From the NCBI GenBank assembly GCA_018671895.1, contig JABHGV010000004.1:1-58697 (forward strand): a DNA stretch of 58,697 nucleotides, read 5' to 3'. Under the pieces are notes generated by a model. That model was not told where the DNA came from, searched no databases, and saw only the letters and a list, made by a program, of their open reading frames with translations. Source of the stretch: Rhodospirillaceae bacterium (lineage in GTDB: Bacteria > Pseudomonadota > Alphaproteobacteria > Rhodospirillales > JABHCV01). Every line of letters starts with the position of its first letter. Position 1 is the stretch's first letter. Below are positions 1 through 58,697 of the stretch, piece after piece. The position numbers were made by a program, and so were the translations under genes.

Positions 1-1
1 C

Positions 2-244
2 GTCATGCTGGGACTGAACGCGCCGATGCAAGACCTGATCGCAGATTTCGCCCTTGGTGCCGCATCACCCGTCTGCAAGGGCTTCGCCGTTGGTCGCACC
101 CTTTTCCATGATGCCGCGACGGCCTGGTTCGCCGGTCAAATAGACGACGGTCAGGCGGCCACGCAAATTTCCAACAATTATCAGAACCTGTTGAAGGCCT
201 GGCGCAATCTGCGTCACGCCGAACCGGTAAAGAGGGCCATATGA
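2..244 (+). CDS. iolC: IolC C-terminal fragment (5-dehydro-2-deoxygluconokinase, DUF2090 tail), partial
   Basis: Only the last 80 codons are present; the gene enters from the left edge. The visible residues, including the stretch KGFAVGRTLFHDAATAW, match the end of the DUF2090 (aldolase-like) domain that many proteobacterial IolC kinases carry after the PfkB kinase domain. IolC phosphorylates 5-dehydro-2-deoxy-D-gluconate during myo-inositol breakdown. The stop codon overlaps the iolB start as ATGA (241-244), so the two are translationally coupled, which supports the assignment. The kinase domain itself lies outside the window, so a stand-alone DUF2090 protein cannot be excluded. Confidence 0.75.
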   Translation, partial: VMLGLNAPMQDLIADFALGAASPVCKGFAVGRTLFHDAATAWFAGQIDDGQAATQISNNYQNLLKAWRNLRHAEPVKRAI

Positions 245-1050
245 GCAAGCTTTTGTGCAAACACACGGCACCGGATGAAACCGGGCGCGTTCATCACATC
301 ACCCCGGAAAACGCCAAATGGGGTTATGTCGGATTTGACCTTTATGAGCTTGCGCCGGGTCAATCCATAGTCAATGAAACCGGCGACCGTGAAGTCTGTC
401 TGGTTATGGTGACGGGCACCGGAACCGTCGAGACCGGCGGCCAGACGTTCGAGAACATCGGCGGGCGGGAAAGCGTCTTCGACGGCACCTCGCCCCATGC
501 CGTCTATGTTCCCGCCGGATCATCGTTCACGGTTACCGCCAACAGTCCGTTGACCCTTGGCGTCTGTAATGCACCCGGAACGTCCAATCGTCCGGCCCGC
601 CTGATTGCGCCCCAGGACATGGACCGGGAAACCCGTGGCGAGGGCACCAACGTTCGCCATGTTTGCAACATCCTGCCCGACACCGCCGTCGCCGACAGCC
701 TGTTGGTGGTCGAGGTGATAACGCCGGGTGGCAACTGGTCCAGCTATCCTCCGCACCGTCACGATACAGATGACCTGCCGAAACAATCCAATCTGGAAGA
801 GACCTATTACCATCGGCTGAACCCGTCGCAAGGCTTCGCCTTCCAGCGGGTCTATACCGATGATCGCTCACTCGATGAAACCATGTCGGTGGAAGACGGC
901 GATGTGGTCATGGTGCCCAAGGGATATCACCCGGTCGGCGCACCCCATGGCTATGACCTGTATTACCTGAACGTCATGGCCGGGCCGACCCGGGAATGGC
1001 AATTCCACAATGACCCCGATCACGAATGGATCATCGACAACCCTGCCTGA
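241..1050 (+). CDS. iolB: 5-deoxy-glucuronate isomerase IolB
   Basis: 269 residues, the usual IolB length. The enzyme isomerises 5-deoxy-D-glucuronate to 5-dehydro-2-deoxy-D-gluconate, the substrate of IolC encoded just upstream. It belongs to the bicupin KduI/IolB family. Candidate metal ligands of the second cupin are visible: HRH at 172-174, Glu187 in the stretch LEETYYH, and His230 in PKGYHPV. The ATG overlaps the iolC stop by four bases, so the gene is the last member of an inositol catabolic operon. No clear hairpin terminator follows; only a short T run at 1051-1057. Confidence 0.93.
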   Translation: MSKLLCKHTAPDETGRVHHITPENAKWGYVGFDLYELAPGQSIVNETGDREVCLVMVTGTGTVETGGQTFENIGGRESVFDGTSPHAVYVPAGSSFTVTANSPLTLGVCNAPGTSNRPARLIAPQDMDRETRGEGTNVRHVCNILPDTAVADSLLVVEVITPGGNWSSYPPHRHDTDDLPKQSNLEETYYHRLNPSQGFAFQRVYTDDRSLDETMSVEDGDVVMVPKGYHPVGAPHGYDLYYLNVMAGPTREWQFHNDPDHEWIIDNPA

Positions 1051-1123
1051 TTTTTTTAGAAAGAGTGGTGGGCCGATCATGACAAAGATGGGCACTGGGC
1101 TTTATTCGCATCTCTGCTCAAAG

Positions 1124-1194
1124 GTCCGCTTTTGAGGGTAAAGCGAACATCATTTATGGATGGCGTTCAGGTCTGCTTCTGACGCAAAGCAGAC
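1124..1194. repeat. Pair of degenerate palindromes left of the methyltransferase gene
   Basis: Two imperfect palindromes in 70 bases. The first pairs GTCCGCTTT (1124-1132) with AAAGCGAAC (1140-1148), one mismatch. The second pairs GTCTGCTT (1171-1178) with AAGCAGAC (1187-1194), perfect. They share a core of the form GTCYGCTTYTG...AAAGCRGAC. A similar pair lies on the other side of the gene at 2106-2173. They look like small REP-type intergenic elements; no T run follows, so they are unlikely to be terminators. Confidence 0.6.
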
Positions 1195-1205
1195 TCTTAA
1201 AGAGC

Positions 1206-2036
1206 CTATTGTTTTGGTCTGGCGACCAACCAACGCATGGTTTCTGGACGCCCCTCTGAAACCGTCAGCCATCTGTCTAGGCTATTTTTATTTCGCAGGA
1301 TGTCATATTGATTTGGATTGCGTGCACCCTCGTCAATTAGTTCAATAAAGTGAGATTCGGCGAATTTCTCTGTGAGGATGTCGGCTACATTCTTGCCTAT
1401 GAAGTCATGACATTCCACAAGGCAGAAGCTGTGTTTCAGAGCTTCGACGGCCTGATCAGAAAACAGTTCAAGTTCAAAACCTTCGCAATCCGAAATTATC
1501 AAGCAGCGTCCTGCCGTAGAGGCCAACTTATGCAGTCCTTCGGCATCAAGCCCCAAGAGACCCACTACTTTGTGGCCAACATCGTTAAGGGAGGCGTTTT
1601 CCTGTGTTGCATCCAACGCTGCTTGATCGATATCAACAGCAATGACCCGGTTTGTCTTGAGAATCATAGCGGCTCCCACAGAGTAAAACCCTTCCGCTGT
1701 ACCGACGTTAATGACAATCTCCAAGGGTATGTTCTTCATCTCGTCAAAAAATGGCGCCAGTTCGGCCTCATAGCTGCCGAGAAGTTTTGGCAAAACATCA
1801 CCATCTCCCCACGATACTTTCTCGCTGATTTTCATCCCCTCAAAAGGGCCGGATGCAACTATGCACCCATTCGCATGCATCACTTCACGGCATATTTCCC
1901 CGCGCACTTCGGTTGACACCAAACCAAGAATTTTTTTAAGGCGGCGGCGCGAGGAAGGACTCAATCGACCCGACCGAACCCCACTTTTCAACAAGTGGCC
2001 AGCTATACGAATAGATATATCGGCAAGATTTTTCAT
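1206..2036 (-). CDS. FkbM-like SAM-dependent methyltransferase, orphan
   Basis: 276 residues. A Rossmann SAM-binding core is visible: motif I INVGTAEGFYSVG at 109-121, acidic motif AVDIDQAAL around 133-141, and a later strand ISDCEGFELELF at 181-192 that resembles the FkbM-family VEGxE motif. The substrate cannot be told; FkbM relatives methylate sugars or small-molecule hydroxyls. The first ~60 residues have no recognisable domain. The gene stands alone, is AT-richer than its neighbours, and is bracketed by palindromic repeats, which suggests that it was acquired. The longer reading from 2133 lacks support. Function beyond methyltransferase fold is unknown. Confidence 0.7.
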   Translation of the reverse strand: MKNLADISIRIAGHLLKSGVRSGRLSPSSRRRLKKILGLVSTEVRGEICREVMHANGCIVASGPFEGMKISEKVSWGDGDVLPKLLGSYEAELAPFFDEMKNIPLEIVINVGTAEGFYSVGAAMILKTNRVIAVDIDQAALDATQENASLNDVGHKVVGLLGLDAEGLHKLASTAGRCLIISDCEGFELELFSDQAVEALKHSFCLVECHDFIGKNVADILTEKFAESHFIELIDEGARNPNQYDILRNKNSLDRWLTVSEGRPETMRWLVARPKQ

Positions 2037-2105
2037 TAGTCCGCAAGCTTACATCAAACCAGATTAGGATGAATATACACATCACCTGGTGAAATACTCC
2101 TATTT

Positions 2106-2173
2106 CCGCTTCTGGCTTTTTGCAGACGTGCAAACAACCGTCGGATAACGTCTGCTTTTCTACGGTAAGCAGA
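2106..2173. repeat. Pair of degenerate palindromes right of the methyltransferase gene
   Basis: TCTGCTT (2151-2157) pairs perfectly with AAGCAGA (2167-2173), and a weaker related copy CCGCTTCTGGCTTTTTGCAGA begins at 2106. Both resemble the pair at 1124-1194 in sequence and size. Together the four copies bracket the orphan methyltransferase gene and its flanks. Confidence 0.55.
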
Positions 2174-2283
2174 AGTCAAAAACACAAAATCCAATTTCTG
2201 GAATTTGATGTCCGATTTTGAAGGTAACGGTAGTTCGAACCAGAAAGCCGGACACCGGTAAGGTGCCCAGCTTTGATCCGGAG

Positions 2284-2360
2284 TGGTGGGCCCGGCAGGA
2301 CTCGAACCTGCAACCAGACCGTTATGAGCGGCCGGCTCTAACCAGTTGAGCTACAGGCCC
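2284..2360 (-). tRNA. tRNA-Ile (anticodon CAT, lysidine type), CCA encoded
   Basis: On the minus strand the acceptor arm GGGCCTG (2360-2354) pairs with CGGGCCC (2294-2288), with a D arm GCTC/GAGC, an anticodon stem GGCCG/CGGTC around the loop CTCATAA, and a T arm with TTCGAGT. A73 and CCA are encoded (2287-2284). Anticodon CAT could mean Met or Ile2; the arms and loop resemble the minor isoleucine tRNA whose C34 is changed to lysidine by TilS. Elongator-Met is the alternative. It sits 43 bases beyond the start-distal end of the rpoD terminator. Confidence 0.93.
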
Positions 2361-2363
2361 ACC

Positions 2364-2423
2364 GTATCCCCACCATATTGTGCGGCGGGTGATGTGTCCC
2401 CACCTTGTCGTGCGGCGGGGTAT
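2364..2423. repeat. Two tandem ~30-bp repeats upstream of the tRNA
   Basis: Two imperfect 30-base units (from 2364 and from 2394) share TCCCCACC and GTGCGGCGGG cores. They lie just upstream of the tRNA on its strand and downstream of the rpoD terminator, so they would occupy the tRNA promoter region. No function is evident. Confidence 0.5.
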
Positions 2424-2429
2424 AAAAGA

Positions 2430-2458
2430 AAGGCCGGGGTTTTGTGTTCCCCGGCCTT
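2430..2458 (-). terminator. Rho-independent terminator of rpoD
   Basis: AAGGCCGGGG (2430-2439) and CCCCGGCCTT (2449-2458) form a perfect 10-bp stem with a 9-base loop. On the minus strand it is followed by TTTCTTTTATA. It lies 28 bases past the rpoD stop codon. The plus-strand side is also T-rich, so it may stop transcription both ways. Confidence 0.88.
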
Positions 2459-2485
2459 GGCTTTTCTTTATCTCGTCCGTTTCCC

Positions 2486-4519
2486 TTAATAATCCAGGAA
2501 GCTTCTGAGCTTGCGCGAGCGGCTGGGGTGTTTCAGCTTGCGCAACGCCTTGGCTTCGATCTGACGTATTCGTTCGCGGGTAACAGAGAACTGCTGGCCG
2601 ACTTCTTCCAGCGTATGATCGGTGTTCATGCCGATGCCGAAGCGCATGCGCAGCACACGTTCTTCACGCGCCGTCAAGCTGGCCAGAACCCGCGTCGTGG
2701 TTTCGCGCAGGTTCGCCTGAATGGCGGCGTCCAGCGGCTGTACGGCATTCTTGTCTTCGATGAAATCGCCCAGATGGCTGTCTTCCTCGTCGCCGATGGG
2801 GGTCTCGAGCGAAATCGGTTCTTTCGCGATCTTCAGAACCTTGCGCACTTTTTCCAGCGGCATCGACAGCTTTTCCGACAGCTCTTCGGGCGTCGGTTCG
2901 CGGCCAATTTCATGCAACATCTGGCGCGATGTACGGACCAGTTTGTTGATGGTCTCGATCATGTGCACCGGAATACGGATGGTGCGGGCCTGATCGGCGA
3001 TGGAACGCGTAATCGCCTGCCTGATCCACCATGTGGCATAGGTCGAGAATTTATAGCCGCGGCGATATTCAAACTTGTCGACGGCCTTCATCAGGCCAAT
3101 GTTGCCTTCCTGAATCAGATCCAGGAACTGCAAGCCGCGATTGGTGTACTTCTTGGCGATCGAGATCACCAGGCGCAGGTTGGCCTCGATCATTTCCTTC
3201 TTCGCCTTGGCCGCCTCGCGCTCGCCCTTTTGCACGGTCGACACGATCCGGCGGAATTCATTGACCGGCAATCCTGCCTCTTCGGCAATGGCGCCGATGG
3301 ATTTGCGCATGTCCTTAACATCATCGCCATAGCGATTGACGAAGCGTTCCCAGCTTTTCGGCGACAGCTTTGCAACCTTCTTCAGCCAGCGCGGGTCCAA
3401 CTCGTGGCCGTGATACTGCTCCAGGAAATCAGCGCGCTTGATCTTGGAATTGGTCGCCATCCGCAAAATCTTGCCTTCGAAGCCGATCAACTGACGGTTC
3501 AGGCCATACAGATGCTCAACCAGCTGTTCGATCCGCGCGTTGTTCAGGTGAACCTTGTCCATCAGCACGACCAGTTCGTGGCGCAGCTTGCCATAACGCT
3601 TTTCCTGCGCCGGCTTGATCTGTTCACCCTTGGAAAAGGCTTCCATGCGCTGCAATTGCAGACGATGCAGTTTCTTGTATGTCTTGGCGATGGACTCGAA
3701 GTTTTCGATCACCTCTGGCATCAACTTGGCTTCCAGAGCCGCCAGCGACAGGTTTACCTCTTCGTCGTCGTCTTCGTCGTCCTTCTTGGCGCCCTCTTGT
3801 GTTTTTTCGCCTTCTTTGGTGTCGCCTTCTTTCTTGTCCCCGGCGGTGGCCTGATCTTTCTTTTCGCCTTCGCCTTCCTTTGCGCCTTCGCCTTCGGCCG
3901 GTTTTGCAGCACCATCGGTGGTCGATGTGCCATTGGCGTTCACGTTATTGGGGGCCTGACCGGGGCCGCCGCCGTGGGTGGCGTCCAGATCGATAATATC
4001 GCGCAGCAGCATCTTTTCTTCGATTAGCGCGTCATGCCAGCCGACGATGGCGCGAATGGTCAGCGGATTTTCGCAAATGCCGCCGATCATCATTTCGCGA
4101 CCGGCCTCGATCCGCTTGGCGATGGCAATTTCACCTTCACGCGACAGCAGTTCGACCGAACCCATTTCGCGCAGGTACATACGCACCGGATCGTCCGTCC
4201 GGCCCAGGTCCGTCTCGCTGACATTACCGGCGACTTTTTCTTCTTTTTCCGGGGCGGCCGTGGCTTCTTCGCTGTCTTCGTTGTCGACGACGTTAATGCC
4301 CATTTCCGACAACTGGGTCATGGTGTCTTCAATTTGTTCGGATGACACCTGTTCAGGCGGCAGCGCCGTGTTCAATTCGTCATAGGTGACGAACCCGCGC
4401 TCCTTGCCTTTGGCCAGCATCTTTTTGACTGCCGCACCAAGGGTGTCGAGCAACGGGCTGTCCGTGGTTTGTTCCTGCTGGCTGCCCTTTTTAGCGGCAG
4501 CGGTCGATTTGGTCGCCAT
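2486..4519 (-). CDS. rpoD: RNA polymerase primary sigma factor RpoD (sigma-70)
   Basis: 677 residues. Region 1.1 is at the N terminus, then region 1.2 ([21 protein letters not shown]). Region 2 starts near residue 445 ([20 protein letters not shown]) and contains the -10 recognition helix with [10 protein letters not shown]. Region 4 fills the last ~65 residues with [19 protein letters not shown] as the -35 helix. Between regions 1.2 and 2 the non-conserved segment carries a very acidic, Glu/Lys/Gly-rich low-complexity run at about residues 200-260. The start ATG has AAGG eight bases upstream. Genes yqeY, dnaG and rpoD follow each other on this strand, the classic macromolecular synthesis order. 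This is the housekeeping sigma factor. Confidence 0.98.
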
Positions 4520-4548
4520 CTAAAACCTTTATATTCAACGTCCGGGGG

Positions 4549-4640
4549 CCTTAAATATAAGGTGGCCTCTCCGTCCGACCGGGCGCTCACATATAATTAA
4601 AGTGAGCCTCCCGAAAATTCCCATCGACCGCAATGCGGTC
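4549..4640. other. Three small palindromes in the dnaG-rpoD gap
   Basis: The 135-base gap holds three hairpins: CCTTA/TAAGG (4549-4562), GCTCAC/GTGAGC (4585-4607, loop ATATAATTAAA) and GACCGCA/TGCGGTC (4626-4640). None is followed by a clear T run on the minus strand. They may be an internal processing or promoter region that lets rpoD be expressed apart from dnaG; this is inference. Confidence 0.45.
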
Positions 4641-4654
4641 ATTCATTCACTTTC

Positions 4655-6553
4655 TCAAGAAACATCCCTTAATTCCGGGTCCGCCCTTCCCTCCAATGCT
4701 TCTCGTTCCTGCTCCTTCAACGTCCGCAGGTTATCGTAAACATCGTCTCTCATATCATTGGAAAGGCGTTTCTGTTCCTCTTGAATCTCGTCTTGCAAGT
4801 CCGTGTTCTTGTACAGTGCGAAGGTTTCTTCCCAGCCTTCTTCGGCAATTTCAATGTCGGCGGTGGGCTTGGCAAAAAATGCATGCTCGAAAACCCGAGG
4901 ACCCGAAATCTGATCCAGGATATCCGTATAATCGCTTTTCTTGAGGTGGCGTTTCAATCCATCTGTGTCAAGGCCCACTTCCCCGGCCAATGTCTTTAAA
5001 ACCTCTTGCCGCAGATTGTCAAGGCCGAGAGCAGAAAAGGAAAGGGTTCCAAGGCGTTCCCCGACTTTGTCATAGAGCCCCGGATGACCGACCAAGGTCG
5101 CCAAAAGGATATGTTCACGCAGCGCATGGGCATCGATTTTAACCGCCGCCCCGGCCCCTGCGCCGACGCTCGATACCGGGGCTAAGGCGCGTCCACCGCC
5201 GCGTTTGCCCGACCCGCCACCAGCCGCCCTGCTCCCGGCCCACAGGCGATCCTTAAAATCTCTCGAGAAATGCGCCCGAACGGTGCTGTCCGAAATCGAC
5301 CGGGCATGGTCTTCCAGCGCCTTTTGCACACTGGCGCGCTGTTCCGGCGTTTTTGGCACTCTGCCGCCGGTTTCCATGCGCCACAGCACCTCTGACAAGG
5401 GCTCTGCCCGGGCGATAACATCGGTCATCGCCTGACGGCCCGAAGACGCAATCAGGGAATCCGGGTCTTCGCCATCGGGCAGGGACGCAAAACGCAGCGC
5501 ATATCCGGGGTTCAGCAGTGGCAAGGCGCGTATCGCCGCCTTGGTCGCGGCGCGGGCGCCCGCCGCGTCGCCATCGAAGCACAGCACCGGTTCACGAACG
5601 ACCCGCCACAGCTCGCCAATCTGATCCTCGGTCAGGGCCGTGCCCAGCGGTGCGACGGCATTTTCGAACCCGGCATGGCTCAAGGCGATCACATCCATAT
5701 AACCTTCGGTGACGATCACGGTTTCCTGTTTGCGCGCCGCCCCCAGCGCATGGTGCATGCCGTACAGCACGGAACCCTTATGAAACAGCGGCGTTTCCGG
5801 GGAATTCAGGTATTTCGCCATTTTCGAGTCTTTATCCAGAATCCGCCCGCCAAAGGCGATCACCCGGCCCCGTTTATCGGTAATCGGGAATATGACGCGC
5901 CCCCGGAACCGGTCATATGATTGTCGGGCCGATTCACGCCCCTCCGGGACGACCGGACCTTGGCGATCATTTCCAGCGTCTTGGTATGCTTCAGGCTGGA
6001 TCAGCAGCCCGCCCTCGATCATCAATTCCTCGGAAATACCCTCGCGCTTCAATGCCGCCTTGATGACGCCCCGACCGTCGGGCGCAAACCCCAGTCGAAA
6101 CTTGGCGATGGTGGCGTCGCTTAAACCCCGGTCGCGCAAGTACTCAAGGCCGACGCGGCCTTCGGGCATGCGCAGGAATTTCTCGTAAGCCGCCGCCGCG
6201 GCCTCCATCACGTCGTACAGGGTCTGGCGCTGTTTGGCGCGCTGGCGCTCTTCGGGGCTGTCGACGGGCACTTCCATACCGGCGTCGCCAGCCAGCCGTT
6301 CGACGGATTCCGGGAAAGACAGGCCTTCGCTGTTCATCAGGAAATCGATGGCACTGCCATGCGCCCCACAGCCGAAGCAGTGATAAAAGCCCTTGTCGTC
6401 GTTGACGGTAAAGGACGGGGTCTTTTCCTTGTGGAACGGGCACAGGCCGGAATGTTCGTGGCCCTTGCGGATCAGCTTCACACGTTTTGAAACCACATCA
6501 GAAACATTGATGCGGGTTCTGAGTTCATCCAGAAACTGCGGTGTAAAGGCCAT
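4655..6553 (-). CDS. dnaG: DNA primase DnaG
   Basis: 632 residues from the chosen ATG at 6553, where the protein reads MAFTPQFLDEL as in other primases; an upstream in-frame start at 6631 would add 26 unrelated residues. The N-terminal CHC2 zinc finger is present (Cys38, His41, Cys59, Cys62). The TOPRIM core follows with VIVTEGYMDVIAL and VLCFDGDAAG. The C-terminal third is the helicase-interaction part. It makes RNA primers for replication together with DnaB. It lies between yqeY and rpoD on the same strand. Confidence 0.97.
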   Translation of the reverse strand: MAFTPQFLDELRTRINVSDVVSKRVKLIRKGHEHSGLCPFHKEKTPSFTVNDDKGFYHCFGCGAHGSAIDFLMNSEGLSFPESVERLAGDAGMEVPVDSPEERQRAKQRQTLYDVMEAAAAAYEKFLRMPEGRVGLEYLRDRGLSDATIAKFRLGFAPDGRGVIKAALKREGISEELMIEGGLLIQPEAYQDAGNDRQGPVVPEGRESARQSYDRFRGRVIFPITDKRGRVIAFGGRILDKDSKMAKYLNSPETPLFHKGSVLYGMHHALGAARKQETVIVTEGYMDVIALSHAGFENAVAPLGTALTEDQIGELWRVVREPVLCFDGDAAGARAATKAAIRALPLLNPGYALRFASLPDGEDPDSLIASSGRQAMTDVIARAEPLSEVLWRMETGGRVPKTPEQRASVQKALEDHARSISDSTVRAHFSRDFKDRLWAGSRAAGGGSGKRGGGRALAPVSSVGAGAGAAVKIDAHALREHILLATLVGHPGLYDKVGERLGTLSFSALGLDNLRQEVLKTLAGEVGLDTDGLKRHLKKSDYTDILDQISGPRVFEHAFFAKPTADIEIAEEGWEETFALYKNTDLQDEIQEEQKRLSNDMRDDVYDNLRTLKEQEREALEGRADPELRDVS

Positions 6554-6704
6554 GCGGGTAATTCTCGGGTCCGAAATAGGCGAATCCGCCTTACAACGGG
6601 CGATTTTAGCCGCTACTGCCCTCTGGGCCAAGGTGTCGAAAACACCTGTTATCCACCCATTTATACAGAGAATAGTCCACAGAAAACGCCTGACCGGCCC
6701 GGTC

Positions 6705-7160
6705 TTAGCCCGAAAGCTTCTCTTTGACCTTTGCGCTGGCGGCGGAAAAGTCCATGGAACCTGCGAATTTTTCCTTCAACACGGCCATCACCTTGCCCAT
6801 TTCTTTCAGCGACATGGCCTCGGCCTCGGCAATGGCCCCCGTAACAGCAGCATCGACATCGTCGTCGCTCATCTGTTCGGGCATGAACTCACGAATAATA
6901 TCGATTTCGCTGGCTTCCTGTTCGGCCAGCTCCGTGCGTCCGCCTTTTTCATACATTTCAATGCTGTCGTGGCGTTGCTTGATCATCGACTGCAACATGC
7001 CAAGGATGTCATCGTCGGAAATACCGTCCTGGTTACCCTTCGATCGGGCCGCAATGTCGCGGTCCTTGAGCGCCGCCAGAATCAGGCGGACGGTAGACAG
7101 GGTGTGCACCTCTTTCGCCTTCATGGCGGCTTTGAGGGCGTCGTTGAGACGCGATCGCAT
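6705..7160 (-). CDS. yqeY: GatB/YqeY domain protein
   Basis: 151 residues spanning the whole YqeY family, opening MRSRLNDALKAAMKAK and ending in the helical region EMGKVMAVLKEKFAG that resembles the GatB tail domain. YqeY proteins may influence tRNA-dependent amidation, but their role is not settled. It is the first gene of the yqeY-dnaG-rpoD series and is divergent from carA; the 189-base gap at 7161-7349 should hold promoters for both directions. Confidence 0.93.
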   Translation of the reverse strand: MRSRLNDALKAAMKAKEVHTLSTVRLILAALKDRDIAARSKGNQDGISDDDILGMLQSMIKQRHDSIEMYEKGGRTELAEQEASEIDIIREFMPEQMSDDDVDAAVTGAIAEAEAMSLKEMGKVMAVLKEKFAGSMDFSAASAKVKEKLSG

Positions 7161-7283
7161 GCTTAATGACTTTCGGCAATTGTAAGGAAGGGCAGGACCA
7201 TAAAGAACATTGGATAAAAAGGCAACTTCTTGATTGATTTTAACTGTTTGAAACTAAACAACCTTTTTTAATTTAATGGAGTC

Positions 7284-7312
7284 TTGACCTCACGCCCCCT
7301 TTTGCTTAAACA
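7284..7312 (+). promoter_or_regulatory. Likely carAB promoter
   Basis: TTGACC at 7284-7289 and TAAACA at 7307-7312 are 17 bases apart, upstream of the carA start at 7350 and within the AT-rich divergent gap. The sdh operon promoter candidate has the same layout (TTGACT, 17 bases, TAAACG). Prediction only. Confidence 0.5.
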
Positions 7313-7349
7313 ACCCATCAACGAATTCATGTGAAGGACTTTAGGGCCC

Positions 7350-8530
7350 ATGTCCGAGGCCGAAACCGCATCTCAACCGCATGCCGACACCCGGCCCCCG
7401 GGAGTCGATGCGGCAGTGGTTTTGGAAGACGGCAGCGTTTTTTGGGGCTACGGCGCAGGTGTTCAGGGCGTCGCCATCGGTGAAGTCTGCTTCAACACAT
7501 CGCTGACCGGCTATCAGGAAATCCTGTCCGATCCGTCATACGCCGGGCAAATCATTACCTTCACCTTCCCGCACATCGGCAACGTCGGCAGCAACGCCGA
7601 AGACATCGAGACCGTGACGCCTGCCGCACGCGGCTGCATCTTGCGCGCCGATATCACCGATCCCGCCAACTGGCGCTCCGCCGATCATCTGGATAATTGG
7701 CTGAAGAAGCACAATCTGGTCGCCATCAGCGGCATCGATACGCGGGCGTTGACCCGGCGCATCCGCGACGGCGGTGCCCCGAAGGGCGCGATCATCCATT
7801 TAGCTGACGCATCGGAAAGCGTCGATATCGATGCCTTGTCTGATATGTCCCGGACCTGGCCCGGCCTTGAAGGCATGGACCTGGCGAAAGAGGTCTCGTG
7901 CAGCCAGACATATGAATGGGATCAGGCCGCCTGGAGCATCGAAGACGGCTACGCCACGCAAACATCACCCAAGCGCCATGTGGTTGCCGTCGATTTCGGG
8001 GCCAAGCTGAATATTCTCAGGTGCCTCGCCGCTGCGGGCTGCCGCGTTACCGTAGTGCCGGGCAATACATCTGCCGATGATATTTTGGCGCTCAAGCCCG
8101 ACGGCGTTTTCTTATCGAACGGTCCCGGCGATCCGGCGGCGACCGGCGAATACGCGGTGCCGATGATTAAAACCCTGCTCGACGCCGATATGCCGATCTT
8201 CGGAATTTGTCTCGGCCATCAGATGCTGTCGCTTGCCACCGGGGCAACGACGACGAAAATGCACATGGGCCACCGCGGTGCCAATCACCCGGTCAAGGAT
8301 CTGGAAACCGGTCGTGTCGAAATCACATCCCAGAACCACGGGTTTGTGGTCGAGCGCGACTCGTTACCCAAGGGCGTTATCGAAACCCACACGTCGCTGT
8401 TCGACGGCACCCTGGAAGGCATCAGGATTGAGGGCAAAAAGGCGTTCTCCGTACAACACCACCCGGAAGCAAGCCCGGGACCCCAGGACAGCCACTACCT
8501 GTTCCACCGCTTCGTGGAGATGATGGACTG

Positions 8531-8531
<1 letters not shown>
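7350..8531 (+). CDS. carA: Carbamoyl-phosphate synthase small (glutaminase) subunit
   Basis: 393 residues. The N-terminal CPSase small-chain domain is followed by a class I glutamine amidotransferase domain with nucleophile Cys287 in [10 protein letters not shown] and His371/Glu373 in QHHPEAS. It releases ammonia from glutamine and channels it to CarB for carbamoyl phosphate, feeding pyrimidines and arginine. AAGGA lies 14 bases before the ATG. The stop overlaps the carB start by one base (TGATG), so the two are translationally coupled. Confidence 0.98.
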
Positions 8532-11788
<3,257 letters not shown>

Positions 11789-11873
11789 TTTCATTTTTCT
11801 TTGATGTTGGCGCGGTCGTCCCCAATGGCGCGATTGCGACACATCTTTTTTGTTTCAAGTACTGGAATTATCG

Positions 11874-12347
11874 ATGGAACAACTGCCCATGACCCGCGAA
11901 GGCGTCGAGCGCCTTGAAGATGAACTTAAGCGCCTGACCAACGACGAACGCCCGGCCATTATCCAGGCCATCGCCACGGCGCGCGAGCACGGCGATTTGA
12001 AAGAAAATGCCGAATACCACGCGGCGCGTGAACGCCAGAGCTTCGTTGAAGGCCGCATTTCAGAACTGGAATCAATTGTCTCGCTGTCCGTCATCATCGA
12101 CCCGTCGAGCCTGTCGGGCGATGTCGTGCGCTTTGGCGCGACGGTTCTGCTGGCCGATGAAGACACCGACGAAGAGACGACCTATCAGATCGTCGGCACC
12201 CACGAGGCCAAGATCGAAGATGGAAAATTATCCGTCACAGCGCCCATGGCGCGCGCGCTGATCGGCAAATCGCTGGGCGACAGCATCGAAGTGGTCAGTC
12301 CCGGCGGGTCGAAGGGCTACGAGATCGTCAAGGTCGAATATATCTAG
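11874..12347 (+). CDS. greA: Transcription elongation factor GreA
   Basis: 157 residues from the ATG at 11874 ([18 protein letters not shown]). The family N-terminal coiled coil contains the conserved stretch [16 protein letters not shown], whose acidic residues act in the RNA polymerase secondary channel to stimulate transcript cleavage. The C-terminal FKBP-like domain ends [15 protein letters not shown]. Upstream in-frame codons from 11850 are not typical; ATG at 11889 is another possible start. It follows carB by 85 bases, a common alphaproteobacterial order. Its TAG stop shares CTAG with the stop of the convergent lrp-type gene. Confidence 0.96.
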
Positions 12348-12829
12348 GACCCTACCGGCACACCGGGCAGGTCGCGCGATGTGCGGATGGTTTCCAGCGT
12401 CGTCACCTTGATGACGTTATCGGCGCTTGTCAGTTGCATTGTCAGTTCGTCGCGCTGGTCCTTATCACGCGCCACGATCTTCAGCAAAAAATCGCCGCCG
12501 CCCCTGATCATGTGGCATTCGCGCACTTCCGGCCATTTGGCGACCTGTTCTTCAAACGCCTGCAAGACAGTCTGCGCCTGACTGGATAGCCCGACGAGGG
12601 CGAAAAACATTTCCTTGAAACCCAGCAGGTTGGCATCGACCTCAGCGTGATAGCCGTGGATGAAGCCGTCGTCTTCCAGCGCCCTGACCCGCCTCAGGCA
12701 CGGCGGGGCCGAGATTCCGGCGCGACGCGCCAGCTCGACATTGGTCATGCGGCCATCGTCCTGCAAATCGGTAAGAATCCGCAGGTCAATCTGGTCCATT
12801 TTGACCTTTTTAGAATCTTTGGTATCCAA
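12344..12829 (-). CDS. Lrp/AsnC family transcription regulator
   Basis: 161 residues. An N-terminal winged helix-turn-helix ([20 protein letters not shown] then [19 protein letters not shown]) is followed by a RAM/AsnC ligand-binding domain ([19 protein letters not shown]). The start is taken as TTG at 12829 because AAGGAG lies nine bases upstream and the residues KVK before MDQIDL fit the family; ATG at 12799 is the alternative. It is divergent from trxB with a ~110-base gap, an arrangement common in alphaproteobacteria, so it may control trxB or itself. Ligand unknown. Confidence 0.9.
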
Positions 12830-12939
12830 GATGGCTTTCTCCTTCGCGTAATTATATTACAACGACCAGCCGCTTGCGTCACCCCGCAGCAACACTTAGT
12901 TTAGGCATAGTTTTTTAAGCCCTTGAGGAATCCACCGAC

Positions 12940-13887
12940 ATGTCCGACACCCATCACAGCAAGGTCCTGATCGTCGGATCAGGCCCTGCCGGTTATACCG
13001 CCGCCATTTACGCTGCCCGCGCCTCACTGGAACCCACTCTGGTCAAGGGCTTGCAGCCCGGCGGTCAGTTGACGATCACTACTGATGTCGAGAACTATCC
13101 CGGTTTTGCCGAGGGCATTCAGGGCCCCGACCTGATGCTGGCCATGCAGGCCCAGGCCGAGCATGTGGGCACCACGCTTTTTGATGACATTATTACAGAG
13201 GTTGATTTGTCGAAGCGTCCGTTCACGCTTGAAAGCGATTCGGGCACGACCTATACCGGCGACACCCTGATCATCTGCACCGGGGCCTCTGCCCGCTGGC
13301 TGGGGCTTGAAAGCGAACAGGCGTACATGGGCTTTGGCGTCTCGGCATGCGCCACGTGCGACGGGTTTTTCTTCCGTGAAAAGGAAGTGGCGGTCATCGG
13401 TGGCGGCAATTCCGCGGTTGAAGAGGCCATCTACCTGACCAACCACGCATCCAAAGTCACCATCGTGCACCGCCGCGACGAGCTTCGGTCCGAGAAAATC
13501 CTGCAACAGCGCGCCTTCAACAATCCGAAGATCGAATTCCTGTGGGACAGCGTGCCCGAGGAAATCCTCGGCGACCAGAACCCGCCCGGCGTCACCGGTG
13601 TCAGGGTGCGCAACGTCAAGACCGACGAGACGTCCGTGCTTGAAGTCGACGGCGTTTTCGTTGCCATCGGCCACACGCCTAATACGTCGCTGTTCGAAGG
13701 CAAGCTGGACATGGATGGTGGCTATATCACCACCGCACCTGACAGCACCGCGACCAGCGTGCCCGGAGTCTATGCCGCAGGCGACGTTCAGGACCGCATC
13801 TACCGTCAGGCCGTCACCGCGGCAGGCACAGGCTGCATGAGCGCATTGGAAGCCGAACGCTTTTTAACCGAACAGAAAGACGACTGA
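12940..13887 (+). CDS. trxB: Thioredoxin-disulfide reductase
   Basis: 315 residues. FAD-binding GxGxxG is near the N terminus (VGSGPAGYTAAIYAARA); the redox pair Cys137-Ala-Thr-Cys140 lies in SACATCDGFFF; the NADPH site is VIGGGNSAVEEA; the second FAD motif is YAAGDVQDRIYRQAVTAAG. It transfers electrons from NADPH to thioredoxin in the cytoplasm. GAGG lies upstream of the ATG. It is divergent from the Lrp-type gene. A candidate small RNA and its terminator follow. Confidence 0.98.
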   Translation: MSDTHHSKVLIVGSGPAGYTAAIYAARASLEPTLVKGLQPGGQLTITTDVENYPGFAEGIQGPDLMLAMQAQAEHVGTTLFDDIITEVDLSKRPFTLESDSGTTYTGDTLIICTGASARWLGLESEQAYMGFGVSACATCDGFFFREKEVAVIGGGNSAVEEAIYLTNHASKVTIVHRRDELRSEKILQQRAFNNPKIEFLWDSVPEEILGDQNPPGVTGVRVRNVKTDETSVLEVDGVFVAIGHTPNTSLFEGKLDMDGGYITTAPDSTATSVPGVYAAGDVQDRIYRQAVTAAGTGCMSALEAERFLTEQKDD

Positions 13888-14009
13888 GCCCCGATGCTGA
13901 GCCGACTTTCGACAAATAAACACACTATTTCTGTTTTTTTGCTGGCGTTAATGCCCAGACACCCATATATTCGGATTGTCTGATGTTGCAGTGCAGCATT
14001 AGAACGAGA

Positions 14010-14122
14010 TTTCAGGCGCAACGCCTGATTTAAGGGACCGCTTTCCTGTGGTTCCTGCGCCTCCTGAGGCGCGAAACCTCCCTGTTAAACTCGCCGGACC
14101 TTTCGGGGTCCGGCTTTTTTTT
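14010..14122 (+). ncRNA. Candidate small RNA 1 (CCTCCC type) with terminator
   Basis: About 110 bases after trxB form three hairpins in series: TCAGGCG/CGCCTGA (14012-14028), GCGCCT/AGGCGC with loop CCTG (14057-14072), and GCCGGACC/GGTCCGGC (14093-14114) followed by eight T. Between the last two is a single-stranded box AAACCTCCCTGTTAAAC. TTGTCT (13976-13981) and TTAGAA (13999-14004), 17 bases apart, may be its promoter. It shares 26 of 30 bases with the end of the element at 15182-15211. CCTCCC is complementary to Shine-Dalgarno sequence, as in the CCUCCUCCC-motif RNAs of other alphaproteobacteria. It could instead be only the trxB 3' end. Confidence 0.55.
14093..14122 (+). terminator. Rho-independent terminator after trxB/sRNA candidate 1
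   Basis: GCCGGACC (14093-14100) pairs perfectly with GGTCCGGC (14107-14114), loop TTTCGG, followed by TTTTTTTT (14115-14122). It is a textbook intrinsic terminator for plus-strand transcripts. Confidence 0.93.
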
Positions 14123-14140
14123 CCATTTTATTCGCGTGTT

Positions 14141-14971
14141 TTATTCGTAGGTATAGAGCGTCAATGTGCCGTTATCGACCTTGAACATGGCATCAAACGT
14201 CGAGGCAATAATCGGCAACTGCGCCTCAAGATTCCCAAGCACCGCATCGGTGCCTTCGCTGTCCTGAATTTCAGACTTCGCCCAGGCAAAAATGTTGCGG
14301 TATCGGCGACAACAAAATTCAACAATCGTATTGTCGCCATCGTTTGCCGCCGCCACATAGGCCAACATGTGCTGCCCGCCCGCGACCGGGAACAACACGT
14401 ATCCCGAAATCGGCTGAATATAGGGCGTCCCGGTTTCCGGAAAATTGATATAGCGGCATGGGCAGTACAGGTCATAGCCGTCATCGTCGCCACCCCAGCC
14501 AATGCGCATAAAGGTCGAGCGAATGGACAGGCTGCCGTCGCTCAGCGATGCCAGCGCCTCGTCTGTCGTCATTTCCCGGATTGCACGCTCAGCACACGCA
14601 ACCTCGCTATCCGATGCCCCGGTCATATCAGTGGTCGGCGGCACCATGTCTTCGATAGCGACATCGCTGTCGATAATGCTCAGGTCCGCCGTGGTCATCT
14701 GCCAGGTCTTGTCGCCGGATCGGTAGACAAGAAATTCCCACGGCTTGTCGCTTAAGAAAATTCCGCCACCCCTGGCAGAATCGTCGTCAAAAGGAACGCC
14801 TTCGGCCCGACATTCATGTGATAACCAGGCCGTATTGGCGGAATCGGCGCGCGATTTCAGCACGCACTGAATCTCTGTCATCCAGCGATTGTTTCCACCG
14901 GTGCCGTTCAGCATATGGCCGGAAAGCAAGTCAGGCGCGGTTTTCAGGGCTTTTTCGCGATTCTGTACCAT
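14141..14971 (-). CDS. Hypothetical protein between two sRNA candidates
   Basis: 276 residues, not recognised. No signal peptide or membrane segment is visible, so it is probably cytoplasmic. It is fairly acidic, with Cys-containing spots CPCRY near the middle and FCCRRYRN in the last third that are not a standard metal motif. The start ATG at 14971 precedes MVQNREKALKTAP; no strong ribosome-binding site is seen. The gene is convergent with sRNA candidate 1 and lies head to head with sRNA candidate 2. Codon use looks normal for the window, supporting a real gene. Function unknown. Confidence 0.6.
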   Translation of the reverse strand: MVQNREKALKTAPDLLSGHMLNGTGGNNRWMTEIQCVLKSRADSANTAWLSHECRAEGVPFDDDSARGGGIFLSDKPWEFLVYRSGDKTWQMTTADLSIIDSDVAIEDMVPPTTDMTGASDSEVACAERAIREMTTDEALASLSDGSLSIRSTFMRIGWGGDDDGYDLYCPCRYINFPETGTPYIQPISGYVLFPVAGGQHMLAYVAAANDGDNTIVEFCCRRYRNIFAWAKSEIQDSEGTDAVLGNLEAQLPIIASTFDAMFKVDNGTLTLYTYE

Positions 14972-15030
14972 GGCTCACTATAGCCATAAATGGCGTTTGA
15001 AAAAAAATTCAAAAATTAGGGTTTTTTCTC

Positions 15031-15058
15031 TGGACGTACATTAGAAAATGGTTATATT
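15031..15058 (+). promoter_or_regulatory. Possible promoter of sRNA candidate 2
   Basis: TGGACG (15031-15036) and TATATT (15053-15058), 16 bases apart, in a strongly AT-rich stretch just upstream of the structured region. Four of six -35 bases and five of six -10 bases match sigma-70 consensus. Prediction only. Confidence 0.4.
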
Positions 15059-15063
15059 AGAGA

Positions 15064-15233
15064 AATACGATGAATTGCGGCAAACACTTCCTCCCTGTTG
15101 TTGATGCCGCATCCGGGGACCTCACACTTAAGTCTTACCTCCCCCCCCTAGGCTTTTGAGGTTCCCTCGTCTTATTAAGACGTAAAACCTCCCTGTTGAA
15201 CTTGCCGGACCCTTCGGGTCCGGCATTTTCTTT
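15064..15233 (+). ncRNA. Candidate small RNA 2 (CCTCCC type) with terminator
   Basis: About 170 bases without a convincing ORF. Hairpin 1 pairs TGCGGCA (15076-15082) with TGCCGCA (15105-15111) and can extend by AACA/TGTT, leaving CTTCCTCCC at the apex. A C-rich box follows (15138-15148), then hairpin CGTCTT/AAGACG (15168-15182), the box AAAACCTCCCTGTTGAAC, and a terminator (15204-15224) with ATTTTCTTT. The last 30 bases before the terminator loop repeat those of sRNA candidate 1. Three CCTCCC boxes exposed in loops or linkers argue for an RNA that binds ribosome-binding sites. It is convergent with the EF-G-like gene ending at 15251. Confidence 0.6.
15204..15233 (+). terminator. Rho-independent terminator of sRNA candidate 2
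   Basis: GCCGGACC (15204-15211) pairs with GGTCCGGC (15217-15224), loop CTTCG, followed by ATTTTCTTT. It is nearly identical to the terminator at 14093-14122 and lies in the gap before the convergent gene end at 15251. Confidence 0.88.
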
Positions 15234-15250
15234 ATATACTACGGGTCAAC

Positions 15251-17263
15251 TTATCCTGCCTTCGCCGCGACCACCTGGTCAGCCTGCTTGCCGGAAAATT
15301 CCTGCAAGTGGTCGAACGCCCAGCTAAAGGTGCCAACGCCCAAGGTCATCGAGCGCAGCTCGTTGATCAGGTCATGCATTTCCGATTGCGGCAGTTGTAC
15401 CGATACCTCGTCCCAGCCCTTCCAGCCGTCCTTGGCATCGAACCCCAGAATATGTCCGCGTCGACCATTGACCAGGCGCTGGATTTTCGAAGTGAAATTG
15501 TTGGGAACGGATATATCGACCTTGCAGATGGGTTCCAGCAGGATCGGCCCGCAATCGGGCATCGCCTCGCGCATACCTAACTGGGCGGCGGCCTTGAAAG
15601 CCATGTCGGAACTGTCGACGGAATGGTGCTGGCCATCGGTCAGGGTGACGGCAATATCGACGACCGGAAAGCCGAGCGGCCCACAGCGCATGTATTCCTG
15701 AATGCCGTGTTCAACCGCCGGAATGTACTGCTTGGGCACCACCCCGCCAGTAATACTGTCGTCGAAATTAAAGCCTGCGCCGCGCGGCAACGGCTTGATT
15801 TCCAGATGAATGTCACCGAACTGTCCATGTCCGCCGCTTTGTTTCTTGTGTCGCGCGTGCTGGTTTTTCGCCTTGCGAATGGTTTCCTTGTAGGGAACCT
15901 GTGGTCGTTCGGACGTAACCTGCATATTGAAGCGGTTCTTAAGCCGATCAAGTGCGATCAGCAAATGCATTTCGCCTTGGCCCCACAACAACAGCTCGCC
16001 ACTTTCCTGATGCTGCTCGACAGAAAGCGACGGGTCTTCTTCTATCAGCTTGCCGAGCGCCCCGGTCAGCTTGACCTCGTCTGATCGCTGGGCGGCATGG
16101 ATGGACGCTGAAAACAACGGGCTCAGGGTGTCCGGCCATGTCTTGGCGGCCCCACATGCCGATGCGCTTAACTGATCGCCGGTGGCGACACCGTCAAGAC
16201 GGCCCAAAGCCGCAATCTCACCATCACCGACCTTTGCCAGCTTGTCGTGCTTCTGACCATTGAGGGCATACAGCCCGCTGATGCGACTTGCCCCAAGGCT
16301 TGCGCCGTCCTTCATTTCGCCGCCAAACACACGAGCCACCGACAGCTTTCCCGTATGACCGGCATGTTGGGTCTTGAACACCTGGGCTGTGGCCTCACCG
16401 CCACTGATGCCCAGTCGCTCGGCTGCCAGCGAAGATTCCGGGGTCTCGTGACGTAAGGCCTTCAGCACCCGGGATATGCCGTTGTCGTGTTCGGCAGACC
16501 CGAAAAACACAGGCACGATCCGATCAGCCCGAAAATCGCGGGTCAGGTTGTCATAGATTTCGTCTGTCGACGGCGCTACGTCTTCGAGCAGCTCTTCGAG
16601 CAGCTTGTCATCAAAATCGGCCAGGGTTTCCAGCATCTCGGCGCGGGCACCAGCCTCGCGTGATTGCAGGTCGTCGGGAATTTGCACAAGGTCCGACGCC
16701 TTGCCATCGCGCCACTGAAAAGCCCGCTCACTGACCAGATCCACGTGGCCTGACATATCATTTCCATCACGCATGGGAATTTCGCGCAACACCAGCGGGC
16801 GTTCCGATACCTCTTGCAGAGCTTCCAGCGTTACCTTCACGCCCAGCGATGCGGAATCCATTTTATTGACAAAAATAATGTGCGGAATGGCGTGGTCGTC
16901 AAGAAACCTCAACAAGGGTGCGACGGTCAGCGCCTTATCAGTTTCCGGCTCACACACGACAACTGCGGCATCGACGACCATCAACGCATTATATGTTTCC
17001 TGCGCCAATTCGATGGAACCGGGACAGTCCAGAAAGGTCCACTTTTCGCCCAGATACTCCGCCGTCGCCGCCGTCAATTCGGTACTCATAGCGCGGGACT
17101 TGGCCTCGGGCGCTCCATCGCCAACAAGATAGCCTTCCTTGGCGTTGCCCTTGCGGTTAATGGCCCCGGCACTGGCCAGAATAGCCTCGAACAAGGCGGT
17201 CTTGCCGCTCAGGTACGGCCCGACCAGGGCCGCCACACGCGGTGCGGATTGTGATTTTGTCAT
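15251..17263 (-). CDS. Elongation factor G-like GTPase (FusA2 type)
   Basis: 670 residues. The G domain has GPYLSGKT (15-22), a DCPG motif near residue 80 and NKMD near residue 133. Then come EF-G domains II to V, including domain IV start HARHKKQSGGHGQFGDIHLE and a C-terminal RGHILGFDAKDGW segment like EF-G domain V. It is shorter and more divergent than canonical FusA, so it is read as the second EF-G-like protein found in many alphaproteobacteria, not the essential translocase. Its precise role (ribosome recycling or other) is unknown. GGGAGG lies nine bases before the ATG. Confidence 0.85.
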   Translation of the reverse strand: MTKSQSAPRVAALVGPYLSGKTALFEAILASAGAINRKGNAKEGYLVGDGAPEAKSRAMSTELTAATAEYLGEKWTFLDCPGSIELAQETYNALMVVDAAVVVCEPETDKALTVAPLLRFLDDHAIPHIIFVNKMDSASLGVKVTLEALQEVSERPLVLREIPMRDGNDMSGHVDLVSERAFQWRDGKASDLVQIPDDLQSREAGARAEMLETLADFDDKLLEELLEDVAPSTDEIYDNLTRDFRADRIVPVFFGSAEHDNGISRVLKALRHETPESSLAAERLGISGGEATAQVFKTQHAGHTGKLSVARVFGGEMKDGASLGASRISGLYALNGQKHDKLAKVGDGEIAALGRLDGVATGDQLSASACGAAKTWPDTLSPLFSASIHAAQRSDEVKLTGALGKLIEEDPSLSVEQHQESGELLLWGQGEMHLLIALDRLKNRFNMQVTSERPQVPYKETIRKAKNQHARHKKQSGGHGQFGDIHLEIKPLPRGAGFNFDDSITGGVVPKQYIPAVEHGIQEYMRCGPLGFPVVDIAVTLTDGQHHSVDSSDMAFKAAAQLGMREAMPDCGPILLEPICKVDISVPNNFTSKIQRLVNGRRGHILGFDAKDGWKGWDEVSVQLPQSEMHDLINELRSMTLGVGTFSWAFDHLQEFSGKQADQVVAAKAG

Positions 17264-17356
17264 GAGCAGCGCCTCCCAGATTCGTTTATTAAAGACGAAT
17301 TGGACGCCGTCGGGCGATCAGATGTCGCCCGTAAATAGGCGTCACCTGAAAGGTTA

Positions 17357-17378
17357 GGACTCAAGCCGCGATGAGTCC
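17357..17378. other. Hairpin between EF-G-like gene and aminotransferase gene
   Basis: GGACTC (17357-17362) pairs with GAGTCC (17373-17378) around a 10-base loop, just after the aminotransferase stop on the minus strand. There is no T run on that strand after the stem, so it is at best a weak terminator or an mRNA 3' end stabiliser. Confidence 0.45.
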
Positions 17379-17397
17379 AAGTAAAAAAGGAAGGCCC

Positions 17398-18627
<1,230 letters not shown>

Positions 18628-18730
18628 TTAAGCGGATGAAATCTACGCCCGGATGACGATCAGTGCAACTGGCAACAATCCTTTAACAAACAATGGCCCG
18701 AGTTCGTCGGGCGGACTATAAAGGGGCGCT

Positions 18731-20848
18731 ATGAGCAACACCGCCGAACAACAGCCGTTTATTCCCCAAAAACGCCCCGCACCCAAGGGTGGCGAGCCGT
18801 TCCGGCTGGTCTCGGACTTCACGCCCGCGGGCGATCAACCGGCCGCCATCAAGGCCCTGTCGAGCAGCATAAGCGCGGGTGATCGCGATCAGGTGCTGCT
18901 GGGCGTTACCGGCTCGGGCAAGACCTTCACCATCGCCCACACCATTCAGAAATTGCAGCGCCCGGCTCTGGTGTTGGCCCCCAACAAGACCCTGGCAGCC
19001 CAGCTGTACGGCGAAATGAAGGGCTTCTTCCCCGATAACGCGGTCGAATATTTCGTCTCGTATTATGATTATTACCAGCCCGAGGCCTATGTGCCACGCA
19101 GCGACACCTACATCGAAAAAGATGCCTCCATCAACGAACAAATCGACCGCATGCGCCATGCAGCCACCCGCGCCCTGCTGGAACGCTCCGACGTCATCAT
19201 CGTCGCCTCGGTGTCGTGCATCTATGGTATCGGCGGGGTCGAAACCTACGCCGAAATGACCCAGACCCTGAAGGCGGGAACGACGGTCGACCGCAACGAT
19301 GTGCTGAAGAAATTTGTCGAATTGCAATACCGCCGCAACGATGCCGATTTTTCGCGCGGATCGTTCCGGGTGCGCGGCGACGTGGTCGAGATTTTTCCGT
19401 CCCATCAGGAAGACCGCGCCTGGCGGTTGTCGTTCTTCGGCGACGAGCTGGAGGCGATCTGGGAAATTGATTCACTGACCGGCGAAAAGGTTTCAGAGCT
19501 TTCCGAGATCATTGTTTTCCCGGCCAGCCACTATGTGACGCCGCGCCCGACGATTTTGCAGGCAATCCCCAAGATCAAGGCCGAACTGAAGGATCGCATC
19601 GAGGAATTGACCAGCCTTGGCAAACTGCTGGAAGCGCAACGGCTGCAAGAACGCACGACCTTTGATCTGGAAATGCTTGAATCGACAGGCTTTTGTTCCG
19701 GTATCGAGAATTATTCCCGCTACCTGACCGGGCGCCGGGCCGGCGATCCACCGCCGACCCTGTTTGAATATTTGCCCGAAAATGCCCTGCTGATCGCCGA
19801 CGAAAGCCATGTTTCCATCGGCCAGTTGGGCGGCATGTACCGGGGCGACTTCAACCGCAAATCGACACTGGCGGAATTCGGTTTCCGGCTGCCCAGCTGC
19901 ATCGACAACCGACCGTTAAAATTCGAGGAATGGGAATACATGCGCCCCCAAACCGTCTTCGTGTCGGCGACGCCGGGGCCGTGGGAGCTGGAACAAACCG
20001 GCGGTGTATTCGTTGAACAAGTCGTGCGCCCGACCGGGCTTATTGACCCGCTGTGCATCGTGCGCCCGGTCGAGACCCAGGTCGACGACCTGATGGCTGA
20101 GGCCAAGGAAAACGCGGCGAAGGGCCAACGCACACTGGTCACCACCCTGACCAAACGGATGGCCGAGGATCTGACCGAATACCTGCACGATCACGGGGTA
20201 CGGGTACGTTACATGCACTCCGACATCGAAACCCTGGAGCGCATTGAAATTATCCGCGATCTCAGGCTCGGTGCCTTCGATGTTTTGGTCGGCATCAACC
20301 TGTTGCGCGAGGGTCTGGATATTCCCGAGTGTTCACTGGTCGCCATTCTGGATGCCGACAAGGAAGGCTTCCTGCGCTCCAAGACCTCGCTGGTACAGAC
20401 CATCGGCCGCGCAGCGCGCCATGTCGAGGGCCGGGTGCTGCTGTACGCCGACAAGATGACCGGATCGTTGGAATACGCCATCGGCGAAACCAACCGCAGG
20501 CGCGAGAAACAACAGGCCTATAACGCGGCCAACGGCATCACGCCCGAAAGCATTCGCTCGAAAATCACCGATGCGCTGGGCAGTGTTTACGAGGCCGATT
20601 ACGTCACCGTCGACACCGGGGTGTCGGGCGACGCCCACATGGTCGGCAACAACCTGCAGGCCCATCTCGACGAGTTAAACAAGCGCATGAAGGCCGCCGC
20701 AGCCGATCTGGAATTCGAGGAAGCAGCAAAGCTGCGCGACGAGGTGCGCAGGCTGGAAGCGACTGAACTGGGGTTGGGCAAGGCCGGAATCGCCCCAAAA
20801 GCCGCAGCACGAGCCGGTATTGGCGCCAAGAATAAACGGCGACGCTGA
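18731..20848 (+). CDS. uvrB: UvrABC system protein B
   Basis: 705 residues. Walker [16 protein letters not shown] is near residue 57; the beta-hairpin [12 protein letters not shown] near 112; helicase motifs include [20 protein letters not shown] and [14 protein letters not shown], and [20 protein letters not shown] is motif VI. The C-terminal UVR domain ([17 protein letters not shown]) binds UvrC. It verifies DNA damage in nucleotide excision repair. AAAGGGG lies before the ATG. I looked for an alphaproteobacterial LexA box (GTTC-N7-GTTC) in the 130 bases upstream and found none. Confidence 0.98.
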
Positions 20849-20881
20849 TCGGCGCTGCCCGCGTCACCAATAAACGCGGCC

Positions 20882-21235
20882 CTACGTACCGATCTCGCCC
20901 CAGGCATAATGAACCAGCAAGGCAATGCCGTCGCCAAACGGCTCCAGAACCTTTTCGCCATAGTGCGGCAAGGGCATGTGGTTGGCGTGGACATAATCGA
21001 TCAGGGCGGCGGCGATTTCGGCCCGTTGCAGAACGACGGTCCGGCTGTCGCTGTCTGGCTCCCTGTCGGCAAAGACAATGGTCGCTGTCGTCTCGCCCTG
21101 CCATTCAACATTGATGCGATTGATGAAGGCATCAGGAAAATGGATGTTATGGCGCAGACAATAGCTGACCAGCGCTGCCTGCAATTCGGGGTTGGAAAAT
21201 TCAATTTTTCTAATTTCGTTTGGCATGGGTTTCAA
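20882..21235 (-). CDS. Conserved-looking small hypothetical protein
   Basis: 117 residues, soluble, with no signal peptide or membrane segment. Secondary structure looks alpha/beta. It is not recognised. The ATG at 21226 (MPNEIRKIEF) is an equally good start. It ends 33 bases from the convergent uvrB stop and lies downstream of the sixA/hydrolase-like pair on the same strand, separated by 29 bases, so it may be the last gene of that short operon. Confidence 0.65.
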   Translation of the reverse strand: MKPMPNEIRKIEFSNPELQAALVSYCLRHNIHFPDAFINRINVEWQGETTATIVFADREPDSDSRTVVLQRAEIAAALIDYVHANHMPLPHYGEKVLEPFGDGIALLVHYAWGEIGT

Positions 21236-21264
21236 GCACTCTGGGTTTATTCTTGCCGGACCGT

Positions 21265-22155
21265 CTACTTGGAAAAAGGTTTCAGGTTTTTGCGCATAAA
21301 CAGCTCGGCCCGGTGGATAGAATCCTTCGATGCCAGATCATCGGCAAAGGTGCGCACCGCTTCCGGTCTGAAATCAAAACCGCGTCCAACACCGGGATAT
21401 ACAAACAGCTGCACGTCGCGGCCCTTTGCCAGCATCGCGTTGACGCCGGTTTCCATGGAACGGCGACGCTGATACTGATCGTTCTCGCCGATGAAAATCA
21501 TCGCAGGGATTATCAGGTCATCCAGTTCCCGGGCATAGCGGTATACCTGCATCGCTTCGGGCGCATTCGGGTCCTGCATGTGCGGATAATACGACACATA
21601 ACACGCCGCCGCATCCGTCTGACGCCCTTTGGTGACCGCCACTTTCAAGGTGTAGTAGCCGCCGCGTGTGTGCGAATACAAACACGCCCTGGTGCTCGCA
21701 ACGTCCGGCAATCCCAACAGATAACTCAACCCTGCATTGACGTCGTCTTCCAGCGCATAGTCGTGTTCGATCGGCCGGGAATCAATGAAACGCCCGGAAA
21801 ACACATCGGGTGCAAGCACCGTAAAGCCGCGCGCCGCCAATCGCCGCGGGTGTCCCCTGACCCAGTCGATCAACCCGGCGCGGCCATGTTGGAACAGCAC
21901 CGCCGGATAGGCACCGGGCCGCTTCGGGCGATATAAAATCGCCGGAACCTCGATATCGCCGCTCATATAGGAAACGTTCTTCTCGATAACCTCGAAACTG
22001 TCGGGGCGATCAAGGACACCGTCCTTCCACCACGCATCGTCCCACCACCACGCCTTGTTGATGGGCACCGTCGGATAATCAATGTGCTGCTGGCCAAAGG
22101 CTGACTGACCCGCAAACAGGGCCAGCAGCCCGACGGCAAAAAACAGGCTTCTCAT
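21265..22155 (-). CDS. Secreted dienelactone-hydrolase-fold protein lacking catalytic residues
   Basis: 296 residues from the ATG at 22155; the longer reading to 22263 overlaps sixA and lacks a signal. Residues 1-22 form a signal peptide (MRSLFFAVGLLALFAGQSAFG), so it is probably periplasmic. The alpha/beta hydrolase fold of the dienelactone hydrolase family is clear: YPAVLFQHGRAG (oxyanion strand), VLAPDVFSG, and FIGENDQY with acid Asp226. But the nucleophile elbow reads SHTRGG with Thr163 in place of Cys/Ser, and the catalytic His position reads GVGRGFDF with Arg258. It is likely a non-catalytic relative. It follows sixA by seven bases. Confidence 0.8.
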   Translation of the reverse strand: MRSLFFAVGLLALFAGQSAFGQQHIDYPTVPINKAWWWDDAWWKDGVLDRPDSFEVIEKNVSYMSGDIEVPAILYRPKRPGAYPAVLFQHGRAGLIDWVRGHPRRLAARGFTVLAPDVFSGRFIDSRPIEHDYALEDDVNAGLSYLLGLPDVASTRACLYSHTRGGYYTLKVAVTKGRQTDAAACYVSYYPHMQDPNAPEAMQVYRYARELDDLIIPAMIFIGENDQYQRRRSMETGVNAMLAKGRDVQLFVYPGVGRGFDFRPEAVRTFADDLASKDSIHRAELFMRKNLKPFSK

Positions 22156-22162
22156 TATTATA

Positions 22163-22636
22163 TCATCCCCCCAGCAAGGACGGCCTGACCATCCATGCCA
22201 CCGACCAGCCATCGTCGTTTTCTTGCAAGCACACCACCGACCCCGGCTCAAAATCGACGGCACCGGCCTCCTCCGATCCCGTCGCCAACATCGATACCAT
22301 GCGGTTCATAAACGGCAGATGCCCGACCACGATCACATCTTCGTCACGCGGCCAGGTCTGAATAGCCTCCATCAGGCGGTCCGTCGGATCGTTCGGCGCC
22401 AATCCACCGTCGGCTTCTTCGACCATATTGCCGGGACCAATCACCGACGCCAGCAGCAATGCCGTTTCCAGGGCGCGTTGCTTGCCCGAATGCAGGACAC
22501 GCGCCGCCTTGACCCCGCTACGGGCCAGAAACGACGCCATCCGCTGACAATCCAGACGCCCCTTGTCACTTAACGGGCGCGCCGGATCGGCATCTTTCGC
22601 CACGGCATCTGCGTGCTGAACCAGATAAATTTTCAT
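22163..22636 (-). CDS. sixA: Phosphohistidine phosphatase SixA-like
   Basis: 157 residues from ATG 22636 (a TTG one codon earlier is unlikely). It is a histidine phosphatase with catalytic His8 in YLVQHADAV, arginine in HSGKQRALETA, and the second histidine in VVGHLPFMNR. Gln instead of Arg in the RHG motif is common in this branch. SixA removes phosphate from phosphohistidine in phosphorelay or phosphotransfer (PTSNtr NPr) proteins. It lies 7 bases before the secreted hydrolase-like gene and 51 bases after atpC. Confidence 0.85.
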   Translation of the reverse strand: MKIYLVQHADAVAKDADPARPLSDKGRLDCQRMASFLARSGVKAARVLHSGKQRALETALLLASVIGPGNMVEEADGGLAPNDPTDRLMEAIQTWPRDEDVIVVGHLPFMNRMVSMLATGSEEAGAVDFEPGSVVCLQENDDGWSVAWMVRPSLLGG

Positions 22637-22687
22637 CAACGATGATTTTAACGGCTGTATCGGGAAAAGGAAGCTGCGAGACGACTG

Positions 22688-23092
22688 TTAAGCGGCCTTC
22701 AGGGCTGCCTTCATGGCACGTGCCGCGATCAGCTCGTCTGTGTCCTTGCCATCCACATGGTCGGGGTCTGCGGCCTGTGCGGCCTCGGCCTTTTCCAGGC
22801 GCTGGTCGACCATCACCGGATCGATATCCTTGATCAGGACCGCCATTTCGGCCAGCACCGTACAGCGCTCAGCCGTGATTTCAGCGATGCCGCCTTCGAC
22901 GAACACCTGATCGGTGATCTTGTCTGCGGTATAGATATCAAGGGTTCCGGGGCGCACATTGGCGATCATCGGCGCATGTCCGGCAAGCACACCGAAATCG
23001 CCCTCGCCGCCGGGCACGACAACCATGTCGACAACCGTCGACAGCAACAGCTTTACCGGTGTCACAATGTCGAGTTCGATTTTATCGTCCAT
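22688..23092 (-). CDS. atpC: F1 ATP synthase epsilon subunit
   Basis: 134 residues. The N-terminal beta sandwich (VVVPGGEGDFGVLAGHAPMI) and the C-terminal helical hairpin are both present. It is part of the central stalk and restrains ATP hydrolysis. Last gene of atpHAGDC; it follows atpD by 32 bases. No clear terminator lies before sixA. Confidence 0.96.
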   Translation of the reverse strand: MDDKIELDIVTPVKLLLSTVVDMVVVPGGEGDFGVLAGHAPMIANVRPGTLDIYTADKITDQVFVEGGIAEITAERCTVLAEMAVLIKDIDPVMVDQRLEKAEAAQAADPDHVDGKDTDELIAARAMKAALKAA

Positions 23093-23124
23093 CGTTTAAG
23101 TGCCTCGCCTTTTAATAAGCTTAC

Positions 23125-24561
<1,437 letters not shown>

Positions 24562-24582
24562 CTAAATGCCTTGGTCAAAGTT

Positions 24583-25473
24583 CTACAGTGCTTCCGCACC
24601 GGAAATAATTTCAATCAGTTCACTGGTAATAACGGCCTGTCGGGTCCGGTTATAGGTCATCGTCAGGTCGTCAAGCATATCGCCCGCATTGCGGGTTGCG
24701 TTATCCATCGCCGTCATCCGTGCGCCATGTTCCGATGCATTGCTTTCCAACAGGGCACGAAACATCTGCACCGACAGATTGCGCGGCAACAGGTCTTCGA
24801 GAATTTCTTCTTCCGACGGTTCCATCAGATACATCGCACCCTGATTGTCCGTCTCGGCATCATCGCCGGCATCATCGGGAACCGGGAACGGAATCAACTG
24901 CTGGACCATCATTTCCTGGCTAATCGCCGACTTGAAGCGGTTGAAGATGATCGTGCAGACATCAAATTCACCAGCTTCAAAACGCTCAATAAGGTCATGG
25001 GCTATATCACGCGCCGATGAAAACTCGACGCCGGTTTTGGTCAACCCTTCCAGGGTATCCACAATGGCGTCCGAGTAATCCCGGTTCAGGCCATCGCGAC
25101 CCTTGCGTCCGACACACAACAACTTGACCGTCTTGCCATGGCCTTTCAGGTCGATGATCATATTGCGCGCTTCGCGGATGATAGAACCGTTAAAGCCGCC
25201 ACACAGTCCCCTGTCCGCGGTAACCGCCACGATCATGTGAACGTCATCCTTGCCGTCGCCCGACAGCAACTTCGGGGCGCTTTCTATATCCGGCAGATTG
25301 GATACCAGTTCGCTGACCATACGCTGCATGCGTTCAGCATAGGGACGGCCCTGTTCAGCCGACGCCTGCGCCCGACGCAGCTTCGACGCCGCCACCATCT
25401 TCATGGCAGACGTGATCTTTCGCGTCGATTTGACGCTGGTGATCCGCAGTCTCAGGTCCTTCAGGTTAGCCAT
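24583..25473 (-). CDS. atpG: F1 ATP synthase gamma subunit
   Basis: 296 residues. The N-terminal coiled-coil helix ([20 protein letters not shown]) and C-terminal helix ([20 protein letters not shown]) that form the rotating shaft are clear. The middle has the Rossmann-like globular domain with DRGLCGGFN. It lies between atpA and atpD. Confidence 0.98.
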
Positions 25474-25515
25474 CGGCGATAAGGTCCGTTTCGTCTTTCA
25501 GGTCAGGCGCTGCTT

Positions 25516-27048
25516 TTAAGCAAACGTCTTGGAGAAGTTGTCGAGGAAGGCTTTCAGCTTTTCCTCAATCTCTTCGGTCAGGTCCAGTTCCGTGCGAATG
25601 GCATCCAGAATGTCAGATCCATTGGCGCGTACGTCATCCATCATCGCTTCTTCGTAACGGGTGACATCGTTGACTTCGATACCGTCGAGATAGCCGTTAA
25701 CACCGGCATAAATAGCGACCACCTGCTGTTCCACCGGATAGGGGCTGAACTGGCCCTGTTTCAGGATTTCCGTCAAGCGTGCACCACGCGCCAACAGGCG
25801 TTGGGTCGACGCATCAAGATCGGATGCAAACTGCGAGAACGCGGCCATTTCACGATATTGGGCCAGTTCCAGCTTGATCGAACCGGACACCTTTTTCATC
25901 GCCTTGGTCTGGGCGGCAGAGCCAACACGCGACACCGAAATACCGACGTTCACAGCCGGGCGAATGCCTTGGTAGAACAATTCGGTTTCCAGGAAAATCT
26001 GACCGTCGGTGATGGAAATCACGTTGGTCGGAATATAAGCCGAAACGTCCGATGCCTGGGTTTCAATCACCGGCAACGCGGTCAGCGACCCAGAACCGTT
26101 GTCGTCGTTCAGCTTGGCGGCGCGTTCCAACAGGCGCGAATGCAGATAGAAAACGTCGCCCGGATAGGCTTCGCGTCCTGGCGGACGACGCAGCAACAGC
26201 GACATCTGGCGATAAGCGACGGCCTGTTTCGACAGATCATCATAAAAGATGACGGCGTGCATGCCGTTGTCGCGGAAATATTCGCCCATGGTGCAGCCCG
26301 TATAGGGTGCCAGAAACTGCAACGGGGCCGGTTCGGACGCGGTGGCGGCGACGACGATGGAATATTCCATGGCGCCCTGTTCTTCCAGCGTCTTGACGAT
26401 TTGGGCAACGGTCGAACGCTTCTGACCGACGGCGACATAGATGCAGAACATCTTGTCTTTGTCTTCAGTGGCGGCGTCGTTGATGCTTTTCTGGTTGATG
26501 ATGGTGTCGATGATAATCGCCGTTTTACCGGTCTGGCGGTCACCGATGATCAGTTCACGTTGGCCACGGCCAATGGGGATCAGGCTGTCGATGGCCTTAA
26601 GACCGGTCTGCATGGGCTCATGCACCGATTTCCGGGGAATAATGCCCGGGGCCTTGACGTCGACTCGGGAACGTTCGGCGCCTTCGATCGGGCCTTTGCC
26701 GTCGATCGGATTGCCAAGACCGTCAACGACGCGGCCCAGCAGGCCCTTGCCGACGGGAACATCGACAATTGCGCCGGTCCGTTTGACCGTATCGCCTTCG
26801 CGGATGCCTCGGTCATCGCCGAAAATAACGACGCCGACATTGTCGCTTTCCAGGTTCAGGGCCATGCCCTTGATACCACCCGGAAATTCGACCATTTCAC
26901 CGGCCTGGACGTTATCCAGTCCATGTACGCGGGCGATACCATCGCCAACGGACAGAACCTGTCCGACCTCGGCGACTTCCGCCTCGGTACCAAAATTACT
27001 GATTTGTTCCTTGAGGATTGCGGAGATTTCCGCGGCCCGGATTTCCAT
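25516..27048 (-). CDS. atpA: F1 ATP synthase alpha subunit
   Basis: 510 residues. It begins [16 protein letters not shown], typical for alphaproteobacteria. The nucleotide site [15 protein letters not shown] is near residue 170, [16 protein letters not shown] is the Walker B strand and [20 protein letters not shown] the signature. It is the non-catalytic regulatory partner of beta. The start codon overlaps the atpH stop by one base (TAATG). Confidence 0.99.
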
Positions 27049-27608
27049 TACCCATTCCCTATCATTGCCAGCCGCAACTGTTGCAGCTTGGATCGTAGCG
27101 ACGAATCGACCATACGTGAGCCGACCTTGACTATCAGACCGCCGAGCAGTTCAGGCTCGACGACAGTGTTAACGGTGACACTGCTGCCGACCGCCTTTTT
27201 CAATTGTTCGGACAGGGTCTTGACTTGGCTGTCAGAAAGCTCTGTCGCCGAAGTGACATCGACGGTGGCCTCGCCACGATGACGGGCCATCATTTGACGG
27301 AACGACTCAATAATATCGTCCATGTCTGCCAGACGCCTGTTTTCGGAAACAACGCCAATAAAGTTACGAGTCAGGTCCTGCATGCCCGCCGCCTCGGCAA
27401 CGGCAAGGACGGCTTTGCTTTTGTCTTCAACGGAAAATGCCGGCGATGCAAAAAGCCGACGTAAATCTTCGCTCTCGGCGATCATCGACGACAAGCCGTC
27501 CAGATCGCCAGAAATGGCATCCAGTTGCTTGTCGTTTTCGGCCGACTCAAACAGAGCAATGGCGTATCGCCCGGCCAGTCCGCTGGCGTCTGTTTTATCC
27601 GATGGCAC
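27048..27608 (-). CDS. atpH: F1 ATP synthase delta subunit
   Basis: 186 residues. The N-terminal helical domain ([19 protein letters not shown]) and the C-terminal part ([19 protein letters not shown]) match OSCP/delta, which ties F1 to the peripheral stalk. First gene of atpHAGDC; the F0 genes are elsewhere, as usual in alphaproteobacteria. Confidence 0.97.
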
Positions 27609-27707
27609 CTGATTAAACCCTGAAAAATGAAACCGTAGTTTACATGCGTCGAATGCTTAAAAGCCAATAAAGAATTTCGCTTATTTCCCCCTCAATATTG
27701 GGGCGTT

Positions 27708-27735
27708 TTCTAACATACTCACGAACCCCATGCAA
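27708..27735 (-). promoter_or_regulatory. Possible atp operon promoter
   Basis: On the minus strand TTGCAT (27735-27730) and TTAGAA (27713-27708) are 16 bases apart, about 100 bases upstream of atpH. A small GC-clamped hairpin with an AT loop (27687-27703) lies in the leader between promoter and gene. Prediction only. Confidence 0.4.
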
Positions 27736-27835
27736 GCCGACTCCGCACCCGAATCTCATGGTTAAAAGTGGCTGTTTTCTGCGGCTTGTAGGCGGGGCAT
27801 AAAATGCAATCACAGGGCGCATGTGCATCAATGCC

Positions 27836-29056
27836 TCAAGACAGGCGTCTCAGCACTTCCTGCAACAAAAAAACGGCGCTGGCGATAAAGCCTGCAATGG
27901 GCACCCACAGTGGATAAGTCCGCACGCCTTCGGGGCTTGGTTCACGCCATTTCAGCGATATCAGGGACAAATTGACCAGGCTAAAAACCGTCAATGCGAT
28001 CATTGATGTCATCTCCGCCAGCGGTGCGATGCGGAACCCGAGCGCCAACACCAGCACACCGCCGACAATCAATGCCGTTGCGATCAGCGGGGTTTGGGTT
28101 GTTGGGTGGACCCTTGCCAGAAATTCCGGCACCCAGCCCATGGACGACATGCCATACAAAATCCGCGACGCCATGATGATCTGGATCAACGCCCCGTTAA
28201 TAATCGCAAACATACCGATGGCGCTGATGACGCCCGATGGCATGGCCCCGGTATGCTCGACAATCATGGCCAGCGGGGCCTGGCTGGTGCTCAGCATATC
28301 CAGCGGCACGTTGGTGACGGCGGCCAGCGAGACACCGACATACAGCACAAGGGTAAAAACCAGCGTCAGGATAATCCCCAAGGGCAGGATGCGATGGGCA
28401 TCCGTTGCTTCTTCGGCGACGCTGACAATGTCTTCGAAGCCCAGAAATGCATAGAACGCCAGCAGGGTTCCGGCGAAAATACCCGTCCACGCGCCCATAT
28501 CTGCCGTCGGCACGAACTCCCGCCATCTCGACGGCAGGGTCTCGAAACCCTGCCAGCCGGAACCGATCACCAGAATCAGTCCGAATATCTCGACCGCCGT
28601 GATCAGGCCTGCGGCACCGACCGACTCATCGATCCCCCAGGCGACGATCAGGCCCAGCACACAGACCAGTCCGACAATCGCCACGGTCCGGGGAATCTCG
28701 ACGAACTCCAGCACATAGCCCAAAAATCCATTGACCAGAGCGGCCGACGAAACGATGGCGCTGGCCACCACCAGCAAACCGACGATGATGCCCAGGGTCT
28801 TTGAATTAAGGCCTTTGTGCACATAAATGGCGGGACCGGCGCTTTTCGGGAAGCGGTCGACCATTTCGGCAAACGACAGGGCGGTGAAGGAAACCAGCGC
28901 CAGCGCCAGCGTGAACGCCACCGGCGTCAGCAGTCCGGCCTTGCCGACGACTTCACCCAGCAGGGCATAAATCCCGGCACCGATGGTCACTCCCAGTCCG
29001 TACAGAACGATATGGGTCAGCGACAGGCTGCGTCTCAGTTTTGGTGTCTCGCTCAT
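27836..29056 (-). CDS. APC-superfamily amino acid permease
   Basis: 406 residues with about 12 predicted membrane helices, including the conserved first helix VLYGLGVTIGAGIYALLGEVVG, which carries the substrate backbone-binding GxG motif of APC transporters. Helix 6 contains AFYAFLGFEDIVSVAEEA. It is likely a proton-coupled amino acid importer in the inner membrane; the substrate cannot be told. It lies 9 bases after priA on the same strand and has no own regulator nearby. Confidence 0.88.
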   Translation of the reverse strand: MSETPKLRRSLSLTHIVLYGLGVTIGAGIYALLGEVVGKAGLLTPVAFTLALALVSFTALSFAEMVDRFPKSAGPAIYVHKGLNSKTLGIIVGLLVVASAIVSSAALVNGFLGYVLEFVEIPRTVAIVGLVCVLGLIVAWGIDESVGAAGLITAVEIFGLILVIGSGWQGFETLPSRWREFVPTADMGAWTGIFAGTLLAFYAFLGFEDIVSVAEEATDAHRILPLGIILTLVFTLVLYVGVSLAAVTNVPLDMLSTSQAPLAMIVEHTGAMPSGVISAIGMFAIINGALIQIIMASRILYGMSSMGWVPEFLARVHPTTQTPLIATALIVGGVLVLALGFRIAPLAEMTSMIALTVFSLVNLSLISLKWREPSPEGVRTYPLWVPIAGFIASAVFLLQEVLRRLS

Positions 29057-29065
29057 GGCTTCAGT

Positions 29066-31270
29066 CTACAGGAAACTATAGGGATCGACATCGACTTGAA
29101 TTCGGACATTTCCGGGCGGCTTATAGTGGCCGAGCCAACGATGTAGGTATTTCTGCATATTTTCCGCTTTCGGAGCACGAACCAAAAAACGACGCCGATG
29201 ACGCCCTCTAACCATAGCCAGCGGCGCCGGCGCTGGCCCCAACACCAAAAGGCCTTCTTGACGGGGTGCGTCGCGCCCTAAATCCATCGCCACACGGTCG
29301 ACCTGGGCAGCGTTCTTGCCCGACACCACCACCGCGGCCAGCCTTGCAAACGGCGGCATTTTGGCCTCACGTCGGGCCTTCGTCTCGGTCTCAACGAAGC
29401 CTTCCCTGCCACCCGAAACGAGGGCCTGCATCACTGGATGTTCCGGCATATGAGTCTGGATCAACACCCGGCCCGGACGTTCCGCACGACCGGCACGACC
29501 GGCAACCTGGTAAAGCAACTGGAAGGTTCGTTCGGCGGCGCGCAAATCACCACCACTGAGACCGAGGTCGCCATCAACCACCCCGACCAGAGTCAGCATC
29601 GGGAAGTGATAGCCCTTGGCGACAATTTGGGTGCCGATAATCAGGTCGACTTCGTGCTCTTCGATACGTCGCACCAGATCGGCTGCCGCCTTTGGCCCCG
29701 AAATACTGTCGCTGGTCGCAATATCGGCGCGGATATTGGGGAACAGTTCGGCCACTTCTTCCGCCAAGCGTTCGACGCCCGGACCGCAGGCGGCAAAGTT
29801 CCCTTCGTTCTCGCACGACGGGCACACCGTTGGCGTCGAGGTGTTAAAGCCGCAATGATGACAAACCAGACGCCCCCGCTTGTTGTCCCGCCGATGTTCG
29901 ACCAGCCAGGCCGTACAGTTCGGACACTGGAACCGGTGACCACAGGTTCGGCACAAGGTCAGCGGCGCATAGCCCCGACGGTTCAAAAACAACATCGCCT
30001 GCTCGCCGGCAGCGATGGTCTTCGTGATTTCATCAACAAGAACCGGCGATAGCCAATGCGTGGAAGCCGGGGCAGCGGTGCGCAAGTCGACCAGACTGAC
30101 ATCAGGCAGTTCGGCCCCGCCGTGACGGTCAGCAAGATGCAGCGATCGATAGCGGCCTTCATCGACATTGACCACCGTTTCAAGGGATGGCGTCGCCGAA
30201 CAGAGCACGATTGGGAAGTCCCCGAGACTGGACCGAACGACGGCCATGTCGCGAGCATTGTAGATAACGCCTTCTTCCTGTTTGAAGGCGCTTTCGTGTT
30301 CTTCATCGGCGACAATCAGGCCCAAATCGACAAACGGTAGAAATAGCGCCGAACGCGCACCAACAACGACCCCGGCCCGGCCTTCTGCAATGGCCCGCCA
30401 GTTGCGACGGCGCACAGACGGCGTCAAATCCGAATGCCATTCCAGCGGCGGCGCACCAAAGCGTTCTTCGAACCGCGCCAACCATTGTGCGCTCAGCGCA
30501 ATTTCCGGCAACAGCACCAACACCTGTTTGCCCCGTTTCAGGGCCTCGGCAACAGCCTGAAAGTAAACCTCTGTCTTGCCCGAACCGGGCACGCCATCCA
30601 ACAGGGTCACGTCGTAGCCATCGTCGGCGACCGCCTTGACCAACACCCCGGCAGCATCGGATTGAGACCCTGACAATTCCGGCCCGGGGCTTTTCCAGTC
30701 AGGCCCCGAAACATCGTCTTGAACCATCAGTTCAACCGGCACCAGCGCCCCGGCCTTGATCAGGCCACTGACGACAGACACCCCAACAGCGGCCTCGCGC
30801 GCCAAGTCCGCCTGAATAAGAGGCGGGCCATCGGCCAGCACGTCGAAAACACGTTGGCGAGCAGCGGTTTTCTTAAGCTCTGGCATGCCAGAGGCTAAAC
30901 GATAGGCGACCACCGGTTTTGGAGGTTCCAGCGCATCGGGAACGCTCATCGCCATTTTCAACACTGCGCCCGGAGCCGACAGGGTATAAGCTGCGACCCA
31001 GTCGATAAATTGACGCTGAACATCCGGCATTGATGGAGCGTCCAGCCGCTCAAACACATCTTTTATCTTTTCCGGTGCGACATCGCCGTCGCCTTTTCCC
31101 CAGACCACGCCGAGGGACGTACGACGCCCCAATGGCACGCGGACGAAATCGCCAGGATTGAGCGTCATACCATCAGGCACCCGATAATCGTATGCAGCGC
31201 CCTGCCCCGCACCCAGTGGTCCGCCCAGCGGCAGCGGCAGCAGCACGGCGACATGCTCACCCGACGACAT
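29066..31270 (-). CDS. priA: Primosomal replication protein N' (PriA helicase)
   Basis: 734 residues from the ATG at 31270 ([15 protein letters not shown]); an in-frame reading runs back to 31834 but its first part is only the antisense of the DUF484 gene. ATG at 31300 is the other possible start. The 3' DNA-binding domain comes first, then helicase motifs [15 protein letters not shown] (Walker A) and [14 protein letters not shown] (DEEH), a zinc-binding insert with pairs [19 protein letters not shown] and CPSCE, and motif [15 protein letters not shown]. It restarts stalled replication forks. It is divergent from the DUF484-xerC pair, with under 80 bases between. Confidence 0.96.
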
Positions 31271-31349
31271 ATATGGAGAATTGGCAGCAGACTCGACCAT
31301 GCGGTACACTTTAGGCGATTCGCAATCACGACAGGATTGGAAACTCTTC

Positions 31350-32075
31350 ATGGGTGGACACAAGAACGATGCCTCGGTCGAAGATACGGACGCTCTGACG
31401 GACGATAAAATCACCGAATACCTCGCTAACAACCCCGATTTCCTTGCCCGCAACCCGGAAATCGTAAAGTCCCTGACCGCGCCGTCGCGCTGGGACGGCG
31501 ATGGTGTTGCCGACATGCAAAAATTCATGTTGGAGCAGTTGCGCGGTGAAATCGACAATCTGCGCGACTGTGCACAGGACGTTATTGAAACCAGTCGCAC
31601 CAATATGTCGATACAAACCCGTGTCCATACGGCGGTGCTGGCGTTGTTATCGGCGGACGGTTTCGCAGATACGGTCAAGGTCGTTACCGACGATTTGCCG
31701 TTGTTGCTTGATATCGATGTCGCCGTTGTCGGTTTCGAGCCGCCCGACGACCGCAGCGACCCCAAGGCGGCGAAGTTCATGTTATCGGACATCAATCGTT
31801 TGAGCCTTGGCGATGTCGAGCGTTTTGTCGGCATCGACCAGGATGTCTTGCTGCTGCGCGAGGTCTTCGATGATGACAGTATCTTCGGGGAAGGTGCCGG
31901 ACTGGTTCATTCCGCCGCATTAGCGCGCCTGCGCCCCGGCAACCAGACGCCGCCTGGAATGGTGGCGCTGGGATCTCGTGGAAATGTTTTCTATCCCGGT
32001 CAGGGTACCGAGTTGATTAGTTTCCTGGCCCGCGTGTTGGAGCGCTGTTTCGACAGATGGCAGACAACGGATTAA
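31350..32075 (+). CDS. DUF484 family protein
   Basis: 241 residues from ATG 31350 ([14 protein letters not shown]). The opening helix [21 protein letters not shown] is the hallmark of DUF484, followed by a GAF-like domain. The function is not established; the family is almost always next to xerC. It overlaps the xerC start by 19 bases, so the two are translationally coupled. Confidence 0.9.
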
Positions 32076-33031
32076 TTCACTTTAATGCGGAACCCGCCGT
32101 ACTCGCCGCCATTTCGGGCTGGCAAAACTGGCTCGCCCACGAACGACGCACATCCAAACATACACTTGACGCCTATGGTCGGGACCTGTCGTCGTTTCTG
32201 AAGTTCATCACCGAACATCTGGGTTATGCCCCCGGCCTGAATGACCTGGAAGACCTGAAGGTATCTGATTTCAGAAGCTTTCTGGCGCGACGCACGGCCG
32301 ATGGGCTTGGGCGGTCGTCGCTGGCGCGCACCTTGTCGACATTGCGTAATTTCTTTCGATTTCTGGAGCGCGCGGAGCTGCTGCAGAACGCCGCCATTTC
32401 AGCCGTGCAAACCCCGAAAGTGCCAAAATCGGTGCCCAAGGCACTGACCCGGGAAGACGCGCTGGAAGCCGTTGATGCCATTGGCGACCTGGCCATTGAG
32501 GACTGGACGGGAAAACGCGACATCGCCCTGATGACCTTGTTGTATGGCTGCGGTTTGAGGCTTGGCGAGGCGTTGGCCCTGAACCGTGAGCAAGCAACGG
32601 AAATCACGCCGGGCGGAGTCTTGCGCATTACCGGCAAAGGCGACAAGCAACGGATTATTCCGGTACTGGATGTCGTGGCCGCGGCCGTCAGTGATTATCT
32701 TGGTGCCTGTCCCCACACCCCCGGCAATGACGGACCCCTGTTCGTCGGGCTGCGTGGCAAGCGGCTGAATCCGGCAGTTTTTCAGAAACAAGTGCGGCGT
32801 CTTCGCGCCCTGTTGGGCCTGCCTGACAGCGCCACCCCACACGCGCTCCGCCACAGCTTTGCCACCCATCTGCTGGGCGGCGGCGGCGATTTGCGCACCA
32901 TTCAGGAATTACTTGGTCATGCTTCGTTATCAACGACCCAGCGCTATACAGACGTCGATTCCGAACAACTGACCGCCGTTTACCGGGATGCTCATCCCAG
33001 AGCCAGAGTGCGGACTCACGAATCAGAATAG
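32057..33031 (+). CDS. xerC: Tyrosine recombinase XerC
   Basis: 324 residues. An N-terminal SAM-like core-binding domain (LAHERRTSKHTLDAYGRDLS) precedes the catalytic domain with Arg168 (GCGLRLGEAL), His262/Arg265 (HALRHSFATH), the later GHASLSTTQRYT and nucleophile Tyr297. Together with XerD it resolves chromosome dimers at dif. The DUF484 neighbour and the lack of phage genes support XerC over a phage integrase. Confidence 0.95.
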   Translation: MADNGLIHFNAEPAVLAAISGWQNWLAHERRTSKHTLDAYGRDLSSFLKFITEHLGYAPGLNDLEDLKVSDFRSFLARRTADGLGRSSLARTLSTLRNFFRFLERAELLQNAAISAVQTPKVPKSVPKALTREDALEAVDAIGDLAIEDWTGKRDIALMTLLYGCGLRLGEALALNREQATEITPGGVLRITGKGDKQRIIPVLDVVAAAVSDYLGACPHTPGNDGPLFVGLRGKRLNPAVFQKQVRRLRALLGLPDSATPHALRHSFATHLLGGGGDLRTIQELLGHASLSTTQRYTDVDSEQLTAVYRDAHPRARVRTHESE

Positions 33032-33120
33032 ACGCACGAATAAGACGTGCGCCTATAATACTACAGAATTACCATCGCCTGCCTCTATACTCCCGCCGGA
33101 TGAAAAGGGAGGTATTCATT

Positions 33121-34044
33121 ATGAAAAAGTTTTTCTTGGCGGCCATGCTGGTCGTCTTCACTGTCGCTGCTACCGGCGCTAACGCCGCCAGCGACCCCAA
33201 GTACAAACCGTTCGTCTTGGCATCGAAAGCTGCCGGAGATAAAGCCGCTACCGTCGCCGACGTCTCGGCGAAACTGAAGAGCGCCGGTCTGGATATTGTC
33301 GGCACCCATTCGCCGTATCCGTCGACGACCATCCTGGTCGTTACCAACGACGCAATGAAAATGGCCGCCGCTAAATCCAAGCATGGTGGTTTCGGTGCCG
33401 CACAGCGCGTATCAATCACCGAGCATAACGGTGAAGTTCAGGTTGCCTACACCAATCCGCGTTACATGGCCGGTTCCTATCGCATGAACACCGACCTTGG
33501 CTTTGCCGCCGATACAATGGAAAAGGCGCTGGGCAAGGTTGAAGAGTACGGCATGAAGTCAGGCATGGATGACGATGATCTGCGTGATTATCACTACATG
33601 ATGGGCATGGAGTACTTCACCGACCCGCATTACCTGTCGCGTTATAAAAATTACAACGACGCCATCGCAGCCGTTGAAAAAGGTCTGGCAGCAGGCACTA
33701 TGGGTGTCAGCAAGGTCTACCGCATCGATCTGCCGGGCAAGGATGAGTCCCTGTTCGGCGTCGCTTTGAATGGAGCGAGCGATGCTGTCGGTCAGGCAAA
33801 CGACGCCTACCTGATGAGCGAAATTGACTTCAAAGACGTTCGGTCGTCCGCTCACCTGCCGTACGAAATTCTGGTTGCCGGGAAAAAGGTTTATTCCCTG
33901 TCGGCCCGTTTCCGTATTGCCCAAAGTTTCCCGGACCTGTCGATGATGGGAGACAACAGCTTCATGAACATCATGGACAGCCCCAACGACATCAAGGCGG
34001 CCCTGAAAGCCGTTGCCGGCGATCACTGGGAAAAGCTGGACTAA
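33121..34044 (+). CDS. Secreted protein of unknown function
   Basis: 307 residues from ATG 33121, where AGGGAGGT lies upstream. Residues 1-22 are a signal peptide ending ANAA, so it is exported, probably periplasmic. The mature part (TTILVVTNDAMKMAAAK, GGFGAAQRVSITEHNGEVQVAY) recalls the DUF302 fold, but this is only a resemblance. Mature protein is Met-, Asp- and Tyr-rich in the middle (GMDDDDLRDYHYMMGMEYF). A strong hairpin terminator follows. Partners unknown. Confidence 0.75.
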   Translation: MKKFFLAAMLVVFTVAATGANAASDPKYKPFVLASKAAGDKAATVADVSAKLKSAGLDIVGTHSPYPSTTILVVTNDAMKMAAAKSKHGGFGAAQRVSITEHNGEVQVAYTNPRYMAGSYRMNTDLGFAADTMEKALGKVEEYGMKSGMDDDDLRDYHYMMGMEYFTDPHYLSRYKNYNDAIAAVEKGLAAGTMGVSKVYRIDLPGKDESLFGVALNGASDAVGQANDAYLMSEIDFKDVRSSAHLPYEILVAGKKVYSLSARFRIAQSFPDLSMMGDNSFMNIMDSPNDIKAALKAVAGDHWEKLD

Positions 34045-34075
34045 TACCAGCGACACCAATCGCTTAAATTAAAGT

Positions 34076-34110
34076 GGCGCGGTCCCTTAAACGGGGTCGC
34101 GCCGTTTTCT
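34076..34110. terminator. Bidirectional terminator between the secreted protein and MFS gene
   Basis: GGCGCGGTCCC (34076-34086) pairs over 11 bp with GGGGTCGCGCC (34093-34103), two G-T pairs, loop TTAAAC, followed on the plus strand by GTTTTCT. The MFS stop codon lies in the loop; its strand continues into an A/T-rich stretch, so both convergent genes can use the stem. Confidence 0.8.
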
Positions 34111-35316
34111 ATTGGCCCAGAACAAGGCCAGCGGCCCCAGCGCCACGACGAGCCCGGTAACGGCAAAGGCCATGCCCCAGGGCAGCGTTGACGACACATC
34201 CCCATCACCGGAATCAAGCACCATGCCAAACACCAGTGGACCCAGGAACGCCCCGGTAAACCCGATGCACGAATGAACCGCCATGGTCGCACCGCGATAG
34301 CCCTTTGGTGCGGCAGCAACGACACCAGACGTAATCGAGGCCGAGTCCGCAGTCACCGTTATGCCGTACACAACGAAGGCTGCGCCTAGCACCCACATGG
34401 GCACCGAGCCTGCCATGAAACCAACGATGCAAGACAGCCCGGCGGATGCCAGCATGATGATGCGGATAACGCGGTTGCGTCCGAATTTCGTCGATAATTC
34501 GTTGCCAATAACGCTGGACGGCAGACCCAGCAACGTCACCATGGTTGCCATCGCCGTGGCGCTGACGGCCCAGTCATTGTCAGGGCGCAGGGTTCCCGCG
34601 AAAACGAAATAGGCGACCATCCACGAGCGCAGATTGAACAGTTCGAAATTGTGAGCAGCGTAGGCATAGACATAACCCATGGCGCGGCGGCATTGCAGCA
34701 CCGGGCGAAAGTCGAGCAAATGACTGTCGGGTCTCTCGTGACCCATCGGCATTTCCCTTGGCAACACCGGTGCGGTTAGGACCATCGCCAGCAACGGCCC
34801 TGCGGCTGATACAGCTGCCGCCCAACGCCAGTCGAGGGCATCGGAAATTTCACCGGAAAGCAAGAATGACAATGCCGCACCGATGGAAAAACTTGCCGTG
34901 TAAAAAGCGATGGCGCGGCTTTGGGTCGGGCCTTCGATATTGTCGCTGAGGATTTTCAGACCCGGCATATAGGTTCCGGCCAGTCCGACCCCGATCAGGG
35001 CGCGAAACAACAATGCCGTCCAGAAGCCTTCGGCCAGTATCGCAAAACCGATACACGCCAATCCGCTTAATCCCATGGAAAAGAAATAGACCCGTTTCGC
35101 CGGCACCCGGTCGGTCAGGCTAGCCAGCACCGGCACCGACAGCAGGTATCCACCATACAGAATGCCGTTAATCCAACCTGCTTCGGTATTGCTCAAACGC
35201 CATTCATTGATGAAACCCGGAAGCAGTGCCGGAAACACGGAAAATCCGGTCATACCGACAACCTCGGCAAGACATAATAAAATTGTCAGCAACAGTGGTG
35301 ACGCGATGGCAGGCAT
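34087..35316 (-). CDS. MFS transporter
   Basis: 409 residues with about 12 membrane helices. The loop 2-3 motif of the major facilitator superfamily is recognisable (SVPVLASLTDRVPAKRVYFF) and a repeat of it occurs in the second half (NELSTKFGRNRVIRIIMLAS). The first helix reads LLTILLCLAEVVGMTGFSVF. Substrate unknown. It starts 21 bases after the SpoIIAA-like gene. The stop codon is inside the terminator hairpin at 34076-34103. Confidence 0.87.
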   Translation of the reverse strand: MPAIASPLLLTILLCLAEVVGMTGFSVFPALLPGFINEWRLSNTEAGWINGILYGGYLLSVPVLASLTDRVPAKRVYFFSMGLSGLACIGFAILAEGFWTALLFRALIGVGLAGTYMPGLKILSDNIEGPTQSRAIAFYTASFSIGAALSFLLSGEISDALDWRWAAAVSAAGPLLAMVLTAPVLPREMPMGHERPDSHLLDFRPVLQCRRAMGYVYAYAAHNFELFNLRSWMVAYFVFAGTLRPDNDWAVSATAMATMVTLLGLPSSVIGNELSTKFGRNRVIRIIMLASAGLSCIVGFMAGSVPMWVLGAAFVVYGITVTADSASITSGVVAAAPKGYRGATMAVHSCIGFTGAFLGPLVFGMVLDSGDGDVSSTLPWGMAFAVTGLVVALGPLALFWANRKRRDPV

Positions 35317-35337
35317 CAGTTATGTGAAGGCCGGACC

Positions 35338-35694
35338 CTAGGCCTTGATCCAGTCCCAGGCGGCGTCACGGTTCTGAATTTCGAAGAACCGAACTTCTGA
35401 ACGCATCAACAGGTCCATGGCCTTGGCCGCCGTTTCTTCCCATGTCCTGTCGCCAACGATGGCCATTTTTTCGAAATGATGCCAATGGGTCATACCGAAA
35501 GTGAAGTCATCCCATGCGGCCAGCAAATCCCAGCCTTCAAACCCTTCCAGATCAACCAGCAGCCGGATGCGTCTGTGCTCGACTATCCGTTCTTCCAGTT
35601 TCGGCATCAGGTCTGCGTAATCGGCATCGGTTAACGTGCCCGTGGCACGAATTCCAACAATCTTGCCTTCACTTTGGGGAAGCACTTCGAACAT
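35338..35694 (-). CDS. SpoIIAA-like (STAS-related) protein
   Basis: 118 residues, one SpoIIAA-like domain: strand EGKIVGIRATGTLTDADY, then RIRLLVDLEGFEGWDL and FEKMAIVGDRTWEETAAK. Such proteins are found singly in many proteobacteria and bind lipids or small partners; the role is unknown. No phosphorylatable serine as in true SpoIIAA is evident. It sits between lpdA and the MFS gene on the same strand, 33 bases from lpdA. Confidence 0.85.
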   Translation of the reverse strand: MFEVLPQSEGKIVGIRATGTLTDADYADLMPKLEERIVEHRRIRLLVDLEGFEGWDLLAAWDDFTFGMTHWHHFEKMAIVGDRTWEETAAKAMDLLMRSEVRFFEIQNRDAAWDWIKA

Positions 35695-35727
35695 GGGGGC
35701 TGCTCCTTCGTTCCCTTCGGTTACACT

Positions 35728-37134
35728 TTACATATGTATGGCGCGCGCGCCCACAGCAAGGGCCGCCTCTTTGACCGCTTCCGACAGGCCGGGGTGGGCA
35801 TGACATGTGCGGGCTATATCTTCAGCTGAGCCGCCAAACTCCATGACCGAGACCGCTTCTTGTATCAGATCACCGGCGGCCGGTCCGACGATATGAACAC
35901 CAAGCACCTTGTCGGTTCCGGCATCAGCCAGGACTTTAACGAAGCCTTCGCTGTCGGCGATGCAGCGGGCCCTGGAATTGGCGCTAAACGGAAACTTTCC
36001 AACCGTATAGGCAGTGCCGTCTTCTTTCAGTTGCTCTTCGGTCTTGCCCAGTGTCGCGACCTCTGGCCAGGTGTAGACAACACCCGGAATGGCGTCATAG
36101 TTCACGTGTCCAGATTGACCGGCAATCAGCTCGGCGACGGCGACACCTTCTTCTTCCGCCTTGTGGGCCAACATCGCCCCGCCGATAACATCGCCAATAG
36201 CGTAGATGCCGGGAACGTTGGTCTGGAAATCATGGTCAACTGTAATAAAGCCGCGGTCATCCATGGCAACCCCGACCGTATCAAGCCCCAGACCATCGGT
36301 GTAGGGACGCCGCCCTATGGCGACGAGAACCACATCAGCCTTCACCTCTTCTGCATTTCCGCCATCGCGAGGCTCGACGGAAAGCGTGACACCGTCCTTG
36401 GCTGTCTTTGCCGAAGCGACCTTGGTTTTCAATTTGAATTTTATGCCCTGCTTTTTCAGCGTCCGGGTCATTTGCTTGACCACTTCGGCGTCCATGCCGG
36501 GAAGAATGTTGTCGAGGAATTCAACCACCGTGACGGTTGCACCGAGACGCCGCCAGACCGAACCCAGTTCAAGGCCGATAACGCCACCGCCAACGACAAC
36601 CATGGAACGGGGCACTTTCTTTAACGCCAGCGCACCGGTCGAAGAAACGATTTTCTTCTCGTCAATATCGGCACCGGGCAACGGAGCAACATCAGATCCG
36701 GTGGCAATGATGATGCTTTCGGTTTTTAAAATCTGTTTCTTTCCGTCTTCGGGCGTGACCCCGACGCTATCGGCGGAAATGATCGTGCCTTCGCCGACGA
36801 TGTAATCGATTTTGTTTTTCTTGAACAGGAACTCAATTCCCTTGGTCAGATCTTCGACAACCTTTTCCTTGCGCCCCATCATGGTCTTTAAATCGACAGT
36901 CACCTTTCCGGTTTTGACCCCGTGGGCAGCAAATTCATGGGATGCAGATTCGTAATGATGGGAAGACTGCAACAATGCCTTCGATGGAATACAGCCGACA
37001 TTCAGGCAAGTGCCGCCAAGGGCACCGCGTTTTTCCACGCAGGCTACCTTCAGGCCCAGTTGCGCGGCGCGGATGGCACCGACGTATCCGCCCGGCCCGC
37101 CACCAACAATTATTACGTCATAGGGGTCGCTCAT
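35728..37134 (-). CDS. lpdA: Dihydrolipoyl dehydrogenase (E3)
   Basis: 468 residues. FAD motif [18 protein letters not shown]; redox-active Cys43 and Cys48 in [16 protein letters not shown] motif [16 protein letters not shown]; the C-terminal dimer domain ends with the catalytic pair in [13 protein letters not shown]. It reoxidises dihydrolipoyl groups of the 2-oxoglutarate dehydrogenase complex. It is last in sucCDAB-lpdA, 15 bases after sucB. Confidence 0.98.
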
Positions 37135-37149
37135 ATTTTTCTATGTCCT

Positions 37150-38445
37150 TTAGGTGTCCAGCATGATGCGTTGCGGGTCTTCGATGCATTGTTTGACGCG
37201 GACCAGAAATGACACCGCTTCGCGTCCATCGACAATGCGATGGTCATAAGACAACGCCAGATACATCATCGGTCGCGCCTCGATAGAGCCGTCGGGCATA
37301 ACAACGGCGCGTTGCACAATGTTGTGCATGCCGAGAATTCCCGACTGCGGTGGATTAAGGATGGGTGTCGACAGCATGGAGCCGAAAATACCACCGTTAG
37401 TGACGGTGAAGGAGCCACCCTGCATTTCATCCATAGTCAATTTGCCGTCCCGCGCCCTGCGTCCGAAATCGGCAATGCCTGCTTCAATCCCGGCGAAACT
37501 CTGGGTATCGCAATCGCGCAATACCGGCACCACCAGACCTTGGGGAGAGCCAACGGCAACGCCGATGTCGTAGTAGTTCTTGTAGATGATGTCATCGCCG
37601 CTGATTTCCGCATTAACGGCCGGGAACTCTCGCAAGGCAACGACGCAGGCCTTCACAAAGACCGACATGAAGCCAACCTTGACGCCATGTTTTTTCTCGA
37701 AGGCCTCTTTGTATTTGCCGCGCATGGCCATGACCTCGGTCATGTCGACCTCGTTAAAGGTGGTCAACATGGCCGCCGTATTCTGTGCTTCCTTGAGGCG
37801 TGATGCGACCATCTTGCGCAATCGTGTCATGCGGACCTTTTCCTCGCGTGGACCAACCGGACGCGGCGGATATTGCTCAGCCGTCGGTGCCGGAGCCGCC
37901 GGTGCGGGCGCTGGCGCTGGGGCCGGTGCAGGTGCCGGAGCAGAAGATTGTGCGGCATTGCCTTCGAGATAAGCCAATACGTCGCCCTTAACCAGCCGTC
38001 CATCCTTGCCGGTGGCGGGAATTGCTGAGGCATCCAGATTGTTTTCCTCGACAAGCTTGCGCACCGCCGGTGACAACGCTGTTGCAACGGATGCTGCCGC
38101 GGGCACTGTTGCAGCGGGTGCTGGTGCTGCCGGAGCTGGTGCGGGTTCTGGTTCTGGTGCGGGTGCTGGTGCTGGCGCTGCTTTTGGTGCCGCCGCCGCT
38201 GCTCCGGCACCTTCTTCGATAGACCCCAGCAAGGCGCCGACTTCGACATCGGTGCCTTCTTCTGAGTCAATACTGCTCAGGGTTCCAGCAACAGGTGCGT
38301 TGACTTCCAGAGTCACTTTGTCAGTTTCAAGCTCGACCAGTGGCTCGTCGGCCGCGACCGCGTCGCCAACCGCCTTCATCCACTTCGCCACCGTCGCTTC
38401 GGACACGGATTCACCCAGTGTCGGTACTTTTATCTCCGTCGCCAT
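37150..38445 (-). CDS. sucB: Dihydrolipoyl succinyltransferase (E2 of 2-oxoglutarate dehydrogenase)
   Basis: 431 residues. One lipoyl domain with the lipoylated lysine in [12 protein letters not shown] (about residue 43), an Ala/Pro-rich linker, an E3-binding domain ([19 protein letters not shown]), a second long Ala/Pro linker, and the catalytic domain with [13 protein letters not shown]. It transfers succinyl groups to CoA. The start [19 protein letters not shown] is typical. It follows sucA by 54 bases. Confidence 0.97.
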
Positions 38446-38499
38446 GCTGTCCTCACTGTCATTCTTGATGTCTGAAAAAGTTCAAAACAATCATTCACA

Positions 38500-41469
38500 T
38501 TAATATCCGCTTCTGACGAAAGGCTGCGGAATGTCTTCTATTTTTCCACTCAGCGCGCGCTCGACCAGTTCCGCCTGCTCTGCCACATGAACCTTGTTGT
38601 TTCCGGTCGCCGGCGATGCAGCTGCCTTTCGCCCGACGTATACGGGACGCTTGTTGACCCCGTCCAGTTTGTCGAACATCGCCTGCAGGCGTGGATAAAC
38701 AAAGAACCAACCGCCCATATTGGCCGGCTCTTCCTGACACCACAGAACCTCGGCATTCGGATACCGGGACAGCTGCTGATATAACGTCTTGCGTGGCCAC
38801 GGGTAAAACTGTTCCAGGCGAACAAGGGCGACGTCTTTAATGTCGCCGTCGCGCCGGGCTTGAAGCAAGTCGTAATAGACCTTGCCCGAACACAGGACGA
38901 CGCGCCGGACGTCCTTGTCCAAAACCAGTCGGTCGGTTTCCGGCAGTACCCTGCGGAAGCGAGTATCAGGCCCCATTTCGCCCAGTTTCGAGACCACCAG
39001 TTTATGACGCAGCAACGATTTCGGTGCCATCACAATCATCGGCTTGCGGAAATTGCGACGCACCTGTCGGCGCAGCGCATGGAAATAGTTGGCGGGCGTG
39101 GTGATGTTGACGGCCTGGATATTGTCTTCGGCGCACAGTTGCAGGAAGCGTTCCGGTCGTGCCGATGAATGTTCTGGGCCCTGGCCTTCGAAGCCATGGG
39201 GCAACAGCATGACGATGCCAGACATGCGCAGCCATTTGGTTTCGCCAGATACAATGAATTGGTCGATAATAACCTGTGCGCCGTTGGCGAAGTCGCCAAA
39301 CTGAGCTTCCCACAAGACCAACGTATGCGGGTCGGCAAGCGAGTATCCATACTCGAACCCAAGCACACCTGCTTCCGACAGGGGGCTGTCCATAACCTCG
39401 AAGCCCGCCTGACCGTCGCGGATATAGCTCAACGGGAAATAGCGGTTTTCGTTGACCTGATCGATCAACACACAATGACGATGCGAAAACGTGCCGCGAC
39501 CGGAATCTTGTCCAGACAGCCTGACGCCTGTGCCTTCGACCATCAGCGTACCAAAGGCCAGCGCCTCGGCCGTCGCCCAATCGATACCGGCACCGGTTTC
39601 GATCATTTTGCGTTTGTTTCTCAGTTGTCGGGCAATCTTGCTGTTGATCTCGAAATTCTCGGGCTCGGCGGAAATCGCCATACCGACCTCGTTCAACAGT
39701 TCCATTGAAACCGATGTATCGTCGTCGTGAAGTTCTTCGTCTTCTATTAACTGCGCGAGGCCACTCCATTTACCTTCCAGCCAGTCGGCCTTGTTCGGCT
39801 TGTAGCTGCTTGAGGCCTGAAATTCCTTTTCAAGGTAGGCATCAAAATCATTGTCGATATCGTCTGCCTCGCCCTCGTTAAAGACGCCTTCCGATAACAA
39901 CTTCCGGGCATAGATCTGACGTGTCGTCGGATGCTTGGCGATGGCCTTGTACATAATCGGCTGGGTGAACATCGGCTCGTCGCCTTCGTTATGGCCATGG
40001 CGGCGATAACAGAACATGTCGATGATCACGTCACGACCAAATTCATGACGAAATTCCGCCGCGATACGGGCGACGTGAACGACGGCTTCCGGGTCATCGC
40101 CGTTGACGTGGAAAATCGGTGCCTGAATGCCCTTGGCCACATCCGACGGATAGGGTGAGGAGCGTGATTTGCTGGGTGCTGTGGTGAAACCGATCTGATT
40201 GTTGACAATGAAATGAATGGTGCCGCCAGTCCGATAGCCCCGCAGTTGTGACAGGTCGAGAGCTTCGGGGACCAGCCCCTGGCCTGCAAACGCCGCATCA
40301 CCATGCATCAACAGACCCATAACCGAATTTCGAGTTTCATCGCCATACTGATGCTGCTTCGCCCGGACCTTGCCCAGTACCACCGTATTGACGGCTTCCA
40401 GATGCGACGGGTTCGCGGTCAAAGACAGATGTACCTTGTGCTCATCGAACACCCGGTCGGCCGAGGTGCCGAGGTGATATTTAACATCGCCCGACCCCAT
40501 GATGTCGTCGGGCTTCGATGAAATTCCCTGAAATTCCGAGAACATGGCGATGTAGGGCTTTGCCATGATTGATGCCAGCACGTTGAGACGTCCGCGATGC
40601 GGCATACCCAGCACCACTTCCTTGACACCCAGTTGTCCGCCGCGCTTCAGAATTTGTTCCAGTGCCGCGATCAGGCTTTCACCGCCATCAAGCCCGAAGC
40701 GCTTGGTGCCGGTATATTTCTTGTCGAGAAATTTCTCGAAGCCTTCAGCCTCGACTAGACGCTGATAAATGAAACGCTTCCCCTTGAAGGTGAACTGCGT
40801 CTGGTTGCGGATCCCCTCTATCCGGCGCTGAATCCACGACCGTTCCTCGGGGTCCTGCATGTGCATGAATTCGACGCCAATGGAACTGCAATAGGTTTCC
40901 TTCAGGACCTGAAGAATTTCGCGTGCCGTCGCCGTTTCCAGGCCGAGCACATTATTGATGAAGATCGGCCGGTCCATATCGGTTTCCTTGAAACCGTATG
41001 TCTTCGGATCCAGCTCCGGATGATAGGCGTTGCCTTCAATCCCTAAGGGATCAAAGTTGGCGATCAAATGGCCACGCACCCGATAAACGCGGACCATCAT
41101 CAGGGCGCTGATCGAATCCAGCGTTGCCTGACGAACACTGTTAGCATCGGCGCGGCCTTCCAGTCCATTGGACATGGTCGGCAGCCTGCCGCCCATCATT
41201 GCCGCGGCTGAACTGTCTCCCCGGTGCGGAGCGGCCTGAATGTCTTCGGCAGCCGTGTCGCCCTTGCGACCAATGACGCCGGATTCCGACGGCGACCAAC
41301 TGGCACCGCCCAAATCACCCAGCACATCGCGGGCGTCGTCTTCGAGACCGTTAAAGAAACTGAGCCAGCTTTGGTCGACGGAGTTAGGCTCGTCCAGGAA
41401 CCGGGCATACATCTCTGCGATATAGGTCGCGTTGGTGCCGGACAGGAATGTGTCGATTATGGATGCCAT
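38500..41469 (-). CDS. sucA: 2-oxoglutarate dehydrogenase E1
   Basis: 989 residues. The E1o N-terminal segment (TYIAEMYARFLDEPNSVDQS) that docks to E2 is present. The thiamine diphosphate site is GDAAFAGQGLVPEALDLSQL with GGTIHFIVNNQIGFTT; HRGRLNVLASI and the C-terminal transketolase-like part (HGFEGQGPEHSSARPERFLQ) follow. It decarboxylates 2-oxoglutarate and succinylates lipoyl-E2. It lies between sucD and sucB. Confidence 0.98.
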   Translation of the reverse strand: MASIIDTFLSGTNATYIAEMYARFLDEPNSVDQSWLSFFNGLEDDARDVLGDLGGASWSPSESGVIGRKGDTAAEDIQAAPHRGDSSAAAMMGGRLPTMSNGLEGRADANSVRQATLDSISALMMVRVYRVRGHLIANFDPLGIEGNAYHPELDPKTYGFKETDMDRPIFINNVLGLETATAREILQVLKETYCSSIGVEFMHMQDPEERSWIQRRIEGIRNQTQFTFKGKRFIYQRLVEAEGFEKFLDKKYTGTKRFGLDGGESLIAALEQILKRGGQLGVKEVVLGMPHRGRLNVLASIMAKPYIAMFSEFQGISSKPDDIMGSGDVKYHLGTSADRVFDEHKVHLSLTANPSHLEAVNTVVLGKVRAKQHQYGDETRNSVMGLLMHGDAAFAGQGLVPEALDLSQLRGYRTGGTIHFIVNNQIGFTTAPSKSRSSPYPSDVAKGIQAPIFHVNGDDPEAVVHVARIAAEFRHEFGRDVIIDMFCYRRHGHNEGDEPMFTQPIMYKAIAKHPTTRQIYARKLLSEGVFNEGEADDIDNDFDAYLEKEFQASSSYKPNKADWLEGKWSGLAQLIEDEELHDDDTSVSMELLNEVGMAISAEPENFEINSKIARQLRNKRKMIETGAGIDWATAEALAFGTLMVEGTGVRLSGQDSGRGTFSHRHCVLIDQVNENRYFPLSYIRDGQAGFEVMDSPLSEAGVLGFEYGYSLADPHTLVLWEAQFGDFANGAQVIIDQFIVSGETKWLRMSGIVMLLPHGFEGQGPEHSSARPERFLQLCAEDNIQAVNITTPANYFHALRRQVRRNFRKPMIVMAPKSLLRHKLVVSKLGEMGPDTRFRRVLPETDRLVLDKDVRRVVLCSGKVYYDLLQARRDGDIKDVALVRLEQFYPWPRKTLYQQLSRYPNAEVLWCQEEPANMGGWFFVYPRLQAMFDKLDGVNKRPVYVGRKAAASPATGNNKVHVAEQAELVERALSGKIEDIPQPFVRSGY

Positions 41470-41519
41470 CAGTCTCTCTCTGCCCAGATGCCGAAAAGCG
41501 TCGGCCTAATTCACATATG

Positions 41520-42395
41520 TTACTTGCCCAACGCCTTTAACATGGTGCTACCGATGGCAGCGGGCGAGTCCGCAACATGAATACCGGCGCTCTTTAACGC
41601 CTCGACCTTGTCCGCCGCAGTCCCTTTGCCGCCCGAAATAATCGCACCTGCATGGCCCATGCGACGACCTGGCGGGGCCGTCATTCCAGCAATGAAGCTG
41701 ACGACTGGCTTTTTGGTTTTCGACTGCTTGATAAACTCGGCGGCTTCTTCTTCTGCCGTACCGCCAATTTCACCAATCATGACAATTTGTTCGGTTTCGT
41801 CGTCGGCAAGGAACATTTCCAGACAATCAACAAAGTTGGTGCCGTTGACCGGGTCACCGCCGATGCCGATGCAGGTTGTTTGACCAAGCCCAGCTGCCGT
41901 TGTCTGGGCAACCGCTTCGTAGGTCAGGGTGCCGGAACGCGAAACAATGCCGACAGACCCGCGCACATGAATGTGGCCTGGCATGATACCAATCTTGCAT
42001 TCACCAGGCGTAATTACGCCGGGGCAATTCGGCCCGACAAGACGTGACGATGAACCTTCCAGCGCACGTTTGACACGGACCATATCGAGCACCGGAATGC
42101 CTTCTGTAATACAGACCACCAGCGGTATTTCCGCATCAAGGGCTTCGACAATAGCATCGCCCGCGAACGGCGGCGGCACATAAATAACTGTGGCGTTCGC
42201 CCCGGTGCCGGAAACGGCATCGGCGACGGTATCGAAGACCGGCAAGTCAAGATGGGTCGTGCCACCCTTGCCCGGCGTCACTCCGCCGACCATTTGCGTG
42301 CCATACGCTATCGCCTGCTCGCTGTGAAAGGTGCCTTGAGCTCCGGTGAAGCCCTGGCAAATAACTTTTGTATCTGAACCGACAAGGACAGCCAT
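41520..42395 (-). CDS. sucD: Succinyl-CoA synthetase alpha subunit
   Basis: 291 residues. The CoA-binding domain comes first ([20 protein letters not shown]); the phosphohistidine is in [14 protein letters not shown] near residue 250. It forms succinyl-CoA/succinate with SucC and yields ATP or GTP. It lies four bases after sucC, so coupled. Confidence 0.98.
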
Positions 42396-42399
42396 TTTT

Positions 42400-43593
42400 T
42401 TAAGCCTCCTTCACGGCTTTAACGATTTTCTCGGCCGCATCGGCCAAATCGTCTGCGGATACGATGGCAAGGCCCGATGCCCCGAGTATTTCCTTGCCCA
42501 GTTCAACATTGGTGCCTTCCAGTCGCACCACCAGCGGAACGCTGAGGCTGATTTCCTTGGCCGCAGCGACGACACCCTCGGCGATGACGTCACATCGCAT
42601 GATGCCGCCAAAGATATTCACCAGAATGCCTTCGACGTTGGAATCCGATAAAATCAGTTTGAACGCGGTGGTCACACGTTCCTTGGTCGCGCCACCACCA
42701 ACATCCAGGAAATTGGCCGGGTCGCCGCCATACAATTTGATAATATCCATGGTCGACATGGCCAGTCCGGCACCGTTGACCATGCAGCCGATATTGCCAT
42801 CAAGCTTGATGTAATTCAGTTCATGGCGGGCGGCTTCCAGTTCTGCCGGGTCTTCTTCATCTTCGTCGCGCAGTTCCTCGATGTCCTTGTGACGGAACAG
42901 GGCGTTGTCGTCGAAATTCATCTTGGCATCCAGCGCGATAATCTCGCCGCTGCCGGTAACGACCAGCGGATTGACCTCGACAAGACTGGCATCCAGTTTG
43001 ATAAAAGCATCATACAGCGCCAGCATGAATTTCACCGCCGAGTTAACCTGCTTACCTTCCAGCTTCAATCCGAAGGCCAACTGCCGGGCATGATACGGCA
43101 GCATGCCGGTCGCCGGGTCGATTGAAACCTTGAGAATTTTTTCTGGAGTCTTTTCGGCAACATCTTCGATGTCCATGCCGCCTTCGGTCGATGCCATCAG
43201 GGTAATGCGTGACGTCGTACGGTCAATCAGGACACTCAGATACAACTCACGGGCAATATCGCAGCCTTCTTCGATGTAGACGCGCTTCACTTCCTTGCCC
43301 GCAGTACCGGTTTGTTTGGTGACCAGCACATGCCCCAGCATATCGCTGACGCTTTCCTTGACCTCGTCAATGGATTTCACCACACGCACGCCACCCGCAC
43401 CATCCGGGTTATTTGCGAAACGACCGGCACCACGACCACCGGCATGAATTTGCGATTTAACAACCCATATGGGGCCGCCTAAATCCTTGGCAACGCTTTC
43501 TGCTTCAGGCGGTGTATAGGCAACACCACCACGCGGAACCGCTACGCCAAAACCGGCAAGCAGTTGCTTGGCCTGGTATTCATGGATATTCAT
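42400..43593 (-). CDS. sucC: Succinyl-CoA synthetase beta subunit
   Basis: 397 residues from ATG 43593 ([17 protein letters not shown]), which has GGGAGA upstream; six extra codons to 43611 are not needed. ATP-grasp fold, with [23 protein letters not shown] and the C-terminal [15 protein letters not shown] loop. It binds the nucleotide and partners SucD. It follows the mdh/H1 reading frame by 84 bases. Confidence 0.97.
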
Positions 43594-43677
43594 CCATTCT
43601 CCCTTTCGCACCCCCCGGTGATAGTCACCGCGTCAGGGCCGGATTGCCCAGACGCGAACCTTCCTTAGGCCAAGGTC

Positions 43678-46066
<2,389 letters not shown>

Positions 46067-46070
<4 letters not shown>

Positions 46071-47038
46071 TCTGCGGCCTGGGACGTTGCCTTCGGTTTT
46101 GGCGACATTTCGAGCATGCGTTCGATGGGTTTTAATGCGTCGAGGCGCGAGGTCTCCGACATTTCAATTCGCGGTGTCATATCGCGGAGCGTGTTGCGCA
46201 GTTTTTCCATAGTGTTCAGGGCCATGTATGGGCAATGAGTGCACGGACAAGAATCGGCAGCGCGCGCATCCTTGACACCGGGGGCGGCAATGAATGTTTT
46301 TTCCGGATGGTTGAGTTCCATCTGATGAATAATGTGCGGCTCGGTCGCGATAATAAATGTCGAAGTCCCATCGCGTGCGACGAAATCGAGAATGCTTCTT
46401 GTCGAGCCCGCATGATCGGCCAGTTCTATAATGGCATTCGGGCATTCTGGATGGGCCGCGACACGGGCATCCGGGTGCTCGGCCTTTAATTGAAGCAGCC
46501 GTTCTTCGGAAAATTCTTCATGGACAATGCAGGCGCCGGGCCACAACACCATGTCGCGTCCGGTTTTCTTGTTCAGATACGCGCCCAGATGTCTGTCAGG
46601 CGCAAACAGGATCGGCTGGTCTTCGGGCAACTGATTGATGATCGCCTCGGCATTGGACGAGGTAACGATGATATCGCTCAGGCCTTTTACCTCTGCCGAA
46701 CAATTAATATAAGTCAGGGAGATATGATCCGGGTGTTCGGCCCGCCAGGCTTTGAAGGCTTCTGCCGGGCATTCTTCTTCCAGCGAGCATCCGGCATCCA
46801 TGTCGGGCAAAAGAACGGTGCGCGTCGGATTGACGATCTTGGCGACCTCGGCCATGAACCTGACGCCGCAGAACACAATCACGTCGGCATCGACAGAAGC
46901 GGCACGTCGAGACAGGTCCAGCGAGTCACCAACAAAATCGGCAACATCCTGAATTTCCGCATCCTGATAGTAATGCGCCAGAATAACGGCGTTCTTTTCT
47001 TTTTTCAGACGCCTTATTTCGTCAACATACTCAGTCAC
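46067..47038 (-). CDS. nadA: Quinolinate synthase A
   Basis: 323 residues. It carries the repeated NadA folds and cysteines that ligate the catalytic 4Fe-4S cluster, in [24 protein letters not shown] and [17 protein letters not shown]. It condenses iminoaspartate with dihydroxyacetone phosphate to quinolinate. It overlaps the zapE end by eight bases and nadC by four, so the three genes are coupled. Confidence 0.97.
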
Positions 47039-48242
47039 TCAAGTTTCTCCGTTCGTTTCGTCTATCGGGAAGACTCCCTGCTGATGTAGGGGTTCCAGAC
47101 CCTGCTTTGCAAGTGGCGAGACGATGTTTAGCCCTTTGTGGTGTCGCCAGATAGTCCTCGGATTGCATTTCTATCAGACGCGAGCTGGTTCTTTCGAATT
47201 CAAAAGCACCATCGCCATCAACATACAGCTCGGCAGGCTGGGCGTCAGCGGAACAAATCAGCTTCGTTTTCTGTTCATATAACGCATCGATCAAGGTCAC
47301 GAATCGTTTTGCCTCGTTACGATTATCCGGCCCCATGCGCGGAATCGAATGGATCAACAGCGTATGATACCGACCAGAGATCGCCAGATAATCGGCCGGA
47401 CCCAACGGCTGGCCGCAAATATCATCGAACCCGGTCAGGGCAACGCCATCAGCCGCCATCGGCATGTGGATTTTACGGCCATTGACGATGATGGGTGTAT
47501 CGGGTTCTTCAGCCTCGTTGGTCAGGCGCTCGAACAGCCTCGCCATTTCAGCCTTTGCCTTCTTGTCGGCCGGGGTCACGTATGTCCCTGAAGATCGAAT
47601 GCTCTCGAGCCGGTAATCAGTTGGCCCGTCGAGCATCAGCGGATCCATTCTTTCTTCCAGCAAATCAATGAAGGGAAGGAACTTGGCGCGCTGAAGGCCA
47701 TCCTTGTACAGATCGTGCGGCGGCCTGTTCGACGTGGCGACGACGACCACGCCTTCTTCAAACAGGGTTTCAAAAAAGCGCCCGATAATCATCGCGTCAG
47801 CGATGTCGAGGATTTGTAATTCATCGAAGCACAGTAATGTCGACTCTGCGGCGAACTGTTTTGCAATAGGAGGGATCGGGTCGTTCCCCCGGCCCTTCCA
47901 TTTCCGGTATTCGTTCAGGCGCGCGTGGACCTGTTGCATGAATGAATGAAAATGAATCCGCCGCTTGCGTTCCACCGGCGCTGTGCGAAAGAACATATCC
48001 ATCAACAGGGTCTTGCCGCGACCGACGCCGCCGAACAGGTACAGTCCTTGTGGGGGCTCTTCCCTGCGCCGGGCAAGGCCAAAACGTTCCTTCCAGCCGC
48101 CCGCTTCGCCGCTGGCGTCATAGGACTTCAACGCCATGTGCAGGCTTTGTAATTTTTCGATGGCCAGCGCCTGCACCGGGTCCGGTCTTATCTCACCGGA
48201 TTGCTGCTTTATGCGGTAGCTGTTGAGGGGGCCCTCGAGCAT
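47031..48242 (-). CDS. zapE: AFG1-like ATPase ZapE
   Basis: 403 residues from ATG 48242, which has GGAAAGGG upstream; the extra TTG start at 48257 is unlikely. Walker A is [16 protein letters not shown], Walker [17 protein letters not shown], then [22 protein letters not shown]1/ZapE ATPases act in cell division or in turnover of respiratory proteins; the role is not firmly known. It follows sdhB by 75 bases, a conserved alphaproteobacterial arrangement. Confidence 0.93.
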
Positions 48243-48317
48243 TCCGGCCCTTTCCAATTTGTTACGGCTGCGAGCAAGAATTTACGGTGCCGGGCGATGC
48301 CTTGTCAAAGTCTGGAG

Positions 48318-49097
48318 CTACAGTCGCTTCGCCAGGTCCTTCTTGATTTCGGCGATGGCCTGGCCGGGATTGAGGCCCTTGGGGCAGGTATTGGTGCAGT
48401 TCATGATCGTGTGACAGCGGAACAACTTGAACGGATCGTCAAGGTCATCAAGGCGTTTGTCGGCTGCGGTGTCGCGGCTGTCGGCGATCCAGCGATAGGC
48501 CTGTAACAGCACCGCCGGACCCAGATAGCGATCGCCGTTCCACCAGTACGACGGACAACTGGTCTGGCAACTGAAGCACAAAATGCATTCCCACATGCCG
48601 TCAAGTTTGGCACGTTCGGCCGGACTCTGCAGATGCTCACCCACCGGCGGTGCGGATCCATCGGCCATTAGCCACGGCTTGATCGACGCATACTGGGCAT
48701 AGGGCTGGCTGAGGTCTGGCACCAGATCCTTGATCACCGGCAGATGGGGCAGCGGGAAAACCTTTACGTCGCCGGACACATCGGCGATGGGCTTAGTGCA
48801 GGCCAGCGTGTTGGTGCCATCGATGTTGAAGGCGCACGATCCGCAGACACCCTCGCGGCAGGAACGTCGGAAGGTCAGGGTCGCGTCCATCTCGTTCTTG
48901 ATTTTCAGCAGCGCGTCCAAAATCATCGGCCCGCAGGTATCGAGATCAACCTCGAACGTATCGAGACTCGGGTTCTCGTTCACCGTCGGGTCGTAACGAT
49001 AGATTTTAAACCGCTTGATACGCGTCGCCCCATCCGGGGCCTTGACCGTCTTGCCGGTGCTGATTTTCGAATCGGCAGGGAGGTTAAACTCGACCAT
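48318..49097 (-). CDS. sdhB: Succinate dehydrogenase iron-sulfur subunit
   Basis: 259 residues from ATG 49097 ([15 protein letters not shown]). The 2Fe-2S motif is [20 protein letters not shown]; the 4Fe-4S and 3Fe-4S ligands are [13 protein letters not shown] and [15 protein letters not shown]. It passes electrons from SdhA to quinone. The ATG overlaps the sdhA stop by one base (TGATG). Confidence 0.98.
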
Positions 49098-50887
49098 CAG
49101 TACACCCGCTCTTTCGGCTCGATATAGTCGACCTCGTCGGTCAGCGTCCAAGTATGGACCGGGCGGTAGCCGAGCGTCACTTTGCCTTTATCGTCAATCC
49201 AGGCGAGGGAATGCTTCATCCATGTTTCGTCATCACGATCGGGGAAATCCTCGTGGGCGTGGGCACCGCGGCTTTCTTCGCGCGCAACGGCTGAATGAAC
49301 CGTCGCCTGTGCACAGGCCAACAGGTTTTCCAGTTCCAGCGTTTCAACCAGATCGGAATTCCACACCATCGAGCGGTCACTGACTTTAACCTGAGAGATC
49401 GCCTGGGCGATGTCATCGACCTTGCGGCGGCCTTCCTCTAAAGAGCTTTGGGTGCGGAAGACAGCGGCGTCGCGTTGCATGGCGCGTTGCAGTTCCAGTC
49501 TGATTTCCGCCGTCGCCAGTTGTCCTTCGGCATGGCGCAACTTATCGAAGCGACCGAGCGCCTGATCGGCTGAATCGGCGGGCAACGGTTTGTGTGCTGC
49601 ACCGGGCTTGATCAATTCACTGGCGCGAATGGCGGCAGCGCGGCCAAAGACGACAATATCGAGCAGCGAATTGGTGCCCAGACGGTTCGCGCCGTGCACA
49701 GATGCCGAAGCACATTCACCAATCGCCATCAGTCCCGGCGAGACCGCATCGGGCTCACTTTCGGTCGGGCGCAGAACCTCGCCGTGATGGTTGGTCGGAA
49801 TGCCGCCCATATTATAATGCACCGTCGGCAGCACCGGGATCGGCTCGCGACTGGCATCGACACCGGCGAAAATTTTCGCCGTCTCGGTAATGCCCGGCAG
49901 GCGTTCCAGCAACAGGTCGCGACCCAGGTGTTCCAGATGCAAGTGGATATGGTCTTCGTCGGCACCGACGCCCCGGCCTTCGCGAATTTCAATGGTCATG
50001 GCACGGCTGACAACATCGCGCGACGCCAGATCCTTGGCCGTCGGCGCGTAGCGTTCCATGAAACGCTCGCCGGCGGAATTGGTCAGATAACCACCCTCGC
50101 CGCGCGCCCCTTCGGTAATCAGGCAGCCCGACCCGAAAATGCCGGTCGGATGGAACTGCACGAACTCATGATCCTGCAAGGGCAACCCGGCCCGCGCCGC
50201 CATGCCGTTGCCGTCGCCGGTGCAGGTGTGTGCCGAGGTGCACGAGAAATATGCCCGTCCGTAACCGCCAGTCGCCAACACCGTGGTATGGGCTTGAAAC
50301 CGATGAATTGAGCCGTCGTCCAGATTCCACGCAATAGCCCCGCGGCAGGTCCCATCGGCATCCATGATCAAATCGATGACGATGAACTCGACAAAAAACT
50401 CGGCGTCATGTTTCAGGCACTGCTGATACAGGGTATGCAGGATGGCATGGCCGGTACGGTCGGCCGCAGCACAGGCGCGCTCCACCGGAGCCGCACCAAA
50501 ATCGCGCATGTGACCGCCGAACGGGCGTTGGTAAATCTTGCCTTCTTCGTTGCGTGAAAACGGCACGCCGAAATTTTCCAGTTCGTGCACCGCCGGCACC
50601 GCCTCGCGGCACATGTATTCGATGGCGTCCTGATCGCCGAGCCAGTCGGACCCCTTGACCGTGTCATACATATGCCACTGCCAACTGTCTTCGGCCATGT
50701 TGCCAAGTGACGCGCCGATGCCACCCTGGGCGGCGACTGTGTGACTGCGGGTTGGAAACACCTTGGTCAGACAGGCCGTCTTCAACCCGGCGCCGGTCAT
50801 GCCAAGTGTCGCCCTTAAACCCGCGCCACCGGCGCCAATGACCAGAACATCATAAGTGTGATCAGTAATGTCGTAGGCAGCACTCAT
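49097..50887 (-). CDS. sdhA: Succinate dehydrogenase flavoprotein subunit
   Basis: 596 residues from ATG 50887 ([20 protein letters not shown]). The FAD motif [12 protein letters not shown], the covalent-flavin histidine in [14 protein letters not shown], and active-site [20 protein letters not shown] are present. It oxidises succinate to fumarate on the inner membrane. It begins one base after the sdhD stop codon. Confidence 0.98.
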
Positions 50888-50888
50888 A

Positions 50889-51239
50889 TCAAGACCTGAA
50901 GGCAATGGTGAAAACAGATAACAGGCAGGAAACCCCGCCGATATAAACGAAGGCCCTTGTTGCGATCAGCGATGACCGCAAGGCCGCTTCGGAATGAATG
51001 TAGTCTTCGATGACCACCTGCAATCCTTGCCCGGTGTGATAGAAGACTGCAACGATCAGCAGCACCATCATCAGCATATTGCCAGGCTCGCCAACCCATG
51101 CGGTGAAGTGCGCATGATCAGCACCGATCAGCGTCAGTGCCGAGGCGACGAACCACAGCGACAGGGGAATCAACGCCAGCGACGACAGCCGCTGTGCCCA
51201 CCAGTGATGAATTCCGCCCGCTGATGACTGTCCACTCAT
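50889..51239 (-). CDS. sdhD: Succinate dehydrogenase membrane anchor subunit
   Basis: 116 residues with three membrane helices. [19 protein letters not shown] holds the conserved His/Trp/Arg/Ser near the quinone site, and [19 protein letters not shown] carries the haem ligand histidine. It begins directly after the sdhC stop (TAAATG). Confidence 0.95.
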
Positions 51240-51677
51240 TTACAGCATCCCCGCGTTCATGTAGGCGATGACCCATGTCGCGACCGTCAGCCCCAACGAG
51301 ACAAGGACGACAAGCACACCGCTTGCCCGCAACACCGACATATTAAAGCCGAGGCCAACATCCCAGAACAGATGTCGAATGCCGTTGGCAAGATGATAAA
51401 ACAGCGAAAAGGTCAGCCCGAACAAAAGCACCTGTCCGAACCAGGAGCCGAAAAACCACTGCGCGCGCGCAAACGCATCCGGGCCATAGGCCGCCGCCGA
51501 CAACCAATAGGTCAGCAGGACCGCGCCACCACACAGGGCGACGCCAAACATTCGATGCAGGATCGACAGAATGGATGTGATTTGCGGGTTATAGACCTGC
51601 AAATGGGGTGACAGCGGACGGGAACGGACCGCCTTGCCATCGTTTGTCTGAGCCGTGTTCGTCGAACCTGTGTTCAT
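51240..51677 (-). CDS. sdhC: Succinate dehydrogenase cytochrome b556 subunit
   Basis: 145 residues with three membrane helices. RPLSPHLQVYNPQITSILSI and HRMFGVALCGG are the Sdh-cyt signature; SLFYHLANGIRHLFWDVG contains the haem-binding histidine. First gene of sdhCDAB. Confidence 0.96.
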   Translation of the reverse strand: MNTGSTNTAQTNDGKAVRSRPLSPHLQVYNPQITSILSILHRMFGVALCGGAVLLTYWLSAAAYGPDAFARAQWFFGSWFGQVLLFGLTFSLFYHLANGIRHLFWDVGLGFNMSVLRASGVLVVLVSLGLTVATWVIAYMNAGML

Positions 51678-51717
51678 GTTATTCTAGGCCGAACCTTCCC
51701 TTGCACTCCCCTTATCC

Positions 51718-51746
51718 CGTTTAAAGCCTCCTATGGGGCGAGTCAA
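51718..51746 (-). promoter_or_regulatory. Likely sdhCDAB promoter
   Basis: Minus-strand TTGACT (51746-51741) and TAAACG (51723-51718) are 17 bases apart, about 40 bases upstream of the sdhC ATG. The carA candidate promoter has nearly the same elements. Confidence 0.55.
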
Positions 51747-51753
51747 CGCGGCT

Positions 51754-51766
51754 TGTGCACTGCACA
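51754..51766. promoter_or_regulatory. Palindrome upstream of the sdh promoter
   Basis: TGTGCA-C-TGCACA is a perfect 13-base palindrome placed just upstream of the proposed -35 element, inside the wider run CTTGTGCACTGCACACAA. The position suits an activator site. The regulator is unknown. Confidence 0.45.
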
Positions 51767-51879
51767 CAAAAGCGGGTGTTCAATAGAGCCAGAGAATGCT
51801 CAACGACGGGCACAGAAAAAACGTGCTCGTCCCCTTCATCAAAAATTTCGCCTCAAGGCACACCTATTCAGGGCTCTCC

Positions 51880-52020
51880 CCTAACTATTTGATTTCAAAC
51901 AATTATTAAGTGTTTCTGTGAATATTATTGTGGATAAGGTGTGCGCCAAATGTGAACAGGTCACTTATTTATGCACAGAAAACTGCGTTTTCCCGGGAGT
52001 TAGCCGTTGTAAAAACAGGC
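51880..52020. other. AT-rich stretch with two DnaA-box-like sites
   Basis: TGTGGATAA (51929-51937) is the exact complement of the DnaA box TTATCCACA, and TTATGCACA (51969-51977) differs at one base. They sit in a low-GC stretch between the sdh promoter and the structured region. Two boxes are too few for a chromosomal origin by themselves; they could be a DnaA regulatory site or chance. Confidence 0.4.
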
Positions 52021-52099
52021 CAATATTTAGAGCATCGTAGGCGCACGTGAAAGTGTCGATGCGACGATTTTAACGCCTCGTTTTCTGATGATCCTTTTA

Positions 52100-52738
52100 G
52101 GAGATTCGGCAGGATAAAGCGAAGAAATTGTCGCCCCCGCAATGAGCAGGTGTTCGCACCGTGGCTGGTTACGGGGACGGTGGACTGGTCGGCAACGGAC
52201 AGGACATCGACAAGGAACGAGCCTCATTAACGTGAGGCGGACGCTTCGTTGAATTGGCCGATCCTCCCTGGTGAAGATCGGCATACAAGGCGGCGAAGAC
52301 AAGAACCAGGGATCCGGCCCAGCCGGTGAAAAGGTTCTTGAAGAGGAAAACCGAGATCGGGGTGCCATGCATTCCGGTTACAGGTTTCCGGGGGTTCGCC
52401 CCCAGGGGAGGCATGACGGAAAGTTTCGGCTTTCCGGTCAGGTATTTCCATACTTGTCCGCACCACGAGGCTGGTGAATTGCGTCGACGGTCTGCTTGAA
52501 GCGAAGAACCTTTGCCGGTGCAAGCCGGGGAGTGGGGCTTCGTTGAAACAGACCTCGCAGTCGGATGGTTCGGGCGATTCTCTGCCCAGGGTACGCCCGG
52601 GTATTACGGCAGCGGTGGCGAAAGCCGCTTTACATGTGTGCGGAGCCCTGGCCGGCTCCAATTAGAAACGTCAGGTGTGTCGCTACGGCGACACGAAACA
52701 CAGGTTTCCCAGGATCTGTGTACCTGACGTTTCTTTTT
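52100..52738 (+). ncRNA. Candidate large structured RNA (unassigned class)
   Basis: About 640 bases with no convincing gene but a chain of perfect hairpins: GCCTCA/TGAGGC (52221-52238), GCCGATC/GATCGGC (52257-52282), AAGAACC/GGTTCTT (52301-52339) enclosing CCGGC/GCCGG, GGGGG-TTCG-CCCCC (52390-52403), CGGAAAG/CTTTCCG (52417-52436), CACCA/TGGTG (52461-52476), GGTCTG/CAGACC (52489-52554) enclosing CCGG/CCGG, and GGAGCC/GGCTCC (52642-52659). It ends in a three-way junction: a 13-bp outer stem (52664-52676 with 52722-52734) holding GTGTCGC-TACG-GCGACAC and ACACAG/CTGTGT, then TTTT. TTCG and TACG tetraloops are typical of RNA. RNase P RNA, tmRNA and SRP RNA signatures were not found. The 5' end is not known; the strand is chosen from the final T run. 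Confidence 0.6.
52664..52738 (+). terminator. Three-way-junction 3' element with T run
   Basis: Outer stem AGAAACGTCAGGT/ACCTGACGTTTCT (13 bp, perfect) contains two hairpins, one capped by a C(TACG)G tetraloop. The outer stem runs straight into TTTT (52735-52738). It is larger than a usual intrinsic terminator but has the same logic. Confidence 0.65.
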
Positions 52739-52740
52739 GT

Positions 52741-52880
52741 CTTGATTCTGCCCCTCAAGCGCCGGGCGGGGCTATTCGCCCCTTGGCTTTCTGGTTCACT
52801 GGAAGTCAAAACAAGTTTGGCGACAGGAGCCTGAATCTTCAAATCCTGATACCCGCCGCCAATTTAAACTTGGCTTCCAG
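52741..52880. other. Further hairpins beyond the T run, at the mch 3' side
   Basis: CTTGA/TCAAG (52741-52759), GGGGC-TATTC-GCCCC (52768-52782), and a long nested stem CTGGAAG/CTTCCAG (52799-52880) enclosing AAGTTT/AAACTT (52813-52818 with 52866-52871) and CAGGA/TCCTG. No gene is visible. They may be part of the same RNA locus or the 3' untranslated region of the convergent mch mRNA. Confidence 0.5.
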
Positions 52881-52910
52881 AGACCTTGCCCCGCAGGGCA
52901 TCATATATGG

Positions 52911-53969
52911 CTAATTCCTTCTTGGAATTAGCACCGTATAATCGAAATCGAGGACAACGGACTCGTGATACTTGCCGTCTTCGCCCTTGTCCGGGAAATC
53001 CGCACAGGCGTGATCCTTCGTTGCCACAGTGCGCAAGCGCAAGGCGCCTAAGTCAGATCGGCCGGGAACCTCGATGCGCCCCAGAACTTCGGTCCATGCA
53101 TAGATGGTATCGCCGCCAAACGTCGGCGCCACATGTGATCCGGCATTGATGGCACAGACACGAAAGGCATTGGCAAGACCATTAAATGACAAGGCGCGCG
53201 CCGTACTGATTATGTGCCCGCCGTAAACGATACGCCTGCCGAAGCGGCCATCTTTTTCCACGTGCTGGTTAAAATGAACCCGGGCCGGATTCTGATACAA
53301 GCGCGAGGCCATGGTGTGTTCGGCCTCTTCAATGGTCATGCCATCTACATGATCGATTTTTTCCCCGACCTGATAATCGTCCCAGGTCAACGAGCTGCCC
53401 GCCAGATCAAAATCGTATCCGGCAAGGCTAATGCCTTCTGGTACCACCAGTTCGCGCTCGTCAACAAAGGGGGCAAGGTCAGGAACCACCGTTTCGGGTG
53501 CAGGTGAAGAGGCGTCGCCCTTTCGGACCATCACCCAGCGAACAAAATCCAGCACTGGTTCATCGCGCTGGTTTACCCCCGTCGAGTGAACGTAGACGAC
53601 GCCGGTCTTACTGTTGGAGTTTTCCTTGGCCCCGATCACCTGGGAAACCGTGCGCAGGGTATCGCCCGGATAAACGGCGCCTGCGAAACGCCCGGACGCA
53701 TAACCCAGATTGGCGACCGCATTCAGCGAGATATCAGGAACGGTTTTGCCGAACACTATGTGAAACACCAACAGGTCATCGACAGGCGCGGCTTCAAAGC
53801 CCAACGATATGGCGAACATATCGGACGACTGAACAGCGAAACGCGATCCATAAAGTGCCGTATAGAGGGACACATCGCCTTCAGTCACCGTTCGTGGCGC
53901 GGCATGGACGATTTCCTGTCCCGGCTTAAAATCCTCGAAAAAATTTCCGGGTTCGGTTTTAACGCTCAT
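52911..53969 (-). CDS. mch: Mesaconyl-CoA hydratase-like (two MaoC hot-dog domains)
   Basis: 352 residues. Two MaoC-like hot-dog halves are visible: NFFEDFKPGQEIVHAAPRTV opens the first, and DDYQVGEKIDHVDGMTIEEA the second, with RVHFNQHVEKDGRFGRRIVY after it. The whole matches mesaconyl-C1-CoA hydratase of the ethylmalonyl-CoA pathway, which interconverts mesaconyl-CoA and beta-methylmalyl-CoA. Its ATG overlaps the stop of the malyl-CoA enzyme gene by four bases. A hairpin (CTAATTCC/GGAATTAG) covers its stop codon. Other enoyl-CoA hydratase roles cannot be excluded. Confidence 0.85.
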   Translation of the reverse strand: MSVKTEPGNFFEDFKPGQEIVHAAPRTVTEGDVSLYTALYGSRFAVQSSDMFAISLGFEAAPVDDLLVFHIVFGKTVPDISLNAVANLGYASGRFAGAVYPGDTLRTVSQVIGAKENSNSKTGVVYVHSTGVNQRDEPVLDFVRWVMVRKGDASSPAPETVVPDLAPFVDERELVVPEGISLAGYDFDLAGSSLTWDDYQVGEKIDHVDGMTIEEAEHTMASRLYQNPARVHFNQHVEKDGRFGRRIVYGGHIISTARALSFNGLANAFRVCAINAGSHVAPTFGGDTIYAWTEVLGRIEVPGRSDLGALRLRTVATKDHACADFPDKGEDGKYHESVVLDFDYTVLIPRRN

Positions 53970-54853
53970 TGTCCGGCCTCTGCTTCCATTTCGGCGATAC
54001 GGTCGGCCAATGCAACCAGTCGCCGGGCGTTTTCAACATGCAAATTTTCAACCAGTTTGCCTTCAACGACGACGACGCCCTCGCCCTTTTTAGATGCCTC
54101 TTCGTGGGCATCAATGATGGTTCTCGACCATTCGATCTCATCTTCTGATGGAGCAAAGGCGGCATTGGCAGCGGCGATTGTTTTCGGGTGTATCAGGGTC
54201 TTGCCATCAAAGCCGAGTTCGACCCCCTGACGACAGGCATCTAGAAAACCTTCATCATCGGCAAGGTTCAGATACACCCCATCAAGCACTGCAATTCCGG
54301 CGGCCCGGGCCGCCAGAAGGCATAGCCCCAGACTGGTCAGCATCGGCAGCCGGGCGGGCGTATGGGCGGCGTGCAGGTCCTTGGCAAGGTCCGACGTTCC
54401 CATCACGAAGCCACCTAGGCGCGACGTTGAAAAAGCGATTTCCTCGGCATGCAACGTGCCCATTGGCGTTTCCATCATCGCCCAGATGGCCATATCGTCC
54501 GGTGCACCGGATTCGACCATCAAGTTTTTGGCTTTGCGCACCATGTCGGCGCTTTCCACCTTGGCAAGCAAGATTGCATCGGCCCCGGATGTCGACATGG
54601 CAATGATGTCGTCGCGCCCCCATGGCGTATCCAGCCCGTTTACACGGACCATCAGTTCACGATTTCCATACCCGCCCTGGGCCAGGGCATCGAGAATTTG
54701 TTGACGCGCAATCTCCTTGGCATCCGGGGCTACGGCGTCTTCAAGGTCCAGTATCAATCCGTCTGCGGCAACCGAACGGCCCTTTTCAAGGGCCCGGGCG
54801 TTGGAACCAGGCATGTACAGAACGCTGCGGCGCGGTCGTGATGTTTTTGACAT
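53966..54853 (-). CDS. Malyl-CoA thioesterase/lyase-like protein (Mcl2/CitE family)
   Basis: 295 residues from ATG 54853 (MSKTSRPRRSVLYMPGSNAR), with GGTGG upstream; the reading back to 54937 is not supported. It has the HpcH/HpaI-CitE TIM barrel with LILDLEDAVAPDAK, RVNGLDTPWGRDD, the metal/acid MMETPMGTLHAEEI and FDGKTLIHPKTIAAAN. It resembles (3S)-malyl-CoA thioesterase (Mcl2), which hydrolyses malyl-CoA to malate, more than the true malyl-CoA lyase Mcl1. It is coupled to mch. Lyase activity is the alternative. Confidence 0.8.
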   Translation of the reverse strand: MSKTSRPRRSVLYMPGSNARALEKGRSVAADGLILDLEDAVAPDAKEIARQQILDALAQGGYGNRELMVRVNGLDTPWGRDDIIAMSTSGADAILLAKVESADMVRKAKNLMVESGAPDDMAIWAMMETPMGTLHAEEIAFSTSRLGGFVMGTSDLAKDLHAAHTPARLPMLTSLGLCLLAARAAGIAVLDGVYLNLADDEGFLDACRQGVELGFDGKTLIHPKTIAAANAAFAPSEDEIEWSRTIIDAHEEASKKGEGVVVVEGKLVENLHVENARRLVALADRIAEMEAEAGQ

Positions 54854-55019
54854 TACTCGAGTCCACCTTAATTTATTTCGCACTTGCGAAAAGGCTACAT
54901 CCAGCATAAGAACTTGGCAAGCGTAAGCCTTTTGCAAGTTTCCTATCGTAAGGTGATATCAAATCTTGATAGGGTCGGCTCGTGTATTCGCGTCAACCAA
55001 GGAGCGGCAAGGCAACTAA

Positions 55020-55583
55020 ATGTCAAAGGGCTATTTGCACAACGTCAAATTTCTGGTCGTCGACGATAACGCGTTCATGCGAACGATCATTCGCCGCGTG
55101 CTGGGATTATTGGAAGTCGACGAGGTCCGCGATGTCGCCAACGGCGAAGCAGCCATCAAGATGCTCGAATCCTTTGAGCCTGACATCATCATCACCGACT
55201 GGATGATGGGGCCCATTAACGGCATTGAATTGACGAAAATCATCCGCACGTCAGAAAATATCAAGAACCCATTCACCCCCATCATCATGCTGTCAGCGCA
55301 TTCTGATATCAGCCGAATCTATGAAGCCCGGGACGCTGGCATCAATGAATTCGTGGTCAAGCCGATTTCGGTCAAAACCATGTTTAACCGAATTCAGGCG
55401 GTCATCGACCGGCCGCGCAACTTCGTGCGCGTTGGCGAATATTTCGGCCCTGACCGGCGACGCAGAAAAGTGCCGCAGGATGGCGAAGACCGACGCAGCA
55501 CCCTGCCGAAGCACGTTGGCTCCGGCGAGGCTTCCTTAAGTCAGGACCAAATCAACGAGGCCATGTCGACCCCGGACGATTAA
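55020..55583 (+). CDS. CheY-like response regulator with short C-terminal tail
   Basis: 187 residues. The receiver domain spans about 8-130: Asp15/Asp16 (LVVDDN), phospho-acceptor Asp60 (IIITDWMMGP), Ser92 (MLSAHSD) and Lys114 (VVKPIS). The tail has YFGPDRRRRKVP, a basic motif seen in alphaproteobacterial receiver proteins, and no DNA-binding domain. AAGGAG lies upstream of the start, with AAGGC closer. No kinase gene is nearby; output is unknown. Confidence 0.9.
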   Translation: MSKGYLHNVKFLVVDDNAFMRTIIRRVLGLLEVDEVRDVANGEAAIKMLESFEPDIIITDWMMGPINGIELTKIIRTSENIKNPFTPIIMLSAHSDISRIYEARDAGINEFVVKPISVKTMFNRIQAVIDRPRNFVRVGEYFGPDRRRRKVPQDGEDRRSTLPKHVGSGEASLSQDQINEAMSTPDD

Positions 55584-55607
55584 TGACGATTGGCCCTCGC
55601 CGGGGCG

Positions 55608-56633
55608 TTATTTCTTTAAATGCGTCCGAATCAGTTCTTCGGCAATCTGCACCGTGTTCAGGGCTGCACCCTTGCGCAGGTTGTCAGCCACCACCCAGAA
55701 ATTAATGCCGTTATCAACAGTCGGGTCTGAACGTATACGACTGACGTAGACCGGGTCTTCGCCGGCGCATTCCGCAGGCGTCACGTAGCCTTCATCAACG
55801 CGATGGTCGAGGACGGTAATGCCAGGGGCCTTCTTCAGGGCCTTGCGCGCTTCATCATCAGACACCGAATTGGCGAATTGGACGTTCACAGATTCGGCAT
55901 GACCGATAAATACCGGCACGCGCACACACGTCGCCGTCACCTTGATCTTGGGATCCAGAATTTTCTTCGTCTCGACGACCATTTTCCATTCTTCCTTGGT
56001 CGAGCCGTCATCCATGAACGCATCAATATGCGGAATGGCGTTAAAGGCAATCTGCTTGGTGAACACCTGACGGTTCTTTTCCACCGGATCGTTGACGTAG
56101 ATGCCACGGGTCTGATTGAACAGCTCGTCCATGGCTTCCTTGCCGCCGCCCGATACCGACTGATATGTCGACACCACGACACGTTCGATGGTGCCTAAAT
56201 CGTGCAGCGGCTTCAGCGCCACCACCATCTGGATGGTTGAACAGTTAGGGTTGGCGATTATGCCCTTTTTCTTATAACCGGCGATGGCGTCCGGATTGAC
56301 CTCGGGCACCACCAACGGCACGTCCGGGTCCATGCGAAAGTGCGACGTGTTGTCGATGACAACGGCGCCTGCGGCGACGGCCTTGGGGGCGAATTCCGCC
56401 GAAATCTTGGCACCCGGCGACGACAGCACGATATCGACGCCGGTGAAATCAAAGGTCTCGAGGTTCTCGACCTTGAGGATTTCATCCTCGCCAAATGACA
56501 ACTCACGCCCGACCGAACGGGCCGACGCGAGCGCGATGACTTCTTCGACCGGAAATTCACGCTCGGCTAGAATATTGAGCAATTCACGCCCGACGTTCCC
56601 CGTAGCACCGACGACAGCAACTGTGTATCCCAT
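55608..56633 (-). CDS. asd: Aspartate-semialdehyde dehydrogenase
   Basis: 341 residues from ATG 56633 (MGYTVAVVGATGNVGREL) with GGAAG upstream. NADP-binding GATGNVG; catalytic Cys131 in ANPNCSTIQM; QTRGIYVNDPVEK and the C-terminal RIRSDPTVDNGINFWVVADN are typical. It reduces aspartyl-phosphate to the semialdehyde for Lys, Met, Thr and Ile. Upstream on its strand is a leader with an attenuator (56693-56869). It follows leuB with a 238-base gap. Confidence 0.97.
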   Translation of the reverse strand: MGYTVAVVGATGNVGRELLNILAEREFPVEEVIALASARSVGRELSFGEDEILKVENLETFDFTGVDIVLSSPGAKISAEFAPKAVAAGAVVIDNTSHFRMDPDVPLVVPEVNPDAIAGYKKKGIIANPNCSTIQMVVALKPLHDLGTIERVVVSTYQSVSGGGKEAMDELFNQTRGIYVNDPVEKNRQVFTKQIAFNAIPHIDAFMDDGSTKEEWKMVVETKKILDPKIKVTATCVRVPVFIGHAESVNVQFANSVSDDEARKALKKAPGITVLDHRVDEGYVTPAECAGEDPVYVSRIRSDPTVDNGINFWVVADNLRKGAALNTVQIAEELIRTHLKK

Positions 56634-56703
56634 TTTAATCTTCCATTTCCTTCTACGGTCCGAGACGGCGACCGACTTAAGCCTTTTTTTAAACAAACAA
56701 AAA

Positions 56704-56727
56704 GCCCGCCGGACGATGCCGCGGGCC
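56704..56727 (-). promoter_or_regulatory. Attenuator: terminator/antiterminator before asd
   Basis: Minus-strand hairpin GCCCGC...GCGGGC (56726 to 56704) is followed by TTTTTGTTTG, an intrinsic terminator 70 bases before the asd ATG. GGGCC at 56753-56749 can instead pair with GGCCC at 56727-56723, opening the terminator. A third small stem CTGGC/GCCGG (56767-56763 with 56757-56753) overlaps the leader peptide stop and competes with the antiterminator. Confidence 0.6.
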
Positions 56728-56756
56728 TGATTTAACGCATGCGGTAACGGCCCCGG

Positions 56757-56807
56757 CTAGTCGCCAGTAGTGGTTTTCATTTGGGCTTTGGTCGTTACGA
56801 TAAACAT
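56757..56807 (-). CDS. asd leader peptide (candidate)
   Basis: 16 codons: MFIVTTKAQMKTTTGD. Five Thr, two Lys, two Met and one Ile, all of them products of the pathway through Asd. The TAG stop lies within the small stem before the antiterminator, as in classical thr/his leaders. AGGA lies 13 bases before the ATG, which is far; the inner ATG (MKTTTGD) is a second possible start. No known homologue was recalled. Confidence 0.5.
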   Translation of the reverse strand: MFIVTTKAQMKTTTGD

Positions 56808-56840
56808 GGGTCTTGAACAATCCTGATTAACTGTGGGCGA

Positions 56841-56869
56841 TACATACCGTGCCACCCCGATGATTGCAA
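56841..56869 (-). promoter_or_regulatory. Promoter candidate for the asd leader
   Basis: Minus-strand TTGCAA (56869-56864) and TATGTA (56846-56841) are 17 bases apart, between the leuB stop (56872) and the leader peptide. Transcription would start near 56835, giving about 28 bases before the leader ATG. Confidence 0.5.
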
Positions 56870-56871
56870 GC

Positions 56872-57981
56872 CTAACCGGCAAGCTTGTCCAACTCAGTCA
56901 CCACAGCTTCGCCCATTTGCGTTGTCGACACTGCGGTCATGCCATCAGACATAATGTCCGGTGTGCGCAGGCCTTGACCCAGCACGTCTTCAACGGCGGT
57001 TTCCAGCATGGCGGCATCCTCAGTCATATCGAAGGAATACTTCAGGCACATGGCGTAGCTGAGGATGGTCGCCAGCGGATTGGCCTTGTCTTCACCGGCA
57101 ATGTCCGGGGCCGAACCGTGCACCGGTTCGTACATGGCACGACGGCGACCGCTTTCGTCAGCCTCGCCCAGGCTGGCCGACGGCAACATGCCGAGCGAAC
57201 CGGTCAGCATTGCTGCACAGTCCGACAGAATATCGCCGAACAGGTTGTCGGTAACGATAACGTCGAACTGTTTCGGGTTGCGAACCAACTGCATGGCGCA
57301 GTTGTCGGCATACATGTGGTTGAGCTCGATGTCGGCGTAATCCTTGTGCACATTGGTCACAACCTCGCGCCAGAAGACGCCGGATTCCATGACGTTGGCT
57401 TTTTCAGACGACGTCACGCGACCATTGCGCTTGCCGGCCAGCTCAAACGCCAGACGCGCGATGCGCTCGATTTCCGCTTCCGTATAAACTTGCGTATCAA
57501 GGCCGCGACGGGTGCCATCAGCCAAGGTTTCGATGCCGCGCGGCTCGCCGAAGTAAACGCCTGCCGTCAGTTCCCGCAAAATCAGGATATCGAGACCGCT
57601 AATGACATCGGCCTTCAGGGTCGAGGCATCAATCAGCGCGTCGAAAACAATGGCCGGACGCAGGTTGGCGTACAGGTCCATATCCTTGCGCAGGCGCAGC
57701 AGTCCGGCTTCCGGGCGATGTTGACGCGCCACGTCGTCCCACTTCGGGCCGCCGACGGCACCCAGCATGACGGCGTCGACGTTCATGGCGTCAGTCATGG
57801 TTTCATCGGTGACTGCGCATCCATGGGCGTCATAACAAGCCCCACCGACAAGGCCGTCGATGATGTCAAAATTTACAGCACGGGATTTCGCCATGCCGTC
57901 CATGACGCGTTTGACCTGATCCATGACTTCCGGGCCGATGCCGTCACCGGGCAGGAACAACATTTTTTTGTTAGCAGTCAT
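56872..57981 (-). CDS. leuB: 3-isopropylmalate dehydrogenase
   Basis: 369 residues. It starts with [54 protein letters not shown] and the Asp-rich metal/NAD region [20 protein letters not shown] are present, as is [12 protein letters not shown]. It oxidises 3-isopropylmalate in leucine synthesis. It follows leuD by 29 bases; together with leuC it forms leuCDB. Confidence 0.98.
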
Positions 57982-58010
57982 GTCAGTTGAGTCTTTCTTT
58001 CGAGCGCGGC

Positions 58011-58616
58011 TTACAGCCAGGGCCGTTCGGCTTTCGTCTGGGCTTCAAACGCAGTGATTTTGTCAGCCTTTTCCATGGTCAGGCCAATATCATCTAGACC
58101 ATTAATCAGGCAGTGCTTGCGGAACGGGTCGATGTCGAACGTGATGCAGCCGCCATCGGGGCCGGTGATTTCCTGGGCTTGGAGGTCGACGGTCACGGTG
58201 GCGTTGGCACCGCGCCGGGCATCGTCCATTAATTTATCGACATCTTCCTGCGGCAACTTGATCGGCAGGATGCCGTTCTTAAAGCAGTTGTTATAGAAAA
58301 TGTCAGCAAACGAGGTCGAGATGACACAGCGGATGCCGAAATCGAGGATCGCCCACGGCGCATGCTCGCGCGACGAACCGCAGCCGAAGTTATCGCCAGC
58401 AACCAGAATTTCAGCATTTCGGTAGGCAGGTTGGTTCAAGACGAAGTCCGGGTTCTCGTCGCCGTTATCATCGAAGCGCATCTCGAAAAACACGCTTTTA
58501 CCCAAACCCGTACGCTTGATGGTCTTCAGGAACTGCTTCGGGATGATCATATCGGTGTCGATGTTGATCATGTCCAAGGGCGCTGCGATACCGGTCAGTT
58601 TGGTGAATTTTTCCAT
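58011..58616 (-). CDS. leuD: 3-isopropylmalate dehydratase small subunit
   Basis: 201 residues. The swivel domain has [16 protein letters not shown], the loop [20 protein letters not shown] and [17 protein letters not shown]. It partners LeuC. It starts 12 bases after the leuC stop with GGAGAG in between. Confidence 0.98.
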
Positions 58617-58628
58617 CTCTCCGGTTCC

Positions 58629-58697
58629 CTAATCCAGTTTCCGCGCGTCGGTCAAATGACCGGTGATGGCAGCAGCGGCTGCCATTTCCGGGCTGAC
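58629..58697 (-). CDS. leuC: 3-isopropylmalate dehydratase large subunit, C-terminal fragment (partial)
   Basis: The last 22 codons on the minus strand read SPEMAAAAAITGHLTDARKL and end D-stop. This is the characteristic LeuC terminus. The rest lies beyond the right edge. Confidence 0.85.
   Translation of the reverse strand, partial: VSPEMAAAAAITGHLTDARKLD

Follow-up and report, generated by a model that had tools for sequence, protein, structure and literature searches.

Large structured noncoding RNAs of bacteria such as GOLLD, ROOL and OLE are several hundred nucleotides long, have multi-branched folds with strong covariation and are poorly understood in function (PMC12286853). Few bacterial RNAs of this size show deep structural conservation, and every known class is treated as a separate problem. 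CcnA, an alphaproteobacterial noncoding RNA from Caulobacter, has a gene linked to DnaA boxes and to the machinery of the cell cycle; the RNA is 182 nt long, is encoded within the origin next to hemE and is presumably activated by CtrA (PMC8959179). At the DNA level, datA and DARS of E. coli are fixed clusters of DnaA boxes outside oriC (PMC4585315). The locus analysed here resembles each of these systems in part. Its RNA is comparable to the first group in size and in its multi-branched, covarying fold, but it is chromosomal and syntenic with sdhC, whereas GOLLD and ROOL are encoded by phages or prophages. CcnA would be its nearest functional analogy, although the RNA described here is ~697 nt long, lies away from hemE and follows an array of DnaA-box-like sites, so that size, place and promoter set the two apart. 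What distinguishes this array from datA and DARS is its fixed spacing to a promoter from which a conserved structured RNA would be transcribed.

The RNA gene was placed at 52042-52738 on the forward strand of the window (the whole stretch of DNA analysed, 58,697 nucleotides), with a predicted start that is accurate to within a few nucleotides. Its minimum free energy relative to shuffled sequences (z = -10.1) made it the strongest fold of the window, and when the 58.7-kb window was divided into 93 segments (mean -0.011 kcal/nt relative to shuffles, standard deviation 0.020) the locus was a clear outlier at -0.103 kcal/nt. The original prediction had set the start at 52100, which is too late: the shorter interval 52100-52738 reached z-scores of -8.1 on the forward and -5.1 on the reverse strand, and inclusion of a helix formed by 52042-52054 and 52627-52640 lowered the forward value from -8.1 to -10.1. 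The strong hairpins are strand-symmetric and also fold on the reverse strand. The gene lies between the divergent sdhC (51240-51677, reverse strand; Pfam Sdh_cyt, 8.6e-31, and synteny), which adjoins it in most carriers of the order, and a convergent mesaconyl-CoA hydratase-like gene (52911-53969, reverse strand; Pfam MC_hydratase, 5.9e-17, and MaoC, 1.2e-17). Since the downstream gene is convergent, the RNA is not a leader. The claim that the window contains no other long stretch free of genes was checked for 51678-52910 around the locus.

Several details of the predicted architecture could be recovered. The TTCG and TACG tetraloops are present at 52390-52403 and 52677-52694, and the 13-bp terminal stem (52664-52676 paired with 52722-52734) closes a three-way junction and is followed by a T tract, as had been stated. 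The richness in hairpins was borne out, with eight non-overlapping perfect hairpins of at least 5 bp counted where at least nine perfect ones had been stated; dinucleotide shuffles gave 3.4 on average, and eight was reached in 4 of 200. The doubled motif GCGAAG...CTTCGTTGAA does occur, near 52119/52244 and 52501/52538; it was ruled out as a hallmark because relatives do not conserve it.

Comparison of the locus with Rfam 15 gave no hit at gathering scores, the sole match in the whole window being one tRNA; at E<=10 the locus returned two eukaryotic chance matches and none to a bacterial family. No Rfam family scored above its gathering threshold in twelve relatives either, and the GOLLD, ROOL and OLE models matched neither the window (gathering scores and E<=10) nor the twelve relatives (E<=1). 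Likeness to these three RNAs, to which the original prediction had pointed, thus holds for size only. The models of RNase P RNA, tmRNA and 6S RNA matched elsewhere in the same genome (contigs C17, C72 and C22, respectively) and not at this locus. One partial resemblance concerns the terminator junction of a single relative (L185, 1600-1662), which scored 34.4 bits against the DUF3800-VI RNA model (RF02915; cut-off 35) and shares with it a small three-way junction with the similar bases GGAG, CGUU and ACC. This suggests a shared three-way-junction module; RF02915, however, has 52 positions and is classed as a cis-regulatory element, while the junction described here would end an RNA of ~700 nt, and no DUF3800 gene was seen beside the RNA. 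That the RNA belongs in diverged form to a known large family or to a phage element (GOLLD, ROOL, OLE, RNase P RNA or tmRNA) is accordingly most improbable, as size, the multi-branched fold and the weak RF02915 similarity of one relative stand against the lack of any above-threshold Rfam match in the window or the twelve relatives, the location of RNase P RNA, tmRNA and 6S RNA elsewhere in the genome and the result for the phages, plasmids and viral contigs searched, none of which matched the RNA. An origin from phage or plasmid was rejected on this last result. In a small targeted search of open-access papers no such RNA was found described. The family would be new: large structured RNAs are known as a type, and this RNA belongs to none of the known families that were tested.

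Homologs were identified with blastn in 29 of 100 related genomes, and sdhC was nearly always upstream of and divergent to the RNA where the flank was present. A pattern scan of the genomes of 84,980 species yielded 52 stretches, mostly from metagenome-assembled genomes (MAGs) of Rhodospirillales or Alphaproteobacteria and in part on the same contigs. Nearly all relatives with titles were likewise Rhodospirillales or Alphaproteobacteria MAGs, and most carriers are MAGs. Pattern matches in Nonomuraea, Streptomyces, Bifidobacterium, Planctomycetota, Litorilinea and Lysobacterales were discarded as chance because the terminator was absent in a strict motif scan, which also missed some matches labelled as Rhodospirillales. 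A covariance model of the 3' core (R1, 168 positions) matched 96 of 297 genomes of the order, representing 51 of 111 genera and usually with one strong match each, as well as 28 of 384 other genomes of the class (E 1e-18 to 4e-4); the best matches outside the order kept H3 (see below) and the GAGGCGUC stem and differed in the terminator loop. The RNA is chromosomal, usually single-copy and distributed over many genera and several alphaproteobacterial orders while being absent from Rfam 15. A detectable copy was missing from about two thirds of the genomes of the order, and the RNA is therefore not needed universally. One genome carried a second, unusual locus (G030, contig C57; L128, ~4362-4900) composed of a DnaA array, about ten tandem repeats of 33-35 nt (GGAACGGTCCAACGGGTCGCGAAGCCTTCGGGT) and a three-way-junction terminator of the same type; no sdhC match was found in the stretch around it, and the normal copy of this genome is on contig C12.

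Compensatory base changes between homologous loci, which had been proposed as a check, were far above shuffled controls and spread over dozens of genera. Among 45 distinct 3' cores compensatory changes occurred in 24 of 40 pairs, and the 131 compensatory cells compare with 37.1 +/- 5.4 in shuffles; these controls, like those for the closing helix below, leave the relatedness among loci in. Paired cells of the core amounted to 95.3%, compared to 88.1% in shuffles and 37-49% for slid structures. The predicted 5' end of the RNA, GCACGCGAAAGCG, pairs with CGCUUUC..GUGC directly before H3, ~580 nt downstream in the window, and the resulting closing helix P1 (5' strand 52042-52054, 3' strand 52627-52640) showed 16 compensatory cells over 35 loci, compared to 6.3 +/- 2.0 in shuffles, of which 0 of 1000 reached 16. 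P1 also emerged unprompted from the single-sequence fold. A GNRA hairpin considered for the same 5' end was rejected, as its stem was 89% paired with covariation not above shuffles, and its bases covary instead with the segment before H3.

P1 encloses a multi-branched interior (52055-52569) that varies in sequence and greatly in length between families, with a predicted RNA length of 355-983 nt. Within clades it is structured, with compensatory changes in 63 of 242 and 58 of 188 pairs in full-length alignment folds and fold energies far below those of column-shuffled controls. Hairpin H1 (52570-52600) follows, in which the loop segment UCUCUGCCCAGGGU is near-invariant. Hairpin H3 (52642-52659; consensus GGAGCCUGGCCGGCUCC) behaves in the opposite way to its neighbours, as its stem is nearly invariant and kept in other orders while the neighbours vary, which points to recognition of the sequence of H3. 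The three-way-junction terminator (52664-52738) is composed of the 13-bp stem, hairpin A (52677-52694), hairpin B (52698-52721; loop UCCCAGG) and the T tract, with covariation in all three stems; all these elements are on the forward strand. Two candidate loop contacts were discarded. Kissing of CCCAGG loops with the CCUGG of H3 was not matched by changes in other loops where the H3 loop varied (CUAG, CCGG, CAGG), and a 6-bp pairing of the CCAGGG of H1 with a CCCUGG loop farther upstream was dropped because many loci had no such upstream motif.

Protein-coding constraint in homologs had been named as the sign that would speak against a structured RNA. The translated comparison identified no conserved reading frame across the RNA loci; matches were spread over every frame of either strand, chiefly among closely related loci or within the RNA core, as nucleotide conservation would produce. 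The compensatory changes together with the lack of a conserved frame mean that this objection does not apply. The GC-rich sequence does leave long open frames, somewhat longer than in shuffles, yet it is very improbable that the region codes for a protein or that the RNA has a dual function through a small open frame, in view of these matches in every frame and of the long-range covariation within a promoter-to-terminator unit. The original reading as a large structured noncoding RNA whose class is unassigned is supported by fold, compensatory changes, the missing conserved frame and the missing Rfam match. Comparison between loci thus gives the boundaries of the gene, its fold, homology and covariation and the array upstream of it, and supports the view that 52042-52738 is a stand-alone large structured noncoding RNA of a class absent from Rfam, which is probably transcribed as the predicted promoter-to-terminator unit.

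The putative promoter (52007-52035, forward strand) consists of a -35 element TTGTAA (52007-52012), a 17-nt spacer and a -10 element GAGCAT (52030-52035); the consensus of relatives was TTGAAN-N17-CATCAT (42 aligned loci). Upstream of it lies the DnaA-box-like array (51917-51977, forward strand), with TGTG sites at 51917, 51929, 51940 and 51951, of which the one at 51929 is TGTGGATAA, a perfect box on the other strand, and with the inverted box TTATGCACA at 51969-51977. Its spacing is conserved in nearly all loci. In nearly all of 28 aligned loci TGTGGATAA (a perfect or one-mismatch DnaA box on the other strand) was found upstream of the RNA and an inverted TTATnCACA 40 bp beyond it (39 bp in L008). 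TGTG recurs at -12, +11 and +22 of TGTGGATAA, giving 9-mers two bases apart; DnaA oligomers at origins are known to have this spacing. Of 100 genomes searched with a strict 49-bp pattern of the array, 28 contained it, each exactly once, and the reversed control gave no match. All 28 of these genomes were RNA-positive, for which the chance is 1e-12 given that 47 of the 100 were RNA-positive. The distance from the last box to the -35 element was 29-30 nt in 34 of 42 loci, and this fixed distance suggests that the promoter is regulated. One natural variant, in which the array is shortened to 29 bp between boxes while the RNA core is strong (L009, G094:C1:2063550), would be suited to testing the role of the array.

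The array beside an AT-rich stretch, one per genome, raised the question whether the locus is itself a replication origin with hairpin-rich DNA. In the complete genome G094 the GC skew flips at 1.4-1.6 Mb, with dnaA (1.42 Mb) and hemE (1.54 Mb) both near the sign change, whereas the RNA element is at 2.06 Mb and thus 0.5 Mb from hemE. The sign of the skew did not change across the element in G000 (the genome of the window), G003 and G058 and was too noisy to judge in G014; in G000 hemE is on another contig (C47). The hemE loci moreover have their own DnaA boxes. Both the GC skew and the separate position of hemE hence argue against an origin at the RNA locus, a reading we rejected as highly improbable. 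Several DnaA-box-like sites are present beside hemE in two loci (L155 and L158), which would fit an origin of the Caulobacter type at hemE.

The main function could also lie at the DNA level, in a locus that titrates or recycles DnaA as datA or DARS do and to which the RNA would be secondary, for example if transcription past the array regulated DnaA loading. The boxes 2 bp apart, the single array per genome and its position away from the hemE locus would fit, and read-through transcription is described as affecting binding at E. coli datA (PMC10950094). This would leave the compensatory changes throughout the ~700-nt RNA, P1 and the invariant H3 unexplained, and the promoter at a fixed distance suggests that it is the promoter that is regulated; we therefore regard this proposal as unlikely.

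A dedicated regulator of the adjoining sdhCDAB operon, acting in cis or in trans, is slightly less likely still. Most carriers of the order, and several from other orders, have divergent sdhC next to the RNA, and repression of sdh by sRNAs is known from other bacteria, for example by NrrF (PMC5586341). In other orders, however, RNA-model loci were found with the array (L195, L196, L197, L201, L205, L207 and L209) or with tandem boxes 11 bp apart (L202, L204, L210 and L211), and several of the other-order RNA loci had no sdhC in the flank examined, so that array and RNA travel together, with sdhC as a looser partner. The RNA also runs away from sdhC, and to our knowledge sRNAs that target sdh are far smaller.

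The reading we favour, and consider somewhat more probable than not, is that the RNA stands alone, represents a new class, has its transcription linked to DnaA and acts in trans. RNA polymerase would start at ~52042 from the sigma70-type promoter, and DnaA would assemble on the phased boxes at 51917-51977, at their fixed upstream distance, and set promoter activity, so that the level of the RNA would track the state of replication or growth. Binding of DnaA is proposed from the 9-mer sites, and a different protein could use the array; that DnaA binds there and controls transcription of the RNA is nonetheless fairly probable. In the folded transcript P1 would close a single multi-branched domain, and the invariant H3 and the three-way-junction terminator would come after it. 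The simplest way for the RNA to act in trans would be to scaffold an RNA-protein particle that recognises H3 and the terminator junction, the alternative being base pairing of exposed loops with other RNAs; action in trans by either route has in our estimate about an even chance. If the model is true, a large RNA would carry information on the state of replication to other processes, and the constant association of the RNA with a DnaA-oligomer-like array away from the origin offers a testable regulatory input that most such RNAs lack. We are evenly divided on the broader proposition that this would be a new and anciently conserved class of large alphaproteobacterial RNA under direct DnaA control by a dedicated oligomerisation array outside the origin, relaying replication state.

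Elsewhere in the window, the malate dehydrogenase frame at 43678-45168 (reverse strand) extends ~165 residues beyond its Pfam domains, which end at residue 330 of 496. The extension is a Lys/Ala/Pro-rich repeat resembling histone H1-like tails, and it may represent a fusion, a frame error or a real tail.
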